Origin: a bacterium
Lineage (GTDB): Bacteria; Sumerlaeota; Sumerlaeia; SLMS01; JAHLLQ01
Reading direction: 5' to 3'
Assembly (NCBI GenBank): GCA_020444065.1
Contig: JAHLLQ010000001.1
Coordinates: 62,001 to 126,000 of the forward strand
Length of the DNA: 64,000 nt
Within the stretch, counting starts at the first letter, position 1. Each line of letters starts with the position of its first letter. This document shows, one piece after another, positions 1-64,000 of the stretch. Position numbers and translations under genes: made by a program. Under the pieces are notes generated by a model. That model did no database searches, was not told the origin of the DNA, and was given only the letters and a program-made list of their open reading frames with translations.

Positions 1-1
1 G

Positions 2-136
2 ACGAGAACAACGTCCTCCAGTTCCGGCCCACCAATCGTCGGCGGCATCCCCTACGTTGGCCCCCTGCTCGGCTCGTCTTCCAGGACGTCGCGCGAGAGT
101 TCCTACGCATTGTACGCCACGGTGGAATTGGAATAG
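2..136 (+). CDS. Possible C-terminal fragment of a secretin-like protein
   Basis: Frame 2 is open from the window edge to a TAG at 134-136. Its end reads like the tail of a type II/III or pilus secretin: the stretch PPIVGGIPYVGPLLG resembles the loop 'PxLGDIPxLGxLF', and YALYATVELE could be the last beta strand. This is only a short-pattern resemblance. Frame 1 is also open, to a stop at 157-159, and cannot be excluded. The 5' part lies outside the window. Confidence 0.25.
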   Translation, partial: TRTTSSSSGPPIVGGIPYVGPLLGSSSRTSRESSYALYATVELE

Positions 137-164
137 ACCAAATCACCTTCTCAAGGTAAAGAAA

Positions 165-509
165 ATGGGATATGAACTGCACATCGAGCGGGAAGAGCCA
201 ATCACTCTGGACGAATGGAAGGCGGCGATCGCGAGAATCAGCGGGATCGACTTGAACGAAGAAGATACCGTTGTGGTCAATCCGGCAACCGGACAGGAGA
301 TCCGCTTCCCCGCACAATCCGGCGATGCCATCTTCGAAAGCTCCAACAGCTCGGTTGGACTGCGCTGGTCATCGCGGGGAGCCGCTTCATTCGAGCCTCC
401 CGAAAACTGGGACGAATCCGGCTGCACGTTCCGCGTGCGAGTTCTCGACCTCGCCAAGCAACTCGGCGCACAGGTAGTGGGAGACGAAGGCGAAGAGTAC
501 GGGCTGTAG
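165..509 (+). CDS. Small hypothetical protein (MGYELHI family)
   Basis: A 114-residue soluble protein of unknown function. I chose ATG 165 (MGYELHIERE) because an AAGG lies about 10 nt upstream and because small bacterial proteins of this unnamed family start this way, with an N-terminal 'MGYxLHIxR', a short 'xxxLDEWxAxI' helix and a C-terminal helix ending near 'AKQLGAxVxGDxGExY'. The open frame extends upstream to 57, but that extension is arginine/proline-rich and unlike coding sequence. There is no signal peptide or catalytic motif. It is acidic, with many Glu/Asp residues. Its neighbours are unrelated, so context gives no function. Confidence 0.7.
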   Translation: MGYELHIEREEPITLDEWKAAIARISGIDLNEEDTVVVNPATGQEIRFPAQSGDAIFESSNSSVGLRWSSRGAASFEPPENWDESGCTFRVRVLDLAKQLGAQVVGDEGEEYGL

Positions 510-602
510 GATCTCTTGATGGCCAACTTTGGTGAGTTCCCTGGGAAGCCAGTGCAGAAGCGCAGGGATCAACTCATACCCTCAGTAGCACGTTGAACTT
601 CC

Positions 603-1238
603 ATGATTATTCAAGAGTTCAATCTCAAGAAGATCGCCGTCCTTGTGATCCTAACTTTGCTTCTGGGATTGCCCGCCACAGGGTTTTTCCATGAATTCGG
701 GCATGGTGCTACAGCGATTCTACTAGGAGGACGGATTGACCACATCTGGCTTTTCCCCGGCATTGAGTTATTTCCCGATCTTGGCTTCTCCCTGATTGAC
801 GAGTTTCCATGCAATCTCGGGGGATGCGGCATTTCCGGATTGAATGCGGATTGGAAAGTGAGCGTCGAATCTCTTATGGGATCTGGCTGCACCTTAATCG
901 CGGCCTATCTCATTATTCTGTGGCCGTTTCTGCGAGAAGCACATTGGTCAACATGCCTGACGATCACGTTCTCGCTTCCCTTTGCATGGGATATCATACT
1001 CTACTCGACACTTCCTTTAGCTGGTCTACGACACGCAGTGTTCTTGGGCGGCGAGGTCCCGGAACCATTGATTGCCGCAAGAGACTTGGGGGTTTCTTAT
1101 TGGGTGTACTTCTCCGCTCTGATCTTCCATGTGCTCTTGTTTCACACCCTACTCGTTCGGGTTTGGCGAAAGAAGAAGATACAGAATGTGATACCGTCCG
1201 ATAAAGGCATCGACCGAACTTGCGCCGGTCATGCATGA
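603..1238 (+). CDS. Integral membrane protein with HExxH metalloprotease-like motif
   Basis: A 211-residue polytopic membrane protein. The first hydrophobic segment (about residues 10-28) runs straight into FHEFGHG (about 29-35), an HExxH zinc site at the end of a membrane helix as in M50/site-2-type proteases. At least three more hydrophobic segments follow (about 93-110, 118-135 and 165-185), then a basic tail (VWRKKK). The second conserved region of classical M50 proteases (NxxPxxxLDG) is not visible, so proteolytic activity is uncertain. The start has no clear ribosome binding site. It ends about 45 bp before the outermost fructosamine-kinase fragment, at the left border of the repeat-protein region. 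Confidence 0.6.
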   Translation: MIIQEFNLKKIAVLVILTLLLGLPATGFFHEFGHGATAILLGGRIDHIWLFPGIELFPDLGFSLIDEFPCNLGGCGISGLNADWKVSVESLMGSGCTLIAAYLIILWPFLREAHWSTCLTITFSLPFAWDIILYSTLPLAGLRHAVFLGGEVPEPLIAARDLGVSYWVYFSALIFHVLLFHTLLVRVWRKKKIQNVIPSDKGIDRTCAGHA

Positions 1239-1282
1239 CGTTGCGGGCCAAGGGCTTCTTCCGCCCTGCCTCCCCACACTTA

Positions 1283-1335
1283 CCCCCGCATACCGCTGCA
1301 GAATCTGCATGCAGTTGCCGTGGTAGCCGCTGCCG
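1283..1335 (-). repeat. Copy A: outermost scrap of fructosamine-kinase 3' end
   Basis: About 50 bp match the last 17 or so codons of the fructosamine-kinase gene at 10952-11851 and the fragment at 6310-6573, in the same orientation. The shared core includes gcataccgctgcagaatctg (20 nt). Similarity stops abruptly after gccgctgccg at about 1335. One extra C at the end of the coding match shifts the stop codon out of frame. It marks the left edge of the two-module region. Confidence 0.85.
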
Positions 1336-1345
1336 GGTGGTGGTG

Positions 1346-1735
1346 ATGCCGTTTTGCCATGTCACTAAAACAGTGCCAAAACCAATAGATTCAAGGATTC
1401 CTAAAGAAGTCACCACTTGGGGTGATCACGTTAGGAAGTGTCGCTTTGAGCGCGGTCTGCTGCAACGGGAACTAGCCGATATTCCCGGTGTAAACAAGTA
1501 CATCGTCCTCAAATGGGAGAACAACAAGTGTAACCCAGCTCCGAATCTGCTCCCCCGCTTAGTGGAATGGCTTGGCAACGACCCCTTCCCCCCAGGCGAA
1601 ACTGTGGCGGATCGAATCCAGGCCTGCAGGAGGAGACTGGGAACATCCAGAGTCGAAATGGGGGAATGCTCGGGGTGGAACTGTGCGGGATTATACTTCG
1701 GGAGAAGGGCCGCATCGATGAGAAAAGAGGAATGA
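1346..1735 (+). CDS. XRE-family HTH regulator, apparently frameshifted
   Basis: The protein from ATG 1346 contains a helix-turn-helix of the XRE family: TTWGDHVRKCRFERGLLQRE, then ELADIPGVNKYIVLKWE, then a linker LVEWLGNDPFPPGET, the usual 'LGYDPxPPG' connector to a second HTH. The second HTH starts (ADRIQACRRRLGTSRVEMGE) but degenerates. Its expected continuation (LGVELCGIILREKGRI) is in another frame, from about 1666 to a TGA at 1741-1743. The switch falls at a run of five G (about 1660-1664), which suggests a one-base indel. It is either a decaying pseudogene or a sequencing error. It begins 11 bp after repeat copy A. Confidence 0.6.
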   Translation: MPFCHVTKTVPKPIDSRIPKEVTTWGDHVRKCRFERGLLQRELADIPGVNKYIVLKWENNKCNPAPNLLPRLVEWLGNDPFPPGETVADRIQACRRRLGTSRVEMGECSGWNCAGLYFGRRAASMRKEE

Positions 1736-1739
1736 AACA

Positions 1740-1768
1740 TTGACAGAACGTGCCAAGACTTATTGCCT
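1740..1768 (+). promoter_or_regulatory. Candidate sigma-70 promoter for the LVIVD gene
   Basis: A perfect -35 hexamer TTGACA (1740-1745) is followed 17 nt later by TTGCCT (1763-1768), a poor -10. It lies about 70 bp before the start codon of the giant LVIVD gene and overlaps the end of the frameshifted HTH reading frame. The -35 match is strong and the -10 match is weak. Confidence 0.35.
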
Positions 1769-1839
1769 AAGTACAACGTTTGCCCCTTCCTGCGTAGAGC
1801 CCGGTCAGTCTCTCATCCTTCACAGAGGGTTTTTTCCCC

Positions 1840-4800
1840 ATGAATCGGTTCTTTTCCCCTACTCGAGCGTCACAAGATGGCCTTGTCACCTGGAACGGAG
1901 TGCTGATGACGCTCCTGACGTTTCTTCTTCCCCCACTCCTTTGCCATGTGGCTGCCGCAGATCCCGGAACGGCCTTCAGCTACCAGGGAAGACTGCAAAA
2001 TGCGGGGATTCCTGTTCTAAACAACGTGGATCTGCGCTTCACCCTCTATGATTCCGCCACCTCGCCGACAGTGGTCGCCGGCCCTATCAATGTTTCGAGC
2101 CACGCCTGGCCTGATGGCATCATCGAGACGGATCTGGATTTCGGGGATGTCTTCGACGGATCACCCCGCTGGCTGGGAATCGAGGTGGCCAATCCTAGTG
2201 GTGGTTCCTTCATCAGCCTCGATCCCCGAGTTGAACTGAAGCCGGCATCCTACTCAATCTACGCAGAAAACGCAGGGACGGCTCAGAATGTTCTCAATGA
2301 TGCCGTCGACGATGCCGATGCCGATCCAACCAATGAACGCAATACGGCGCTGTCGCTCAATGGAACCAACCTTGAACTGACCGATGCGGGAGGGACCTTG
2401 AGTGCGGATCTTTCCGGGCTGACCGGTAGTTTCGGCGATGCGCACTCTCTCGACGCGGCGGATGGTTCTCCTGTTGATGCTGTTTTTGTGGATGCCGATG
2501 GCAGGGTTGGGGTGGGTTCTAATAAACCCACAGCGGGTTTGAGTGTCAGCTCAAGCAGCCCCTCAGGTTCCTTCTCCCTGCGCCAGCTTGCGGCCGCTCA
2601 GGATGAAGTGGGAGCGTTTACCAGACTTTCGAGTCCACAAGACCTGGTTGTCAGCAATCAGAAGGCATTTATTACTTCGCGCGTCGATGACACGTTATCA
2701 ATTATCGATATCTCAAACCCCATGGCGCCGGCTTTGTTGGGCGAAGCTGTCGATGGGGCCGGTTTTACGAATCTTAATAATGTCCAGTCGGTTTTTGTCA
2801 GCAACAACCGGGCGTATGTGATTGGGGGGACCTCGCTCGATGCCATGACGATCATCGATGTTTCTGATCCCACCGCTCCCGCACAGCTTGGCGTTGCTGC
2901 CAATGGCGTGGGGGGGATCTCCGGGCTGACGGATGCCAGGGCTCTCTTTGTTTCCGGCAATCGAGCCTATGTTGGCGCTTCTTCGACTCTGATCATCCTG
3001 GATGTTTCCAATCCCGCCGCACCGCTCCAGCTTGGGGCTGCCGTTTCGGGAGTCGGGACCATCACCCATATGGTGACGCCTTCTGATGTCTTTGTCTCAG
3101 GAGGGACGGCTTTTGTTTCCTCCCTGGACAATTCGGTGACAATTCTGGATGTCAGCAATCCGGCAACGCCGACTCAATTGTCAGTCCTTGTTGATGATAT
3201 TGCGGGCTTCAACGACCTGAGCTTTCCGACTGCTCTTCATGTCGACGGCGGCATCTGTTATGTCGTTTCCTTGCTGGACAGCGCGGTCTCCATGATTGAC
3301 GTCTCTATTCCAGCGACACCCGCTCTTCTCGGCGTGGCAAAAGAAGGCGTGGGCGACTTTACCGAGTTGCAGGGAGCGGCACACATCGACGTTGTGGGTT
3401 CGATCGCCTATGTGACGGCTGTAACGGATGATGCAGTGACAATGATCGACGTGTCGGACCCTGCCAATCCTGCGCTGATTGCAACGGCCAAGGACGGAAC
3501 GGGAACCTTTGATGCTCTCAACAAACCACTCGAGATCGCTGTTTCCGGAGATTCTGTGCTAGTCGCCGCTGAAGATGATGACGCGCTTTGCGTGCTGGGG
3601 CTGTCGCCGGGGAATCTCGGGCTGGAGGTTGTTGGCGATACGCTGCTGCGCAACGATCTTGATGTTCGCGGTAATGCCATCATTGGCGGCTCTGTCGGTA
3701 TCGGAACAGAAGCCAGCGATCCACTGACAGTGGCTGGAACCATTCAAGCCGAGCTGCCGGATAATGGCGGTGTCAGCTCCTACATTCGGATGGGAGAGCC
3801 CAATGGAAATGTCGAAGTGGATATGAAGGACGGCGCCAGTCGCTATCACATCAAGATAGCAGACAGTGGAAATTTCCATATCGAACGTGAGGGCAACGGA
3901 GGGATTCCCGGTATATCCACCGATCCCCTGGGGCAGGTTGGCATTGGCATCGATGCTCCTGATACGATTCTTCACAGCTATAGTCCTTTTCAGGGCGAGC
4001 AGGGCGGCTTAAAGATTTCCCAGGGCAGTTCGAATTCAGTGATTTATCATAATTCCAATTCCGACTTGATCTTAAGAAAATTCAACCAGACAGATCAACT
4101 GGTGCTTGATTCAGGGGGCGACGTCGGTATCGGAACAAGTACCCCTTCATCCAAGCTGGAAGTGAATGGAACAGTCACGGCGTCTGCCTTTTCCGGCGAC
4201 GGATCTGGATTATCAGGCGTTCATAATACGAACTTCACACTGAATAATACAAGTCTGGAGCTGACGGATGGAGACGGGGTGTTAAGCGCCGATTTATCAC
4301 CCTTGGCAGGATCCGCTTTTGGCGATGGTCATTCGCTGGATGCCGCCGATGGAACACCAGCGGATGTCGTGTATGTGGATGCTTTGGGACGGACCGGGAT
4401 CGGCAACACAGCGCCTTATGCGCCGCTGCATGTGGGCCCTCTGGGGGGAAGCGTCGTGCCCGTCCCCGTTCAATTAGGAACGGTAGTTGATGGCGTGGGA
4501 TCTTTCACATCGCTAAACAGAGCCAGCGCCGTTTTTGTTGAGGGAACAACAGCGTATGTTACCAGCGAGGATGACGCCTCTTTGACAATTGTCGATATCA
4601 CTGACCGAAGCAATCCCACGCTCCTGGGTGTCGCAACAGATGGTGTTGGTGGGTTTACCGATCTGGCAGGAGCCAACTCTGTTGTTGTTGCAGGCGGAGT
4701 AGCTTATGTTACAGCGGGAGCTGATTCAGCATTAACCATGATTGATGTTTCCGTCCCCGCCAGTCCTTCTCAACTGGGAGTGGCAAAAGATGGTGTGGGT

Positions 4801-6045
4801 GTATTCACATCATTGGGAGGAGCCCGGGATGTCTTCGTTTCGGGGTCAGTCGCCTATGTTGCTGCCGAAGCAGATGATGCATTAAACCTCATCGATGTTT
4901 CTGATCCGGCCAATCCAGCTTTGCACTCAATTGCTCCACTCCCTTTAGATGGCGCCAGCTCCGTTTTTGTGCTTGGAACGACTGCCTATGTGACCGCCGA
5001 CACTGCTGACACCCTTTCTATTCTTGATGTCTCAAACCCTGCTTCTCCAAGCTTGCTGGGAGTTGCTGAAGATGGAGTTAATGGTTTCGATGGCTTAAAT
5101 GGAGCCTACGATGTATTTGTTCAGGGAACGATAGCCTACGTTGCTGCCTTCAATGACAGCACTCTCTCCTGTATTGATGTCAGCAATCCCGCCGCTCCCG
5201 TTCAACTTGGTGTAGCCCGTGACAATGTAGGTGGATTCCCGCATCTCTTTCAGGCAGCCAATATTGTTGTGGTTGGCAACATCGCCTATGTTGCCTCGGA
5301 GGGTAACGATTCCTTAACGCTGATCGATGTATCTGACCCGACGATTCCTGCTCCAATCAGTGTCGCGCGAGATAATGATGGAACCTTCGACGCATTGGAT
5401 GGCGCACGCTATGTCGAGGTTGATTCGGGTTACATCTATGTCGCGTCCCTGCTTGATGATTCTCTGACAATTATGGAAACCGTTTCCGAGCCTCCCACCG
5501 GGTTGCTTGTCGAGAACTCTCTGCAGGTAAATGGGAATCTCCAGATGGGTGGGAGTCTACAGGTGGCTGGCACATCTCCGGCGCCTGGCCTTGTCCTGAT
5601 GGCGACAGATACATCCGGCAACCTTGAATATTCAAAACCCATCTTTCAGGATTCAACTTTCAATGCAGCAGAATACGTGGTCGATGCCGGTTTGACCAGT
5701 ACCTATGTTGACCTGGGGCCGACCACCACCCTCTCGCTTCAGGCGGGACAGAAGGTTCTGCTGATGGTTTCGTTCAGCTTTGAGATTCGAGGTGGCTCGG
5801 GAACCGATGATGTCAAATTCCGATTCAGCTCACCGGCAGGTGATTGCCCTGCGATCAGCGAGGCGGGAACGAATACTCTTGAGCACTTCGATCAACACAG
5901 GGATCAGTGGCAGTCGGTTTCCTTTCACAGGGTTGTCGGCGTTACCTGTGATGGCGAATATCAATTCAGGCTGCAGGTTGATACATCCACATCAGACGAT
6001 GAGCTGGTCGCTCGCTATGTGCAGATTACAGCGATCGCTCTGTGA
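1840..6045 (+). CDS. Giant secreted protein with two seven-bladed LVIVD beta-propellers
   Basis: This 1401-residue protein starts with a signal-like hydrophobic segment (about residues 20-40, ending LLCHVAAADPG). Domains in order: an N-terminal 'GTAFSYQGRLQNAG' beta module (about 43-140); a first set of seven LVIVD-type repeats of 45-55 residues (about 250-585), each close to 'VxGxxAYVxxxDDxLTxIDVSDPAxP'; a linker with tail-fibre-like motifs (VGIGTSTPSSKLEVNG, FSGDGSGLSG; about 590-800); a second set of seven repeats (about 877-1217); and a C-terminal beta-rich domain (about 1268-1401). Seven repeats match one closed propeller. No enzymatic motif or membrane anchor is seen. A cell-surface or extracellular adhesive role is inferred. 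It sits between fructosamine-kinase fragments A and B. Confidence 0.85.
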   Translation: MNRFFSPTRASQDGLVTWNGVLMTLLTFLLPPLLCHVAAADPGTAFSYQGRLQNAGIPVLNNVDLRFTLYDSATSPTVVAGPINVSSHAWPDGIIETDLDFGDVFDGSPRWLGIEVANPSGGSFISLDPRVELKPASYSIYAENAGTAQNVLNDAVDDADADPTNERNTALSLNGTNLELTDAGGTLSADLSGLTGSFGDAHSLDAADGSPVDAVFVDADGRVGVGSNKPTAGLSVSSSSPSGSFSLRQLAAAQDEVGAFTRLSSPQDLVVSNQKAFITSRVDDTLSIIDISNPMAPALLGEAVDGAGFTNLNNVQSVFVSNNRAYVIGGTSLDAMTIIDVSDPTAPAQLGVAANGVGGISGLTDARALFVSGNRAYVGASSTLIILDVSNPAAPLQLGAAVSGVGTITHMVTPSDVFVSGGTAFVSSLDNSVTILDVSNPATPTQLSVLVDDIAGFNDLSFPTALHVDGGICYVVSLLDSAVSMIDVSIPATPALLGVAKEGVGDFTELQGAAHIDVVGSIAYVTAVTDDAVTMIDVSDPANPALIATAKDGTGTFDALNKPLEIAVSGDSVLVAAEDDDALCVLGLSPGNLGLEVVGDTLLRNDLDVRGNAIIGGSVGIGTEASDPLTVAGTIQAELPDNGGVSSYIRMGEPNGNVEVDMKDGASRYHIKIADSGNFHIEREGNGGIPGISTDPLGQVGIGIDAPDTILHSYSPFQGEQGGLKISQGSSNSVIYHNSNSDLILRKFNQTDQLVLDSGGDVGIGTSTPSSKLEVNGTVTASAFSGDGSGLSGVHNTNFTLNNTSLELTDGDGVLSADLSPLAGSAFGDGHSLDAADGTPADVVYVDALGRTGIGNTAPYAPLHVGPLGGSVVPVPVQLGTVVDGVGSFTSLNRASAVFVEGTTAYVTSEDDASLTIVDITDRSNPTLLGVATDGVGGFTDLAGANSVVVAGGVAYVTAGADSALTMIDVSVPASPSQLGVAKDGVGVFTSLGGARDVFVSGSVAYVAAEADDALNLIDVSDPANPALHSIAPLPLDGASSVFVLGTTAYVTADTADTLSILDVSNPASPSLLGVAEDGVNGFDGLNGAYDVFVQGTIAYVAAFNDSTLSCIDVSNPAAPVQLGVARDNVGGFPHLFQAANIVVVGNIAYVASEGNDSLTLIDVSDPTIPAPISVARDNDGTFDALDGARYVEVDSGYIYVASLLDDSLTIMETVSEPPTGLLVENSLQVNGNLQMGGSLQVAGTSPAPGLVLMATDTSGNLEYSKPIFQDSTFNAAEYVVDAGLTSTYVDLGPTTTLSLQAGQKVLLMVSFSFEIRGGSGTDDVKFRFSSPAGDCPAISEAGTNTLEHFDQHRDQWQSVSFHRVVGVTCDGEYQFRLQVDTSTSDDELVARYVQITAIAL

Positions 6046-6309
6046 GATCCCTGGGGCGAAGAATTCCGACGGTCAATCAGGGCGACGATGATGAGATTCG
6101 ACGTGCCGGAAGGGCGGACCGTTGACGGGACCCGCCGAGACGACAAGGATGTGAAATTAGTGATCAGACTGGAGGATAGCTTTCGGCGGCGATATCTACC
6201 ATGCTGAACGATAGCTCTACGGAGAAGTCGCAAATACTTCAAACGAGGATCCAAGAAGAAGAAAGTAGCCGAATGAAGCGGCTGACCCTGGACTTTGAGG
6301 ACACATCCC

Positions 6310-6573
6310 TCACCCCGCATACCGCTGCAGAATCTGCATGCAGCTGCCGTGGTAGCCGCTGCCAAACAGGTTCAGGTGATTGAGCAGGTGGTAGAGTTTG
6401 TAGACGTCCAGGCGTGTTAAGCTGCCTTCCGCCAGTGGCCAGACCTCTTCGTAGCCCTTGTAGAAGTCCGACCCGAAATTACCGAACAGCAACGTCATGG
6501 CGAGGTCGGCTTCGCGGCGGCCGCAGTACGCGGCCGTGTCGATGAGGACCGCATCGCTGTCTCACAGATCGCC
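6310..6573 (-). pseudogene. Copy B: truncated fructosamine-kinase 3' fragment
   Basis: This fragment matches the last ~88 codons of the intact kinase gene (10952-11851), with about 94% nucleotide identity by eye over the aligned part. From an internal ATG it reads 62 residues, MTLLFGNFGSDFYKGYEEVW onwards to QILQRYAG, differing from the intact copy at only two positions (S to L and L to V). It keeps an in-frame stop (TGA instead of TAG). At its inner end about 24 nt are deleted (after 6560) before an 11-bp match (cacagatcgcc, 6563-6573). The kinase core, including HGDLWGGN, is absent, so it cannot encode an active enzyme. It separates the two giant-protein genes. Confidence 0.9.
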
Positions 6574-6750
6574 TGCTGAGACAATAACGCAAGTCCTCAA
6601 ACTCTTGCAAGATACTTCGGCGCTTCAAGTCATGAGATCGGCCGCGGCCTTTCTCCGCGAGATCGCACGGGGCCAGAGAGACAAGTCCTCGGGGCTGCAG
6701 ATCTGTTCCTCACCCAAAAAAAGATTGCCTCTGGGAACAGAGGAAGTAGC

Positions 6751-6777
6751 CTTGGTAATATACGAATATTCACCAAG
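6751..6777. promoter_or_regulatory. Hyphenated palindrome upstream of the repeat-protein gene
   Basis: The outer arms cttggt (6751-6756) and accaag (6772-6777) enclose AT-rich arms aatat and atatt around a short centre. The element lies 41 bp before the start of the gene at 6819. It could be an operator for a dimeric regulator or an RNA hairpin in the leader. The surrounding 6574-6818 holds no recognisable gene. Confidence 0.35.
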
Positions 6778-6818
6778 CTGTTATCGATTCGCGTCGACGC
6801 CGCGTCAGGAGGGTTGCG

Positions 6819-9800
6819 ATGAGGACTACTGATAAATGGTGCTTTACCATTCTGATCACCCTATGTGTCTTGCTCGGTCAGCATGTCGGGGCCGACCTGA
6901 CCACAGCCGTCTGGCAGGGGTCGACGAACACCTGGTCCAACGCCGCCAGTTGGGACGTCGCTACCGTTCCTGATAATGACGCTTCCACGACCTACAGCGT
7001 CAAGATTGACGATGGCTCAACAGGAACCAACTCGGTCGTTACGCTGAACCAGAACGCCACCATCATTGACCTGACCGTTGACTCCGGAGATGAGCTGACC
7101 TTCTCCAACGGAAATACTCTGACGGTCGATGGTAGCACATCGGTGACCAACAATGGGACAATCAGCCTGGGCGGCTCCTCCTCAATCACTGCGCTTGTGC
7201 TGGCCGACGACACCCTTCTGACCGGAAGCGGCGAACTCGTCCTGAACAATCAGACGAACGATCGATTGAGAATTGCCGACTCTTCAGCCGGGATTCAGGA
7301 CCGGATTATTCATGATACGGACCACACGATTCGCGGTACGGGAACGATCGATTCAAGTGGCGTGTTTGGGTGGACGGAGTTCGTAAATCGAGGACTCATT
7401 CGCGCGGATGCGTCGACGCGACTTCGTTTTTCTCCCGGGCTGAACATCTTCAGCGATGATGGCGGAAGACTCGAAGCCACCGGTTCTGGAGGCCTGGAGT
7501 TCAATGGTGGCTACTACATGAACTTCGGCAATGTGGAAATCCAGGACAACTCGGTCTTGTATCTGTCCGGATCCACGACCTTCAGCACGGGCACATTGAC
7601 GACTCAAGGCACCGGGACCATTGAGACGGAATCCGGTTCACGGACATTTCAGCGGATGACTCTCGCGGGGACGTTGAACCACAATAATGCGGACTATATC
7701 ACGGTTTTCGACGAGATGACGAACGACGGACTATGGAACGTCAAGGGCAGTTCATCGGCGACAGAAATCACGATCTATGATACAGCAGAAATTCTGGGAA
7801 GTGGTGAGATTGTTCTGGAGAATCAAACGTATTCCCAGATTTACCTGCGCAATCTCAATGACCTGGAGCCCAACCAGTTAACCAATGGGACCAACCACAC
7901 GATCAGAGGAATGGGATCTGTTTCCAGCGTCGGAGTAAGTGGGAACTTCGTCAACCAGGGAACTGTCCGCGCCGACGCGACAGGGCGGCTGACCTTTTCG
8001 CTGGGTGCAGGGGTCTTCTCGAACACGGGAACGGTTCAGGCTGTCGGTTCGGGTGGCCTGGAGTTTTCAGGCGGATACTACTCCAATTTCGGCACCGTCG
8101 ATATTCTGAACGGCTCGAAACTCTACCTGAACACATCTGCCACCCTGTCGAACGGAGAACTCCTGACCCAAGGGACAGGAACCATTGAAACCGAATCTTC
8201 CATCACTTTCAACAACGTCACGCTTGGGGGAACATTCAACCATAATAACGGCGACTACGTTACCCTCTTTGACGGCGTGACGAATAATGGGACCTGGAAT
8301 GTCAACTCTTCCGGAGGAACAACAGAGATAACGGTTTACGATACAGCCGCATTGGATGGGACAGGGGAGATCCTCCTTAAGAACAAGGACTTCGCGAGGC
8401 TCTACCTCCGAGATCTGAACCCACTGGAGACGAACCAGCTGACTCAAGGCGCGAATCACACGATCCGCGGCACGGGTCAGATCACCGCCATCGGCGAGAG
8501 TGGGAACTTCATCAATCAGGGATCGATTCTGGCTGATTCGTCCAACCGGCTGAGGATATCCCTGGGTGCAGGCATATTCTCAAACACGGGGACTGTCCAG
8601 GCGACGGGTTCGGGAGGACTGGAACTCTACGGGGGCTACTTCTCCAATTTCGGCAATATCGAGGCGCTCGACGGTTCCGCCTTGTACCTTAATGGCTCCG
8701 CGCACTTCACAAACGGGCAACTCTCCACCCAAGGCACAGGTTTCATTGAACCGGAAGGGTCTGTCACACTGGATACCGTTACTCTGGCAGGCGCGTTTAA
8801 TCACAATAATGGCATCTACGTCACACTGCAAAACCAACTGACAAACAACGGCACGTACACCATCAGCTCTTCAGGTTCCACGACGGAATTGTCCGCCTAC
8901 GATACTGTCGCCATTAATGGGACTGGCGAGATCGTGCTGCAGAATCAGAACAACGCGAGTATTCACTACCGAGACCTCTCTGCCGCCCCCAATCAAATCA
9001 CTCACGGCGCCAATCACACGATCCGCGGAACGGGCGAGATCAGCGGTATTACCGTGGGCGGGAATTTCATCAATCAAGGAACAATCCTGGCCGATGCATC
9101 GGGACGGTTGATCATTGCCCTGGGCGGTGGGATCTTCTCCGATAGTGGAGGAACTCTGCGTGCAACCGGATCCGGTGGACTTGAGCTGGCCAGCAGCTAC
9201 TTCTCCAACTTCGGAAACATCGAAGTTCTCGACGGGTCGAAGCTGTATCTGTCCTCGGTGCAACTCACCACGGGTACGCTCACGACAGCCGGAACAGGAA
9301 CCGTCGAGGCGGAGGGCAGCATCACAGCACAGGGGGTTACGCTTGATTGCGTTCTGAATCAGGATGACGGCGATTCTTTTGCCGGTTTCGACAGCATTGT
9401 CAACAACGGCACCTGGACCATGAATGGCACATCCGCCAACACCTATGTGACCATGTACGATACTGTCGACTTAACCGGAAACGGAACGCTCTATTTGAAC
9501 AGCGACACATACGACATCTTCACAATCTCTGATCTGTCCCCCTCTGAGAGCGATGCGTTTACGAACGGAGTCAACCATACCATCCGAGGCGTCGGTGCGA
9601 TCTCCGGCGGGCATTTTGAAAATGAGGGGACTCTCATTGCCGACCAAGCCACTCCCCTGCGTGTCGCTCCCGGCTCGAAGGGTTTTCACAGCACCGGCAC
9701 TCTCAGCGCTCCCGCTGGAAACGTGCTCAACATCGATGCGGTTCCCGGGACGGGATTTGAGAACCTCAATGCAACGACGCATGAACTCCGGGATGGCACC

Positions 9801-10880
9801 TATCTTGTCGCAGGAACTCTGCAGATCAGGGATGGGCTCATTCATACCAACAGCGCGACAGTCGAGCTGGATGGTGTCAGTGCCCAGATCATCGATCAAT
9901 CCAGCCAGGATGCCCTGCGCCAACTATCAACGAATTCGGCCTCGGGATCGCTGACCCTGATGAACAGTCAGTTGCTCTCCACCAGCAGTGCTTTCAGTAC
10001 TGCGGGTAACCTCATCGTTGCATCCGGTTCGCAATTCGTGACGGCCGACACATTTGAGCAAGCGGGCGGATTCGTCACACTGGATAACGGCACAATCTCC
10101 GCTGCCAGCGGTGTTCTCCTGGTGGGGGGCGACCTGTCGGGCAATGGCAGTATTCTGGGGTCAATCCTCTCCTCCGGCGGAAGCGTTTCGCCCGGGTTGT
10201 CGCCTGGCACCTTGTCCGTGACTGGAGATTACGAACAGGACGCCCTCTCCAGCCTAAACCTTGAGATCGAGGGATATGTCCAGGGCTCCCAGTTCGATCT
10301 CCTCGACATCTCAGGCTCAGCCACACTCGGCGGTACGGCGAATATCGATTTCAGCAATGGCTTTGTCCCCGCCCTGGACGACACCTTTGATGTGATCACC
10401 TATTCCAGTAGGGCATCAACATTCGATACTGTCAGTATCATCGGCTACTCGGGATCGGAAAGCATCAACCTCGTGTACGACACTAACGCCGCCACCGTTA
10501 TCGTTGGCGACATCCCAACAATCTCAATCAACAGCTTGTCCATCCCGGAAGGCGACGTGGGTCACACGATCTCTCTGACCGTATCACTCGACAAACCTGT
10601 CTTCTATCCCGTGGAAGTCGATTTTGAGACCCAGGATGGATCAGCCGTCAGCACGGAGGACTACCAGGCTACTCAGGGGACCCTTACTATCGATCCATCC
10701 TTCGTCACTGGTACGATCAGTATAGACATTCAAGCCGACGTTCTCTGGGAACCCGAAGAGAACTTCAGCGTTGTTCTCTCCAACGCGGTAAACGGATCCA
10801 TCATCACTGGAACTGGACTTGTCACGATCCAAGATGACGACGCCAGCGGCATCCAGGATTGGAAGGTCCTCAATCAATAG
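6819..10880 (+). CDS. Giant secreted repeat protein with autotransporter-like repeats and Calx-beta domain
   Basis: A 1353-residue protein with a signal peptide (about residues 8-25, LITLCVLLGQHVGA) and a strong ribosome binding site (ggaggg) before ATG 6819. Five tandem units of about 187-191 residues each carry a (N/D)HTIRG motif, at nucleotides of about 7319, 7892, 8453, 9011 and 9573. Within units recur NFVNQG, SNTGTVQA(T/V)GSGGLE, NFGNIE and FNHNNG, the short-strand pattern of right-handed beta-helix passenger domains. After a GNGSILGSI / SPGLSPGTL segment typical of autotransporter-type passengers comes a Calx-beta domain (about 1234-1338; VEVDFETQDGSA, VTIQDDD). No outer-membrane barrel follows; the end is SGIQDWKVLNQ. 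A surface or secreted function is inferred. It lies between kinase fragment B and the intact kinase. Confidence 0.85.
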   Translation: MRTTDKWCFTILITLCVLLGQHVGADLTTAVWQGSTNTWSNAASWDVATVPDNDASTTYSVKIDDGSTGTNSVVTLNQNATIIDLTVDSGDELTFSNGNTLTVDGSTSVTNNGTISLGGSSSITALVLADDTLLTGSGELVLNNQTNDRLRIADSSAGIQDRIIHDTDHTIRGTGTIDSSGVFGWTEFVNRGLIRADASTRLRFSPGLNIFSDDGGRLEATGSGGLEFNGGYYMNFGNVEIQDNSVLYLSGSTTFSTGTLTTQGTGTIETESGSRTFQRMTLAGTLNHNNADYITVFDEMTNDGLWNVKGSSSATEITIYDTAEILGSGEIVLENQTYSQIYLRNLNDLEPNQLTNGTNHTIRGMGSVSSVGVSGNFVNQGTVRADATGRLTFSLGAGVFSNTGTVQAVGSGGLEFSGGYYSNFGTVDILNGSKLYLNTSATLSNGELLTQGTGTIETESSITFNNVTLGGTFNHNNGDYVTLFDGVTNNGTWNVNSSGGTTEITVYDTAALDGTGEILLKNKDFARLYLRDLNPLETNQLTQGANHTIRGTGQITAIGESGNFINQGSILADSSNRLRISLGAGIFSNTGTVQATGSGGLELYGGYFSNFGNIEALDGSALYLNGSAHFTNGQLSTQGTGFIEPEGSVTLDTVTLAGAFNHNNGIYVTLQNQLTNNGTYTISSSGSTTELSAYDTVAINGTGEIVLQNQNNASIHYRDLSAAPNQITHGANHTIRGTGEISGITVGGNFINQGTILADASGRLIIALGGGIFSDSGGTLRATGSGGLELASSYFSNFGNIEVLDGSKLYLSSVQLTTGTLTTAGTGTVEAEGSITAQGVTLDCVLNQDDGDSFAGFDSIVNNGTWTMNGTSANTYVTMYDTVDLTGNGTLYLNSDTYDIFTISDLSPSESDAFTNGVNHTIRGVGAISGGHFENEGTLIADQATPLRVAPGSKGFHSTGTLSAPAGNVLNIDAVPGTGFENLNATTHELRDGTYLVAGTLQIRDGLIHTNSATVELDGVSAQIIDQSSQDALRQLSTNSASGSLTLMNSQLLSTSSAFSTAGNLIVASGSQFVTADTFEQAGGFVTLDNGTISAASGVLLVGGDLSGNGSILGSILSSGGSVSPGLSPGTLSVTGDYEQDALSSLNLEIEGYVQGSQFDLLDISGSATLGGTANIDFSNGFVPALDDTFDVITYSSRASTFDTVSIIGYSGSESINLVYDTNAATVIVGDIPTISINSLSIPEGDVGHTISLTVSLDKPVFYPVEVDFETQDGSAVSTEDYQATQGTLTIDPSFVTGTISIDIQADVLWEPEENFSVVLSNAVNGSIITGTGLVTIQDDDASGIQDWKVLNQ

Positions 10881-10951
10881 GCTGACAGGGATACCCGCTG
10901 CTCAAGTGGGGAGTGGGTCTGTATGGAACCCGCGGCGATGCTCTCCTGCAC

Positions 10952-11851
10952 CTACCCAGCATACCGCTGCAGAATCTGCATGCAACTTCCGTGGTAGCCG
11001 CTGCCGAACAGGTTCAGGTGATTGAGCAGATGGTAGAGTTTGTAGAGGTCCAGGCGTGTTGAGCTACCTTCTGCCAGTGGCCAGACCTCTTCGTAGCCTT
11101 TGTAGAAGTCCGACCCGAAATTACCGAACAGCAACGTCATGGCGAGGTCGGCTTCGCGGCGGCCGTAGTAGGCGGCTGGGTCTATGAGGACCGCATCACC
11201 GTTCTCGTCGACGAGGTAGTTGCCGCCCCACAGATCGCCGTGCAGAAGGCAGGCGGGCTCGTCCGGCTCGCCGATCAACTCATCCAGCCGAGCCATCATC
11301 CGTTCACCCGCGCGCTGCATGCGCGAATCGCTAAGCCCGTTGCGTCTTGCCAGATCGAGTTGAAATCCCAGGCGGCGCTCGCGCCAAAACTCCACCCAAT
11401 CATCCATCCAGCCATTCGGTTGCGGCGTGCTGCCAAGGTAGTTGTCGTGATCGAAACCGAATCGATTGGAACTCGTTTCCTGGTGCAGTTTCGCAAACTG
11501 CCGACCGAATTCACGCATCGTGTTCTTCGAGCGCGATCCAGGTACGATGTGCTCCATGACGATGAACGGAGGCACGGATCCGCTTCCGCCGCCGGTCCCA
11601 ATCGGGCGAGGAACGCGAATCACTCCCGGCTTAGCAAGCGCGGCCAGCGCCTCCGCTTCGCGTTCGAACATGTGCGGCAGTGGTGCGGGGTTGGACTTCA
11701 GAAAGAACTGTCTGCCATCTTGCAGCACCAGGACCTCGGCGTTATTGATGCAGCCTCCACCGGCACCGCCGGATGTTTGGACGTGTGCTTCGCGGCCAGT
11801 CACGCGGACGATCAGTTCCTCCGCAGCCTTATGGAGCGCATCGGCTCTCAC
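10952..11851 (-). CDS. Fructosamine/ribulosamine 3-kinase family protein
   Basis: Phosphorylates the sugar of glycated protein amines so that the adduct breaks down (protein deglycation). Evidence is the APH-like kinase fold signature: INNAEVL near the N-terminus, ATP-site lysine in QFFLKSNP, catalytic LLHGDLWGGN and DPAAYYGRREADLAM, all typical of the family (about 290 residues). I chose GTG 11851 (299 aa) because it overlaps the TGA of the upstream phosphatase gene (GTGA) and has AGGAAGGG about 10 nt upstream. The longer ATG at 11896 lies inside that gene. Bacterial members are often reported to prefer ribulosamines. Its 3' end is the source of fragments A and B. Confidence 0.92.
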   Translation of the reverse strand: MRADALHKAAEELIVRVTGREAHVQTSGGAGGGCINNAEVLVLQDGRQFFLKSNPAPLPHMFEREAEALAALAKPGVIRVPRPIGTGGGSGSVPPFIVMEHIVPGSRSKNTMREFGRQFAKLHQETSSNRFGFDHDNYLGSTPQPNGWMDDWVEFWRERRLGFQLDLARRNGLSDSRMQRAGERMMARLDELIGEPDEPACLLHGDLWGGNYLVDENGDAVLIDPAAYYGRREADLAMTLLFGNFGSDFYKGYEEVWPLAEGSSTRLDLYKLYHLLNHLNLFGSGYHGSCMQILQRYAG

Positions 11852-12336
11852 GACTCTGTCCCTTCCTGCAGCATGTGCTCGAGGATTCCCTCGCATGCCT
11901 CCTCGATCAGATCGAGCACGAGTTCAAACCCCGCTTCGCCACCGTAGTATGGATCGGGGACATCTTTCTGATCGGCTCGCGAGTGGAAGTCCGAGAGCAG
12001 GCGAACCTTGTCGTGATATTGCTTCTTCGGGTCCTGCTTGAGGATGTCGCGCAGGTTGTTGCGATCCATGGCGATGATCAAGTCGAACGTCTCGAAGTCC
12101 GGCGGCTGGAAGTGGCGGCCGCGGCTGTCCAACTGATACCCGCGGCGATTGGCTGCTGCCTGCATGCGACGATCGGGGGATTCGCCGACATGATAGGCAA
12201 TTGTGCCCGCTGAATCCACCTCGATTCGACCTTCCAATCCACGCTCTTCCACCAGGCTCTTGAAGATTCCCTCCCCCGCCGGAGAGCGACAGATATTCCC
12301 CATGCAGACAAACAGGACGCGCTTTTTCTCAGCCAT
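11848..12336 (-). CDS. Low-molecular-weight protein-tyrosine-phosphatase family protein
   Basis: A 162-residue cytoplasmic phosphatase. The P-loop VCMGNICRSPAGEG holds the nucleophilic Cys and the Arg; the general-acid Asp lies in VPDPYYGG. The length fits the family. The ribosome binding site gaggag is 6 nt before the ATG. It overlaps the fructosamine-kinase start by 4 nt (GTGA), so the two are translationally coupled. Members of this family have been described as dephosphorylating ribulosamine-5-phosphate on proteins, which would feed the downstream kinase. A deglycation role is therefore more likely here than tyrosine signalling, but this is inferred from context. Confidence 0.92.
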   Translation of the reverse strand: MAEKKRVLFVCMGNICRSPAGEGIFKSLVEERGLEGRIEVDSAGTIAYHVGESPDRRMQAAANRRGYQLDSRGRHFQPPDFETFDLIIAMDRNNLRDILKQDPKKQYHDKVRLLSDFHSRADQKDVPDPYYGGEAGFELVLDLIEEACEGILEHMLQEGTES

Positions 12337-12524
12337 TTCAACTCCTCAGGTATTCCGAAAACGGATTCAGTCAAACGACGGCAGGACTCTGAGACACTGC
12401 TTCCTCGTGGGTCAAGGCGGAGAAAAGCAGCACTTCAGCCTCGGCGGCCCGCAATTGGCTTTGCAACGTGCGGGCTGCTTGCACCAAGTGGGTCCAAATC
12501 ACCTTTGAATCGACAGACCGTGTA

Positions 12525-14855
12525 ATGTCTTCAAACCCCTTCCAGAAAATCACACATTGGCTTCACACCATGTACCCCCAGGGGACCGTGGAGCGCCTTC
12601 CCGTCGTGCGCGACGATGGATCGACGGCTATTCCGGGACTCTACGTCGCTGGGGACCTGGCGGGGGTTCCCCTGCTGAAGTTCTCTCAGGAATCGGGGAC
12701 GCAGGTCGTTCGGACCATTGCTCAGGATCCGAAGCTGAAAGCGTCCGCGACTCCCGAAGGTGCCGTCGATGTGGCGATCCTGGGTGCCGGCGTCGCGGGT
12801 GTTTCGGCCGCAATGGAGTGCCGAAAGCACAACCTGTCCTACGTGATTCTGGAGGCCGAAGAGCCTTTCGCGACGATCGCCGATTTCCCGAAGAAGAAGC
12901 CCATCTATCTGTACCCAACCGAGATGAAGCCGACGGGCGATCTGAATGTGTCCGCTGGTGTGAAAGAGGACTTGCTCAAAGAACTTTGCCTGCAGTTGGA
13001 GCGCAGCGATCTTCAAATCCAGTCTGGATTCCGCGCTACGCACGTGGAGCGGTCGGGCGATTTGCTTGTCGTGCGCTCCGATTCGGACGCGAGCATCAAG
13101 GCTCGCCGTGTCATCGTTGCCATCGGACGAACAGGCGACTTCCGACATCTGAATGTGCCCGGGGAAGATCTCGAAAAGGTCTTCCACCAATTGTACGATC
13201 CCGCCGCGTTTGCCGGACAGAAGGTGCTCGTGTTAGGTGGCGGAGACAGCGCAGCCGAAGCAGCCATCGCCATTGCCGAGGCCGGCGGCGAAGTAACTCT
13301 CAGCTATCGCAGTCGCGAGCTCACACGGCCCAAGCCGGAGAATGTCGAGCGAGCACACGCATTGTTCTCTGATACGCCATTGCCAGGCCGGATCTTCCCT
13401 CTCTTCCAGACGACTGTGAAGCACATCCACAACGATCGCGTGGACTTGCTCCATTCGGAATCGCGAGAGACGATCACGATCGCCAATGATTCGACTCTAG
13501 TGCAGATCGGGCGAGAAGCACCACTGGATTTTTTCCGCCATTCCGGGATCCCGATCCAGGGCGAGTGGCGACCGATGCGTATCGCCACGTTCGCCGCCTT
13601 CCTGCTCTTCTGTGTCTGGCTCTACAATTGGAAGGCGGGGGGCTTCTTTGGCGAGCTCTGGCAAGCTCGGGGCTGGTTTCCCTTCAACATCAACACGCTG
13701 CTCCCCGATTCCTTTTCCGACCCGAGTACACTCCTGGGAACGCTCCGAATCTCGCTCGGTTCTCCGGCATTTTACTACACATTCGTTTATAGCGTCGTTG
13801 TCACTGTCTTCGGGATCCAACGTATTCGCCGTCGAAGAACGCCCTACGTGAAGTGGCAAACCATCGCACTCATTGCGATTCAAGTTCTACCGCTCTTTCT
13901 GTTGCCGGAGATCATTCTGCCCTGGTTGGGTCACAATGGAATGTTCGACCACGGTATCCTTGGAGGGATTGCCGACGCGCTGTTCCCAGTCGATGGCTCT
14001 GCGCAGGGGCGGCAGTATTGGCGCACGAGTGGATTCATTCTTGCCTGGCCGTTGTTTCTCTACAATTTCTTCACCGATCAGCCGATGGTCTGGTGGCTCG
14101 TGATCGGATGCATCCAAACGTTTGTTCTGATCCCCGGAATGATCTACTTCTGGGGCAAGGGCGCGTACTGCGGATGGATCTGTTCCTGCGGCGCGCTGGC
14201 GGAGACTCTCGGCGATACGCATCGCCAGAAAATGCCGCACGGCCCTTTCTGGTCGAAACTCAACATGGTTGGGCAAGTCATTCTGTGGCTGGCCGTGGCA
14301 TTGATGCTTGTGCGGATCGCCGGTTGGATCTGGCCGCATTCCGTGGCTGGAGCGATCTTCGACTACGCCTTCTCAGGCAAGCACTACGTCAACATCACCG
14401 ATGCGCAGGGCTACTATCTGCGCACCGAAATCCACCACAACGTCGTGAACTACAAGTGGATCGTCGACGTCACGCTCTCCGGAGTGATCGGCGTGGGATT
14501 CTACTTCTGGTACTCCGGGCGTGTCTGGTGCCGACACTTCTGTCCGCTGGCGGCCCTGATGCATATCTTCGCGAAATTCAGCCGGTTCCGCATCATCCCG
14601 GAGAAGAAGAAGTGCATTTCCTGCAACGTTTGCACAAGCGTCTGCCACCAGGGCATCGATGTGATGAACTTCGCGAACCGTGGCATCGCCATGGAGGATC
14701 CCGAATGCGTGCGGTGCTCGGCGTGCGTTCAGATGTGCCCGACGGGCGTGCTGCAGTTCGGTCAGGTCGATAAAGACGGCAATGTCATCAAGTTGGATAA
14801 GCTGGCTGCCAGTCCCGTCCTGATGAGGGAATCCAGTCCACCCGAACAATCCTGA
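12525..14855 (+). CDS. YpdA-like flavin reductase fused to NapH/NosR-type polyferredoxin membrane protein
   Basis: A 776-residue fusion from ATG 12525 (MSSNPFQKI). Residues about 35-60 hold IPGLYVAGDLAG, the FAD motif normally at the C-terminal end of thioredoxin-reductase-like proteins. About 84-92 hold the FAD dinucleotide motif ILGAGVAGVSAA, and about 235-250 the NAD(P) motif VLGGGDSAAEAA, preceded by VPGEDLEKVFHQ as in bacillithiol-disulfide reductase YpdA. There is no CxxC redox pair. From about 350 come several membrane helices, Cys motifs YCGWICSCG and WCRHFCP, and two 4Fe-4S clusters (CISCNVCTSVCHQ and CVRCSACVQMCP; about 697-740). It likely moves electrons between NAD(P)H/flavin and a membrane or ferredoxin partner. 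The physiological substrate is unknown. Confidence 0.8.
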   Translation: MSSNPFQKITHWLHTMYPQGTVERLPVVRDDGSTAIPGLYVAGDLAGVPLLKFSQESGTQVVRTIAQDPKLKASATPEGAVDVAILGAGVAGVSAAMECRKHNLSYVILEAEEPFATIADFPKKKPIYLYPTEMKPTGDLNVSAGVKEDLLKELCLQLERSDLQIQSGFRATHVERSGDLLVVRSDSDASIKARRVIVAIGRTGDFRHLNVPGEDLEKVFHQLYDPAAFAGQKVLVLGGGDSAAEAAIAIAEAGGEVTLSYRSRELTRPKPENVERAHALFSDTPLPGRIFPLFQTTVKHIHNDRVDLLHSESRETITIANDSTLVQIGREAPLDFFRHSGIPIQGEWRPMRIATFAAFLLFCVWLYNWKAGGFFGELWQARGWFPFNINTLLPDSFSDPSTLLGTLRISLGSPAFYYTFVYSVVVTVFGIQRIRRRRTPYVKWQTIALIAIQVLPLFLLPEIILPWLGHNGMFDHGILGGIADALFPVDGSAQGRQYWRTSGFILAWPLFLYNFFTDQPMVWWLVIGCIQTFVLIPGMIYFWGKGAYCGWICSCGALAETLGDTHRQKMPHGPFWSKLNMVGQVILWLAVALMLVRIAGWIWPHSVAGAIFDYAFSGKHYVNITDAQGYYLRTEIHHNVVNYKWIVDVTLSGVIGVGFYFWYSGRVWCRHFCPLAALMHIFAKFSRFRIIPEKKKCISCNVCTSVCHQGIDVMNFANRGIAMEDPECVRCSACVQMCPTGVLQFGQVDKDGNVIKLDKLAASPVLMRESSPPEQS

Positions 14856-14924
14856 AAATCGGCGCTTGCTCCCCGCTTCGTCACCTGTCAATATGCCGAC
14901 AGCTATCGAGAGGGGAGAAGACTG

Positions 14925-15758
14925 ATGAAACGATGGATGGTGCTACTGATCGGGGTACTGATTGCGCCACTGGGCCTGCTTGCCCAGAAGCCGTCCGACC
15001 CCAAATCCTCGGTCCCAAACTACTGCCTCGATTTTGACGGCACAAAGTCCTACGTTCAGATTCCAAGATCCGAATCCCTGGAGCCCGCCGAGATCACGAT
15101 CGAGTGCTGGGTCAAGCCATCTGAAGATCCACAGCATTTCGTGTCCCGAATCGTCCGCAAAGTTGGCCACTACCAAAAGGGCTACATGCTCTCTGCAAGC
15201 CAGGGCCAGAACAACTTCCTCGAAGGGCGCTTCTACGGGTCCGGAAAAGATCAGACGGTCTCGGATTTCAGGATCACGGAAGAGCGCTCCGATCGTTGGC
15301 ACCACGTGGCTGCGGTCTATGCAAAGACCTACTGCTTCCTGATGATCGACGGCGAGGTCGTCGATTACAAGAAGCACGATGAAGCCGTGCTGCTCCACGA
15401 TCCTCCGGTGGACCTCATCCTGGGAACCGGCCCGATCATGGACCAGGAATTCTATGCCGGACGCCTGGATGAACTGCGAATTTGGGGTTACTCCCGGTCG
15501 GTCGAGCAGATCCGCAAGGAGATGTGGTTCAAGCTCAAAGGCGACGAAGAGGGTCTGGCCGCCTACTACAAGTTCGATGAAGGCCAAGGCAGCAAACTGT
15601 TCGATCACAGCCCGAACCACAATGATGGCGAGATCCACAGTGCGACTTGGGTGAAGTCCGAGGCTCCAGTTTTCCCAGAGCCCGAGGAGATGCCGACGAA
15701 CTCCTTTGAAAGCGATCTTCGGATGGTCCCAGGGTCGGGAAGCGCCGAGAATCCTTAA
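14925..15758 (+). CDS. Exported LamG/concanavalin-like domain protein
   Basis: 277 residues with a cleavable signal peptide (MKRWMVLLIGVLIAPLGLLA). The mature part is a single jelly-roll LamG-like domain (about residues 33-225), shown by YCLDFDGTKSYVQIP, ITIECWVKP, RWHHVAAVYA, LMIDGEVV, FYAGRLDELRIWGYSRS and LAAYYKFDEG. The remaining C-terminus is low-complexity and Pro/Glu-rich. Such domains bind carbohydrates or ligands outside the cytoplasm; no catalytic residues are seen. The ribosome binding site aggggag is close to the ATG. It stands between the flavin fusion and CdsA without tight spacing, so it is probably a separate unit. Confidence 0.85.
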   Translation: MKRWMVLLIGVLIAPLGLLAQKPSDPKSSVPNYCLDFDGTKSYVQIPRSESLEPAEITIECWVKPSEDPQHFVSRIVRKVGHYQKGYMLSASQGQNNFLEGRFYGSGKDQTVSDFRITEERSDRWHHVAAVYAKTYCFLMIDGEVVDYKKHDEAVLLHDPPVDLILGTGPIMDQEFYAGRLDELRIWGYSRSVEQIRKEMWFKLKGDEEGLAAYYKFDEGQGSKLFDHSPNHNDGEIHSATWVKSEAPVFPEPEEMPTNSFESDLRMVPGSGSAENP

Positions 15759-15797
15759 TCTCTTTCCACCGCCCGACTGTCCAAAACGCTTGCCCTT

Positions 15798-15837
15798 CCC
15801 AGCGCCACGCCGTCAACGTGGGGCCCTTCACGCTGGG
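15798..15837 (+). promoter_or_regulatory. Hairpin overlapping the cdsA ribosome binding site
   Basis: cccagcg (15798-15804) pairs perfectly with cgctggg (15831-15837), and inside it ccacg (15805-15809) pairs with cgtgg (15817-15821). The right arm overlaps the Shine-Dalgarno gggagg (15835-15840) of the downstream GTG start, so folding would partly hide the site. No T-run follows, so it is not a classical terminator. Confidence 0.45.
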
Positions 15838-15848
15838 AGGCGACTGCC

Positions 15849-16667
15849 GTGACGAGACGCGTTGTGACAGCCCTGATTCTGCTGGCCATTGTGGCGCTGG
15901 GATACGTCTTCGAGTTCCTGCGCTGGGCCCCCGTACTGCTGATTGGCGGCGCGGGATTACTTTGCGTGGAGGAGCTGGCGGCGATCTATCGGCCACGCGG
16001 GACACACCTGTTTCGCAGGGTGGCGATGCTTGTCGTTTTGGGACTTGGAGTCCTTGGGTGGAAGCAGAATCTCGAAGCCAGCTTTCTGGTTCTGGGGCTC
16101 GGGATGATCGTCACCATGGCGATCCGGCTCGGGAAAGACCCGATCGAAGGTGCATGGCGCGACTGCGGCGCCACGATGGGAGCGATGCTCTATGTCGGCC
16201 TTCCGGTCGGCGCCCTGATCGATCTGTTTGTCGCCTCGCCGGCAAGTCGCGCGTGGCTGCTGCTGACATTGACCATCGTCTGGACCACGGACTCGCTCGC
16301 CCTGTTCGTTGGCAAGCGATTCGGCCGCGCCAAGATCTTCCCGCGTCTCAGCCCCGGCAAGACGTGGGAAGGCTCCACGGCCGGGCTGATTGGAGCATTG
16401 ATCCCAAGCATCGTCGCATTGGCATTCTTCCCGCACTTCTTCGGGGATGTCGGATCCGTCCACCTGATCGTCTTCTCAATCTGCGCGGGCATTCTGACGC
16501 AGGTCGGTGATCTGGTTGAGTCCATGATCAAGCGCGACGCCGGCGTGAAGGACAGCGGATCGTCGCTGACGGGGCACGGTGGGTGGCTGGATATGCTCGA
16601 TGCCGTGCTGTTCTTGACGCTTCCGCTCTACGCCTACCTCTACCTTGTGCAACCGCAGGTCCTGTAA
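15849..16667 (+). CDS. cdsA: Phosphatidate cytidylyltransferase
   Basis: Makes CDP-diacylglycerol from phosphatidic acid and CTP in the inner membrane, the entry to phospholipid synthesis. The 272-residue protein has about seven membrane segments. The family core is present: TDSLALFVGKRFGR, LSPGKTWEG, GDLVESMIKRDAGVKD and the C-terminal GHGGWLDMLDA. The usual signature end is 'GGxLDRxDS', so the Arg is replaced by Met and the Ser by Ala here, a mild deviation. Start is GTG 15849 with gggagg upstream. The flippase-like gene follows after 15 bp, so the two probably form an operon. Confidence 0.9.
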   Translation: MTRRVVTALILLAIVALGYVFEFLRWAPVLLIGGAGLLCVEELAAIYRPRGTHLFRRVAMLVVLGLGVLGWKQNLEASFLVLGLGMIVTMAIRLGKDPIEGAWRDCGATMGAMLYVGLPVGALIDLFVASPASRAWLLLTLTIVWTTDSLALFVGKRFGRAKIFPRLSPGKTWEGSTAGLIGALIPSIVALAFFPHFFGDVGSVHLIVFSICAGILTQVGDLVESMIKRDAGVKDSGSSLTGHGGWLDMLDAVLFLTLPLYAYLYLVQPQVL

Positions 16668-16682
16668 CGAACTGAGTCGACC

Positions 16683-18026
16683 ATGACGAAGAAGAAAATC
16701 ATCTCGGCAGTGATCGCGGGCCTCATCAGCCTTTTCTTCCTGTATCTCGCGTTCAGCCGAATCGATTTGAAGGCCTTGGTCGAATCCTTCAAGTCCATCG
16801 CCTGGTGGTGGTCGATTCCCTTCCTGATTATTACATGGATCAGCTTCTGGTGGCGTACCCTGCGTTGGCAGAATCTTCTGGAACCAACCCGCCGCATCAA
16901 GAGCTGGTCGCTGTTCGGGCCGATGATGATCGGCTTTGGATTCAACTCGATTTTCCCGGCCCGTGCTGGTGAGTTCGCCCGTCCTCTCGCTCTGACGAAA
17001 ACGGAGAAGATTCCGTTCACGACCGGGCTCTCGACCGTCTTCCTGGAACGCGTTCTGGACTCGATGACGCTCCTCGGCCTCTTCATGCTGGCCCCGTTCT
17101 TCTTCGACTTCGATAACGGCGTCTCGCTTTCCTACGACACGACTCGCGTCGTACCCGGCGAGACTCTTCGCATGTACCTGAAGTGCGGGATGATTGCGCT
17201 GGGGGTTCTTGCTGCGCTCGTCATGGGCGGCTGGTATCTGTTCGAGCGCAAGCGCATCGAGAAAGATCGCTACCTGACGCTCGCTCAGTCACGGAAGCTG
17301 ACGGTCCTTGGCGCCGTTGTGATTGTGCTGACGACCATTGCTGGTTTCATCCTGATCCACGGCCAATTGGAATTGAAGGACGAGTACACGTTCGGGGCAT
17401 CCGGCGTCATCACGCCCGATGGACTTCGTGAGATCGTTTCGGGCACATCGAAACTCATTGCGATCCTCTTCCTTGGATCGGTCGCGATGATGTTCGAGCA
17501 ATTCCGCAACCTGACCCTTAAGATCATCCTCGCAATTCCCCTGATCCCTCACGGCATCAAGGAGAAGGTCAGCGAACTCTTCCAGACCTTCGCCAAGGGC
17601 TTCGACGCAATGAAGAAGCCGTGGCTGGCGACGCAGATCATCTTCCATTCACTGATGGTCTGGTTCCTGACCGGCGCGTCCTTCTGGCTGATGAGCTACG
17701 CCGTCCCGGGAATCGACATGACCCTGACGACCGGCATGGCATTCCTGATTATCACTTGCATAGCGATTCTGATTCCGGCTGCCCCGGGCTACTGGGGGCT
17801 ATACGAAGTCGGCGGCGTTCTGTCGCTGATCATCACCGGCGTTGTCGAGAACACTGCGGAAGGTCGCGCACTGGCGCTTGGCTACACAATCGTCGTGCAT
17901 TTCATGCAGTGGGGGCTCGTTACGGTTATCGGGCTATTTTACGCCGGAAAGATCCATGTGTCCGCGGGCGAAGCCCAGGCGGTGCACGAGGAGCAGGAAA
18001 CTCAGACCGTTACGACTTCTTCTTGA
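16683..18026 (+). CDS. Lysylphosphatidylglycerol synthase TM-region/flippase-like membrane protein
   Basis: 447 residues with about eight hydrophobic segments, matching the UPF0104/AglD-like family (the flippase half of MprF). Visible landmarks are SFWWRTLRWQNLL, the conserved FGFNSIFPARAGEFARPLAL, a long cytoplasmic/periplasmic insertion (about 125-260), and IPAAPGYWGLYEVGG near the C-terminus. No aminoacyl-transferase domain is attached, so it probably moves a lipid-linked substrate rather than modifying it. It starts 15 bp after cdsA. Its last 17 bp overlap the convergent photolyase gene. Confidence 0.85.
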   Translation: MTKKKIISAVIAGLISLFFLYLAFSRIDLKALVESFKSIAWWWSIPFLIITWISFWWRTLRWQNLLEPTRRIKSWSLFGPMMIGFGFNSIFPARAGEFARPLALTKTEKIPFTTGLSTVFLERVLDSMTLLGLFMLAPFFFDFDNGVSLSYDTTRVVPGETLRMYLKCGMIALGVLAALVMGGWYLFERKRIEKDRYLTLAQSRKLTVLGAVVIVLTTIAGFILIHGQLELKDEYTFGASGVITPDGLREIVSGTSKLIAILFLGSVAMMFEQFRNLTLKIILAIPLIPHGIKEKVSELFQTFAKGFDAMKKPWLATQIIFHSLMVWFLTGASFWLMSYAVPGIDMTLTTGMAFLIITCIAILIPAAPGYWGLYEVGGVLSLIITGVVENTAEGRALALGYTIVVHFMQWGLVTVIGLFYAGKIHVSAGEAQAVHEEQETQTVTTSS

Positions 18027-19422
18027 TCTTCTCGTACGCATTCAGCGCTTCCATCCGCGCCTTCGCATGGTCCACGATCGGCCTTGGGTAGTTCTCTCCG
18101 AGTTTCACGTTCGCCTGCGCCAACACACCTGGGGACGCAGCCCATGGTTGGTGGATGTACTTCTTCGGAAGGTCCCTCAACTCCGGAACCCAGCGCCGCA
18201 CATACGCGCCATCGGGATCGTACCGCTCCCCCTGTGATACAGGATTGAAGATTCGGAAGTACGGTGCGGCATCGGCCCCACAACCCGCCGTCCATTGCCA
18301 GCCTAGCGTATTGTTGGCAAGATCCGCGTCGACCAGCGTATCCCAGAACCATTCCGCGCCGCGTTGCCAGGGAATCAGCAGGTCCTTGGTCAGAAACGAT
18401 GCCACAATCATGCGCACCCGGTTGTGCATCCAACCCGTGTGCCACAACTCGCGCATGCCGGCATCGACGATCGGATAGCCTGTTCTCCCCCGCTGCCATG
18501 CACGCAGCATCTTCTCGTCTTCCGCCCACGGGAACTCGCGGAACTGGGGACGCAGAGCCTGATCTGTGGTCTCGGGGAAGTGATACAGCAGGTGGTATGC
18601 AAACTCGCGCCATGCAACTTCGCTCAAGAACTTCGTGGCGTCCTGGCCAGCGTCTCGGGCCTCCCAATACGCATGACGCGGACTGATCTCTCCAAACGCC
18701 AAATGAGGAGAAAGCCGTGACGTGTGCCGCATATCCGGACGATCGCGTCCATCGGAGTAGCGTTCGAGGGAGTCGCGAACAAATCTGCGCAACTGAGCCT
18801 TCGCACCTTTCTCACCAGGCGTCCAGTCCGCGCGAAATCCCGCTGCCCAATCGATCTTCGGAAGGAGCGAGAGCTCCTCAAGATGAAGAGATGTTGGCCA
18901 GTCTTTCGGTGTCGGAATCTTGCGTACCTCGCGTTCGGGGCGACTCGGCGCTTGCGACTGACACGCTTTCCAGAATGGCGTGAAAACTTGGTAGGGCTTT
19001 CCCTGCTTTGTCTCGATCGCCCACGGTTCCCACAGCAGCGCCGCATTATGCGACCGCGGCTCAATGCCTTGTTCTTTGAGAGCGCTCTTGATCTGAGTAT
19101 CGCGCTTAATGGTCTCGGGTTCATATTGCCGATTCCAGAAAACGGCCTCTGCGCCGGTGTCGTCGATCAGGCTTCGAAGGACATCGAGCGCATTCCCCCG
19201 CCGCAGGATCAGGCGTGAACCGCGAGCCTCGAGAGCCTCGCGCAATGACTGCAACGAATGGTGAAGCCACCAGCGCGATGCGGCGCCGGGGCTCCACCGA
19301 GACTCGGATTCTTTGTGAATGTAGATCGGAATGATCGATTCGCCGCGCTCGACGGCATCGATCAATGCAGAGTTGTCTGTCAGACGCAGGTCGCGCCGGA
19401 ACCACAGGATGGTTGGTGCCAT
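18010..19422 (-). CDS. phrB: Deoxyribodipyrimidine photolyase
   Basis: Light-driven repair of cyclobutane pyrimidine dimers using FADH. The 470-residue protein has the N-terminal antenna domain (ILWFRRDLRLTDN, about 5-17), a linker, and the FAD/DNA-binding helical domain with WREFAYHLLYHFPE, TGYPIVDAGMREL, GWMHNRVRM and the strongly conserved WQWTAGCGADAAPYFRIFNP. Length and motifs fit class I CPD photolyases; a cryptochrome role cannot be excluded. It begins 14 bp after the topA stop with gaggg upstream, so it is likely co-transcribed with topA. Its 3' end overlaps the flippase-like gene by 17 bp. Confidence 0.95.
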   Translation of the reverse strand: MAPTILWFRRDLRLTDNSALIDAVERGESIIPIYIHKESESRWSPGAASRWWLHHSLQSLREALEARGSRLILRRGNALDVLRSLIDDTGAEAVFWNRQYEPETIKRDTQIKSALKEQGIEPRSHNAALLWEPWAIETKQGKPYQVFTPFWKACQSQAPSRPEREVRKIPTPKDWPTSLHLEELSLLPKIDWAAGFRADWTPGEKGAKAQLRRFVRDSLERYSDGRDRPDMRHTSRLSPHLAFGEISPRHAYWEARDAGQDATKFLSEVAWREFAYHLLYHFPETTDQALRPQFREFPWAEDEKMLRAWQRGRTGYPIVDAGMRELWHTGWMHNRVRMIVASFLTKDLLIPWQRGAEWFWDTLVDADLANNTLGWQWTAGCGADAAPYFRIFNPVSQGERYDPDGAYVRRWVPELRDLPKKYIHQPWAASPGVLAQANVKLGENYPRPIVDHAKARMEALNAYEKIKKKS

Positions 19423-19436
19423 GGAGAAAGCCCTCG

Positions 19437-22289
19437 CTACTTCTTGGCTTTCTTCTCCAGCAACTCCAGGGCCTGTTCAAGTGTAACGTCCTGCTCCGTC
19501 ATGCTCTTTGGCAGCGAAGCATTCAGCTTCCCATCGGAGACATACGGACCGTAGCGACCGGTGAAGACGCCGATTTCGCGGCCATCGTCCGACTTGCCCA
19601 GAGCCCGTAGCGGCGCGCGTTTGGCCTTAGACTTTGCTCCGCCCGTTGCCTTCTTGCGACCGCCCTTCTTGGGCTGCGCCAGAAGCTCCAGCGCACGATC
19701 GAGGCCGACCGTGTAAACATCGTCGCTGTCTTCCAACGAACGGAAGTCACGACCCTTCTGAACGTACGGACCGAAGCGCCCAACGTTCGCCATGATATCC
19801 GCACCGGACTCAGGGTCTTTGCCGAGAACACGGGGGAGGCTGAGAAGTCGCTGCGCGATCTCCATCGTTACGTCCTCTGGCGACATGTCCTTTGGCAGCG
19901 AGGCGCGCTTGGGCTTGGCCTTGCCGCTGCCCTCGCCCAATTGCACGTAGGGACCATAACGCCCTTCAGCCAGGTAGATCGTCATGCCCGTTTCCTGATC
20001 CTGACCGAGTTCGCGATTCCCCTCTTCCTTCTTGTACAGCAACTCGAGCGCATGTTCGAGCGTGATGGACTCTTCGTCCTCGCCGCGCGGCACGGAAGCA
20101 CGCAGGGGCTTCTCCGCGCCCTTGCCCTTCGCCGTCTCGCCCAACTGAACGTATGCGCCAAATCGCCCACGCGCTGCATAGACGGTCTTGTTGGTCTTCG
20201 GATCCTCGCCCAGTTCCCGCGGTCCGGCAGCTTTCTTCTCGATGAGTTCAGCAGCCTTCTCCACAGTCAGATCGGCTGGCGGAATCTGGCGCGGAACATC
20301 AGCCACGTTGCCATCACCGCCTTCGCCGCGCATCAGGAACGGACCATAGCGTCCGATTCGCACAGCGATCGGCATCCCCGTCTTGGGATCCTCGCCGAGT
20401 TTGTACTGCGGGAAGTCGATCTTTGGCTCTTCCCGAGCAATCAGATTCTCCAGACCCGGGTTTCCGTTCGTTTCTTCGCCACGATAAAATTCGCGAACGT
20501 GCTCGACCATCTCACGACGACCGGTCGCGATCTCGTCCAGTTCCTCTTCCATGCGAGCCGTGAACTTGAGATCGACGTACCCCGGGAAGTGGCGACGCAA
20601 CAAATCCGTCACTGCAAGCGCCGTGAACGTCGGCACCAGTTGATTGCTTCGAGGCGGAGAGTAAACGTACCCCCGATCCTGGATCGTGCTGATAATCGAG
20701 GCATAGGTGGAAGGACGCCCCACACCTTCTTCTTCCAGCTTCTTCACGAGCGACGCTTCCGTGTATCGGGCAGGCGGGGTCGTCTCGTGCTTCTTGGGAG
20801 CGACATCCGTCAGCGCGCAGTCCACACCATTCTTCTGCTCGCGATGGACTTCCTGGCCCTGTTCCAGATGCGGAAGCAGCGACTCCTTGTCGCCCAGTTC
20901 CTCTGCCGGATCGTCACTGCCTTCAACGTAGGCTCGCAGGAAACCGGGGAAGACGATCTTCCGGCCGCTGGCTGTGAAAATGACGTCGCGTCCCTGGCCA
21001 TCCTTAGCCGTGATATCCACGATCGTGCGCTTCAGCTTCGCATCGGGCATCTGGCTGGCGACTGTGCGTTTCCAGATCAATTCATACAGGCGCAACTCAT
21101 CGCGTGTCAGCGAATCCGCAACATCCTGCGGCCGACGGCTCAACTGCGTCGGACGAATCGCCTCGTGCGCTTCCTGCGCATTGCGCGTCTTCGTCTTGTA
21201 AGGGCGGGCGCCCTGCGCGTACTCGCCGCCGTACATGCGGTTGATTTCGACCTGAGCTTCTTCCAGCGCGCGGTTCGACAGCGTCACCGAGTCCGTACGC
21301 ATGTAGGTGATCAGACCGATGCGCTCGCCGGAGCCGAGATCGACACCTTCATAGAGGCGCTGTGCCGTCTTCATCGTGCGGCTGGCCTGGAAGCCGAGCT
21401 TGCGGTTGGCTTCCTGCTGCAGCGTCGAGGTCGTGAACGGCGGCGAGGGCCGCTGTGTGGCAGGCTTCTCCTCCACCCGAGTCACGATCCAGGGGACGTT
21501 CTCCGCCACCTGCCCGGCGATGTCCTCCGCATCATCCTGCCCCAGCAGGACGACGTTCCGGTTCTTCAGTTCGCCGGTCGTCGCATCGAAATCTTTGCCG
21601 CTGGCCAGTCGCTTCTCGGCCAGCTTTGCCATCGTCGCTTTGAACTCGCCCTGCGAGGAGCGGAACGCCGCCTCGAGATCCCAATACTCGCTGGTCTTGA
21701 ATGCGCGACGCTCTTCCTCGCGCTCGACGATCAACCTGACCGCCACGGACTGCACACGGCCTGCGCTCAGGCCGCTCTGGACCTTTTTCCACAGCACCGG
21801 CGAGAGCGAGTACCCGAACAGGCGATCGAGAATCCGCCGGCTTTCCTGGGCACGCACGAGGTTCTCGTCTACATCGCGTGGATTCGCCAGGGCCGCCTGG
21901 ATCGCCTCTGGCGTGATCTCGTGAAAGACGATGCGCTTCACCGGAATGTCCGGTGCCAGGACCTGCAAAAGGTGCCAGCTGATCGACTCCCCTTCGCGGT
22001 CCTCGTCAGTTGCGAGCAACAGCTCTTCCGCGCCCTGCATCGCCTTTTTGAGGCGCTCGACGTACTTCTGCTTGCTGCTCGGAATCACATAGATCGGCTC
22101 GAAGTTCTCTTCGAGGTTCACCCCGTAGCGCGCCCACTTCTTCTTCTTAATGTCGGCGGGGATGTCATCGGCCTTTTCCGGCAGATCGCGGATATGGCCG
22201 TAGGACGCCGTCACCTTATAGTCTTTTCCGAGGAAGCGGCTGATCGTCTTAGCTTTGGCTGGTGATTCAACGATAACGAGTGCGGTCAT
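19437..22289 (-). CDS. topA: DNA topoisomerase I
   Basis: Relaxes negative supercoils by single-strand cleavage. I start it at ATG 22289 (MTALVIVESPAKAKTI), the normal N-terminus, although the frame is open upstream; the product is 950 residues. The Toprim domain is shown by VESPAKAKTI and LATDEDREGESISWHL. The catalytic Tyr is in LITYMRTDSV (about residue 325), with RPSTYASIISTIQDRGYV further on. The C-terminus (about 640-950) has five repeats with 'LGxDPxTGxxI...GRYGPYVQxGE', the Toprim_Crpt type, instead of Cys4 zinc ribbons, none of which are seen. The ribosome binding site is weak. phrB follows. Confidence 0.97.
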   Translation of the reverse strand: MTALVIVESPAKAKTISRFLGKDYKVTASYGHIRDLPEKADDIPADIKKKKWARYGVNLEENFEPIYVIPSSKQKYVERLKKAMQGAEELLLATDEDREGESISWHLLQVLAPDIPVKRIVFHEITPEAIQAALANPRDVDENLVRAQESRRILDRLFGYSLSPVLWKKVQSGLSAGRVQSVAVRLIVEREEERRAFKTSEYWDLEAAFRSSQGEFKATMAKLAEKRLASGKDFDATTGELKNRNVVLLGQDDAEDIAGQVAENVPWIVTRVEEKPATQRPSPPFTTSTLQQEANRKLGFQASRTMKTAQRLYEGVDLGSGERIGLITYMRTDSVTLSNRALEEAQVEINRMYGGEYAQGARPYKTKTRNAQEAHEAIRPTQLSRRPQDVADSLTRDELRLYELIWKRTVASQMPDAKLKRTIVDITAKDGQGRDVIFTASGRKIVFPGFLRAYVEGSDDPAEELGDKESLLPHLEQGQEVHREQKNGVDCALTDVAPKKHETTPPARYTEASLVKKLEEEGVGRPSTYASIISTIQDRGYVYSPPRSNQLVPTFTALAVTDLLRRHFPGYVDLKFTARMEEELDEIATGRREMVEHVREFYRGEETNGNPGLENLIAREEPKIDFPQYKLGEDPKTGMPIAVRIGRYGPFLMRGEGGDGNVADVPRQIPPADLTVEKAAELIEKKAAGPRELGEDPKTNKTVYAARGRFGAYVQLGETAKGKGAEKPLRASVPRGEDEESITLEHALELLYKKEEGNRELGQDQETGMTIYLAEGRYGPYVQLGEGSGKAKPKRASLPKDMSPEDVTMEIAQRLLSLPRVLGKDPESGADIMANVGRFGPYVQKGRDFRSLEDSDDVYTVGLDRALELLAQPKKGGRKKATGGAKSKAKRAPLRALGKSDDGREIGVFTGRYGPYVSDGKLNASLPKSMTEQDVTLEQALELLEKKAKK

Positions 22290-22741
22290 GAGTTGCTCGG
22301 CGATTCGTAGGATTGGTCTCCCCGCCTGCCCGGGCGCAAAGGTCGGGCCGCAATTCCCGAAAGGGAGACTCACGGGGACGCCTAGGCGAAGCGAAGTGCG
22401 GGCGGCTGTGGCAAGGGGAAATTCGTCGGTCGGCACGAATACCGCGAGATCGAGATTGAGGATCGAGACTCCAAGTCCAATTTCTTCAGGCTTATACGTA
22501 ACGGCCTGCCGATTCCTGAAACTGTATCGCTCCGAGCGGTCTGCTGTCCCCGCCCTGCAGACCTAACTCGGTGTTGGCTTTCCGGCCCTCCCCCGCTCAC
22601 GGCCCAAAACCACCGGGTCACTATGCACCGCACGTGGCGCTTTGCTGCATCGCGACTCGCCCTTTCGCTTCGCCATTGCCACGCTGGCCCTTCCGTCGCA
22701 ACATTGTCTTTTCGAGCCACGATCGCCACCGAGAGCGCCTC
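22290..22741. other. Divergent intergenic region between topA and the kinase-TPR gene
   Basis: 452 bp between divergently transcribed topA and the receptor kinase. It probably carries both promoters, but I find no convincing -35/-10 pair, hairpin or coding sequence. The kinase reading frame is open back to 22571, but that extension has unusual composition and lacks family features. Confidence 0.5.
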
Positions 22742-25700
22742 ATGCCCGCACCGGATGACCAGAACATCCCCACCGATCTGCCGGCAGATCTGCCGCAAGA
22801 CCCCGCGACGTCCTACGATCCGGCGAAGACAATCCGGCTGCCCGAGAATGCTCAGCAGACAACCAGCCTGGCGTTTCAAACGACATTGAGTCCCGGCCGA
22901 TGGACGGTTTCCGCCAGCCAGGGCGAAGGCAAGCAGACTGAAGAAGTGCAGGCAGACCTGCCGGCGTTTGAGTTGCAGGAAGTCATCGGCAAGGGTGGAT
23001 TCGGCGAGGTCTGGCAGGCGCTGCAATCCTCTCTCGGCCGCGTGATCGCGATCAAGCGCCTCCGCGAGGATCGCTTCCTTGAATCGCGTGACGATCCTGG
23101 TTCATCCCGCCAGATGGAAATCACGTTCCGGCAGGAAGCCTTCACGACAGCGCGCCTCGACCACCCGAACATCGTTCCGATCTACGACCTCGGTGTGGAT
23201 GACGAGGGACGTCCGATGCTTGCGATGAAACTCGTCCGTGGTCGTCCCTGGGATGAGCTGTTGATTGCGGATGCCGAATTACCCCCGCGCGAGTTCCTCG
23301 ATCGCCATTTGCCAATTCTGATCGATACGGCACAGGCCGTCGCTTTCGCTCATTCGCGTGGCATCATTCACCGAGACTTGAAGCCCTCGCAAGTTATGGT
23401 GGGCGATTACGGCGAAGTCCTCCTCATGGATTGGGGACTCTCTGTCATCTACGACCTGGAACGCGCGAACTCGACCGAAGATCGTCCGATCGATGCCCGG
23501 CTCGGGATGACATTGGAGAGTGCCTCTAACCCCTGCGGGACCGTCGCCTTTATGGCGCCGGAACAAACAGAGGACACGGCAAAGAATATCGGCCCCTGGA
23601 CCGACGTGTACCTTCTCGGTGGAACACTCTACTATCTGCTGACGCTGCGCTTTCCTCACGGCGCCCCGGATGTACAAGGCGCTTTCCGCCAGGCCATGCT
23701 TGGTGAAGTGACTCCCGCCCAAATGCGTGCCCCAAATCGGGAGATTCCGGCGGAACTGGCGGAACTCTGCAGCCGGGCCCTCGCGCCCAACCGTGCCGAA
23801 CGGCTCGAGTCAGCTGAGGCGTTTCTTCAGGCACTTCGCGACTTCCAATCGGGCGCATCGAAACGTCGTGAGTCGGAAGCGATTGTTGGCACCATCGAAC
23901 GACGCTTGAGTGCCGGATTGGCGAGCTACCGCGATTTCGGAGAGTGTGAAAACGAATTGGCGCGCGCGATCGGTTTGTGGGGAGAAAACCGCGCAGCCCG
24001 CCAACTCCAGGATCGCGTTCTGCAGGGCCATACGGAACTCGCTCTGCGGAACGGCGACTTGATGTTGGCGCGTGTGCTGGCGGAACGACTTGAACACACG
24101 CCTGAGGCCGTTGCGCTCTTCGCCAATGTCGAAGCCGCGGAACGGCGTTCGCGGCACCATCAAACTCAGCGCCGCGTGCTGATCCGAGCAACTGTCGTGC
24201 TCTGCGTTGTCCTGGCGTTCCTGGCCGTGTTTGCATATCGCCGAGCCATCATGGCACAGAATGAACGGGAGAAAGCCGATATCAGCCGACAACTGGCTGA
24301 GAATGCTCTTGGTCAGTCGAGGAAGAAGGCCGCCGAGGCTGAGCGCGAGCGCGATCTCGCGCACGATTCGCGTCGGCGTGCGGAAGATCTGATGAGCTTC
24401 ATGCTCGTCGATCTTCGCGAGGAACTGGAGCCTCTCAATCGGCTCGATATTCTCGACCAAGTGGCGATGAAGTCACTTGATTACTTCGAGGATCTACCCG
24501 CGGAAGAATTTACCCCGACCGCCTGGCAACAGCGCGTGCTTTCGCTCCGCCAGATCGGGCAGGTCCTTCTGAATCAGGGCAAGTTGTCCGAAGCAGACGA
24601 TGCCTTCAAACAAGCTCAAGACCTGATGGGACAATTGATCGAGAGCGATCCCGAGAATCTCTCGTACAAGCGCGACTACGCCACAATCCTTGGCCAGGTG
24701 GCGCATGTCCGTTACATGCAAGGCGAACTGGATGAGGCCTTGAATCTCAATCGTCAGGCCCGTGAAATGCTCAACGGACTTGCCAACGATGCAGAAACAA
24801 GACGTGCCCTCGCAGAGCGCCTGGCTCAAGGTGTGGATTTCGAACTCGATGCCGGCAATCTCGAAACCGCCACAGAGCTGCAACAGAATGCGCTGGAGAT
24901 TCAGCGTGGCCTCACGGCTGAGAACCCTGACAGCACCGCCGACCGCAGCCGGCTCGCGGAATACGAATCGCAGCTCTCGGACATTCAGGAGAGGCTCGGG
25001 CTGCTGGCGGACGCGATCGAGACACAGGAAGATGCTCTCGCCATCATCGAGGAACTTTCGGCACAGGATCCCACGAATCCGAATCTCCTCCATAGCCTCG
25101 CCGGTGCCTATTCCGAATACGCCGGGCTGCTTCGCCAGGGCGGTCGCATGGAGGAGGCCCTGGATTACAGTCGCAAGTGCCTCGATGTCTTTGAGCCGCT
25201 CGCCAAAGCCGATACGGCGAATCTCGACTGGCAACACCGATTGGGTGTGTTCGATCTGCAGTTGGCCGTCTTCGAAGAAATCTCCGGACAAATCACCCCG
25301 GCGCGCGATCGCTATCAAGATGCCATCGATGTTCTGGAAGCCCTCGTCGCAAGAGATCCGGAGAATATGCTGTGGCGATTTGATCTCGGACGAGCGCACC
25401 AGTTCCTGGCAGATCTGCTTGTGAATCAGCGACAAGGCGACGAGGCGCTCCTGCATGCGAACAAGGCTCAGGGCATCTACAGCTCATTGGTCGAAGCCGC
25501 CCCCGAGAATGCCCAGTATCTGCGCCATCTCGGGGCCAGTCTGAATGCCAAGGGGCTCATTCTGGAGGCGGCACAGAAGTACGACGCCGCCGAAGATGCG
25601 CTTCGGAAGTCACTCGAGATCCGTCGCGAGATGCTGGAGAACGATCCAACGAATGCCGTTCGTCATCGCGATGTGGCCGTTGGCTTGACCAATCTGGCTG

Positions 25701-26617
25701 CCACGCTGAAGTCGGAAGGTCGCTACGATGAAGCGATCGAGGCCTACTGGGAATCGGCCGATGTGCTGAAGAGCCTGTCCGATGCGGACACGGCAAACTA
25801 CCAACTGCAATTCGATGTAATTGCTACGCAGATGAATATCGGAACAGTGCTGCAGGAGATCGGCCGAGAGGAAGACGCCCTCGAAGCATACGATCTGGCG
25901 ACTGAGAGCTGTCGACAGTTGGTGAAGGATGAACCGGCCAACCAGGAATTCCAGCGCATGCTCATTATGATCTATCTGACCCGAGGCGAAGCTCTGGATG
26001 CGATGGAGCGGCCGGAGCACGCCCTGCATTACTTCAACCTGGCGATCGAACTGGCAGAGTCTCAGTTGGCCGACGATCAATCGAATCTGGATGCGGAAAG
26101 CAACCTCGCATCCGCACTCGCCGATTCAGCCAGCATTCAATGGCGGCTTGAGAATCGCGAGGAAGCACTTGCCACGCGCAAGAAGGCGCTCGCCCACTAC
26201 TTGAGCCTTGTCGAGGCAAGTCCCAGTAATCCGTATTCAGTCTACGGGCTCCTCAACACGCGCTCGCTCCAGGGATATGAAGAACGCGAAGTTGGAGATC
26301 TCGATGCCGCCGCGGAAAGCTATCGTCTGGGAATCGCAGAGTCCCTTGAAGCTCTCGAGCAACCGGGTCAAGCACCGCTTGCAGCCGAGGAAATGCTGCC
26401 GGAACTCGCGCTCGGTCTCGCTATCGTCGAAGCGCAGCGTGGCAACATTGATCTGGCCATCGCCGCCCTCAAACAAGCGGTCGATCACGGCTTCGATGAC
26501 GCGAAGTATCTGGAAAGCGAAGAACTCCTCGCGCCCGTACGTGAAGGGGCACCAGAGGAAATCAAGAAGTTAAAGGAACAAATCCGAGAGAGCCTTCAGG
26601 AGCCCGGAGAGGAGTAG
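22742..26617 (+). CDS. Membrane Ser/Thr protein kinase with TPR sensor domain
   Basis: 1291 residues from ATG 22742. The kinase domain (about 77-370) has the glycine loop VIGKGGFGEVW, VAIK-type lysine (IAIKRL), catalytic HRDLKPSQVMV, and DWG in place of DFG (LLMDWGLS), common in bacterial PknB-like kinases. APE is seen as MAPEQ. A hydrophobic segment (about 480-500, RATVVLCVVLAFLAVFAY) follows, then a coiled stretch (NEREKADISRQLAEN) and about a dozen TPR-like repeats (about 580-1270). In this class the kinase is cytoplasmic and the TPRs bind partners on the other side of the membrane. Targets are unknown. It converges on the PilT-N gene, 4 bp apart. Confidence 0.92.
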   Translation: MPAPDDQNIPTDLPADLPQDPATSYDPAKTIRLPENAQQTTSLAFQTTLSPGRWTVSASQGEGKQTEEVQADLPAFELQEVIGKGGFGEVWQALQSSLGRVIAIKRLREDRFLESRDDPGSSRQMEITFRQEAFTTARLDHPNIVPIYDLGVDDEGRPMLAMKLVRGRPWDELLIADAELPPREFLDRHLPILIDTAQAVAFAHSRGIIHRDLKPSQVMVGDYGEVLLMDWGLSVIYDLERANSTEDRPIDARLGMTLESASNPCGTVAFMAPEQTEDTAKNIGPWTDVYLLGGTLYYLLTLRFPHGAPDVQGAFRQAMLGEVTPAQMRAPNREIPAELAELCSRALAPNRAERLESAEAFLQALRDFQSGASKRRESEAIVGTIERRLSAGLASYRDFGECENELARAIGLWGENRAARQLQDRVLQGHTELALRNGDLMLARVLAERLEHTPEAVALFANVEAAERRSRHHQTQRRVLIRATVVLCVVLAFLAVFAYRRAIMAQNEREKADISRQLAENALGQSRKKAAEAERERDLAHDSRRRAEDLMSFMLVDLREELEPLNRLDILDQVAMKSLDYFEDLPAEEFTPTAWQQRVLSLRQIGQVLLNQGKLSEADDAFKQAQDLMGQLIESDPENLSYKRDYATILGQVAHVRYMQGELDEALNLNRQAREMLNGLANDAETRRALAERLAQGVDFELDAGNLETATELQQNALEIQRGLTAENPDSTADRSRLAEYESQLSDIQERLGLLADAIETQEDALAIIEELSAQDPTNPNLLHSLAGAYSEYAGLLRQGGRMEEALDYSRKCLDVFEPLAKADTANLDWQHRLGVFDLQLAVFEEISGQITPARDRYQDAIDVLEALVARDPENMLWRFDLGRAHQFLADLLVNQRQGDEALLHANKAQGIYSSLVEAAPENAQYLRHLGASLNAKGLILEAAQKYDAAEDALRKSLEIRREMLENDPTNAVRHRDVAVGLTNLAATLKSEGRYDEAIEAYWESADVLKSLSDADTANYQLQFDVIATQMNIGTVLQEIGREEDALEAYDLATESCRQLVKDEPANQEFQRMLIMIYLTRGEALDAMERPEHALHYFNLAIELAESQLADDQSNLDAESNLASALADSASIQWRLENREEALATRKKALAHYLSLVEASPSNPYSVYGLLNTRSLQGYEEREVGDLDAAAESYRLGIAESLEALEQPGQAPLAAEEMLPELALGLAIVEAQRGNIDLAIAALKQAVDHGFDDAKYLESEELLAPVREGAPEEIKKLKEQIRESLQEPGEE

Positions 26618-26621
26618 GCTG

Positions 26622-26954
26622 CTACAGATGAGCCACAACTGACCACGAACCAGCGTTTCGGAAGAGAGTCAGCCTCACGAATCCACGAGGTCCGCCCATC
26701 ACTTGGCATTCGCCCTCGCCGATCTGTTCGAACTCCGGCCAGAGCTCCGGCTCGACCAACACGCTGAGCTCCCGCATCAGGCGAGCTTCCGTCAGTTCTG
26801 CAAGCTGCTCGTCTACCGGAACCAGTTCTCGGTCCGAACCACGCATCAGCGGAGGAACTCCAACTCGCAGGTGCAACTTGTCCGCGCCGGCGTCCGACGC
26901 CAGATCCGCCAGTTGCAGGAAGCTCCAATCCTCTGAATCCATCGGTTGAGACAT
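26622..26954 (-). CDS. Stand-alone PilT N-terminal-like domain protein
   Basis: 110 residues resembling only the N-terminal PAS-like domain of the pilus retraction ATPase PilT: LADLASDAGADKLHLRVGVP, then PPLMRG, ELVPVDEQL, and FEQIGEGECQ ... GFVRLTLFRNAGSW, aligning with PilT 'GASDLHLSxGxPP...FExxxExDFS...RFRVNxFxQ'. It ends exactly where the ATPase domain should begin; no Walker motifs follow in any frame. It is preceded by gagg and lies 73 bp downstream of pilB on the same strand, behind a terminator. It could regulate PilB by hetero-oligomerising, or be a remnant. The family assignment is by pattern only. Confidence 0.65.
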   Translation of the reverse strand: MSQPMDSEDWSFLQLADLASDAGADKLHLRVGVPPLMRGSDRELVPVDEQLAELTEARLMRELSVLVEPELWPEFEQIGEGECQVMGGPRGFVRLTLFRNAGSWSVVAHL

Positions 26955-26968
26955 CGGGGAGTAACCTC

Positions 26969-27000
26969 AAAAAGGAGAGCTGTCCGATGAAGGACAGCTC
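26969..27000 (-). terminator. Rho-independent terminator after pilB
   Basis: A perfect 9-bp stem, gagctgtcc (26977-26985) with ggacagctc (26992-27000), encloses a 6-nt loop. Read on the minus strand the stem is followed by tcc and five T (A-run at 26969-26973 on the plus strand). It lies between the pilB stop and the PilT-N start, so the latter may be read only through partial readthrough or its own promoter. Confidence 0.75.
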
Positions 27001-27027
27001 TTGGTTCATTGCTGTAGCTTTCGCCGC

Positions 27028-28932
27028 TTAGTCGGCGGCTGTCACGCGATCCAGTTCCTCGAGCGATGAGTGGCCGAGCATGACTTTCTTCCAGCCATCC
27101 ATGCGCAACGTGCGCATGCCGTTCTTCGTGGCCAGATTCTTCAGACGCGACGAGGACTCGCCGCGGATTACGAGCTGACGAAGCTTGGGATCCATGACGA
27201 AGATCTCGTGGATGGCGGTACGGCCGCGATACCCGGCGCCAGAGCAGCGATCGCAGCCGACCGGGAAGCACATATCCGCGCCGTTCTCGATATCCTGCTC
27301 CGCCGCACCAATGCCCGGAACATCTTTGATGTCCCGATGCTCCTGGCGTTTACAGTGTCCGCACAGTCGACGGATCAGGCGCTGAGCGATAACAGCCTGG
27401 ATGGATGAAGCGACAAGGAACGGCTTCACACCCATATCGACCAGGCGTGTCGTGGCGGAAGGGGCGTCGTTCGTGTGGAGGGTCGAGAACACCAAGTGGC
27501 CGGTGAGAGCGGCACGAACAGCGATCTCAGCAGTTTCCTGGTCACGAATCTCACCGACGAGGATCACGTCCGGCGACTGACGCAACATGGAGCGCAATCC
27601 CGTTGTGAAGTTCAATCCCACCTCTTCGTTCACCTGAATCTGATTCACACCATCCAGCATGTACTCCACCGGGTTCTCGATCGTGATGATCTTCGTTTCC
27701 GGTGTGTTCAGTGTCGCAAGGGCCGAGTACAGAGTCGTCGTCTTTCCGGATCCCGTCGGACCGGTCATTAGGATAACGCCGTTGGGGGTCGTGATGAGGT
27801 CCTTGAAAATGCGAATGTTGTCCGGCAGGAAGCCCACGTCCTCCAGACCGAGGATAACCGAGGACTGGTCGAGAATACGCATGACGACCGACTCACCGTA
27901 GATGGCGGGAAGCGCCGAGACACGGAGGTCGAGTTTGCGGTCCGGCAAGTTGAGCTTGATACGACCGTCCTGCGGAATGCGCTTCTCGGCCAGGTCCATT
28001 CCGGACAGCACCTTCAGTCGAGAAATAATCGCGTTCTGCCACTTCTTTGGCGGAGAAGGAACTTCGTGGCACACACCGTCGATACGGAACCGGATGGTCA
28101 CGCCGTAGCGACTCGGCTCGATATGAATATCAGATGCGCGGTCATGGACGGCCTGCTTGAAGATCAGGTCAACGAATCGCACCACAGGCGGCACATTTTC
28201 GTCTTCATTGATATCCATCGTCACGTAAGCTTCGCGTGCTTCCGCTTCCTGCTCGTGCAGCGAGTTCGTGGCCTCCTGATAGAGGTCCGCAATCTCATCG
28301 CCTTCGTAGTAACGCTTGAAGTAACGCTCGATGTCTTCCTCGCGCGCCACCATGCCGTGAACCTTCTTCGACAGGATGCGCTCGAGATCGTCCATCACCT
28401 GGATGTTCAAAGGGTCGGCAATCGCGATGGTGATTTCGTCGTCCGTGTAGGAGACCGGGAAAATCTGGTAGTCTTTCGCAACCTTCTTGCTGATCTGCGC
28501 AATCAGATCTTCATCAATCGGGACTTCGTGGAGATCGATGGTCTCCATGCCGAGTTTCTCGGCAATGACGTCCATGATGTCTTCTTCTCTGAGCTGTCCG
28601 GTCTGGATCAGCGAACGCTTCAGCGAAGCCGCGCCTTCCTTTTCCATCGCGTCCTGGATCATCTCCTGATTCACCAGGCCGCTTTCCTCGAGCATGACCG
28701 CCAGCGATGACTTCATGCCCGGGCGGGTGGCGCGATTCATTGCATCGAAGTACTCGCGCTGCTCTTTCGTCGGGACCTTGCGCTTCGGCCCTGCGGGTGC
28801 CGCTTGTTCATTCTCTGGGACGTTCGCAAGCGGGTCGGTCCCTTCGACGGCCCCATCCATCGTGCGTGCGGCCTCTTCCTTCTTGGGGACCTTCGGACCT
28901 TCCTTCGATTTTCCAATTCCAAACAGACCCAT
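27028..28932 (-). CDS. Type IV pilus/type II secretion assembly ATPase (PilB/GspE)
   Basis: A cytoplasmic hexameric ATPase that powers pilin or pseudopilin polymerisation. I start it at ATG 28932 (MGLFGIGKSK) with ggag upstream; the product is 634 residues. A charged N-terminal linker is followed by the T2SSE N-domain (about 75-200: LGMETIDLHEVPID, YQIFPVSYTDDEITIAIADP), the ATPase core with Walker A GPTGSGKTTTLYSA (about 390-405), Asp box, Walker B (ILVGEIRDQETA) and a zinc module (CGHCKR ... CDRCSGAGYRGR). PilB and GspE cannot be separated by motifs alone. A neighbouring PilT-like domain favours a pilus role. Confidence 0.93.
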   Translation of the reverse strand: MGLFGIGKSKEGPKVPKKEEAARTMDGAVEGTDPLANVPENEQAAPAGPKRKVPTKEQREYFDAMNRATRPGMKSSLAVMLEESGLVNQEMIQDAMEKEGAASLKRSLIQTGQLREEDIMDVIAEKLGMETIDLHEVPIDEDLIAQISKKVAKDYQIFPVSYTDDEITIAIADPLNIQVMDDLERILSKKVHGMVAREEDIERYFKRYYEGDEIADLYQEATNSLHEQEAEAREAYVTMDINEDENVPPVVRFVDLIFKQAVHDRASDIHIEPSRYGVTIRFRIDGVCHEVPSPPKKWQNAIISRLKVLSGMDLAEKRIPQDGRIKLNLPDRKLDLRVSALPAIYGESVVMRILDQSSVILGLEDVGFLPDNIRIFKDLITTPNGVILMTGPTGSGKTTTLYSALATLNTPETKIITIENPVEYMLDGVNQIQVNEEVGLNFTTGLRSMLRQSPDVILVGEIRDQETAEIAVRAALTGHLVFSTLHTNDAPSATTRLVDMGVKPFLVASSIQAVIAQRLIRRLCGHCKRQEHRDIKDVPGIGAAEQDIENGADMCFPVGCDRCSGAGYRGRTAIHEIFVMDPKLRQLVIRGESSSRLKNLATKNGMRTLRMDGWKKVMLGHSSLEELDRVTAAD

Positions 28933-29152
28933 TATCTCCATCCTCTTTCGAGAGAGCGGTTCAGTCTCATCCGGCAATCCAGTCGACTAGTCGATCAGCC
29001 AACGATCTCCATGACGCCCCGGTACCACCTGCGATCTGGGGAAATGAAGACCTGTGCATACGCTGTCACAATTGGATGTACCCGGCAACCGGAATTCCGA
29101 TCCCGGGCCGGGGCGCGGCACCCCGCAATATCGGGTAGTCCGCCGGATTCCG

Positions 29153-30778
29153 TCAACAGCTCTTATCGGCTGGTGCAGGCTCCTCGTAAACCAAGGCCAG
29201 ACAGGCCATTGCGGTCCCAAGAAACACAAAAAACGTGGCCAGTCGCGCGCCCTCATGCAGAGGGAAACTGGTCAGCATCATGGTCAAGTACCCCGCCAGC
29301 ACCACCGCGAGGGCATGCGCGGGCCCTGCCAACTCCGGCGGCCCTCTGCGGATCCGGAAGATCAGGCCTCGGAATAACGCCGTCATTACTCCCAGAAACA
29401 GCGCGAGCCCAAGAAACCCTTGTTCGGCAGCCGTCTGGAAGTAGTCGTTGTGCGTGTTCTCCGCGAACCACGAGCCGGCAATCAGCCGCGAGTATTGCAG
29501 AACCCCGCTCTCATCCTCTGCAGCCAGTTTCGCCAGAGTCCGGTGGTAGCGCGGAGCAAAGAACCCCGGTCCGGCACCAAGGAGCGGCTGCTCGGCGGCC
29601 ATCTCGCCGGCCAACATGTAGAAGAGCAGGCGCTCACGAACCGATCTGTCCTGGGTCGATGTGCCGGAAGAGAAGCGGCCGAGAATGTCCAGCCCACGAG
29701 GATTCCAGGGACCCTGAATGCTGAAGGCGACTAGCACGATCAGCGCGATGGCTGGTCCGATGACCAGCAACACACGCGTGCGCTTCTGAATTGCTTGCCA
29801 GACAGGAATGAATCGTCCCGTGCGAACCTGATGCGCAAGGGCCGCTCCACAGGCAATTGCGAATATCAGCAAGCCGGCAAAGATGTTCAGCAGGAAACTG
29901 ACAAGGATGATCGCCAGGAGTCCCGCTGCGATCATCCAGCCGCGGATCCTCAATTGCGCGACCCAACGCACGGTCAACCCTGCCAGTACCACCAGCCATG
30001 CACCGCGCGTCCCGGTCGCCACGATCGCCATCCCCATCAGGGCCATCGCTCCAAGTCCGACAGTCCATCCGGGCCAGGTTCGATGCCACTTACTCCCCCA
30101 TCCGTCCAGGACCCATGATCCAGTCAGGAGAAAGCCGCCGGCGATGAACGTCCCAGTGTACTCCGGATTCCCCAACGTCGCGATGGTTGCGCCGCGGATC
30201 GTTCCACCTTCGACAACGCCCATCTCAGCGCCACGGCCCTGCTTCAGAATCGCAAGCGGATCGGCTCCATAGATGAAAGCATTCAGCCCTCCCCATCCGG
30301 CCCCCGAGATGACCGCGACGCCGGCGACCACGATCGCAGCAGCCGCTGCGCCATACAGAACAAGTCGAATGCGTCTGGGCGTTGTCAGAAATAGCGGAGC
30401 GACGGCCGCCGCAAGTACCAGCATCCCCAGCGTCAGTAACGACCGCATACTGTAAGCGGGATCGGGACTGAGAATGGCAGAGAGTAGTGCCGAGCCAAGA
30501 AATGCTCCGAGAAGAATCAACGGCAGCGCCACGCGCCGCAAGGATTCCAACGCTTCCGGTGCAAGGAGTCGGATTGACGCAGCAATCAGCAGAATCGCCA
30601 CCAGGAATCGGGAGACCAGCATCTTAACGATCTTGATCTCTGCCGTGGCGGTCTGGAGTTTGATCAGTGCGGGGGGTGCGACCGCCAGTGGAACTCCAAA
30701 CGCGAGCAGTACCAACAACGCCGCCCCCACGAATCCCACGATGCGAAAAATGGGATTGTCCGAAGTGGTCGTCGGCAT
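29153..30778 (-). CDS. O-antigen ligase/polymerase family membrane protein (WaaL/Wzy-like)
   Basis: 541 residues with 10-12 hydrophobic segments. The Wzy_C/WaaL region is shown by ATGTRGAWLVVLAGL, the large periplasmic loop with the Arg-containing RLLFYMLAGEMAAEQPLLGAGPGFF split as RLLFYMLAGEM and PLLGAGPGFF, and ENTHNDYFQTAAEQG, the hallmark 'HNxYLxxxxExG'. Family members join O-antigen to lipid A-core or polymerise repeat units on the periplasmic side. It lies 48 bp downstream of the lptD-like gene on the same strand, so both are probably co-expressed for outer-membrane LPS assembly. Ligase versus polymerase is not decidable here. The 176 bp at 28977-29152 hold only a GC-rich potential hairpin. 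Confidence 0.85.
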   Translation of the reverse strand: MPTTTSDNPIFRIVGFVGAALLVLLAFGVPLAVAPPALIKLQTATAEIKIVKMLVSRFLVAILLIAASIRLLAPEALESLRRVALPLILLGAFLGSALLSAILSPDPAYSMRSLLTLGMLVLAAAVAPLFLTTPRRIRLVLYGAAAAAIVVAGVAVISGAGWGGLNAFIYGADPLAILKQGRGAEMGVVEGGTIRGATIATLGNPEYTGTFIAGGFLLTGSWVLDGWGSKWHRTWPGWTVGLGAMALMGMAIVATGTRGAWLVVLAGLTVRWVAQLRIRGWMIAAGLLAIILVSFLLNIFAGLLIFAIACGAALAHQVRTGRFIPVWQAIQKRTRVLLVIGPAIALIVLVAFSIQGPWNPRGLDILGRFSSGTSTQDRSVRERLLFYMLAGEMAAEQPLLGAGPGFFAPRYHRTLAKLAAEDESGVLQYSRLIAGSWFAENTHNDYFQTAAEQGFLGLALFLGVMTALFRGLIFRIRRGPPELAGPAHALAVVLAGYLTMMLTSFPLHEGARLATFFVFLGTAMACLALVYEEPAPADKSC

Positions 30779-30826
30779 AGTTGAGCGGAATTCTGTCGGT
30801 GGAATTTCGCGGGACAGGCCCTGGGC

Positions 30827-33475
30827 TTAGTCGACGAAGCTGCCTTCGCGAGATTGCTCGCGCAAGGTGCGAATAGAGACGGCGCCGAGAGCGGCCTGTT
30901 CACGCGGCTGCTTGAACTTCAGGCTGACCCGGAAGTCCAACTCCGTTTCCTTCGAGATGCTGTCGTCATTCGGATCGTCGTCGTTGTCGTCCTGATTCAC
31001 GTACGTGTCCTGCGTGATACCTGCATAGAGCAGAAGGTCCGCATCGTGTAGATCGCGCACGATCGTCACGCCGGCTTCCTTCCAATCGTCGAGACGCGTG
31101 TTGTACTCGCCTGAAAGTTCCACGGCGTACTTCGGACCGAACTGCCGTCCGATCAATGGGGAGATGCTGATCTCCGTTTCGTTCTCGTCGAACCGCGCCC
31201 GGCGCCGGGCAGCGAGAACCACTGGGTCCTCGTCCAAGACATCGGAGCCATGGACACTTAACTGGGCCCAATAGCGTCCGTGCCGTGGCATGTAGCGCGC
31301 CGTCAGATCTCCGTAGAGCTCGGAGCGAACGTACTCCATCGGATCATGGCGATCCCGAATTTGACGGTCCTCATAGAACACCGAAGCATCGGCCGTGAAT
31401 TCACCGGTCGAGTTCTGATAGCGAATGCCGCCGCCGGCGTAACGCAACTTCTCGTTCGCAAAGCGATCGCTGCCACCCTGCAGATTGTGACCGCCCTTCA
31501 AGTACATATCCAGATCGGGGTACAGCAGGTGGTAGTTCAGGTAGGCTTCGACCCAGTGATAATCGATCGGGAAGTCATATACGTCCTCGAACGCCTCGAC
31601 GCGTCCGGCCTCTTCGAAGAATGGTCCGACGCCATCGTCGGTGCCTTCGCGAATCGTGTACTTCACGTAACCATTCAAAGTGTCCGTGAAGCGCGCATTC
31701 AGACGACTGGTATAATCGACCCACAGATAGAGCGGATCGACGTCGCGATAGGAGAGAGCCTCTGTGCTGGCACCAAGGAAAATCGTTTCGCGATCGCGGA
31801 AGGTCTGACCGCCGACCGTGAAGGGGCCGCCACCGTTCGGAACCAGATGACCGGCAATGAGATCGTCGCTTGTCCGTTCATAGTAGCCGATACCGGCGCC
31901 GACCGTGTTCAGCCACGTGAAGCGTCCTTGCCCGTCCAGGCGCAATCGATGCGTCAGCGAAGCGTACAAGTCGCCACCGTAGATGCGCTCGTTGTCGTTG
32001 CGCTTCAGTTCATTGAATCCGGGATCGAGATTGTTCAGCGCGTTCATCTCCACGCGCCAATAGAGAGGCGTCTGGAAGAACGGCAGCAGACGCGTTGCGA
32101 AGCGTCCCTGGAGTTTTTCGCTCACACGCCCGTAGCGGTCCCGATCCACGCCCTCTGTATCGATGTCGTTCTCACGAGTGAAATCCGGATCGGGTTCATA
32201 GACCAGGTCGTCGGAGAACGGCTCGGTATAGTCCTGATAGAGATCCAGCGTGATGCGATCCTTCACTTCGGCCATGAAGCGCGCGACCCAATCGCGTTCC
32301 ACATAGGTAACAGCGGCACGAGCGCGACGTTCCGGCCGACGACCACGTTCGATCTCTTCGAAGTGATCGATGATGTCGTAATAAATGTCCGGATCGCTCA
32401 TCCAGTCGGCGTTCAATTGGAAGATCGTCTTCCCATACATCGAGTTGTGCCGATGACGATAGATCCAACGATCTTCCTCGTCTTCCGTCTCGACATCGCG
32501 CACTCGATCGCGCACGCCGTAGAGCTGCAATTCCCCCAGGTGGCGATTGAAGTCGTATTGATACTGATACTTCAATCCAACGCCCACGGCGCCGCCTGAA
32601 AAGAGGTCGGCGTTTAATGCCAGCTTGCCTTCGGAACGAGTCTGGAACTGAGAGGGGTCTTCCCAATTCGGGACCCTTGTTTCGTGCGTTACCTGGTAAC
32701 CGATGCGTGTGTAGAAGCCGTAGTCGCTCATGTGGCCGATCTCGACCGACCACGGCGATCCGCCGTGCAGCCCGCGCGTGTAGAAGGGGAAGTACATCAC
32801 GGGCACACCGCGCACCCACAGCACCGCGTTCTTCATGAAAACGCGCTCATCCATCATCAACGTCACTTCCGACGCAGCCATGTAGTAGTGCGGCACTGGG
32901 AAGTTACACGCCGTATACGTGGCTCCTCGGAAAAGCGCCTCGTCCTCGTTGATGCGGCGGAACGACGGACCATTCTCTTCCTCGTCCCAATCGGTCCGGA
33001 AGAACAGACGCCCGTAGCGCCCCTCGACATCGAATGCGGCGCCTTCGTTGTGGCGGAAGTCGTATCGCAGCGAACTGGCGCGGATTTCCTGCTTCGGGCC
33101 GGTCAGGGTTATGTTGCCTTCCGCCTGGACCTGTTGAGTAACCAGATCGATCACCATGCGATCGGCGGCGATGCGGTAGTCTTTGAAGAACACCACCGTA
33201 CGACCAATGCCGTAGGCGACGTTGCCTTCCGTGATAATGCGCTCGCTCGACTGGATGACGGCGCGTTGCCCTGCCTCTCCCATCTGGGTGACTTCCTGGA
33301 ACTCGGTCGAGCTCGGGGGCGGAGCCACCGGAGTGGGCTCGGCTGCCTCGTCGTCGACAACACGATTAATGTCGCCGAGTTGAAGCTGCCCCAAAGCCGG
33401 AGCCGCAAAGAGTCCCAGCGTCAGAGCCAGGCCGAATGCCATCCGCAAGAAGGTCGAGAGCGAGAACGATTTCAT
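30827..33475 (-). CDS. lptD: LPS-assembly outer-membrane protein LptD-like
   Basis: 882 residues from ATG 33475 (MKSFSLSTFLRM), chosen because a clear signal peptide follows (ending APALGQ); the upstream open frame is non-coding in character. An OstA/LptA-like beta-jellyroll (about 55-150: ITEGNVAYGIGRTVVFFKDY, QVQAEGNITLTGPKQEIRA) accepts LPS from the periplasmic bridge. The long C-terminal part, rich in alternating aromatic strands and including VMYFPFYTRGLHGG (compare LptD 'PVFYxPYF'), is the outer-membrane barrel. Cysteines that form LptD disulfides in E. coli are not evident. It implies a double-membrane envelope with LPS. The O-antigen ligase gene follows. Confidence 0.85.
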   Translation of the reverse strand: MKSFSLSTFLRMAFGLALTLGLFAAPALGQLQLGDINRVVDDEAAEPTPVAPPPSSTEFQEVTQMGEAGQRAVIQSSERIITEGNVAYGIGRTVVFFKDYRIAADRMVIDLVTQQVQAEGNITLTGPKQEIRASSLRYDFRHNEGAAFDVEGRYGRLFFRTDWDEEENGPSFRRINEDEALFRGATYTACNFPVPHYYMAASEVTLMMDERVFMKNAVLWVRGVPVMYFPFYTRGLHGGSPWSVEIGHMSDYGFYTRIGYQVTHETRVPNWEDPSQFQTRSEGKLALNADLFSGGAVGVGLKYQYQYDFNRHLGELQLYGVRDRVRDVETEDEEDRWIYRHRHNSMYGKTIFQLNADWMSDPDIYYDIIDHFEEIERGRRPERRARAAVTYVERDWVARFMAEVKDRITLDLYQDYTEPFSDDLVYEPDPDFTRENDIDTEGVDRDRYGRVSEKLQGRFATRLLPFFQTPLYWRVEMNALNNLDPGFNELKRNDNERIYGGDLYASLTHRLRLDGQGRFTWLNTVGAGIGYYERTSDDLIAGHLVPNGGGPFTVGGQTFRDRETIFLGASTEALSYRDVDPLYLWVDYTSRLNARFTDTLNGYVKYTIREGTDDGVGPFFEEAGRVEAFEDVYDFPIDYHWVEAYLNYHLLYPDLDMYLKGGHNLQGGSDRFANEKLRYAGGGIRYQNSTGEFTADASVFYEDRQIRDRHDPMEYVRSELYGDLTARYMPRHGRYWAQLSVHGSDVLDEDPVVLAARRRARFDENETEISISPLIGRQFGPKYAVELSGEYNTRLDDWKEAGVTIVRDLHDADLLLYAGITQDTYVNQDDNDDDPNDDSISKETELDFRVSLKFKQPREQAALGAVSIRTLREQSREGSFVD

Positions 33476-33839
33476 GGCGCAATCCGCACAGAATCTGGCC
33501 GAATCGTGCCCCGTCAGGGGTCTCGATTCGTTGTCCTGGTGTTGAAACTGCTGACAACCGGCGGGAGAGGCAAGCGAAGTTCGCTTGGATTGGCAGGAAA
33601 GCTGGGGATGTTGGGGAGGACAATTGGAAGGCGAGCGCTGGGTGGGAGTACAGAAGTCAAACCCGTTTGCCCTCTCGATACAGAAACCCACTGAATCTCC
33701 CGACCGCAATCTTCTTCATGTTCTTCACGCCTTCCGTGGTGAATCCCCTTTGCTGCATATCGAGATTCCCCTCGCCCCCGGACGTGGATTTCGTCTCAAT
33801 ATCTGGCCGAAACAGCATTTTCGCTGCAAGGAGTGCCCG
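33476..33839. other. Divergent intergenic region between lptD and TPR gene
   Basis: 364 bp that must hold divergent promoters for lptD (minus) and the TPR gene (plus). I see no convincing consensus promoter, repeat or hairpin. A plus-strand frame is open from 33585 through the TPR gene but lacks coding features before 33840. Confidence 0.45.
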
Positions 33840-34787
33840 ATGGGGTGGCGAGACCTGAACCAGATGGCCCAGATGGCCTTGAAGCAGAGCAATTACGCCC
33901 GCGCCGAGGAACTCTGGCATAAGGCGTTGGATGAACTTCGTCTCTCTAAGCACCAGAGTGAGAGCGCTATTCTTGTCATCGATAGCCTGGCTCGCCTGTA
34001 TGCGAAGTCTGCCCGGTATGAAGAGGCAGAGAAGATGTTCCGTGAGTCGATCGAGCTCTCGAAAGAGGCCCTGGGTCCCGAAAATCCTGCCGTAGCCAAG
34101 GGTATGGAAGACCTGGCGGATCTATTCCTGGCCATGGGGCGCGATGCAGATGCCCAGCCGATCCTCGAGGAATCCCTGGCGGTCTGGGAGATCTCGATGG
34201 GCAAGGAACACCCGGAGGTCGTCCGCTGTTTGCGCGCGCTGGGAGCGACCCACCGCAATCTGGGCAATTACAAGAAGGCCGAGGAGTACTACAAGAAAGC
34301 ACTCACGATTCATCAACGTCGCTTCGGCGCGAACCACCCGGACGTCGCTCGCATCTTAAACCAGTTGGCTCTGCTGTCGCTTCGGCAAGAGCGGCTGGAC
34401 GAAGCGGAAGAGCTCTTCCGCAAGGAATTCACGATCTGGAAGGACGCGACCAAGTCCAAGCGTCCGGACATTGCTAAGAGCATGAACGACCTGGCGCTGC
34501 TCTATCACGCGCGAGGCAAGATTGACAAAGCTGAACGAATCTGCCGGAAGTCGCTGGAAATCAGCCGTAAGGTCCTTGGGCCCAATCACCCGGAAGCCGC
34601 GCGGAGCTTGAATTCACTGGCCGTTTTCTGTGCCTCGCAGAATCGATTGGACGAAGCGGAGGAGTTGTTCCAGCAGGCCCTGGAGATCCACGAGAACCTC
34701 GTCCCACGCGACGAAGACAAGATCATAGAGATCTGGCAGAATCTCTCATCACTAATCGCACAACGAAAACGCCAACAACAGAACTGA
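33840..34787 (+). CDS. Kinesin-light-chain-type TPR protein
   Basis: 315 residues from ATG 33840 (MGWRDLNQMAQM), chosen for the aaggag 7 nt upstream. The protein is almost entirely 42-residue TPR units of the TPR_10/12 type, about seven in number, for example LGNYKKAEEYYKKALTIHQR, LDEAEELFRKEFTIW and IDKAERICRKSLEISRKVLG. There is no signal peptide, membrane segment or attached enzymatic domain, so it is a cytoplasmic adaptor. Partners are not suggested by the neighbours. A strong hairpin follows 10 bp after the stop. Confidence 0.85.
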   Translation: MGWRDLNQMAQMALKQSNYARAEELWHKALDELRLSKHQSESAILVIDSLARLYAKSARYEEAEKMFRESIELSKEALGPENPAVAKGMEDLADLFLAMGRDADAQPILEESLAVWEISMGKEHPEVVRCLRALGATHRNLGNYKKAEEYYKKALTIHQRRFGANHPDVARILNQLALLSLRQERLDEAEELFRKEFTIWKDATKSKRPDIAKSMNDLALLYHARGKIDKAERICRKSLEISRKVLGPNHPEAARSLNSLAVFCASQNRLDEAEELFQQALEIHENLVPRDEDKIIEIWQNLSSLIAQRKRQQQN

Positions 34788-34796
34788 CACGAAGAA

Positions 34797-34820
34797 GCCC
34801 CCGTCAGCGTCGACGGGGGC
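34797..34820. terminator. Probable bidirectional terminator between convergent genes
   Basis: gcccccgtc (34797-34805) pairs perfectly with gacgggggc (34812-34820) around a 6-nt loop. It lies between the ends of the TPR gene (plus) and the bacilliredoxin gene (minus). T-rich sequence follows in both directions but is short and interrupted (gatttcattc on plus, ttcttcgt on minus). Confidence 0.6.
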
Positions 34821-34850
34821 GATTTCATTCTGAGTCAGCTCGGGCGGGCA

Positions 34851-35267
34851 TCAGCAGTATTCGCCAAAGGCCCAGACCAGGCTGCGCGCGATCGCTTCGG
34901 GCATGTTGCCTTCGATGTGATGGCGTTCGATCATGTGGACGACTTCGCCATCCTTCAGAAGGGCCATGCAGGGCGAACTCGGCTGGTAGCCGACGAAGTA
35001 CGAACGGGCTCGATCGGTTGCATCGCGATCCATTCCGGCGAAAACCGAGTAGAGATTCTCCGGGCGTTTCGACCCCTCTTCCTGCAGCGCCATGCGCAGG
35101 GCCGGGCGCGCTCCGCCGGCGGCGCAGCCGCAGACCGAATTCACGAAGACCAAGGCAGTGCCTCCGCCCTTCAGAGCCGTATCCACATCGTCTGCGGTTG
35201 TCAGTTCCTGAAAGCCGACCTCGCGGACTTCCTCACGCATCGGGTCAACCAGCATCGGATCGTACAT
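34851..35267 (-). CDS. Bacilliredoxin BrxA/BrxB family protein
   Basis: 138 residues from ATG 35267 (MYDPMLVDPMREE) with aaggaagg upstream. Thioredoxin-like fold with the family's CGC active site (VNSVCGCAAGGARPAL, about residue 51-66), RSYFVGYQPSSPCMAL and the C-terminal HxIEG. Members reduce bacillithiol-protein mixed disulfides in Firmicutes; homologues in Bacteroidetes-type and other phyla are often of unknown partner. The open frame continues upstream to 35456 but is unlikely to be coding. It is monocistronic, divergent from recF. With the BshB-like deacetylase and YpdA-like fusion in this window it hints at bacillithiol-type chemistry. Confidence 0.88.
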   Translation of the reverse strand: MYDPMLVDPMREEVREVGFQELTTADDVDTALKGGGTALVFVNSVCGCAAGGARPALRMALQEEGSKRPENLYSVFAGMDRDATDRARSYFVGYQPSSPCMALLKDGEVVHMIERHHIEGNMPEAIARSLVWAFGEYC

Positions 35268-35285
35268 CGTTACCTTCCTTGAGTA

Positions 35286-35297
35286 TAAGTCTATAAT
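35286..35297 (+). promoter_or_regulatory. Perfect -10 box in the recF/bacilliredoxin divergent region
   Basis: TATAAT at 35292-35297 on the plus strand sits in a small AT island (tataagtctataata) of an otherwise GC-rich divergent spacer. No good -35 lies 16-18 nt upstream, so it may be an activator-dependent or extended promoter for recF, or serve the minus strand, where TATTAT/TATACT read. Confidence 0.35.
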
Positions 35298-35457
35298 AGC
35301 GAAGGGCAGAATCCCCGCCGTCGCATCCCGGTTTCGCGTATTTCGTGCCACGCGCGGCCGGATTAGTGCAGCCGAGTGAATTCCCACGCACCGGCCGACG
35401 AGATTTCTCTGGTCCGCCTCCCCCGCCATGGGCAGGCTTTGCGCCGGGAGAGCCATG

Positions 35458-36612
35458 ATGCACCTAGAACGGCTACAAATCGAGCGCTTCCGCCTGATTC
35501 AGCAGGCCGTCATTGAACTGGCCCCAGGCGTGAATCTGTTCACCGGCGCCAATGCCCAGGGCAAAACCACGATCCTGGAGGCCATCGCATTCCTGGCAAC
35601 CGGCCGGAGTTTCCGGACCGCGCGCGACCGCGAGTGCATCGCTTGGACGGCCAAGGAGGAGACGCGCTTCGCGGCCGTCGATGCAGATTTCCGCCGCTCG
35701 GGGGCCCGCCACCGGCTGCGCCTCGCAATCGAGCCGCGCGGGAAAACGGTTTGGCTGGACGGCAATACGCTTCGGACCCTCACGTCATTGTGGGGGCGAC
35801 TGAACACGGTGCTGTTCGTGCCCGCAGACCTCCAGATCGTGCAGGGTCCCCCCGGGCTGCGCCGCAGCGTTCTGGATTCGCTGCTCGGCCAGACCAACCC
35901 GTCTTACCTGCAGATTCTAGCCGCCACGAACCGAGCACTCGGCAGCCGCAACGCTCTTCTCCGCCGCGGGCGCCCTTCATCGGATCCGCAATACGAGGCC
36001 TTCGAGGCGACACTCGCGCAGAATGCCTCCTCCGTGCTGAAGGCCCGCGCGGAACTTGCCGTCAAGCTGGATGCGGCCATCGCAGCACCCATGGAGCATC
36101 TGACCGGGGGAACCGAAACACTACGCGTCATCTACGAGCCCGGATTCCCGGCACAGGCAAAGCTGACGGCGGAAACGATCCTTGCAGTACAGGTCACAGA
36201 ACTGACGGAGCGGCTTATCGAGTATTGGCAGCAGGCGCGTGCAGGAGATCTCGACCGCGGCTCGACCCGCGACGGCGCGCAGCGGGACGACCTTCGCTTC
36301 GAGGTCAATGGATCGGACGCCCGCACCTACGCAAGCCAGGGGCAGACGCGCTCGTGCGTGGTCGCGCTCCGGTTGGCCGAATTGGAACTGCTCTCCGAAT
36401 CTAGCGGCGAGACCCCCCTGCTGCTCCTTGATGACATCTTCGGGGAGCTCGACCGCCGGCGCGCGGAACTCTTCCTGTCGCTCCTTGGCCAGCGCCCCGT
36501 GCAAACGCTCATCACGGCGACCGATGCGGCCCTGGTTGAAGCTGGGATCGAGATCGACAGGCGCTTTCTGGTGAACGGCGGGGATGTCGTTCCGGACAGC
36601 CCGCAGGTGTAA
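35458..36612 (+). CDS. recF: DNA replication and repair protein RecF
   Basis: An SMC-like ATPase that loads RecA at gapped DNA. 384 residues from ATG 35458 (MHLERLQIERFR); another ATG is adjacent at 35455, and gggag at 35446-35450 gives better spacing to 35458. Walker A GANAQGKTTILEAI is near residue 33; RSFRTARDRE follows. The signature TYASQGQTRSCVVALRLAEL and the Walker B/D-loop LLLLDDIFGELDRRR are near the C-terminus, ending TATDAALV. Length is typical. No dnaA, dnaN or gyrB lies next to it, unlike the classical origin cluster. Confidence 0.95.
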   Translation: MHLERLQIERFRLIQQAVIELAPGVNLFTGANAQGKTTILEAIAFLATGRSFRTARDRECIAWTAKEETRFAAVDADFRRSGARHRLRLAIEPRGKTVWLDGNTLRTLTSLWGRLNTVLFVPADLQIVQGPPGLRRSVLDSLLGQTNPSYLQILAATNRALGSRNALLRRGRPSSDPQYEAFEATLAQNASSVLKARAELAVKLDAAIAAPMEHLTGGTETLRVIYEPGFPAQAKLTAETILAVQVTELTERLIEYWQQARAGDLDRGSTRDGAQRDDLRFEVNGSDARTYASQGQTRSCVVALRLAELELLSESSGETPLLLLDDIFGELDRRRAELFLSLLGQRPVQTLITATDAALVEAGIEIDRRFLVNGGDVVPDSPQV

Positions 36613-36845
36613 TGCCAGTACATATAAAGCGCTTTTTAGAAATCCAGCCCAAAAAACACGGCGAATCCTAATCTCGGGGCCAAGAATTTACTTGCTCACC
36701 CCCAGGGATCGCTCCAACAGTAGTAGTGCCTAAGGACCTGTGGTCGAAGGCAGATGTACCGAAACTCACTGCAGTCCCCCGAGAGAGAAAAGTGGCTCGA
36801 AAACCGGTTCGCAAACCGCCAAATTCAGACGCCGAGGGAGGAGTC

Positions 36846-38966
36846 ATGACGGCGCCCAAACGGGCCGCCGCCGAAAAGGTCGCCAATCGCCTCCATCCCA
36901 TTCAAGTGGAGTATAGCTACCCGATTGGCTCGCGTGTCGATATGGAGAATCGTCTCCCCCTGGATCTGTTCGAAGAGGATCCCGAGGAGTTGATGGACGA
37001 CTTCTCCGCCCCCAAGGAATACATCGAGCGGATCGCCCCCCTGTCCGCGCAATTCAACCAGGAGAACCTGACCGGCAAGAACGCGACCGAACTGCAGGTG
37101 AAGTTCATCCGCAAGCTGGCCAAGCATCTGGAAACCGTCGCGGCCGTGCTGGAGCGCGCCAACAAGGAGAACTTCTCCGAGCGCGGCGCCGTTTCCTTTA
37201 TGGGATTGGGTCTGGACCCGGACACGATTAATCGCATTATCGAATTGGATTACGAGACGGCGGATAACGTCTACAGTCGCATCGCCGAACTCTGGGATAT
37301 GGGGCACGCGACGCCGGTTGTGACGACGCCGTTCAATTCGCTGCTTCCGCTGTACAAGCATGACTTCGAGATTCGCCTTCTGGTCCGAATCGCCCTCGAA
37401 TTCTACTGGCCGGTCCTGAAGAAGTATAACCGCAGCGTCGCGAAGATCCATGGCGAGAAGTACTTCATGTGCGCCGTCTGGCTGCCGGAAGGGGCTTTCT
37501 CATCCAAGGTTCTGCAGATCCTGCACGAGGAATTCGTCAAGCGTTGCGACGAAGAGAACATTACGCCATACCACCTGATTCTCCTGCTGGATTGCGAGCA
37601 ATCGAAGGAGCGCGAGACCGACGTCCTGATGAAGCGCTGGAACACGCTGCGTCCCGCACCGACGACGCGCGACATTGTGACGATTGTCTTCAAGGAGCGC
37701 CTTTTTAGCGACTGGGTCGTGCAGGGGCACCCTTCCACGAAGAAGCAGCTCGATCGAACGATTGCAAAGGTCGATGCCGTTCTGCGCGATCAGAACATCG
37801 ATCACCTCTGGTCGCACTTCGAGCCGCTGATGACGCTACTCTCGACATTCAAGACATGCCAGAACTTTGAGCAGAAACTGATCAAGCTGACGGAACTCGG
37901 TTACCAGCCTTGCGGGCCGGATGTCTTTGTTCGCAGGAAGCTGCTCGCCGTGCATGGCATCGATGAGGATGAGCCGCGACGCACCACGCTGCGCGACATG
38001 ACATGCTGGAATTCCTACGCCGACGTGCCGGGCTCAATGGTTCGCTTCCGCGGCATCGAGGAAACCGAAGGCTTCAACCCGAAACCATTCCTCGGCAAGA
38101 ACCGTCCGTACACCCGACGCACCCCCGATGGTGCGGTGAAGAAGTCGAAAGGGAGCCCGTGCTGGAAGCCTGCGTTGCGCGAGTCGCTGATGAACGTTCA
38201 TCGCGCGATCGTCGGCGAGCCGCGCACATTCATGGGTGGCATGCTTGGCCTGATGCGCGAGATCATTCCGATCCGCCGCGTTCCGGTGATGATGCGCAAC
38301 ATCGAGGAGTTCCTCGTTCGCCACGCACGCATTCACTGGAAGGAACACTTCATCCACCACATCTACAGCGAGGCGGACATTCGCCTGGATGAGTTCGCCC
38401 GCGAGTGCCTGCTGCGCAATCTGCCCGAAGATGCGGAAACCGACGATCTGACCGATGAAGAGATCCTCTGCTGCGGCGCCGCCGCCGAGGCCATTTACCA
38501 TGCACACCTCGGTCTGAACTCTGCGGCCTTCGCGCCTGAGCACATCGATCAGCGCGCGACCTATCAGAACGTCGCCATGATGACCCTCGGCGTTGTTCAC
38601 GCAATTCATGCGTTTAAGTGGAACGAAATGGAAGAGGAGGCCGAGAAGCTCTTCGAAGTCTTCAAGACCGAACTGCTCGATTTCCAGAGCGCCTACGAAC
38701 GCCACGGAATCGACAAACTGGGCGTGGAACCGAAGCTCTGGCGAGTGACAGTTCGGTCGCAGGTCGGCGATACGGATTTGAACGTCGTCGAGCGCGCCGC
38801 CCGCCGCGTCGCCGCTGTGCACTTGCGCACGGCAGGCTTCCGTCAGGAGTTCGATCGCAAGGACGAGCACATTCCAAACTCCTGTGGTCACATGTGGTCG
38901 AGGGAGATGGATCACCTGAATGTTCGGTGGGAGAACGAGTTGTTCTGCGGTCTTCCGGAGGAGTAA
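36846..38966 (+). CDS. Large protein with GH57-like fold signature
   Basis: 706 residues from ATG 36846 (MTAPKRAAAEKVANRL) with ggaggag just upstream; an open frame to 36726 is ignored. The only recognisable region is about residues 150-240: a start-of-fold LELDYE, VTTPFNSLLPLYKHDFEIRL split by short helices, and CAVWLPEGAFSSKVLQIL, resembling glycoside hydrolase family 57 'TPFxHxxLPLxxxxxD...MWLPExA'. Normal GH57 nucleophile motifs are not obvious. The C-terminal half (many His, Cys and Arg; for example HIHWKEHFIHHI-like stretches and ILCCGAAAEAIYHAHLG) is unrecognised. It is probably cytoplasmic. A catalytic function is uncertain; polysaccharide-active or a structural relative is possible. 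Confidence 0.55.
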   Translation: MTAPKRAAAEKVANRLHPIQVEYSYPIGSRVDMENRLPLDLFEEDPEELMDDFSAPKEYIERIAPLSAQFNQENLTGKNATELQVKFIRKLAKHLETVAAVLERANKENFSERGAVSFMGLGLDPDTINRIIELDYETADNVYSRIAELWDMGHATPVVTTPFNSLLPLYKHDFEIRLLVRIALEFYWPVLKKYNRSVAKIHGEKYFMCAVWLPEGAFSSKVLQILHEEFVKRCDEENITPYHLILLLDCEQSKERETDVLMKRWNTLRPAPTTRDIVTIVFKERLFSDWVVQGHPSTKKQLDRTIAKVDAVLRDQNIDHLWSHFEPLMTLLSTFKTCQNFEQKLIKLTELGYQPCGPDVFVRRKLLAVHGIDEDEPRRTTLRDMTCWNSYADVPGSMVRFRGIEETEGFNPKPFLGKNRPYTRRTPDGAVKKSKGSPCWKPALRESLMNVHRAIVGEPRTFMGGMLGLMREIIPIRRVPVMMRNIEEFLVRHARIHWKEHFIHHIYSEADIRLDEFARECLLRNLPEDAETDDLTDEEILCCGAAAEAIYHAHLGLNSAAFAPEHIDQRATYQNVAMMTLGVVHAIHAFKWNEMEEEAEKLFEVFKTELLDFQSAYERHGIDKLGVEPKLWRVTVRSQVGDTDLNVVERAARRVAAVHLRTAGFRQEFDRKDEHIPNSCGHMWSREMDHLNVRWENELFCGLPEE

Positions 38967-39049
38967 TTGGCGCACTACTTGCCAATGTCAGTATCAGCGG
39001 CATGTGCTGCATGAATCACATAACCCAATGAGCGGAGCAGGAGAACCCG

Positions 39050-39289
39050 ATGGCCGAGATCACCCCGGAAAAGGAAGCTCGCATTCGCGAGATCCTCGAG
39101 AATTTGCGCCCGTACCTTCAGGCGGATGGTGGCGACTGCGCCTTCAGTCGCATTGAAGACAATGTCGTCTACATCCAGTTGCAGGGCGCTTGCGTTGGCT
39201 GTGCATCGGCGCTGATGACCCTGAAGATGGGCATCGAGCGGCGCATCATGGAAGAGGTCCCCGAAGTCGAAGCCGTCGAGGCAATCTGA
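39050..39289 (+). CDS. NifU C-terminal-domain Fe-S scaffold protein
   Basis: 79 residues consisting only of the NifU/Nfu C-terminal domain: LENLRPYLQADGGDCAFSRI, VVYIQLQGACVGCASALMTL with the cluster-binding CxxC, and a C-terminal helix ending VPEVEAVEAI. It carries or transfers 4Fe-4S clusters in the cytoplasm. The ribosome binding site caggag is 7 nt upstream. It lies alone between the GH57-like gene and a strong terminator. It could serve the radical-SAM, 2Fe-2S and ferredoxin proteins in this window, though no isc/suf genes are present. Confidence 0.93.
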   Translation: MAEITPEKEARIREILENLRPYLQADGGDCAFSRIEDNVVYIQLQGACVGCASALMTLKMGIERRIMEEVPEVEAVEAI

Positions 39290-39317
39290 ACCAGCCGGAA
39301 CAAGAATCTCCAATCAC

Positions 39318-39352
39318 GGGAGCGACGGCCGATGTGCCGTCGGTCCCTTTTT
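39318..39352 (+). terminator. Rho-independent terminator after the Nfu gene
   Basis: gggagcgacggc (39318-39329) pairs with gccgtcggtccc (39336-39347), 11 of 12 positions, around a 6-nt loop, followed directly by ttttt (39348-39352). It ends 23 bp before the start of the PHP phosphatase gene, so that gene needs its own promoter or readthrough. Confidence 0.88.
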
Positions 39353-39375
39353 CTTTGTGTTGAGAGGCGCGTCTC

Positions 39376-40176
39376 ATGGTTGACCTGCATAACCACACGC
39401 CATATTGCCACCACGCCGAAGGCCGGCCCGAGGAATTCGTCGAGAAAGCTCGCGCTCTCGGCATCCGCGAGTTCGGCTTCGCGGAGCACTCGCCTTGGAT
39501 GTTCCAGTACGAAGACGATCCGCCGATCGCCCCGACGTGGGATGAGTTCCGGGCCTATGAGGAGGACCTGGAGAAACTGCGGGATCAACTGGCTGATGAC
39601 GACATCAACCTGCGCATCGGTATCGAGGTCGATTTCGTGCCCGAGCAGTTCGAGACTGCCCGAAGCTTCACGGCCAACTACCCGTTCGATTTCCACATTG
39701 GGTCAGTGCACAATCTCGGGGACTGGATCTTCGATCATCCGGATCATCTCGAAGAATGGGATGGCCGCGATGTCGATGCAGTCTACGAAGAGTACTTCCA
39801 GGCGCTGAAATCAATGTTGGGATGGGGATTGATCGATATCGTTGCCCACCTCGACCTGCCGAAGAAATTCGGACACCTCCCCGGAAACGGCTACTACGGC
39901 CTGGTGGAGGAACTGATCCCAGTCATCCTCGATTCCGGCGCAGTGGTTGAAATCAATACGGCTGGCAAGGACAAACCCGTCGGAGAGTACTATCCTTCGA
40001 TACCAATCATCCGCAGGCTGGCCGGCGCCGGGGTTCCCCTGACAATCGGAAGCGATGCGCACCGTCCCGCGGAAGTCGGCCGGTATCGCGACGAGGTCCT
40101 GACAATTCTGCGGGAGTGCGGAGTGACTGAGCTCTTCAGCTTCGACAATCGTACGCGAGTGCCCGTTTGCATCTGA
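39376..40176 (+). CDS. PHP-domain histidinol-phosphatase-like protein
   Basis: 266 residues of the HisJ/HisK-type PHP family. Metal ligands are visible in MVDLHNHTPYCHHAEG at the N-terminus, FGFAEHSP (about 36-43), RIGIEVDF, HIGSVHNL, DIVAHLDLPKKFG and the C-terminal TIGSDAHRP. The expected activity is dephosphorylation of L-histidinol phosphate in histidine synthesis. Length is normal. No other his genes are nearby, and the PHP family has other phosphoesterase members, so the substrate is tentative. It starts 23 bp after the terminator of the Nfu gene, with only a weak ribosome binding site (gagagg about 10 nt away). Confidence 0.85.
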   Translation: MVDLHNHTPYCHHAEGRPEEFVEKARALGIREFGFAEHSPWMFQYEDDPPIAPTWDEFRAYEEDLEKLRDQLADDDINLRIGIEVDFVPEQFETARSFTANYPFDFHIGSVHNLGDWIFDHPDHLEEWDGRDVDAVYEEYFQALKSMLGWGLIDIVAHLDLPKKFGHLPGNGYYGLVEELIPVILDSGAVVEINTAGKDKPVGEYYPSIPIIRRLAGAGVPLTIGSDAHRPAEVGRYRDEVLTILRECGVTELFSFDNRTRVPVCI

Positions 40177-40393
40177 TTGCGTGGTTTGGGGCTTTCTTCC
40201 AGAAATTGCCCCAAGTCCATGCCCAAGAAACCTCGGCTTGACGAGTTCCCCAGTTGAGAGCAGAAATCACGTGGCGTCTGACGCGCCCGAGTGTCTCGTT
40301 TTGCCGGATTTGGTGAAATCGCACACGCGGCATGTGTCGGAAAGAAAACCCAGACACCTGTTGAGATCACTTCTGCCGATTCGGGGTTTTGGA

Positions 40394-40422
40394 TTGGCAA
40401 CAGCGGTACGATTGGCTATGAT
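40394..40422 (+). promoter_or_regulatory. Sigma-70 promoter of the aminomutase gene
   Basis: TTGGCA (40394-40399), an exact 17-nt spacer, and TATGAT (40417-40422) give a near-consensus promoter, about 122 bp before the start at 40545. The rest of the 40177-40544 intergenic stretch shows no gene or hairpin. The leader is long enough for post-transcriptional control, but I see no known riboswitch. Confidence 0.7.
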
Positions 40423-40544
40423 TCTGTTGGAGCGTAAAGGCCCATTGGCCACCAAACCGGGTAAGACCGTTTTCTCGTTCTTGTAGATCTGTTGAAGTCC
40501 CGCTGACTCACCCCCCGCACGAATTCCACGAGAGGATGAGCCAG

Positions 40545-41678
40545 ATGCACTATCAAACCGACATTGAGCACGGCCTTCTGAAGGCAAACACGAAGGTCAA
40601 ATACGTTCGCTCGGCCCGCCAGATCCCGGACATCCCCGACGACGCCCGGGAAGCCCTGGAAAAGGTCTCAAAGAAATACATCTTTCGAGCAAACGACTAC
40701 TATCTCAGCCTGATTGACTGGCACGATCCGGAAGATCCAATCCGTCAGCTCATCATTCCCCGCGAGGAGGAACTCGAGGACTGGGGGCAGTTGGATGCCA
40801 GCAACGAGAAGGCCGTCACGGTCGCTCGCGGAGTTCAGCACAAATACCACGACACGGTTCTGATGCTCTGCAACGATGTGTGTGGCGCTTACTGTCGCTA
40901 CTGTTTCCGCAAAAGGCTCTTCATGGATGATAATGAAGAGACGACCCGAGATGTCGGACCCGGTATCGAGTACATCCGCGAGCATACAGAGGTCACGGAT
41001 GTGCTTCTGACCGGCGGCGATCCGCTGCTGATGAGCACCGGGAAGCTCCAGAGAATCCTGGACCAACTGAATGAAATCGATCATGTTCGGGTTGTGAGAA
41101 TCGGCACAAAGATGCCCGCATTCAATCCGTGGCGAGTTCTCGACGACCAGAATCTTCAGGCTCTGATCCGCGACAACTCGACGTACAAGCGCCCCATCTA
41201 CATCATGGCCCACTTCGATCACCCGAACGAGTTGACGGATCCCGCCAAGCAGGGCATCGAGACGCTGCAGCATTGCAATGCTCGCGTCGTCAATCAGTGC
41301 CCGCTCATCAAGGGCGTGAATGACGACGTCGAGACTCTCCGGGATTTATTCACGACGATGACTTATCTCGGTGCCCCCCAGTATTACGTGTTCCAGGGGC
41401 GTCCGACGGCCGGTAATGCACCCTACGAACTCCCCCTGGTGCGGAGTTTCCGGCTGTTCGACGCAGCCCGCCAGGGTTTATCGGGCCTGTCCCGGCGCGT
41501 TCGGTTCTGCATGAGTCACGCGACCGGCAAGATCGAGATGATCGGGCTGGATGACGAACGTATCTACATGCGCTACCACCGTGCCCTTGACCCTCAGAAC
41601 GAGAGTCGGGTGATAATCCTGAAGCGCGACGACGAAGCGTTCTGGTTGGATCAATTGGAGCCGGCGAGTATCGGGTGA
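40545..41678 (+). CDS. Lysine 2,3-aminomutase family radical SAM protein
   Basis: 377 residues. ATG 40545 has gagagg at a better distance than ATG 40536, which directly abuts it. The radical-SAM Cys motif CGAYCRYCFRKR (CxxxCxxC, about residues 115-122) is followed by LLTGGDPLLM, RVVRIGTKMPAFNP, YIMAHFDHPNEL, NQCPLIKGVND and YYVFQGRPTAGN. The PLP-lysine position corresponds to SHATGKIEMIG. It converts L-lysine to beta-lysine or modifies lysine of elongation factor P (EpmB). No EF-P or epmA gene is in the window. It ends 7 bp before the alpha/beta hydrolase, so the two may be co-transcribed from the promoter at 40394. Confidence 0.9.
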   Translation: MHYQTDIEHGLLKANTKVKYVRSARQIPDIPDDAREALEKVSKKYIFRANDYYLSLIDWHDPEDPIRQLIIPREEELEDWGQLDASNEKAVTVARGVQHKYHDTVLMLCNDVCGAYCRYCFRKRLFMDDNEETTRDVGPGIEYIREHTEVTDVLLTGGDPLLMSTGKLQRILDQLNEIDHVRVVRIGTKMPAFNPWRVLDDQNLQALIRDNSTYKRPIYIMAHFDHPNELTDPAKQGIETLQHCNARVVNQCPLIKGVNDDVETLRDLFTTMTYLGAPQYYVFQGRPTAGNAPYELPLVRSFRLFDAARQGLSGLSRRVRFCMSHATGKIEMIGLDDERIYMRYHRALDPQNESRVIILKRDDEAFWLDQLEPASIG

Positions 41679-41685
41679 TCACACA

Positions 41686-42570
41686 ATGGAAGAAGCAGTC
41701 CCCGAGCAAGCCGCTCCGTTGCCGCGACGACTTCGCCGGATTGCGTTCCTCATCATGACGACACTCATCACCTTTCTTCTGCTGGTCGTTGCCGGACTGT
41801 TGCTCTTCCAACACGGGATGATCTACTTTCCGCGGCCGTACGAACGTTCCTACCGCATGGGCTTCCCGCCCAACATGATCGAGCTGGAGTTTGCGACCAC
41901 TTCCGGGAAGCAGACAGCATTCTACCAACCGCCCAAAGGCGATCCGAGCGCTCCCCCGCAACACCTCTGGATCATGATCGGCGGCAATGCCTCGCTTGCC
42001 TTGGACTGGGCGGATCTCATCGTCGATGTGGATGACGACGAAACGGGCTTCCTCCTCGTCGATTATCCAGGGTATGGGATTTCGGAAGGCAAAGCCTCTG
42101 GCAAGAAGATGCTCGAGGCGACAGAAGGGGCGTTCGATGCACTGGCAAGCCGCCTGCAGATGTCCCCGGAGCAATTGGGGCAGGATGTGAGCCACGTGGG
42201 GCATTCGATGGGCTGCGCGTCCGTCCTGCAATTCGCGGCGCGCCATCCGGCTCGTCGGATCATCCTGATCTCGCCCTTCACGAGCCTTGCCGACATGGCC
42301 CGACTCACAGTGGGTTGGCCGCTTTGCTACACGCTGCTTGATCGCTACGATAATCGCGCTCGTCTGGATGAACTGGCTGAACGAGTCGACCCGCCGGACG
42401 TCCACATCTTCCACGGTACGCAAGACAACATCGTGCCGTTCCGCATGGGAAAGGAACTCGCCGATCGCCACCCCAGCATGATCAAATTCCATCGCGTTCA
42501 AGGTGGGGATCACAATTGGGTGATTGAGATGTCACGGAAGAAGATTCTGAGGTTGATGAGCAACGAATAG
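41686..42570 (+). CDS. Membrane-anchored alpha/beta hydrolase
   Basis: 294 residues with one N-terminal membrane anchor (about 17-42, RRIAFLIMTTLITFLLLVVA), then an ABHD13/BEM46-like hydrolase domain. It has MIGGNASLALDW (oxyanion region), LLVDYPGYGISEG, the nucleophile elbow HVGHSMGCASVL with Ser (about residue 170), the acid in HGTQDNIVPF and the catalytic His in GGDHNW. Substrate is unknown; such proteins are esterases, thioesterases or lipases. It starts 7 bp after the aminomutase gene. It converges on the GNAT gene across 51 bp. Confidence 0.88.
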   Translation: MEEAVPEQAAPLPRRLRRIAFLIMTTLITFLLLVVAGLLLFQHGMIYFPRPYERSYRMGFPPNMIELEFATTSGKQTAFYQPPKGDPSAPPQHLWIMIGGNASLALDWADLIVDVDDDETGFLLVDYPGYGISEGKASGKKMLEATEGAFDALASRLQMSPEQLGQDVSHVGHSMGCASVLQFAARHPARRIILISPFTSLADMARLTVGWPLCYTLLDRYDNRARLDELAERVDPPDVHIFHGTQDNIVPFRMGKELADRHPSMIKFHRVQGGDHNWVIEMSRKKILRLMSNE

Positions 42571-42621
42571 AGCTCAGCCCACGTCCTTCGTCATCTGCAC
42601 GCAAGCCAGCTTCACACCTCC

Positions 42622-43041
42622 CTACAATTCATGCCAGACCCGCTCCCCCACTCTGTATCCGTGTTTCTCGTAGAAGCTGACGGCATTCAGCGTCGCCTTT
42701 AGCTCGAGCTGGCGGCAATCCGGGCGACAGACAAATTCTTCCATAGATTCCAAGAGCCTCCGCCCGACACCACGACCGATTTCCCCGGGATGAATGTAGA
42801 GAGCAAGTACCTCGCAGTCGCCGCCGATGCTGAAGCCCAACAACCTGCCGTCCCGTTCGTCCTTAGCGACAAGCATCGGCCTGTCAGGGACATTGACCGG
42901 ATACCTCTCAGGCAGAAGCGGGTCGGTCCATGCCGCGATCTCTTCATCAGAATAGGATGGAGCGCAAAGCCCTCGAATCGAGGCGCGATGGAGTTCGAGA
43001 ATAGCAGTCCGATCGCCGTCGGTCGCTGACGTGATCTTCAT
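42622..43041 (-). CDS. GNAT-family N-acetyltransferase
   Basis: 139 residues with the GNAT fold: RTAILELHRASIRGL at the N-terminus, the acetyl-CoA loop IHPGEIGRGVGRRLLESM, and the C-terminal SFYEKHGYRVGERVWHEL typical of small-molecule acetyltransferases. It lies 24 bp downstream of the PIG-L deacetylase gene on the same strand with ggaggagg before its ATG, so it is likely the last gene of the TusA-MoeB-deacetylase operon. The acceptor substrate is unknown. A thiol- or amino-sugar acceptor is an attractive guess from its neighbours. Confidence 0.9.
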   Translation of the reverse strand: MKITSATDGDRTAILELHRASIRGLCAPSYSDEEIAAWTDPLLPERYPVNVPDRPMLVAKDERDGRLLGFSIGGDCEVLALYIHPGEIGRGVGRRLLESMEEFVCRPDCRQLELKATLNAVSFYEKHGYRVGERVWHEL

Positions 43042-43065
43042 TTTACCATCCTCCTCCTGGATGGA

Positions 43066-43779
43066 TTATAGCCCTGACAACGCAAGCGGATCGTCGATGC
43101 GAAGGGGCTCGTTCGCTCGGAACGGCTCCCCGTATTTCACGCCGATTAGTGTGCCAAAGAAGCTCGCTCGTGCTTCCATCATGTGCCAGCCCAAATTGCC
43201 CGAGATGTAAGTGGCTGGTCCCTTGTACGCAGAATTCTGAAGCTGCGATTTGAAGGCTCGGAGCGACTCCATCTTCTGCTCGAAGACGTCGGTAATATCT
43301 ACGATGAACGACGGCTCCTCCGGCCAACGATCGCGGCTGCCGATGAAGTAGAACAGCCGCTTCGGTTTGAAACGCTCCTGCCCTGTGTCGTACTTCAGGA
43401 CATTGGATTGGAAGAACCCGAACTTCACGGCCTGCGAAACCGCATTGTGATCCGGATGATGATCGCCGGGCTCGTGTGTGAAAACCAACGTCGGGCGGTG
43501 CACGCGGAGCGCCTCCACAACGCGCCGAGTCGCCGCGGGGATATCCTCTGCAATGCGCCCGTCCGGCAGGTTCAGATTGATGCGCGTCACACCAAGAATC
43601 TCCGCGGCGGTCCTCGCCTCCTCATCACGCTCTTCCGGAGTCCCACGTGTTCCCATCTCGCCGCGTGTCGCATCCGCGATCACGACCTTCTTCCCATCGG
43701 CTGCCATGCGGGCAACCAATCCCCCACCCAGGATTTCCACATCGTCCGGGTGAGCCCCGATGAACATTGCATCAACCAT
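43066..43779 (-). CDS. PIG-L/BshB-type N-acetylglucosamine deacetylase family protein
   Basis: 237 residues from ATG 43779 (MVDAMFIGAHPDDVEIL); the start lies in an 8-nt overlap with the moeB-like gene (ATGGTTGA). The zinc motif GAHPDDVE (about 8-15), TRGEMGTRGT, LNLPDGRI, FTHEPGDHHPDHNA and a C-terminal tail match the BshB1-type LmbE/PIG-L family, which deacetylates GlcNAc-malate in bacillithiol synthesis or similar amino sugars. Length is typical. It is in the middle of a four-gene minus-strand operon. No bshA or bshC is seen in this window, so the exact substrate is open. Confidence 0.9.
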   Translation of the reverse strand: MVDAMFIGAHPDDVEILGGGLVARMAADGKKVVIADATRGEMGTRGTPEERDEEARTAAEILGVTRINLNLPDGRIAEDIPAATRRVVEALRVHRPTLVFTHEPGDHHPDHNAVSQAVKFGFFQSNVLKYDTGQERFKPKRLFYFIGSRDRWPEEPSFIVDITDVFEQKMESLRAFKSQLQNSAYKGPATYISGNLGWHMMEARASFFGTLIGVKYGEPFRANEPLRIDDPLALSGL

Positions 43780-44623
43780 TCGATTCACTTCCCTCCGCAT
43801 TGAAATTGCATCCAGTCTGTTCGTATTCGACTGGCTCTGTAATAGTCGGATTGTCCCCGTTCAGCGGACAGTCCGGATCACGCTGCAGTCTCACTTCTCG
43901 AAACTTCATCGCCAGCGCATCGAAGACAATCAATCGCCCAAAAAGCGGCTCGCCGATTCCGACGATTAATTTGATCACTTCCGTCGCTTGCAGACTTCCA
44001 ATGACGCCAGGGACCGAGCCAAAGATCCCGGCCTCCTGGCAACTTGGAATCAGCCCCGGCGGAGGCGGTTCCTGAAACAGGCAGCGGTAGCAGGGTGAAG
44101 TCGGCGCGCCATCGTTGGGAAACACGGTAACCTGCCCCTCGAAGCGGAACATCGCGCCGGAGACGAGTGGCTTGCGAAGCAAATACGCCGCGTCCGCCAC
44201 CAGGAATCGCGTCGGGAAGTTATCGCTTCCCTCGACGATGACATCGGCATTCGAGAGGCGCTCCATTACGGTCGCCTTTGTGAGGCGCTCCGCATGCGTG
44301 ATAACCTGAACATCCGGGTTAATGTCCGCGATGGCCTGACGAGCCGATTCGACCTTCAACTCATCGATTCGCGAGGTCGTGTGGATGATCTGGCGCTGAA
44401 GGTTCGACAGATCCACCCGATCGTCGTCGATCACCTCAATAGTACCAACGCCTGCGGCTGCCAGGTACATGAGGATCGGACTGCCAAGTCCACCGGCGCC
44501 AACGATGAAGACGCGTGCATCGCGCAGTTTCCACTGTCCCTTGCCGCCAACCTGGGGCAGGACGATGTGGCGCGCATAGCGCTCCATCTGCTCGTTCGTG
44601 AAGCGTCGCCCGGCCGATGCCAT
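43772..44623 (-). CDS. MoeB/ThiF/HesA-like E1 sulfur-carrier adenylyltransferase
   Basis: 283 residues; adenylates the C-terminus of a ubiquitin-like sulfur carrier before sulfur transfer. Evidence: RYARHIVLPQVGGKGQ, ATP site FIVGAGGLGSPI (about 39-50), DDDRVDLSNLQRQI, VEGSDNFPTR, CYRCLFQEPPPPGL (first zinc CxxC), SCQEAGIFG and SLQATEVIK. The second zinc pair, usually CPxCG, reads DCPLNG, so one Cys is missing. It starts on the last base of the TusA stop (TGATG) and overlaps the deacetylase start. No MoaD/ThiS gene is nearby. Confidence 0.92.
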   Translation of the reverse strand: MASAGRRFTNEQMERYARHIVLPQVGGKGQWKLRDARVFIVGAGGLGSPILMYLAAAGVGTIEVIDDDRVDLSNLQRQIIHTTSRIDELKVESARQAIADINPDVQVITHAERLTKATVMERLSNADVIVEGSDNFPTRFLVADAAYLLRKPLVSGAMFRFEGQVTVFPNDGAPTSPCYRCLFQEPPPPGLIPSCQEAGIFGSVPGVIGSLQATEVIKLIVGIGEPLFGRLIVFDALAMKFREVRLQRDPDCPLNGDNPTITEPVEYEQTGCNFNAEGSESNG

Positions 44624-44871
44624 CAGTCCTCCCCCCGCTCGATCAGTAGCCGCCAGATTGCATCGCCCAGCGGCTTGCGCTCCAGCACCGTGTGTCCCTC
44701 ATCCTTCACCGAACGCGCCACATTCTCCAGCGGCTCGCCCTCGCGCACGAAGACCTCGAGCAAGTCACCCGGCTCCAACTCCTCCAGTTCCAGTTTCGTT
44801 TTCACGAACGTCATCGGACAGATCTCAAGCCGAATGTCCAGGCTGGCGGCGATGTTGTCTTTGCTGCTCAT
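44623..44871 (-). CDS. TusA-family sulfurtransferase
   Basis: 82 residues from ATG 44871 (MSSKDNIAASLDIRLEIC). The TusA/SirA fold signature is LEICPMTFVKTKLELEEL with the catalytic Cys-Pro, followed by GDLLEVFVREGEP and a C-terminal beta strand. It relays persulfide sulfur for tRNA thiolation or cofactor synthesis. It is the first gene of the minus-strand operon with the MoeB-like E1, the PIG-L deacetylase and GNAT, coupled by TGATG to the E1 gene. The partnership with an E1 enzyme suggests sulfur delivery to a carrier; that is inference. Confidence 0.9.
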   Translation of the reverse strand: MSSKDNIAASLDIRLEICPMTFVKTKLELEELEPGDLLEVFVREGEPLENVARSVKDEGHTVLERKPLGDAIWRLLIERGED

Positions 44872-44997
44872 GGGCCTTGTCCTTTGCTGGTTCCCGCGGA
44901 TGATCGTGCAACCGACTCCAGGCGGAGTCCACGGCAATTCCGCGTGACAACTGTTCCATTCGTCGCTAGGCTTAAGGGTGAATAGAGGGAATGAGCG

Positions 44998-45378
44998 ATG
45001 TTTCTTCGCCGAAAAACTCCACGCGGATTCGTACTGCTCTCGATGCTGATGGCCCTGGCGATCGTCGGGATCCTATCCGGCATGTACATGGGCGGGGGGC
45101 CGGGAGGCGCTCCGGGTGCCAAGCCCTGGCCGGTTCAGCGTATCGATCGCGCAAAGAGCGCCGTCTGTGCCGCAAATCGCCGCACCGCAATGTCTCGAGT
45201 CGTAGAAGCCCAGATCAACAGCGGCACAACCCGTCTGTCAGTGCCCGAAATGCAACGCGTGATGGGCAGCATCCCCGCCTGCCCGGGCGGTGGACGCTAC
45301 TATACGATCGGTGGAGACGTCTTCTGCACGCTCCACTCCGATACGCCGAAGTTCGGAGAATTGCTCGGGCTGTATTAG
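44998..45378 (+). CDS. Pilin-like protein with atypical N-terminus
   Basis: 126 residues. The N-terminus MFLRRKTPRGFVLLSMLMAL continues into AIVGILSGMYM, which looks like a type IV pilin/pseudopilin prepilin leader (Gly-Phe cleavage, then a hydrophobic helix). After cleavage before F the +5 residue is Ser, not the usual Glu. That is tolerated in minor pseudopilins such as GspK. The remainder is a short Cys-containing domain (SAVCAANRRTAM, SIPACPGGGRYYTIGGDVFCT) with an SVPEMQ segment and no known enzyme motif. The end overlaps the convergent kinase gene by 4 bp. It probably uses the PilB/GspE in this window, but is far from it. Confidence 0.7.
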   Translation: MFLRRKTPRGFVLLSMLMALAIVGILSGMYMGGGPGGAPGAKPWPVQRIDRAKSAVCAANRRTAMSRVVEAQINSGTTRLSVPEMQRVMGSIPACPGGGRYYTIGGDVFCTLHSDTPKFGELLGLY

Positions 45379-46448
45379 GGCAGCGCCTCTTCCTGGTCGC
45401 CCAGACGATTCAGATGAAGATACGCGTCCGTCCCGTAACCTTCCATTGAGATCACCTGCAAGTCCCCCCCGAAGTACCGCGCATACAGGCGACTGATCGG
45501 CAGACCGTATCCATAGCCCGCCATCGGGTCGAAGTCGGTCTGGTACATGGCATTCTCAGGTGGCGGGGTGGCTGTCGTGTAAAGGTACGTCCAGATGCGG
45601 GGCATGCCGCTGCGAGGGATGCCGCCGCCTTCGTCGGAGATCTTGATGGCAATGTCTTCCTGCCCGTCGGCGATAATGACCTTGATTTCGGGGAAGTCCT
45701 CCTCGCTGTGGGTTTCCACAACGGCTCGCATGGAGTTCTTCAGCAATTCAAACAGCATGTGGTGCAAGTGAGACACGACATACGTGAATCGCAGATCGGT
45801 CCTTCCATAGATACCGACCGGAGGCGCCACACCGTAGCTGCGCACGCAAACGTCGCGAGCATGCGCCACGGCATCGCGAGCAATCTCGGCCGGTCGGCAA
45901 TTGGCGCAAACGATCCCAACCCAATCGCAGTCCATCTGCGCCTGGTGAAGGGCAACGTGCTGTCCGATCAGCATACGAATGCCGATACGCGAGATGTAGA
46001 ATCGATCGAGGAATGCCGGCAGTTGATCGCCCAGTTCCTTCGTCCCGAGCTTGCGCTGAAGCTCATGAATGCCCTGCGCCATTGTGGAGACGACCGTGTT
46101 GTGCCGGTTCTTGATGCGCTCGATCAGATCGGAGAACGCCTCGTCATCCTCTGGTGCGCTCGGATGCGGGAAGTCCAGCAGGTCGATGAACGTCTCAACG
46201 TACCACTCGTGGATGCGCTTGACCGAAGGCATATCGGACAGGCCGTAAGGCGCTGTCTCCAGTTCCTTGATGCGCTTCGCGATCCGGATCGGCAGTTCCG
46301 TGTGGAGATACTGAGCGGACGTCAGCAGGACCTTCGGCGAGGGATCCGCGCCGAAGTCGAAGAGCTGCTTGATGGTGAGCCGGGTCTCTTTTCGCCGCGC
46401 ATAGATTGTAATCTCGTCGGCGAGCTTTTTGGTCATCTCAATGGGCAT
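45375..46448 (-). CDS. Mitochondrial-type pyruvate/branched-chain dehydrogenase kinase homologue
   Basis: 357 residues colinear with eukaryotic PDK/BCKDK proteins. The N-terminal four-helix domain (about 25-180) has LTIKQLFDFGADPSPK, ELPIRIAKRIKEL, PSVKRIHEWYVETF, IKNRHNTVVSTMAQGIHEL and FLDRFYISRIGIRMLIGQH. The GHKL ATPase domain (about 215-350) has SHLHHMLFELLKNSMRA with the His and Glu of the active site, the G1 box KISDEGGGIPR, the ATP lid YLYTTATPPP and GYGYGLPISRLYARYFGGDL, ending MEGYGTDAYLHL. The C-terminal DW tail of vertebrate PDKs is not seen. In eukaryotes these enzymes inactivate the E1 subunit by serine phosphorylation. The bacterial target is unknown. It follows corA and M16 genes. 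Confidence 0.9.
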   Translation of the reverse strand: MPIEMTKKLADEITIYARRKETRLTIKQLFDFGADPSPKVLLTSAQYLHTELPIRIAKRIKELETAPYGLSDMPSVKRIHEWYVETFIDLLDFPHPSAPEDDEAFSDLIERIKNRHNTVVSTMAQGIHELQRKLGTKELGDQLPAFLDRFYISRIGIRMLIGQHVALHQAQMDCDWVGIVCANCRPAEIARDAVAHARDVCVRSYGVAPPVGIYGRTDLRFTYVVSHLHHMLFELLKNSMRAVVETHSEEDFPEIKVIIADGQEDIAIKISDEGGGIPRSGMPRIWTYLYTTATPPPENAMYQTDFDPMAGYGYGLPISRLYARYFGGDLQVISMEGYGTDAYLHLNRLGDQEEALP

Positions 46449-46551
46449 TGGCGTCTCACGGCCTCCTGGGTTCAGCCGGGAAAACGATGCCGTCAGCCCT
46501 CCACGCTGTCAACGATGTAGAGCATTCTCATCGCCCGAGTTCCGCGCGGCC

Positions 46552-47712
46552 TCAAAACCAGCCCTTCTTCTTGAAGAACAGAGCCAGCCCCCCAGCAACG
46601 GCCACCATGATGCCCATTAACACAGGATAGCTGTACTTCCAGGCCAGCTCCGGCATGTACTGGAAGTTCATTCCGTAAATGCCCGTCAGCAGGGTCAGCG
46701 GCATGAAAATCGTCGCGATCACCGTCAGGGTCTTCATGACGTTGTTCATGCGATTGCTGACGCTGGACAAATAGAGGTCCATCAGGACAGAGAGTACATC
46801 GCGGAAGGTCTCGACCGCGTCGATTACCTGAATCGAGTGATCGTAGAGATCGCGTAGATACAGGCGCGTCTCCTTCTTGATCAGTTTACTCTCGCCGCGT
46901 TCAAGTCCAGAGATCACCTCGCGCAGCGGCCAGACCGACTTCCGCATCAGGATCATCTCGCCCTTCAGCCGTTGGATCGCTCGAACCGTCTCTGGACGGG
47001 GCTGCCTCAGAACAAGCAATTCGAGGTCTTCGGTCACTTCGCCGAAGCGTTCGAGAATCACGAAATAGTGGTCTACGATCGCGTCCATCAGGGCGTATTT
47101 GAGGTAATCCACGCCGTTCTTGCGCAGCTTCCCGCGCCCCAGGCGTAGGCGTTCTCGAACCGAATCGAAGACATCGCCGGGGGCTTCCTGAAAAGACACG
47201 ACCAGATTGTCAAACAGCAGCAGGCTAATCTGCTCGCTCTCGACTGCCTGGTGCTCGTCATTGAACTGCAACATTCGCAGAACGACGTACAGATAGCGCT
47301 CGTGGTCCTCCATCTTCGGGCGCTGTTCCGTGTGCATGATGTCCTCGAGAACCAGCGAGTGCACTTCCAGCTTCTGCCCGATCGATTCGATCACTGCAGG
47401 ATCGTGAACGCCGACGACATTGACCCAGCGGCTCTTCCCCTTCTCCGGAAAGACGATGGCATCTTCCAACGAAACATCGTCGCGTTCCTCGATGGCCTCG
47501 GCGGCAAAATCGAAAACATCGATGCGGATGGGCTCTTTGTTCTCCGGCCCCACATGGACGAGCGATCCCGGCGGTAGGCCGGCCTTCTTCGAGACGGGAG
47601 AGATCAGCCGCCGCACGGTCGTCGGAGCGGTGATTCCCAGCTTCAGAGCACTCTTGACGGCGCGTGTGCCTTTCGAGGCGATTTCCTGCGCCGTATTCAG
47701 ACCAACGTTCAT
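46552..47712 (-). CDS. corA: CorA-family magnesium/cobalt transporter
   Basis: A pentameric inner-membrane divalent-cation channel. 386 residues: a long cytoplasmic N-terminal domain (WVNVVGVHDPAVIESIGQKL, VVLRMLQF), the stalk helix with VIDAVETFRDVL and LYLSSVSNRMNNVMKTLTVI, and two C-terminal membrane helices separated by the diagnostic GMN in LTGIYGMNFQYMPE, ending in a basic tail (FFKKKGW). The GMN loop is the ion selectivity filter. The start ATG overlaps the M16 peptidase stop (ATGA), so the genes are co-translated. The kinase homologue follows after 103 bp. A role in Mg2+ supply is assumed from family only. Confidence 0.95.
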   Translation of the reverse strand: MNVGLNTAQEIASKGTRAVKSALKLGITAPTTVRRLISPVSKKAGLPPGSLVHVGPENKEPIRIDVFDFAAEAIEERDDVSLEDAIVFPEKGKSRWVNVVGVHDPAVIESIGQKLEVHSLVLEDIMHTEQRPKMEDHERYLYVVLRMLQFNDEHQAVESEQISLLLFDNLVVSFQEAPGDVFDSVRERLRLGRGKLRKNGVDYLKYALMDAIVDHYFVILERFGEVTEDLELLVLRQPRPETVRAIQRLKGEMILMRKSVWPLREVISGLERGESKLIKKETRLYLRDLYDHSIQVIDAVETFRDVLSVLMDLYLSSVSNRMNNVMKTLTVIATIFMPLTLLTGIYGMNFQYMPELAWKYSYPVLMGIMVAVAGGLALFFKKKGWF

Positions 47713-48989
47713 CCAAGCACTCCTTCCGGCAAGCGAACCGTTTCGATCGTCGTTCGACCGGGGACCGGGCCCACCATGCTGATCGTCATCGGAACGCCGA
47801 CAAACAGTTCCACGGCCATCTCGCGAATCTGCTCCGTCGTGACCTCTCGCAGTCGGGCCAGCACGACCTCCTCGGAGGCATGCTCTTCTCCGTAGACCTC
47901 ACGCTCCGCGTTTCGTCCGGAGCGGAAGGCGTTACTCTCCAGCGCCAGCAAGATCGCTCGCTCCAGTTGTTGGCGCGCCGTCTCCAGCTCTTCCTGTGTC
48001 GGACCGTTCGAGCACATATCGGCGATCTGTTCGCGACAAACAGCGAGAACCTCCCCGATCTTCTGGGGGGAGGAACTTCCATAGATGCAGAGTTGCCCCT
48101 CGGTCAGCATCGTCTGGGCCGACGAGGCGATCGTGTAGGCCAGACCGCGGCGCTCGCGCACTTCATTGAAGAGACGCGATCCCATGCCGCCGCCCAGAAT
48201 CGAGTCCAGCATTGCCAACACATAGCGCCCCGGGTGCTTTCGCGGAATCGCAGGCACGCCGAAGCAGAACTGCACCTGCTCAAGCCGCCGTCGCACGACC
48301 GTCCGCCCCGAACGGGGCTCCCCCGCCGGTGGGTGATGATTGGCCTCCGTTGCCTCCGAATCGTGAGAGAAAATGCGCTCCGCAGCGGCCAGTGCCTCTT
48401 CCAGTTCCACCCCGCCGGCGATCGAGAGCACCGAGTTTGCAGGAGTGCGGATGTTCTCCCAGTAGAACAGGAGATCCTCGCGCCGCAAAGTGCTGACCGT
48501 TTCCTCGGTCCCCAGGATCGGACGCCCGAGCGAATGGGGCGCCCAGAGCTTCGACTGGAAATTCTCGAAGCACAGGTCCTCCGGGAAGTCGCGACTCTCT
48601 GCGATTTCCTCCAGAACCACGCCGCGCTCGCGCTCGATCTCCTCAGGGGGGAATGTGCTGCCCCAGAACATGTCGTCGAGCAACTCCAAGGCGGCCTCGA
48701 GGTCGGCATTGATCGCCCGCGTGTAGGCTCGCACGTAATCGTGCGACGTCACCGCGTTCATCGACCCGCCCTGGTGATTGATCTCCCGCGCGATCTCGTA
48801 GAGGTCGCGCTTGCGGGTGCCCTTGAACAACATGTGCTCGATGAAATGCGTGATGCCGGCCAAAGGATCCGGTTCGTGGCGCGCACCGCGCACCACGGTC
48901 AGACTCACCGCCACCGATGTACTGCCCGGCACGAACTCGTGAATAACCCGCAACCCACTAGAAAGCGTCACCCGCTGGACCGCCGACAT
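47709..48989 (-). CDS. M16-family zinc peptidase (pitrilysin/MPP-like)
   Basis: 426 residues from ATG 48989 (MSAVQRVTLSSGLRV); gggag lies 5 nt upstream. The N-terminal catalytic domain has the inverted zinc motif ITHFIEHMLFKGT (HxxEH, about residue 49-61), the third ligand Glu in GVVLEEIAESRDFP, and the C-terminal domain has ILGGGMGSRLFNEVRERRGLAYT. No signal peptide is visible, so it is likely cytoplasmic, like the bacterial homologues of mitochondrial processing peptidase. Substrates are unknown; small peptides or leader fragments are typical. It overlaps corA by 4 bp (ATGA) and heads the run M16-corA-PDK-like kinase. Confidence 0.93.
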   Translation of the reverse strand: MSAVQRVTLSSGLRVIHEFVPGSTSVAVSLTVVRGARHEPDPLAGITHFIEHMLFKGTRKRDLYEIAREINHQGGSMNAVTSHDYVRAYTRAINADLEAALELLDDMFWGSTFPPEEIERERGVVLEEIAESRDFPEDLCFENFQSKLWAPHSLGRPILGTEETVSTLRREDLLFYWENIRTPANSVLSIAGGVELEEALAAAERIFSHDSEATEANHHPPAGEPRSGRTVVRRRLEQVQFCFGVPAIPRKHPGRYVLAMLDSILGGGMGSRLFNEVRERRGLAYTIASSAQTMLTEGQLCIYGSSSPQKIGEVLAVCREQIADMCSNGPTQEELETARQQLERAILLALESNAFRSGRNAEREVYGEEHASEEVVLARLREVTTEQIREMAVELFVGVPMTISMVGPVPGRTTIETVRLPEGVLG

Positions 48990-49085
48990 GGAGACTCCCA
49001 AACAGAAATTCGCCCCGTCCGGGGCACTGCGCCCATTGCGAAGAGCCCACCGGGGATTGTCAAGGCCGGGGAGGGGGCGGACCGA

Positions 49086-50015
49086 TCATCTTTGAGTCGG
49101 ACGAGACCTTTGGCCTCTCCCTGGATCAAGGATTTCGACATGCTCGGGGCGCAAGGATACGGTGGACCCCTTGCAACTGGTTCGCCAGTTCGGACACGCC
49201 CAGAATTTCTCTGCATTCCTCCTGCTGAATCCCAAGACCATGGTGGCTCCGCAATCATCACACTTCGGAACGCGGATAATGGAAGGCTCGGCCTGGGGCA
49301 TCATTTTCCGGACGATGTGTTCGGCACTCGTCCAGATCCTTCCCCCGTCTTTCTCCTCTTCCGCCGGGAGTCGATCATTTGCGGCCTCAAGCCGCGCCAT
49401 GAGCCCGGCCCCGTCCAGGAGTGTAATCCCCGGAACGTCCTTGAATTCCTCCTCGGTCACATCCGCGAAGCGACCGCTCGTGACGAAAAGGGCCTCGTCC
49501 GCATGATCCCGGTGCATCACCCCAAACAACGCTCGAACAGGCTCCGGCCCGACGCGCTCCCTCATCCAGTGCTTACACTGAACCAACATGGTCTTGCCGT
49601 CCTTGGTTGCAATGATGTCTACTCCACCATCTGCGCAAGCCTCATCGGCCGTCAGCCTGGTGGCCTCGTATCCCTCGATCTTCAGCAGAGCTTCTACGAA
49701 CTGCTCGAAGTCATTCCATTGCAGCGACAGAACGGTTTCCATCGAACGATTCTGACGAAGAAGGAAATCGTGTTTGTACCTGATCGTTTGAGCCAGGAGC
49801 GCCAGGAACAGGAGCAGGAATGAACTCAGGAAGGCAGATACAGAAATCATCACCCACCAGATCGGCGGGCGAACAAGAACCCAGAGGACAACAGCAGGCG
49901 AAAGCAGCAGCAGGCTCAGAGTGAGAAGACTCAGGTCGGACAGCCGTGAGAGCTTGCTCAAGAGTCTTCCCAGATAGCGATCGAAGATTGATCGGCGATC
50001 CTGGTACTTTGGCAT
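49086..50015 (-). CDS. Membrane-anchored Mrr-like restriction endonuclease with zinc ribbon
   Basis: 309 residues. Two adjacent hydrophobic segments (about residues 28-48 and 53-75) precede an Mrr_cat nuclease domain (about 98-210): LQWNDFEQFVEALLKIEGYE, then ADGGVDIIATKDGKTMLVQC-type catalytic Asp and QxK, here GGVDIIATK and MLVQCKHW, then FVTSGRFA. The C-terminal topoisomerase-type zinc ribbon has CDDCGATMVL and FWACPNWRTSCKG. Mrr-like enzymes cleave modified or foreign DNA. It begins 3 bp after the type IIG gene, so the two form a defence operon. The membrane anchor is unusual for Mrr and may confine it near incoming DNA. Confidence 0.82.
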   Translation of the reverse strand: MPKYQDRRSIFDRYLGRLLSKLSRLSDLSLLTLSLLLLSPAVVLWVLVRPPIWWVMISVSAFLSSFLLLFLALLAQTIRYKHDFLLRQNRSMETVLSLQWNDFEQFVEALLKIEGYEATRLTADEACADGGVDIIATKDGKTMLVQCKHWMRERVGPEPVRALFGVMHRDHADEALFVTSGRFADVTEEEFKDVPGITLLDGAGLMARLEAANDRLPAEEEKDGGRIWTSAEHIVRKMMPQAEPSIIRVPKCDDCGATMVLGFSRRNAEKFWACPNWRTSCKGSTVSLRPEHVEILDPGRGQRSRPTQR

Positions 50016-50018
50016 TCC

Positions 50019-53000
50019 TCAAACCTCACCAAATGGATAGAACGTCTTCGTCTTCTTCTGGAAGTCCTCGAGCGTCCGTACCTCCTGGCTGGTCAGGCCG
50101 TAGAGATGGTAGACACGATCGTTGAGTTCCTCCTCCAGATCGATGATCCGGCCTGTCAGTCGACCATGCTCGCCGCGCCACTCGGCCAGGGCATCCTCCC
50201 ACCCCGAGCGCTCGCGCACGGGGATCTCGGCTTTGAAGGCCTTCTTGATCTGCTCTCGAAATGCCGAGAAATCCAGGTCCCACCAATTCGTCAGGGCAGT
50301 ATTCAACTTCCCGCCCTCAGGACACAGATCGGCTTCGATTCGATGGCGTGTGGCCCTGTGCAGACCAAGGCGCTCGCGGGCAAGTACTGTGATATCCGCC
50401 GCCAGAGAGGAGAGATGGCTGCGGCATTCATCATCCATTTCAGAGATCGGGAGACGTTCGATGAACTGCAATTTGGACTGATACTGCCAAAGACCAGCAC
50501 GCAAACGAAGAGGGAGACAGAACTGAGAGATACAAAACCAAGTGAGGCGGGACTGCAGGAGAGCAAGCTCCGCACCAGATTTAGGGATCAAGATGTAGCC
50601 CTTGTCATTTGTGTAGAGCCCGTCTTCATCCCACGAGAAACGTGGGAGTTTCTGAATATCTGGCCAGATGATCTTCGGATGGTCGAATTCCTGATAGTAA
50701 TCGATTGAATCCTGTAGTTCATACCAACGGTAACTTCCAGGCTTCCGCCCCGGCCAATCACTCGTCCTGCCGGCCCAGTCGGGCGGACGTGGCTCCAATC
50801 TCTCCCGGAAAGACTCCAGATACTCTCGAACTGCAGGGTACTCTGCGATGTCTATCCCTCTCCTCGTGAAGATCAAATGCCGATCTGCGAAGATCTGGTA
50901 CCACGGCCGTAGATCCTGACCTTGAAGGATCCGATGAATGATCTCATCGGATTTCGCATCAGCCGCGACCAATCGATCTCGTGTCTCTCCATCGACAATG
51001 AAGGCGTCATTCAAGCCTGTCTTTATTCCGTAGTAAATTCCTCCGCCGACCACCTCCCCCAGCGGCCTCCCGGCCTTCACAATCTTGTGCAGCAGATCGG
51101 TTACCGCACGAGGTTGGAACTTCCATTCCGACTCGTCGAAGACCGACTCGTCGCAGGGGAGACCTTCGTTCTTCATCTCCTCCTCGATCGAGTCCGGGAT
51201 TTTCTCGTGGATGAAGAGGGTCGGGAATTGAGCAGGCTCCGTATTCTTTTTGAGCGTGTACATCGTGGGGTAGACCATTTCGGCATCTTCGAAAGGCTGA
51301 TTCTCGCCGAAGTTCACCAGGGATGTGAAGCGCGCAGTGGTCGGTAGCCACTTTCTGAAGGTGCTGGCGAAGTTGCCACGAGAGAATGTGCCGCTCGTGA
51401 TGAAGCCCAGCCTTCCGCCCGCTTTGAGTACGTCCAGCCCCTTCTCCACGAAGTAGAGGTACAAGTCCGCGGTGCCGGAGTAGATCTCGTAATGCTGCTC
51501 CAGGTGGGGCTTCAGTGGGGCTAACCACTCCTGGCGAATATATGGTGGGTTGCCGACCACGACATCGAAGCCGCCCTCTGTGAAGACTTCGGGGAATGCC
51601 GTCCGCCAATCAAAAGCCCGCGGGTCCACGGTGGGATCGGCGATGATCGAGTTCCCGACTCGGATGGTGTGATCCAGATCAGTAAGGATTTTGCCTCGTT
51701 CCGCGGTCTTGATCCAGAGAGAGAGGCGGCAGATTTCGACGGCCTCTTCGTTCAAGTCGACGCCATAGAGGTTCTGTTGCAGAATCTGACGGTTCAGATC
51801 AAAGAGCTCGGCCTGCCCCCTCAGAGCTTCCAGCCGGGCATTGGCATCCTGGTAGGCTGCAAGGAGTTGATCGAAGGCCTCGATCAGGAAGGCGCCGGAC
51901 CCGCACGCCGGGTCGAGTATTCGCACGCGGCCCAGTTCCTCCTGCCAGTCCAGCCAGAACGCAATCAGCGCTTCCCGTTGCGGATTGTTCAATTCTTCGA
52001 GATCATAGGATGTCGGGCATTCCAGGGCCTGAGTGGCGGTACCCCGGGCCCGGGCGATGTGCCTGAGCCGGAGGGATTCAAGACGATCCGCCAATACAGG
52101 CCCCAGAGTATGTTCGACAATGTATCGCGTGATGAACTTGGGAGTGTAGAATGCCCCCTCTCGCTTGCGACGGCTCTTCGCTTTCTTTGCAGAGGGTGGA
52201 GCGATCGTGCCCTCCTGCTCCAGTTCGAGACGAAGGCGCTCGAGGTCCGTAATCGATTGCTCGAAAATATGCCCCAGGATTTCGACATCGACGATGGATT
52301 CAATCTGCTGCAGATCATCGAGAGATTCCTGCTCGGCAACCTCCAGGGCTCGGAAGTCATAGTCGGCGAGTCGCTTGAAGACCCCACACACTTCATCGGG
52401 CACGGTGAGTTCGTCCAGACACTCATCCGGAGCGAAGAGCCCGCCGTTATACCGCGGGATATTCAGTTGCGGATTGCCTTCGTTGATCGAGCGGAAGAGT
52501 CCCTTGAAATTCTCCCACTTCGGGTGCGGATTGTAGGGATCACTGTACTCGAAGGCGTGGCGCACAGTCTCCGCCGGAAGAAGCCCGCGGTCCTCGGCAA
52601 AAGAGCAGAAGAGGATTCGGTCGAGGATCTTCTGGGTCGCCGAGAGAAGCGGAGGTCTTTCAAGTTCCGGATTCGATTGGGTGAGACGTACGAATGCATC
52701 GAATCGCTGCTGCGAGTATTCCTGGTAGAAGGCCTTCGTGATGTTCTCGCCGGCAATGCGGGATTCTTCCAGCAAATCATAGAGGTGACTGCGACCCGTT
52801 TCCGGGATAACCCGACTGGCTCCCAGGATGAACAGGAATCGGCGAAGTGCCGATTCGCTCTCGACCAATCGGCTGAGAAAGAAGCGCTCGCAGGTGAAGC
52901 GATCCGCTCCCTTGTAGTAGAGCCTCGTCTCGACCATGGAGGAAACGAGGATCCAATCGCACGGCAAGTTGATCGCATAATCGAATCCCTGCATGACTGC

Positions 53001-53393
53001 GGAGAGCCGGCGGCCACCATGCGGGATATCGAGAGGATCCAACGGCCCTTTGATTTCGACCGCGACGACGACATTCCGACCATCTTGAGGCTTGGGTCCC
53101 AGGGCTGCATCAGCAAACTGCTGAGAGCCCGGAATGCGAAACTCAGGCACCAGTGTGAATCCATCGGGCGACTGGTTTGGAGTCCGATAGCCGAGAGCTT
53201 CCCCGAAAATGTCGGCCAGGAAGCCTGGTTTCAGGTTCTCCTCGCCCATGGCCATTCCTCCCGGGGAAGCGAGAAGGCTGTGGAGCGGCAGGAGTTTCTC
53301 TTTGGCCCTCTCCAGGTTTTCGGACGACTCGAAGGAACGAAGTCGATCCCGGAGGACTTCGGGACGAAACAGGGGTTTCAAGATTCGGCTCAC
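50019..53393 (-). CDS. Type IIG (Eco57I-like) restriction-modification enzyme
   Basis: 1124 residues, a single-chain nuclease and adenine methyltransferase. The N-terminal PD-(D/E)xK region has ADAALGPKP and VVAVEIKGPLDPL (about residues 90-120). The methyltransferase has EGAFYTPKFITRYIVEHTLG, motif I ILDPACGSGAFLIEAFD (about 495) and motif IV VVGNPPYIRQE (about 612). A target-recognition and helical region completes it (LLRPWYQIFADRH, LIPKSGAELALLQS). Start is GTG 53393 without a clear ribosome binding site; a later ATG is possible. The recognition sequence cannot be read from sequence. It overlaps no gene; the Mrr-like nuclease follows 3 bp later. Confidence 0.9.
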   Translation of the reverse strand: MSRILKPLFRPEVLRDRLRSFESSENLERAKEKLLPLHSLLASPGGMAMGEENLKPGFLADIFGEALGYRTPNQSPDGFTLVPEFRIPGSQQFADAALGPKPQDGRNVVVAVEIKGPLDPLDIPHGGRRLSAVMQGFDYAINLPCDWILVSSMVETRLYYKGADRFTCERFFLSRLVESESALRRFLFILGASRVIPETGRSHLYDLLEESRIAGENITKAFYQEYSQQRFDAFVRLTQSNPELERPPLLSATQKILDRILFCSFAEDRGLLPAETVRHAFEYSDPYNPHPKWENFKGLFRSINEGNPQLNIPRYNGGLFAPDECLDELTVPDEVCGVFKRLADYDFRALEVAEQESLDDLQQIESIVDVEILGHIFEQSITDLERLRLELEQEGTIAPPSAKKAKSRRKREGAFYTPKFITRYIVEHTLGPVLADRLESLRLRHIARARGTATQALECPTSYDLEELNNPQREALIAFWLDWQEELGRVRILDPACGSGAFLIEAFDQLLAAYQDANARLEALRGQAELFDLNRQILQQNLYGVDLNEEAVEICRLSLWIKTAERGKILTDLDHTIRVGNSIIADPTVDPRAFDWRTAFPEVFTEGGFDVVVGNPPYIRQEWLAPLKPHLEQHYEIYSGTADLYLYFVEKGLDVLKAGGRLGFITSGTFSRGNFASTFRKWLPTTARFTSLVNFGENQPFEDAEMVYPTMYTLKKNTEPAQFPTLFIHEKIPDSIEEEMKNEGLPCDESVFDESEWKFQPRAVTDLLHKIVKAGRPLGEVVGGGIYYGIKTGLNDAFIVDGETRDRLVAADAKSDEIIHRILQGQDLRPWYQIFADRHLIFTRRGIDIAEYPAVREYLESFRERLEPRPPDWAGRTSDWPGRKPGSYRWYELQDSIDYYQEFDHPKIIWPDIQKLPRFSWDEDGLYTNDKGYILIPKSGAELALLQSRLTWFCISQFCLPLRLRAGLWQYQSKLQFIERLPISEMDDECRSHLSSLAADITVLARERLGLHRATRHRIEADLCPEGGKLNTALTNWWDLDFSAFREQIKKAFKAEIPVRERSGWEDALAEWRGEHGRLTGRIIDLEEELNDRVYHLYGLTSQEVRTLEDFQKKTKTFYPFGEV

Positions 53394-53609
53394 GGGGCAG
53401 CAACCTATCGGACAGTTGGTGAAGAGCAGCAGCAGGAAGTCCTGACTAGCCTGACAGATGCATCAGGGTAAAGGCAAGTTCTACGGGAATCCATCACTGA
53501 AGCCCCCCGCTGCTTTTCTTTGACTTCCCTGGGCGCCTTGGCAAAGATGCTCAGTCTTGAGGGCCGCGGGCGGGGTTTGCGGCTCGATTCGGCTAGAGAG
53601 GATGCCGTC

Positions 53610-54614
53610 ATGATTCAGGAGTTCTTCCAGCCGCGCTCGCTCGGCGAGGCGCTGGAGCTGAAGCAGCAGTGGGGCGCCGATGCCCGGCCGGTGGTCGGCG
53701 GCACGGATTTGCTCGTCAAAATTCGCGATGGAATCGTCGCGCCGAAGGCGATCCTCGACCTGTCGCGCGTGCCGGAATTGCGCCGCTTCGAGCGCCGCGA
53801 GGACGCCTTTGTCTTCGGCGCGGCCGTCACGGCGGAGCGGTGCATTCGCGACGCCTGGATTCACGAGCACTTTCCGGCACTATGGCGCGCGAGCCAATGG
53901 CTCGGCGGTCCGCAGATGCAGCACGTCGGGACCCTCGGCGGCAACCTGGCGAACGCCTCCCCCGCCGCCGATACAGTGCCGGCCTTGATGGTCGCTGGCG
54001 CCGTGGTGAAACTGACGAGCCTTCGCGGCAGCCGGACGCTGGCGATCGAGGACTTCCTGGTCGGACCAGGTCGCACGCGAATCGAGCCGGACGAGTTGAT
54101 CGAAGAGATCTCCGTCCCCATGACATCCTTCAATCCCGCCAATCCGCGCAAGCTGCTGACGGCGGCGGATGAGTTCCGCCTCAACGTCACTCCGCGGCAC
54201 GCGCCGTTGGATGCAACCTCCGATCAAGAGTACACGATCAATATGTTCTATAAGGCCGGCGCGCGCCTGGCCCAGGTGATTTCTATCGCGTGCGTTGCCG
54301 GCTGGGCGCGCATGAAGGGCAACACCGTCGTTGACATTCGACTCGCCTACGGTTCTGCGGCGCCGACGACGAAGCGCGGCCATCGGACGGAAGAAATGGT
54401 TCGCGGTAAGCAACTGACTCCAACGTTGATCGAATCGGCCTGCGAGGCTGTTGCCCAGGATATTTCGCCCATCGACGATGTGCGCGGCAGTGGCGATTAT
54501 AAGCTAATGCTTTGCACAAACTACACGCGCCTGTTCCTGCGCGATCTGATCGGACTCGAGCCCGCCGGCGTCGATGCGCCGGTCGATGCACCTAGCGAGG
54601 TCACCACATCATGA
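53610..54614 (+). CDS. FAD-binding subunit of a xanthine-dehydrogenase-family enzyme (CoxM/XdhB-like)
   Basis: 334 residues from ATG 53610 (MIQEFFQPRSLGEALEL). Motifs: RPVVGGTDLLVKIRDG and HVGTLGGNLANASPAADT, the two FAD-binding signatures; and the C-terminal CO dehydrogenase flavoprotein domain (RRGHRTEEM-like, here KRGHRTEEMVRGKQL). It passes electrons from a molybdenum subunit to FAD. It overlaps the 2Fe-2S subunit gene by 4 nt (ATGA), so they form an operon. A large molybdopterin subunit gene is not found on either side. Confidence 0.9.
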   Translation: MIQEFFQPRSLGEALELKQQWGADARPVVGGTDLLVKIRDGIVAPKAILDLSRVPELRRFERREDAFVFGAAVTAERCIRDAWIHEHFPALWRASQWLGGPQMQHVGTLGGNLANASPAADTVPALMVAGAVVKLTSLRGSRTLAIEDFLVGPGRTRIEPDELIEEISVPMTSFNPANPRKLLTAADEFRLNVTPRHAPLDATSDQEYTINMFYKAGARLAQVISIACVAGWARMKGNTVVDIRLAYGSAAPTTKRGHRTEEMVRGKQLTPTLIESACEAVAQDISPIDDVRGSGDYKLMLCTNYTRLFLRDLIGLEPAGVDAPVDAPSEVTTS

Positions 54615-55132
54615 TGAAGGATACGGTCACGACGACCAAGAAGCCCCTGCTGTTGTTTGTGAATGGCAAGCGTTACGATCTGATGGTGGAACCGGGTGCG
54701 CGATTGCTCGACGTGCTGCGAGACGAATGCGCGCTGACGGGAACCAAGGAAGGCTGCGGCGTCGGTGAGTGTGGCGCCTGCACGGTGCTTGTTCGTGGCG
54801 GCGCGGCATGCTCTTGCCTGCTGTTCGCACACAGCTTCAACGGCGAGGAAATTACAACGATCGAAGGCATGGCTGACGAGCTTCGCCATCTCCATCCGCT
54901 TCAGGAAGAATTGGTCAAGGCGGGCGGTTGCCAGTGCGGATTCTGCATCCCTGGGATGCTCCTGGCCGCCAAGCAGGTGCTCGATCGCAACCCGGATCCG
55001 ACAGAGGAGGAGATCCTGACTGGCCTCTCCGGAAACCTCTGTCGTTGCACGGGTTACTCAAAGATCATTGAAGCAGTACAGGAAGCAGGCCGCATCCTGC
55101 GGGATAGCCAAAGCGAGGTGGGCGCGAAGTAG
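54611..55132 (+). CDS. 2Fe-2S subunit of a xanthine-dehydrogenase-family enzyme (CoxS-like)
   Basis: 173 residues. The plant-ferredoxin-type cluster is CGVGECGACTVL with a distal Cys (GAACSCLLF), about residues 49-75, and the helical second cluster is GGCQCGFCIPGML and NLCRCTGYSKI (about 108-150). This is the standard small subunit of molybdenum hydroxylases. The start ATG overlaps the stop of the FAD subunit. The next gene, 2 bp after its stop, is convergent and unrelated, so the molybdenum subunit is missing from this operon. The pair may work with a large subunit encoded elsewhere. Confidence 0.93.
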   Translation: MMKDTVTTTKKPLLLFVNGKRYDLMVEPGARLLDVLRDECALTGTKEGCGVGECGACTVLVRGGAACSCLLFAHSFNGEEITTIEGMADELRHLHPLQEELVKAGGCQCGFCIPGMLLAAKQVLDRNPDPTEEEILTGLSGNLCRCTGYSKIIEAVQEAGRILRDSQSEVGAK

Positions 55133-55134
55133 CC

Positions 55135-56421
55135 TCAGCTCACTCCGGCCTTCTCAATCTTCTTCGTCTTCCGCAGCGCTTCCATCTTGTCCAGACCACG
55201 ACGCACATCGTCGATCAGGTCGGACGTATCCTCGAGTCCAACACTCAGGCGGACAAGATTCGGCGTAATGCCTGCCTCCATCTTGAGCTCGTGGGTCATC
55301 TCTGCGTGCGTCATGGTGTAAGGATGCTCGGCCAATGATTCGATGCCGCCGAGGCTCACGGCGAGGTGGAAGATTTCGAGGCTATCGAGCACGCAGAAAG
55401 CGTCTTCTTCCCCGCCATCGACGGTGAAGCTGATTAACGAGCCGGGACCGCTGCACTGCTCCTCATAGAGCCGCAGTTGGTGTTCGCTCATCGACGCGTG
55501 CCCCGGGAATCGAACGCTCGTAACGCGGGGATCGGACTCGAGGAACTCCACGATCTTCTGCGCCGAAGTACTTTGCGTCTGCATGCGCAAATGCAGCGTC
55601 CCCATCGATCGCCCAATCAGCCACGCGGTCTCCGGATCCGGGCTCGCGCCGAAAATCGTCCGAGTCGCCTTTGTCCCGGTAATCAGGTCCTTCGGCCCGA
55701 GAATGAAACCCGCCACGAGATCGCTATGCCCACCGATGAACTTCGTGGCGGAGTACACAACCAGGTCCGCTCCGAGGTCGAGAGGCTGACAGAATACCGG
55801 TCCCATGAATGTGTTATCGACGACGACAAGCGGCTCGCTGTCGAGACTGTCCGCCACCTGCCGCGCAGCGCGGATATCCGTGAGCGTAATCGTCGGGTTC
55901 GCGCACGTTTCCATGAAGATCAGCTTCAGGTTCTTCATCCCCTCCGCCGCCGCGCGAATTTCATCTTCTTTCGCATCCGCAGGATAGCTCTTCGTGATCA
56001 CGCCGAAGTCGGGCAGGATATGCCGGAAGAGGAACTCCGTCCCCCCATAGACAGGGTCCGCGAAGAGCAAGGAATCGCCCGGCCTCAGGAAACTGAAGCA
56101 GAGGCAGGAGATCGCCCCCATGCCGGAGGAGAACAGCGCCGCGCTGTCAGCTTTATCCCAGGCGATGATGCGATCTTCGACGATTTCCGCGTTCGGATTG
56201 TTCACGCGCGTGTAGATCAGCGGCGAGACCTCGCCGGGATTGGCAGGATCGAGACCGTAGGCCAGCCGGAATGCGCGCTTCCCTTCCGCACAATTGCGGA
56301 AAACGAAGGTGCTGGTCCGGAAAACCGGGGGCACAACCGAGCCCTCGCTGAGATGAGGATCGTACGCATCGATCATCACGTGCGTCTGGGGATGCTGGAA
56401 ATATTCCTTCTTATTCTTCAT
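55135..56421 (-). CDS. Cystathionine gamma-synthase/lyase or methionine gamma-lyase family enzyme
   Basis: 428 residues from ATG 56421 (MKNKKEYFQHPQTH), a PLP-dependent Cys/Met metabolism enzyme. Motifs: LIYTRVNNPNAEIVEDRI, SALFSSGMGAISCLCFSFL, FADPVYGGTEFLF, the PLP lysine in VVYSATKFIGGHSDL, and SLGGIESLAEHPYTMTHAEM. The catalytic Tyr in the YGGTEF position is normal. Which reaction (cystathionine synthesis, cleavage, or methanethiol release) cannot be told from motifs. The ribosome binding site is a weak aggggt. It converges on the 2Fe-2S gene across 2 bp. Upstream lie 13-bp direct repeats. Confidence 0.9.
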   Translation of the reverse strand: MKNKKEYFQHPQTHVMIDAYDPHLSEGSVVPPVFRTSTFVFRNCAEGKRAFRLAYGLDPANPGEVSPLIYTRVNNPNAEIVEDRIIAWDKADSAALFSSGMGAISCLCFSFLRPGDSLLFADPVYGGTEFLFRHILPDFGVITKSYPADAKEDEIRAAAEGMKNLKLIFMETCANPTITLTDIRAARQVADSLDSEPLVVVDNTFMGPVFCQPLDLGADLVVYSATKFIGGHSDLVAGFILGPKDLITGTKATRTIFGASPDPETAWLIGRSMGTLHLRMQTQSTSAQKIVEFLESDPRVTSVRFPGHASMSEHQLRLYEEQCSGPGSLISFTVDGGEEDAFCVLDSLEIFHLAVSLGGIESLAEHPYTMTHAEMTHELKMEAGITPNLVRLSVGLEDTSDLIDDVRRGLDKMEALRKTKKIEKAGVS

Positions 56422-56494
56422 GGCAGAACCCCTGAGAGAGATTGAAATGCGGCGAGTTGAACGCACCTGGGAAACAAGCGGAGAATGCCGCGCG

Positions 56495-56758
56495 TTTATG
56501 ACACAACGCAATCCTTTTCCAGGGAGATTTCCGAGGCGCCCGGGGTCCATCACCGCGGCGTTTGGCATGACTGGCAGCTCTGAGACGAGTGGGTAACACT
56601 TTGTCCGCTCGGTGAACAAATCCTGTGCAATGCACAGCTTCTTCGCAGCCCAAGCCTTCCTCGCAGCGAGATCGTGCTTGGCTGGGAACCCTCGCAAATT
56701 CAGTGAGTTTTCCGAGAACCGACGCGGTCCAATCGACTTTTTACATTTATGACACAAC
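56495..56758. repeat. Two 13-bp direct repeats in a long intergenic region
   Basis: tttatgacacaac occurs at 56495-56507 and again at 56746-56758, 251 bp apart, in the divergent spacer (56422-56924) between the gamma-lyase-type gene and the glycine-rich gene. The exact match is unlikely to be coincidental in GC-rich DNA and may mark regulator sites for one of the genes. No other gene, tRNA or strong promoter was seen in this 503-bp spacer. Confidence 0.5.
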
Positions 56759-56924
56759 CTTGGGCATTCTTCCCACGATTCTTGTGTAGATCGTCCCCGT
56801 TACCGTGCGACCTGGGATTGGGGTTGGGTCCGTGATACCCTCGGGGTTGGGGGTTCCGACGGAGTCATCAAGAAGTCCCAGGGCACCTCACATACCTACA
56901 GACCTTGAAAAGGGATGGTGCTCC

Positions 56925-58772
56925 ATGCTCTGTCGACAGATTCTTATGGCCGGCGCTGCCGTCGGTCTGATGGGACTGCTTACGCCTGCCCCTGCAGCCG
57001 CAGCAGAAGTAAGTCTGCCAAACTGGGATGGGCAGGCGGCGGTTACTCTCGCCAAACTCCCCCGCCTGAACGGGATTGATCGGGCGGCCGTAGTTCATCT
57101 GGATTCCGATTACGTCGCCTCGGGCGACCTCGCCGTCAGGTCTCTTATCATCGAACAAGGCGCCACGCTCTTCATTGACGGCGATCTCAATATCCAGACG
57201 ACCGATCGCTTGGTCATCGATGGAACGATCATGGCCGTTCCCGCAGAAGCGAGAACAGATTCCGATCGTGCTTCGGCGGTCGATGCTCCGTCTATCCAAC
57301 TCGTGTCGAAGGACGAGATCGTGCTCCACGGCTTCATCGTGGGAGGCGAAGGCCGCAGTTTCGACCAATCGTCGACCCGTGCCGTTGGTGCTTTCCCTGG
57401 TGGCGATGGCTCCTCGATCATTCTCGATGCGCCTCGGATCATTCTCGAAGGCGCTGCAATCGGCGGCGATGGTGGCAATGGCGGTCCGTCTGCTGTCGGT
57501 GGCAAAGGCGGCGACGTTGAACTCTGCGCGGATGCCTTCATTGTTGAGTCGATCGTGAACAGCCCCACCGTCGCTTACGGTGGAAACGGCGGACACGGTG
57601 GCGACGGCGTCGATGGCCAGAGTGGAACCAGCGGCGGTGCCGGCGGAGATGGCGGAAATGCAAAGATGCGCGGCTCCCGCGCGAGCGGCAGCGATGGCGG
57701 CCCCGGGCCAACCGGCGCGGATGTTACCGGAGGCCAGGGAATCCAGGGCAGTTCCGGCCTGACATGCCAGCAGACCGGAGCTGATGCCGGCTTCGGCGGT
57801 CCCGGTGGAACTGGCGCCGGGGTGGTCGGCGGCGACGGCGGCATCGGTGGAGCCGGTGGAAACGCAACCACTAATGGCGGCACTGAAGGCGGCAACGGTG
57901 GCAATGGCGGTATCGGCGGAAACGGCGGAACTGGAACCGGCGGCAACGGCGGTCTCGGCGGGTCCGGCGGGCGCTGCTGCGATTACACCGACGGCTTCGG
58001 CGGCGATGGTGGCATCGGCGGAGCCGGTGGTAGCGGCTTCGGCGGCGCCGGCGGTCCCGGTGGACCAGGCGGTCGCGGACGCGATCCGTTGGTGGAGTTG
58101 ATTTATCACCACGGCAACGGCGGCGATGGCGGTGATGGCGGAATGGCTGTCGGCGGCAATGGCGGTCCAGGTGGACCCGGCGGAGATGCGCTGAACGCGA
58201 TCGATGCAGGCACCGGAGGCGGTGGCGGCGTTCGTGGCTCCGCAACCGGCGGCGATGCGGGACCGGGAGGGCCTCCTGGAACAAGCTCCGATCCGAACGT
58301 CTCTGCGGGCATTGATGGAACCCCAGGAAATGCGGGCACAGCGACACAGGGCGTTACCGGCGTCGCAGGTCCGAGCGGCGGAGCGTGCTCAGTCCTCGTC
58401 GTGGACGTGGTCTCGCTCGAAGCATCCGTTGATCCGCAGACCTCTCAGGCAATCGTGACCTGGACGACAGCCGCTGAGTATCAGAACGCCGGTTTCCACG
58501 TTTATCGCGCCAACACGTCTGTCCAGAATGGCCGCGCCAGCTACTCCGTTGGCGAACGCCTCAACCTGACCATCGTTCCCGCAAAGGGCAACGCGACCTC
58601 CGGTGCAGTCTACACGTTCGTTGATCCTCTCGAGTTGACTTCCCCGGATGAAGATCGCGGCTATTTCATCGAGGATGTGGACATCAACTTCGTGCAGACC
58701 ATGCACGGTCCCGCCTTCCTGAGTGGTTCGACAGGCGCGTCCCGTGTGCAGAACTGGCAAGAGATCGAATAG
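56925..58772 (+). CDS. Exported glycine-rich PGRS-like protein with fibronectin-like C-terminus
   Basis: 615 residues from ATG 56925 (MLCRQILMAGAAVGLMG) with aaggga upstream. A signal peptide (about 1-27, ending APAAAAEV) is followed by a beta-rich region (about 30-175) and a long GGxGG tract (about 180-470), with runs such as GGNGGNGGIGGNGGTG and short non-glycine islands containing Cys (GGRCCDYTDG). This is the composition of mycobacterial PE-PGRS proteins, though there is no PE domain. The C-terminal ~120 residues are FN3-like (AIVTWTTAAEYQNAGFHVYR) and end GASRVQNWQEIE. It is likely cell-surface or extracellular; no catalytic motif is seen. A terminator follows at 58806. Confidence 0.88.
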   Translation: MLCRQILMAGAAVGLMGLLTPAPAAAAEVSLPNWDGQAAVTLAKLPRLNGIDRAAVVHLDSDYVASGDLAVRSLIIEQGATLFIDGDLNIQTTDRLVIDGTIMAVPAEARTDSDRASAVDAPSIQLVSKDEIVLHGFIVGGEGRSFDQSSTRAVGAFPGGDGSSIILDAPRIILEGAAIGGDGGNGGPSAVGGKGGDVELCADAFIVESIVNSPTVAYGGNGGHGGDGVDGQSGTSGGAGGDGGNAKMRGSRASGSDGGPGPTGADVTGGQGIQGSSGLTCQQTGADAGFGGPGGTGAGVVGGDGGIGGAGGNATTNGGTEGGNGGNGGIGGNGGTGTGGNGGLGGSGGRCCDYTDGFGGDGGIGGAGGSGFGGAGGPGGPGGRGRDPLVELIYHHGNGGDGGDGGMAVGGNGGPGGPGGDALNAIDAGTGGGGGVRGSATGGDAGPGGPPGTSSDPNVSAGIDGTPGNAGTATQGVTGVAGPSGGACSVLVVDVVSLEASVDPQTSQAIVTWTTAAEYQNAGFHVYRANTSVQNGRASYSVGERLNLTIVPAKGNATSGAVYTFVDPLELTSPDEDRGYFIEDVDINFVQTMHGPAFLSGSTGASRVQNWQEIE

Positions 58773-58805
58773 GACTTCCCAAGCACCATGCTCGATCCCC
58801 CCCCA

Positions 58806-58843
58806 GGGGCCGGAGGCGCCATGCTTCCGGCCCCGCCTTTTTT
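58806..58843 (+). terminator. Rho-independent terminator of the glycine-rich gene
   Basis: ggggccgga (58806-58814) pairs perfectly with tccggcccc (58826-58834); after gcc a run of six T follows (58838-58843). It lies 34 bp after the stop codon. Confidence 0.85.
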
Positions 58844-58948
58844 GCGCAGTCTGCGCTTTCCCGACACGCGGCCTTTCATTGACGCCCTTCCCCGGTTCGA
58901 TGAATCCTGAATAGTCAGAGCACTGAATTGAAAATCCGGGGGAAGATC

Positions 58949-60358
58949 ATGACCATTAAGCTGAAATTTTGGGGAGCCGCACAAACGACCACGGGATCCA
59001 TGCACGTCATCGAAGCCGGTGGGCATCGAATCGTGTTGGATTGCGGACTGTACCAGGGGCGCCGTAAACTTGCCGAGCAATACAACGGCGAGTTCCCGAT
59101 GCCACCGAATACGGTCAGCGGCGTGATTCTCTCCCACGCGCATATCGATCACTGCGGAAATCTCCCGACCTTTGTTCGCGAAGGTTACGAAGGTCCGATC
59201 TACTGCACTCACGCAACCGGCGATCTCTCGCGCGTGCTGCTGATGGACTCCGCGCACATTCAAGAGAAGGACGCCGCGTTCGTCAGCAAGATCCGCAAAC
59301 GCAAGGGCCAGGATCCGGTCGAGCCCCTCTACACGATGGAAGACGCCGAAGCTGTGCTCCCCCACTTCGTGACTATTGGCTATTACCGCGAATTCTGCTT
59401 CGCGCGGAACTTCTGCGGCAAGTTCCTTGAAGCTGGCCACATTCTGGGCTCGGCCATTACTGAAATGGATATCGAAACAGACGGTCGCAACAAGCGCCTC
59501 GTCTTCAGTGGCGATCTCGGCCGTGGTGGAAACTCGATCCTGCGCGATACGGAGATTCCGAGCGACGCCGACTACCTCATCATGGAGTCGACGTACGGCG
59601 CTCGCGAGCACGAACCGACTGCTAATCTGCGCGCCGGGCTGCGCGATCTGGTCAAGCGCGTCGCCGATCGCAAAGGCAAGATCATCATCCCGGCGTTCAG
59701 CGTTGGCAGAACCCAGGAGATTGTTTATCAGCTCAACAATCTGTTCAATGACGGGGAACTGCCAAGCATCCCGTGCTTCGTCGACAGCCCCCTCTCGAAC
59801 AACGTCACGCAGGTGTTCCGTTCGCATCCCGAGTGCTTCAATCGTAAGACTAAGGACATCATGCAGAGCGACCCGAACCCCTTCGGCTTCGAGCTGCTGC
59901 GCTACACGGAGAATGTTGAAGAGAGCAAGGCACTGAACGACTTCAACGAGCCCTGTATCATTATCTCTGCATCGGGAATGTGCGAAGCGGGCCGGATCCT
60001 CCACCACTTGCGGAACTCGATCGAGGATCCAAGGAACTGCGTCTTGATCGTTGGCTTCCAGGCGGAACATACGCTCGGCCGCCGGATCGTCGAGCGGCGC
60101 GAGAAGGTCCGCATCTTTGGCGAGGAGCATCCCCTCCGCGCTGAAGTAGCCGTGATGAACGGATTCTCCGCGCACGCCGACAAGCACGAGTTGAAGGATT
60201 TCGCCTTCCGCGTGAAAGAGCGCGGCGAGCGCCTGAAGAAGATCTTCCTGGTCCACGGCGAAGTCAGCCAGCAGGAACCCCTCGCGGCCTACTTGCGCGA
60301 ACACCTCAACGTCGAGGTCCATTGCCCGGCTCGGGGGGACGAGATCGAACTCGATTAA
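58949..60358 (+). CDS. Beta-CASP metallo-beta-lactamase-fold RNA hydrolase
   Basis: 469 residues from ATG 58949 (MTIKLKFWGAAQTTTGS); ggggga lies just upstream. The MBL motif 2 is SHAHIDHCGNLP (about residues 62-73), with later metal ligands EAGHILGSA and FSGDLGRGG. The beta-CASP domain carries YGAREHE, KGKIIIPAFSVGRTQEI, FVDSPLSNN, IISASGMCEAGRI and NGFSAHADKHEL (last motif). These match CPSF73/RNase J-like RNA nucleases widespread in bacteria. It probably acts in RNA processing in the cytoplasm. The C-terminal part ends HCPARGDEIELD, so no extra domain is attached. It is followed by ddl on the same strand. Confidence 0.92.
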   Translation: MTIKLKFWGAAQTTTGSMHVIEAGGHRIVLDCGLYQGRRKLAEQYNGEFPMPPNTVSGVILSHAHIDHCGNLPTFVREGYEGPIYCTHATGDLSRVLLMDSAHIQEKDAAFVSKIRKRKGQDPVEPLYTMEDAEAVLPHFVTIGYYREFCFARNFCGKFLEAGHILGSAITEMDIETDGRNKRLVFSGDLGRGGNSILRDTEIPSDADYLIMESTYGAREHEPTANLRAGLRDLVKRVADRKGKIIIPAFSVGRTQEIVYQLNNLFNDGELPSIPCFVDSPLSNNVTQVFRSHPECFNRKTKDIMQSDPNPFGFELLRYTENVEESKALNDFNEPCIIISASGMCEAGRILHHLRNSIEDPRNCVLIVGFQAEHTLGRRIVERREKVRIFGEEHPLRAEVAVMNGFSAHADKHELKDFAFRVKERGERLKKIFLVHGEVSQQEPLAAYLREHLNVEVHCPARGDEIELD

Positions 60359-60440
60359 TCCACCGAAGTCATTTTCTTCTTGATGCTGTCCAACTCCTCC
60401 CGCTTCATCGGGCAGTGAGCCTGCCCTGGAGGGTCTCTGT

Positions 60441-61565
60441 ATGTCCGAAGCGCCGAGAAAAGTCGTCCTGATGTGTGGCGGTCCGTCCGCCGAGTACGTC
60501 GTTTCCCTGACCTCTGCCCGTGCCGCTGCCCATGCGCTGGATCGGCACCGGTATCGCGTGCGCGTTGCTTGCATCGACGAGGATGGCAACTGGATCTTCC
60601 CGGAAGAGGAATGGACAGGCGAAACGCCTCCCTCGCGCATCGAGAAGCTCTTCGACTTGCTCGACATGCCGGAGCTCTGCCCCGTCGGGTACCTGACGCG
60701 GCGCTCCCCTGCCGAAGGCCTGGGGCGCCTCCAGCAATGGCGCCCGGATGTCATTCTCCCCATCATGCACGGCGCCTATGGTGAAGACGGCAAGCTGCAG
60801 GGCATGCTCGAATTCCTGGGATTCCCGTACCTCGGATCGGGCGTCCTGGCGAGTTCCCTCGCGATGGATAAGCGGCGGACGAAGGACTTCCTCGGCGCCC
60901 ATGGCATTCGTGTCGGCCGACACATGACAATGACCGCCTCCAGCACCCCCGCACACCGCGACGACCAGATCGAAGCCGCGGGCAATTTGCTTGGCTGGCC
61001 CCTGGTTGTGAAACCGAACGCGGGAGGCAGCAGCCTCGCCGCGGGCCTCGCGAACAACACGGATGAACTTAGGGGACTGGTAAATCGCGCTTTCGAACAC
61101 GACAGCGAGGTTCTGGTTGAAGAACTGATCCGCGGCCGCGAAGTCACCTGCGCCGTGCTCGACCTGGCGGAGAGTTTCGGCGGTCGGCTCGTTTGCCCGC
61201 CGACGGAGATTCGTCCCAAGTCTTCGGCCTTCTTTGATTTCGATGCGAAGTACCGGCCCGGGGCGACGGAAGAGATCACGCCCGCCGACCTGCCGGACGA
61301 GATTCTGAACCGCATCTACACAATGGCCGAGAAGTCCCACGATCTGCTCGGGTGCCACACGATGTCGCGCACCGACATGATCGTCCGCGAAGACGGCCAG
61401 CCCGTTTACCTCGAGACCAACACCATCCCGGGCCTCACGCCGACCTCACTCTTGCCCCAAGGCGCCGCCGCCCTCGGCATCAACATGACCACGCTCCTGA
61501 CCGGCATGATCGAAGGCACCTTCGAACGCCTGATCGAAGCGAAGGCCCGTCGCGGAGAGTTGTAG
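60441..61565 (+). CDS. ddl: D-alanine--D-alanine ligase
   Basis: 374 residues; joins two D-alanines with ATP for peptidoglycan precursors in the cytoplasm. Evidence: N-terminal MCGGPSAEYVVSLTSA (usual 'GGxSxEHxVS', so His is replaced by Tyr), ILPIMHGAYGEDGKLQGMLE, PYLGSGVLASSLAMDK, the ATP-grasp VVKPNAGGSSL, and LETNTIPGLTPTSLLPQ with the metal-binding Glu/Asn. The ribosome binding site ggaggg is present. The serine hydrolase gene starts 10 bp after its stop, suggesting one cell-wall-related unit. Length fits Ddl. Confidence 0.95.
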   Translation: MSEAPRKVVLMCGGPSAEYVVSLTSARAAAHALDRHRYRVRVACIDEDGNWIFPEEEWTGETPPSRIEKLFDLLDMPELCPVGYLTRRSPAEGLGRLQQWRPDVILPIMHGAYGEDGKLQGMLEFLGFPYLGSGVLASSLAMDKRRTKDFLGAHGIRVGRHMTMTASSTPAHRDDQIEAAGNLLGWPLVVKPNAGGSSLAAGLANNTDELRGLVNRAFEHDSEVLVEELIRGREVTCAVLDLAESFGGRLVCPPTEIRPKSSAFFDFDAKYRPGATEEITPADLPDEILNRIYTMAEKSHDLLGCHTMSRTDMIVREDGQPVYLETNTIPGLTPTSLLPQGAAALGINMTTLLTGMIEGTFERLIEAKARRGEL

Positions 61566-61575
61566 AAGGACTGGC

Positions 61576-62607
61576 GTGAGAATCAATCGCGACAAGATCA
61601 TCTCACTTATTGATGAAATGCAGTCTCCCGAGCCTTTCTCGGGAGTGCTTTCCATTGCCGATGCAAACGGAACGATTCTTGAGCTCTGCCGCGGCGATGC
61701 GATTCGATCGGAATCGATTCCCAATCGGATCGATACGCGGTTTCAGATGGCATCCGGCTGCAAGATATTCACCGGCCTCGCCATCTGCCAACTCATTGAG
61801 GAAGGCAAACTGACGTTTGAAACGCGATTGTCCGAATGCGTGGACGCCGACTTTCCCAACTTCAGTCCGGATATCACGCTGCATCACCTGCTCACACACA
61901 CTTCCGGCATCACTTCCTACTTCGAAGAAGACGTGAATCCCAGCTACGAAGCCATCTGGCAGGACTATCCGGCTTACCGTGTGCGGCGGCCCGCAGACTT
62001 CCTTCCGCTATTTCAGAACAAACCCATGAAGTTCCCTCCGGGCGAGCGATTCGACTACAACGACGCCGGCTTCATCCTGCTGGGCCTTGCCGTCGAGAAA
62101 GCCGCCGGGATCCCGTTCGCTCAATACATTCAGAAGAACATCTTCGACCGAAGCGGCATGGAGGATTCGGGTTACTTCGCCCTGGACTGTTTGCCGAAAG
62201 GAACTGCGTCCGCATACATCCCGAACGGTGACGGGACCTGGCGAACCAACATTTTTGCCGTACCTGCTGTGGGGGCGCCAGATGGAGGCGCATTCACGGC
62301 TGCCCCGGACATGCAGCGCTTCTGGCGCGCCCTGGTCAGCGGTGAACTCCTCGGCCCGAAGATGACGGAACGGATGCTCCACCCTCACGTACAGGCCGAC
62401 TCTCCCACGACGCACTATGGTTATGGAGTCTGGCTTGATCGGTCCGGGGGCCAGACTCGCCGCCTCTTCGTCGTGGGCAGCGACCCCGGAGTTGCTCTGC
62501 GATCGGAATACTGGATCGAGGAAGGCCTGGTTGTCACCATGCTCGGAAATACCGGCGAGGCGTTGTGGCACCTGTATCCGAGAATCGAGAACGCTCTCGG
62601 GCTTTGA
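61576..62607 (+). CDS. Serine hydrolase of the beta-lactamase class C/PBP4* family
   Basis: 343 residues from GTG 61576 with aagga upstream. The SxxK motif is in FQMASGCKIFTG (about residue 59-62), followed by LLTHTSGI, the YxN motif in RFDYNDAGFILLG, and a C-terminal VVGSDPGVALRS in place of HxG/KTG. There is no signal peptide, so a cytoplasmic esterase, D-aminopeptidase or beta-lactamase-like enzyme is possible. It follows ddl by 10 bp, a D-Ala context. The activity is not predictable from motifs alone. Confidence 0.88.
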   Translation: MRINRDKIISLIDEMQSPEPFSGVLSIADANGTILELCRGDAIRSESIPNRIDTRFQMASGCKIFTGLAICQLIEEGKLTFETRLSECVDADFPNFSPDITLHHLLTHTSGITSYFEEDVNPSYEAIWQDYPAYRVRRPADFLPLFQNKPMKFPPGERFDYNDAGFILLGLAVEKAAGIPFAQYIQKNIFDRSGMEDSGYFALDCLPKGTASAYIPNGDGTWRTNIFAVPAVGAPDGGAFTAAPDMQRFWRALVSGELLGPKMTERMLHPHVQADSPTTHYGYGVWLDRSGGQTRRLFVVGSDPGVALRSEYWIEEGLVVTMLGNTGEALWHLYPRIENALGL

Positions 62608-62625
62608 CCACTGAGCCGATGGCTT

Positions 62626-63147
62626 CTACTTCATCGCCACCTTCGCGGGATCCAGTGTGCGGATGACTCTTGCGGGGTTGCCGGCGATGACGGCGTAGCC
62701 GTCGGGGAAGCTCTTCGTCACAACCGACCCCGCGCCGACGATTGTGTAGTCGCCTAATTGCACGCCGGGCAAGACGACCGCGTTCATGCCGAGCCAGCAG
62801 TGTGCCCCCAGGCGAATCGGCTGTCCCTTGATCCACTTGGTGTTGTCGTAGACATCGTGATTCGCGCTGATCAGGCCGACACCCGGGGCGAGGTTGCAGT
62901 AGTCCCCCACCTCGATGCCGTTGAAGGCGTTCAGGTAACAATGCGGCGAGTCGCCCGGATACGTCGCGCGGCCGATCTTCACGCGCTGGGGATGGTTGAC
63001 CTGGCTGGTGAAGTGCACCGGCCAGGGCACGCGACGGTTGATGCCGACCCACTGACCCATTCGATACAGGACGTAGAATCGCGTCGGGCATCCACTGGGG
63101 ACTCCGAGGAGATTGCGAATACGCGAAGGAACCGGGCGACGACTCAC
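62626..63147 (-). CDS. Hexapeptide-repeat acyltransferase (maltose O-acetyltransferase-like)
   Basis: 173 residues with a left-handed beta-helix. Repeats include IEVGDYCNLAPGVGLISANH with the catalytic His, IRLGAHCWLGMNAVVLPGVQ and LGDYTIVGAGSVVTKSFPDG, ending YAVIAGNPARVIR. It transfers an acetyl group from acetyl-CoA to a sugar or related acceptor. The start overlaps the stop of the upstream hypothetical gene (ATGA), so they are co-translated. Placement among cell-wall genes suggests a surface-sugar substrate, but that is inference. Confidence 0.92.
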   Translation of the reverse strand: MSRRPVPSRIRNLLGVPSGCPTRFYVLYRMGQWVGINRRVPWPVHFTSQVNHPQRVKIGRATYPGDSPHCYLNAFNGIEVGDYCNLAPGVGLISANHDVYDNTKWIKGQPIRLGAHCWLGMNAVVLPGVQLGDYTIVGAGSVVTKSFPDGYAVIAGNPARVIRTLDPAKVAMK

Positions 63148-63767
63148 TTGTGCAGCTCCTGCAGCTTATTTTCGGGAATCTTGCCTTCGTCTTTGATCTG
63201 GATGTAGCCCGGAACCGGAAAGGACTGGATCAGGGACTGGTAGTCGATCTGTTTTGCCATCCCACTGACGCGAAGAGTCAGGAACGTTCCCTCCGCCGAA
63301 TCGAAGAGCTTCACACCACGCAGACCGATCTCGACAAGGCTCTTGCCGATCAATTCGCCGAAGGTCGGCGCATCATGCACGGCAACACCGATCGGGCGAA
63401 TGAAACGACCATCCTTCTCCTCGACCTTGCCTGGGTAGAACGCATCCTCCGTGGCGCCCATTTTCCGCGTCTGGGTCATGAAGTGCTCGACGCAGGCATC
63501 CACGCCCTCGGAGGAGTTCGCTGACAGAGCAATCCGGCGGTCAATCCATTCGAATTCGAACTGCGGGTCGATTTCCCGCTGCTCCGGATGATCGCAAACC
63601 AGGCGAAGAGCTTTGAAGACCTGCTCCGGCCCAAAGGCGGCCTGAATGCGGTAGATGTGTACGAGCGACGGCAACTGGAGCCCTCCGTGGATTGACTGGA
63701 CTCTTGATCGCCCGCCCAGCGAATCGAGGCAAGTGGAGTTCGGCTCCGATTCCATCCATTCCAGCAT
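63144..63767 (-). CDS. Hypothetical protein (unrecognised)
   Basis: 207 residues if started at ATG 63767 (MLEWMESEPNSTC); the longer open frame to 63941 would overlap the divergent ATPase gene. I recognise no family. Visible features are IDRRIALSANSSEGVDACVE, FMTQTRKMGATEDAFYPGK, RPIGVAVHDAPTFGELIGKS, LVEIGLRGVKLFD and a basic C-terminal tail. There is no signal peptide, membrane helix or metal motif. The 3' end overlaps the acyltransferase start (ATGA), suggesting joint function. No clear ribosome binding site precedes the chosen start. Confidence 0.55.
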   Translation of the reverse strand: MLEWMESEPNSTCLDSLGGRSRVQSIHGGLQLPSLVHIYRIQAAFGPEQVFKALRLVCDHPEQREIDPQFEFEWIDRRIALSANSSEGVDACVEHFMTQTRKMGATEDAFYPGKVEEKDGRFIRPIGVAVHDAPTFGELIGKSLVEIGLRGVKLFDSAEGTFLTLRVSGMAKQIDYQSLIQSFPVPGYIQIKDEGKIPENKLQELHK

Positions 63768-63825
63768 GTCGATTCTGGTTGAGAAGCCACGGCCCGGCGG
63801 GTATTGCTTGTTATGACACAGGTGG

Positions 63826-64000
63826 ATGCGGAGGTCGCCTTTGCCAGAATCTTTAACTCCCCAGCCTCTTGAGGCGCTGGCGCACGCCAGCGTTATCGGT
63901 CCCGCGGAAATCGCGGCGGACAACCGGATTCGCGTCTTCATCGGGCACTACGGCAGCGGCAAAACGGAAATCGCCGTCAATTACGCCCTGATGCTCGCCT
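63826..64000 (+). CDS. P-loop ATPase, 5' end only
   Basis: Truncated by the window end. From ATG 63826 the frame reads MRRSPLPESLTPQPLEALA and continues into IRVFIGHYGSGKTEIAVNYA, a Walker A motif (GHYGSGKTE) of an uncharacterised bacterial ATP-binding family. An alternative TTG start at 63841 has ggagg (63830-63834) at ideal spacing and may be the true start. It is divergent from the hypothetical gene at 63144. Function cannot be assigned from this fragment. Confidence 0.6.
   Translation, partial: MRRSPLPESLTPQPLEALAHASVIGPAEIAADNRIRVFIGHYGSGKTEIAVNYALMLA

Follow-up and report, generated by a model that had tools for sequence, protein, structure and literature searches.

The kinase gene and its family

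The window, that is, the whole 64,000-nucleotide stretch of DNA analysed here, carries on its minus strand a gene for a 357-residue kinase of the PDK/BCKDK family (45375..46448), recognized from its open reading frame and translation, Pfam, phmmer and an AlphaFold model. The frame starts with ATG, is full length and uninterrupted, and is preceded by a Shine-Dalgarno-like AGGAGG (46462..46467, minus strand), read directly 13 nt before the ATG. The neighbours of the gene in the window are CorA, an M16 peptidase, ThiF, a PIG-L family protein and restriction genes. At 49086-53393 on the minus strand, an Mrr-type restriction endonuclease-like gene lies next to a gene for an Eco57I-type methylase/restriction protein of 1124 aa. 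On the plus strand, some 20 kb away from the kinase gene, is a gene for a large Hanks-type Ser/Thr protein kinase with TPR repeats (22571-26617; 1348 aa). No RNA element was found near the kinase gene, and a promoter and terminator scan gave nothing clearly above chance.

The kinase consists of a BCDHK_Adom3 regulatory helical domain (residues 23-181; 45906..46382, minus strand) and a GHKL ATP-binding kinase domain (residues 226-347; 45408..45773, minus strand), the latter recognized by a HATPase_c match (Pfam; 1.4e-13, 51.7 bits) and with the DxGGG and GxGxGLP motifs conserved. The regulatory domain matches the full PF10436 model, positions 1-160 of 160 (1.3e-53; 181.6 bits against a Pfam cut-off of 24). 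A chance match is excluded, and PF10436 had no match in 14 control genomes. In a phmmer search against the PDB, human PDK2 was matched at 9e-81 over residues 19-356 and BCKDK at 1.5e-66. The proposal of the earlier note, that a full-length homologue of the PDK and BCKDK kinases lies at 45375-46448, is thus borne out by Pfam, phmmer and the fold match described below; all the motifs it quoted are found in the translation, and the HMM search it suggested, with PF10436 and HATPase, matched both domains, PF10436 over the whole model.

The earlier note had also raised the possibility of an ordinary two-component histidine kinase. Such kinases share the GHKL ATPase domain but carry a HisKA-type phosphoacceptor domain, whereas the regulatory domain of the window kinase is PF10436. 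No HisKA-type domain was detected in a Pfam scan up to E = 1; ordinary histidine kinases scored only about 1e-3, 3e-3 or worse in phmmer against the PDB; and in NCBIfam no model names the kinase, while histidine kinase models match its ATPase part only, far below their cut-offs. In view of the PF10436 domain, the matches to PDK2 and BCKDK and these NCBIfam scores, this assignment is rejected.

The AlphaFold model of the kinase has a mean pLDDT of 78.8 and a pTM of 0.80, with a poorly resolved and unreliable ATP-lid region (residues 279-314). Using this model, Foldseek retrieved human PDK2 (2e-27; TM 0.87) and human BCKDK (TM 0.83), so that the PDK fold is present in the predicted structure, though the ATP lid carries no confidence. 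Residues were mapped onto human PDK2 with the offset checked against the printed letters of the alignment. The N box, H230-MLF-E234-LL-K237-N238-SM-R241 (45726..45761, minus strand), supplies the counterparts of PDK2 H239, E243, K246, N247 and R250, and D282, G284, G286, T302, G317, G319 and G321 (PDK2 numbering) are kept as well; the catalytic residues are invariant across 13 bacterial proteins. The residues that line the pyruvate/dichloroacetate pocket of PDK2 are largely retained: Y80, I111, H115, S153, R154, I157, R158 and I161 are identical, while R112 is replaced by Lys (in each of the 13 bacterial proteins), S83 by Thr and L53 by Ile. In the numbering of the window kinase, the pocket residues listed within BCDHK_Adom3 are Y83, K113 (R112 in PDK2), H116, S153, R154, I157 and R158.

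The kinase resembles human PDK1-4 colinearly over its whole length (43% identity to PDK2) and shares with them the fold, N box, DxGGG, GxGxGLP and most of the pyruvate/dichloroacetate pocket residues, but it is bacterial, shows no evident mitochondrial presequence, has a putative target, and lacks the C-terminal cross-tail with the DW motif. It ends at residue 357, near PDK2 residue 360, and is therefore without the animal C-terminal tail, through which animal PDKs bind the lipoyl domain. The cross-tail is a feature of animal PDKs (PDK1-4) and not of the whole family. BCKDK belongs to the same family and has a similar C-terminal end point, but is less like the window kinase than PDK2 is (38% identity for rat BCKDK); for example, BCKDK has Tyr at the H239 counterpart, where the window kinase has His, and the residues at the counterparts of both H239 and I161 are PDK-like, not BCKDK-like. 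A putative plant-type PDK sequence from Arabidopsis gave 51% identity and a similar C-terminus, and is a lead only; a human PDK4 sequence obtained in the same manner matched the PDB over 363/363 residues.

Distribution in bacteria and the candidate E1alpha target

The contig that carries the kinase (C1) is 1,263,720 bases long and belongs to a 5.2-Mb, 97% complete Sumerlaeota genome. Within this phylum, every one of the five genomes in the host's family has PF10436, as do 5 of the 7 genomes of the sister family in the order, but none of the remaining 28 does. Among 84,980 species genomes scanned, three loci lay outside Sumerlaeota, all in MAGs of one order, taken here as Acidobacteriota; distant relatives elsewhere may be missed, because the scan used exact peptide patterns. 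In this order 4/12 genomes match, one of the matches being a contig-end fragment, and no further kinase genomes were found in samples of 396 from the Acidobacteriota phylum, nor any relative on viral contigs and plasmids. There is, in short, a second, sparse group of the kinase in one Acidobacteriota order.

The PDK/BCKDK family is mainly eukaryotic, and on this general ground one might suspect either eukaryotic contamination, which the earlier note named as a finding that would refute its proposal, or a functionless gene that strayed in recently. Contamination is rejected by the 1.26-Mb bacterial contig in a 97% complete genome, the Shine-Dalgarno sequence, a GC content of the gene (58.7%) that matches that of the window (58.4%), and the family-wide occurrence. 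Nine further Sumerlaeota genomes from two families carry the kinase at 45-57% identity, and the catalytic residues do not vary in the 13 proteins. Since the family-wide occurrence already refutes both suggestions, the chance that either applies is negligible.

The earlier note advised looking for E1-alpha genes in the same genome, and one was found on the minus strand of the same contig, far from the window (C1:394846-395736; L006:1438-2700). It is separate from E1beta, whose gene adjoins it, and E2 is also encoded. The protein exceeds the NCBIfam cut-off for TIGR03182, PDH_E1_alph_y (452 bits against 394), and its nearest relative in the PDB is human PDHA1 (1e-77, against 3e-38 for a Geobacillus-type E1). 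It keeps RGHSMSDPATTYRT, the human counterpart being YHGHSMSDPGVSYRT. In the loop CYRYRGHSMSDPATTYRT, compared with TYRYHGHSMSDPGVSYRT in human, site 1 is Ser and site 2 is Thr; the human sites are Ser293 (site 1) and Ser300 (site 2). Site 2 is also Ser in the E1alpha of G018, G019, G020, G023, G025 and G026. The N-terminal extension of the host's E1alpha is rich in Lys and Ala (MATSKTRSTKAKGAKAPAAKGSAKKAAKAPAKKATRKA...), with a histone-H1-like make-up, and the E1alpha of G019 has a basic N-terminal extension too.

An E1alpha of the mitochondrial/alphaproteobacterial type with the RGHSMSDP phospho-loop is encoded in 14/14 kinase-bearing genomes. In Sumerlaeota, the HSMSDP form is present in 10/10 kinase-positive versus 2/30 kinase-negative genomes (G021 and G010). 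In the Acidobacteriota order, it is present in 4/4 kinase-positive genomes, with the loop RGHSMSDPATYRT, versus 0/8 kinase-negative ones, which have other E1 types only; the probability of this split is 0.002 if genomes are taken as independent, although their relatedness means that one event could account for it. For the same reason, only a few independent events may underlie the co-distribution as a whole. The loop is no proof by itself, since the HSMSDP serine also occurs in the kinase-less G021 and G010; alphaproteobacterial E1alpha likewise carry it without the kinase. It is, however, the only E1-type loop that turned up in both lineages as a candidate target. The E1alpha proteins form separate clades: that of Sumerlaeota has support of 100/99, and that of Acidobacteriota falls together with another Sumerlaeota entry that has no kinase. 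Kinase and E1 therefore probably did not travel as a single unit, and it is probable, judging from these sequences, that their pairing was made or kept separately in two phyla.

Reversal would call for a partner phosphatase, and a search for a PP2C, proposed in the earlier note, was partly rewarded: the host genome has one, a candidate partner at C2:186301-187074. However, orthologs occur in most genomes of the order, including the kinase-less G021 and G022, and the gene adjoins the kinase only in G027, so that it is not kinase-specific. In that one genome, about 2 kb separates the PP2C gene (L066:8144-8989) from the kinase gene, which is on the opposite strand. The suggestion of the earlier note that a dehydrogenase complex is controlled by reversible phosphorylation thus gains from the co-distribution with E1alpha in two phyla and from a linkage to pdhA-pdhB-pdhC in one genome (see below), whereas for its reversible part only a generic PP2C is at hand.

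Gene neighbourhoods and competing targets

No operon with a dehydrogenase was found in the window, and the kinase gene is unlinked to pdh genes in the host genome and in 9/10 Sumerlaeota. The exception is G019, from the host's family, in which one 11.7-kb contig carries pdhA-pdhB-pdhC and then the kinase on one strand. Here E1beta lies at 8568-9554, E2 (pdhC), with lipoyl, E3-binding and catalytic domains, at 7280-8539, and the kinase at 5303-6373, with S12 and S7 ribosomal protein genes further on. The gap of about 900 bp between E2 and the kinase (L060:6374-7280) holds degenerate repeats of the type AACTACCAACT and is not common to the congener G020; the linkage may therefore stem from a rearrangement or from the joining of sequences during assembly. 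The chance of finding the kinase so near pdh in one of ten genomes is estimated at perhaps 2-3% (roughly 10 kb of 4 Mb).

Elsewhere in Sumerlaeota, no conserved neighbourhood of the kinase was found, except for a membrane-protein-like ORF without Pfam match in G025 and G026. This lack of conservation, together with window neighbours (CorA, M16 peptidase, ThiF, PIG-L) that include no dehydrogenase complex gene, would suit a kinase that uses the PDK fold on an unrelated target, such as a metabolic enzyme or a signalling protein, or that acts as a histidine kinase in a phosphorelay. The co-distribution with E1alpha speaks against both, as do the lack of a detected HisKA-type domain in Pfam and the far-below-cut-off NCBIfam matches, and we regard such a role as improbable.

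The Acidobacteriota neighbourhoods point elsewhere. The kinase is immediately preceded by korA-korB in G040 and G439 and by korB in G041; in G042 the genes before it encode a carboxyltransferase, an HMG-CoA lyase-like protein and an enoyl-CoA hydratase, a set reminiscent of leucine breakdown. Two Acidobacteriota loci (L054:2399-10911 and L056:12361-18882) show an unusual mixture, in which the kinase is preceded by 4-alpha-glucanotransferase-like and enoyl-CoA hydratase genes together with either korAB or genes for carboxyltransferase and HMG-CoA lyase-like proteins. The kor and leucine-breakdown-like genes would fit a reading in which this PDK/BCKDK-family kinase controlled another 2-oxoacid enzyme, either a KorAB-type 2-oxoacid:ferredoxin oxidoreductase or a fused, BCKDH-like E1. 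The host genome (G000) encodes a fused E1alpha-E1beta of the BCKDH type on the minus strand (724 aa; C4:181474-182403; L008:385-2556), whose loop RPYSHSLSDDHVYYRT makes it a possible second target and which keeps the serine loop YSHSLSDDHVYYRT. Moreover, the TIGR03710 oxidoreductase is present in 9/10 kinase-positive and 0/2 kinase-negative genomes of the Sumerlaeota order, the two negatives counting as one event because both belong to one genus. In the Acidobacteriota order, however, TIGR03710 is found in 12/12 genomes, with or without the kinase. The kinase also occurs without a ferredoxin oxidoreductase, in G027. Only Sumerlaeota yielded the fused SHSLSDD E1, which was not found in the Acidobacteriota kinase genomes, and the PDK-like residues at the H239 and I161 counterparts also argue against a BCKDH-type target. 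Control of another 2-oxoacid enzyme is thus unlikely, if less so than an unrelated target.

A putative pyruvate dehydrogenase switch and the origin of the family

We consider that the window encodes a genuine bacterial pyruvate dehydrogenase kinase, with a probability of roughly two in three on the strength of sequence comparison. Family membership, the intact catalytic and pocket residues, the cognate E1 with its target serine and the co-distribution are established. From these we infer a mechanism in which the kinase, with its PDK fold of helical bundle and GHKL ATPase, would dock through the E2 lipoyl domain and phosphorylate the RGHSMSDP serine of its own E1alpha, so that the NAD-linked pyruvate dehydrogenase (PDH) complex would be switched off; the phosphorylation and inactivation of a 2-oxoacid dehydrogenase E1 are suggested by co-distribution and loop conservation. 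High pyruvate, by binding the conserved pocket, would relieve the inhibition of PDH by the kinase. Counting against this mechanism is the missing C-terminal tail, which in animal PDKs serves lipoyl-domain binding.

The kinase-bearing bacteria also carry ferredoxin-linked 2-oxoacid oxidoreductases, and the switch may choose between the NAD-linked PDH and the ferredoxin-linked route as oxygen or redox state changes. The kinase may be of use to bacteria that possess both routes and have to decide between them, a reading that would fit all the hints from neighbourhood and distribution. A Sumerlaeota genome paper proposes that pdh is used under oxic and por under anoxic conditions (PMC8092238); the excerpts of it at hand contain no mention of the kinase.

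The place of the bacterial proteins in the family bears on its origin. The window kinase is 43% identical to PDK2 and 38% to BCKDK, while PDK2 and BCKDK are 32% identical to each other; both PDK and BCKDK resemble the bacterial proteins more than they resemble one another. The bacterial sequences lie, by this comparison, between the two kinases and are therefore useful for rooting the family. In the tree, support was 100/100 for f2, 93/99 for Acidobacteriota, a weak 45/61 for f1, and 27/0 for the split between eukaryotes and bacteria. The data are compatible with a bacterial origin, with an early transfer from eukaryotes, or with more than one transfer. A bolder proposal is that PDK/BCKDK is bacterial in origin, that eukaryotes drew both kinases from a stock still present in Sumerlaeota and the Acidobacteriota order, and that in these bacteria the kinase switches between NAD-linked PDH and ferredoxin-linked 2-oxoacid oxidoreductases; as a whole, this seems to us rather doubtful.

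A literature search for bacterial PDK found nothing relevant. The family itself is not new, but a member working in bacteria beside a matching E1 appears to be undescribed in the literature searched. The control of PDH by a dedicated GHKL serine kinase is taught as a mitochondrial trait without equivalent in bacteria. On the comparisons above, the window protein genuinely belongs to the PDK family, is conserved in bacteria and probably functions as a PDH kinase. Its small size and lack of a tail could make it helpful for structural work on the inhibitor pocket. With a bacterial PDK that is retained across an order and associated with a mitochondrial-type E1, covalent control of PDH in bacteria becomes testable, and so does the direction of kinase transfer, from bacteria to eukaryotes or the reverse; bacteria may use a PDH switch that has been thought of as mitochondrial.
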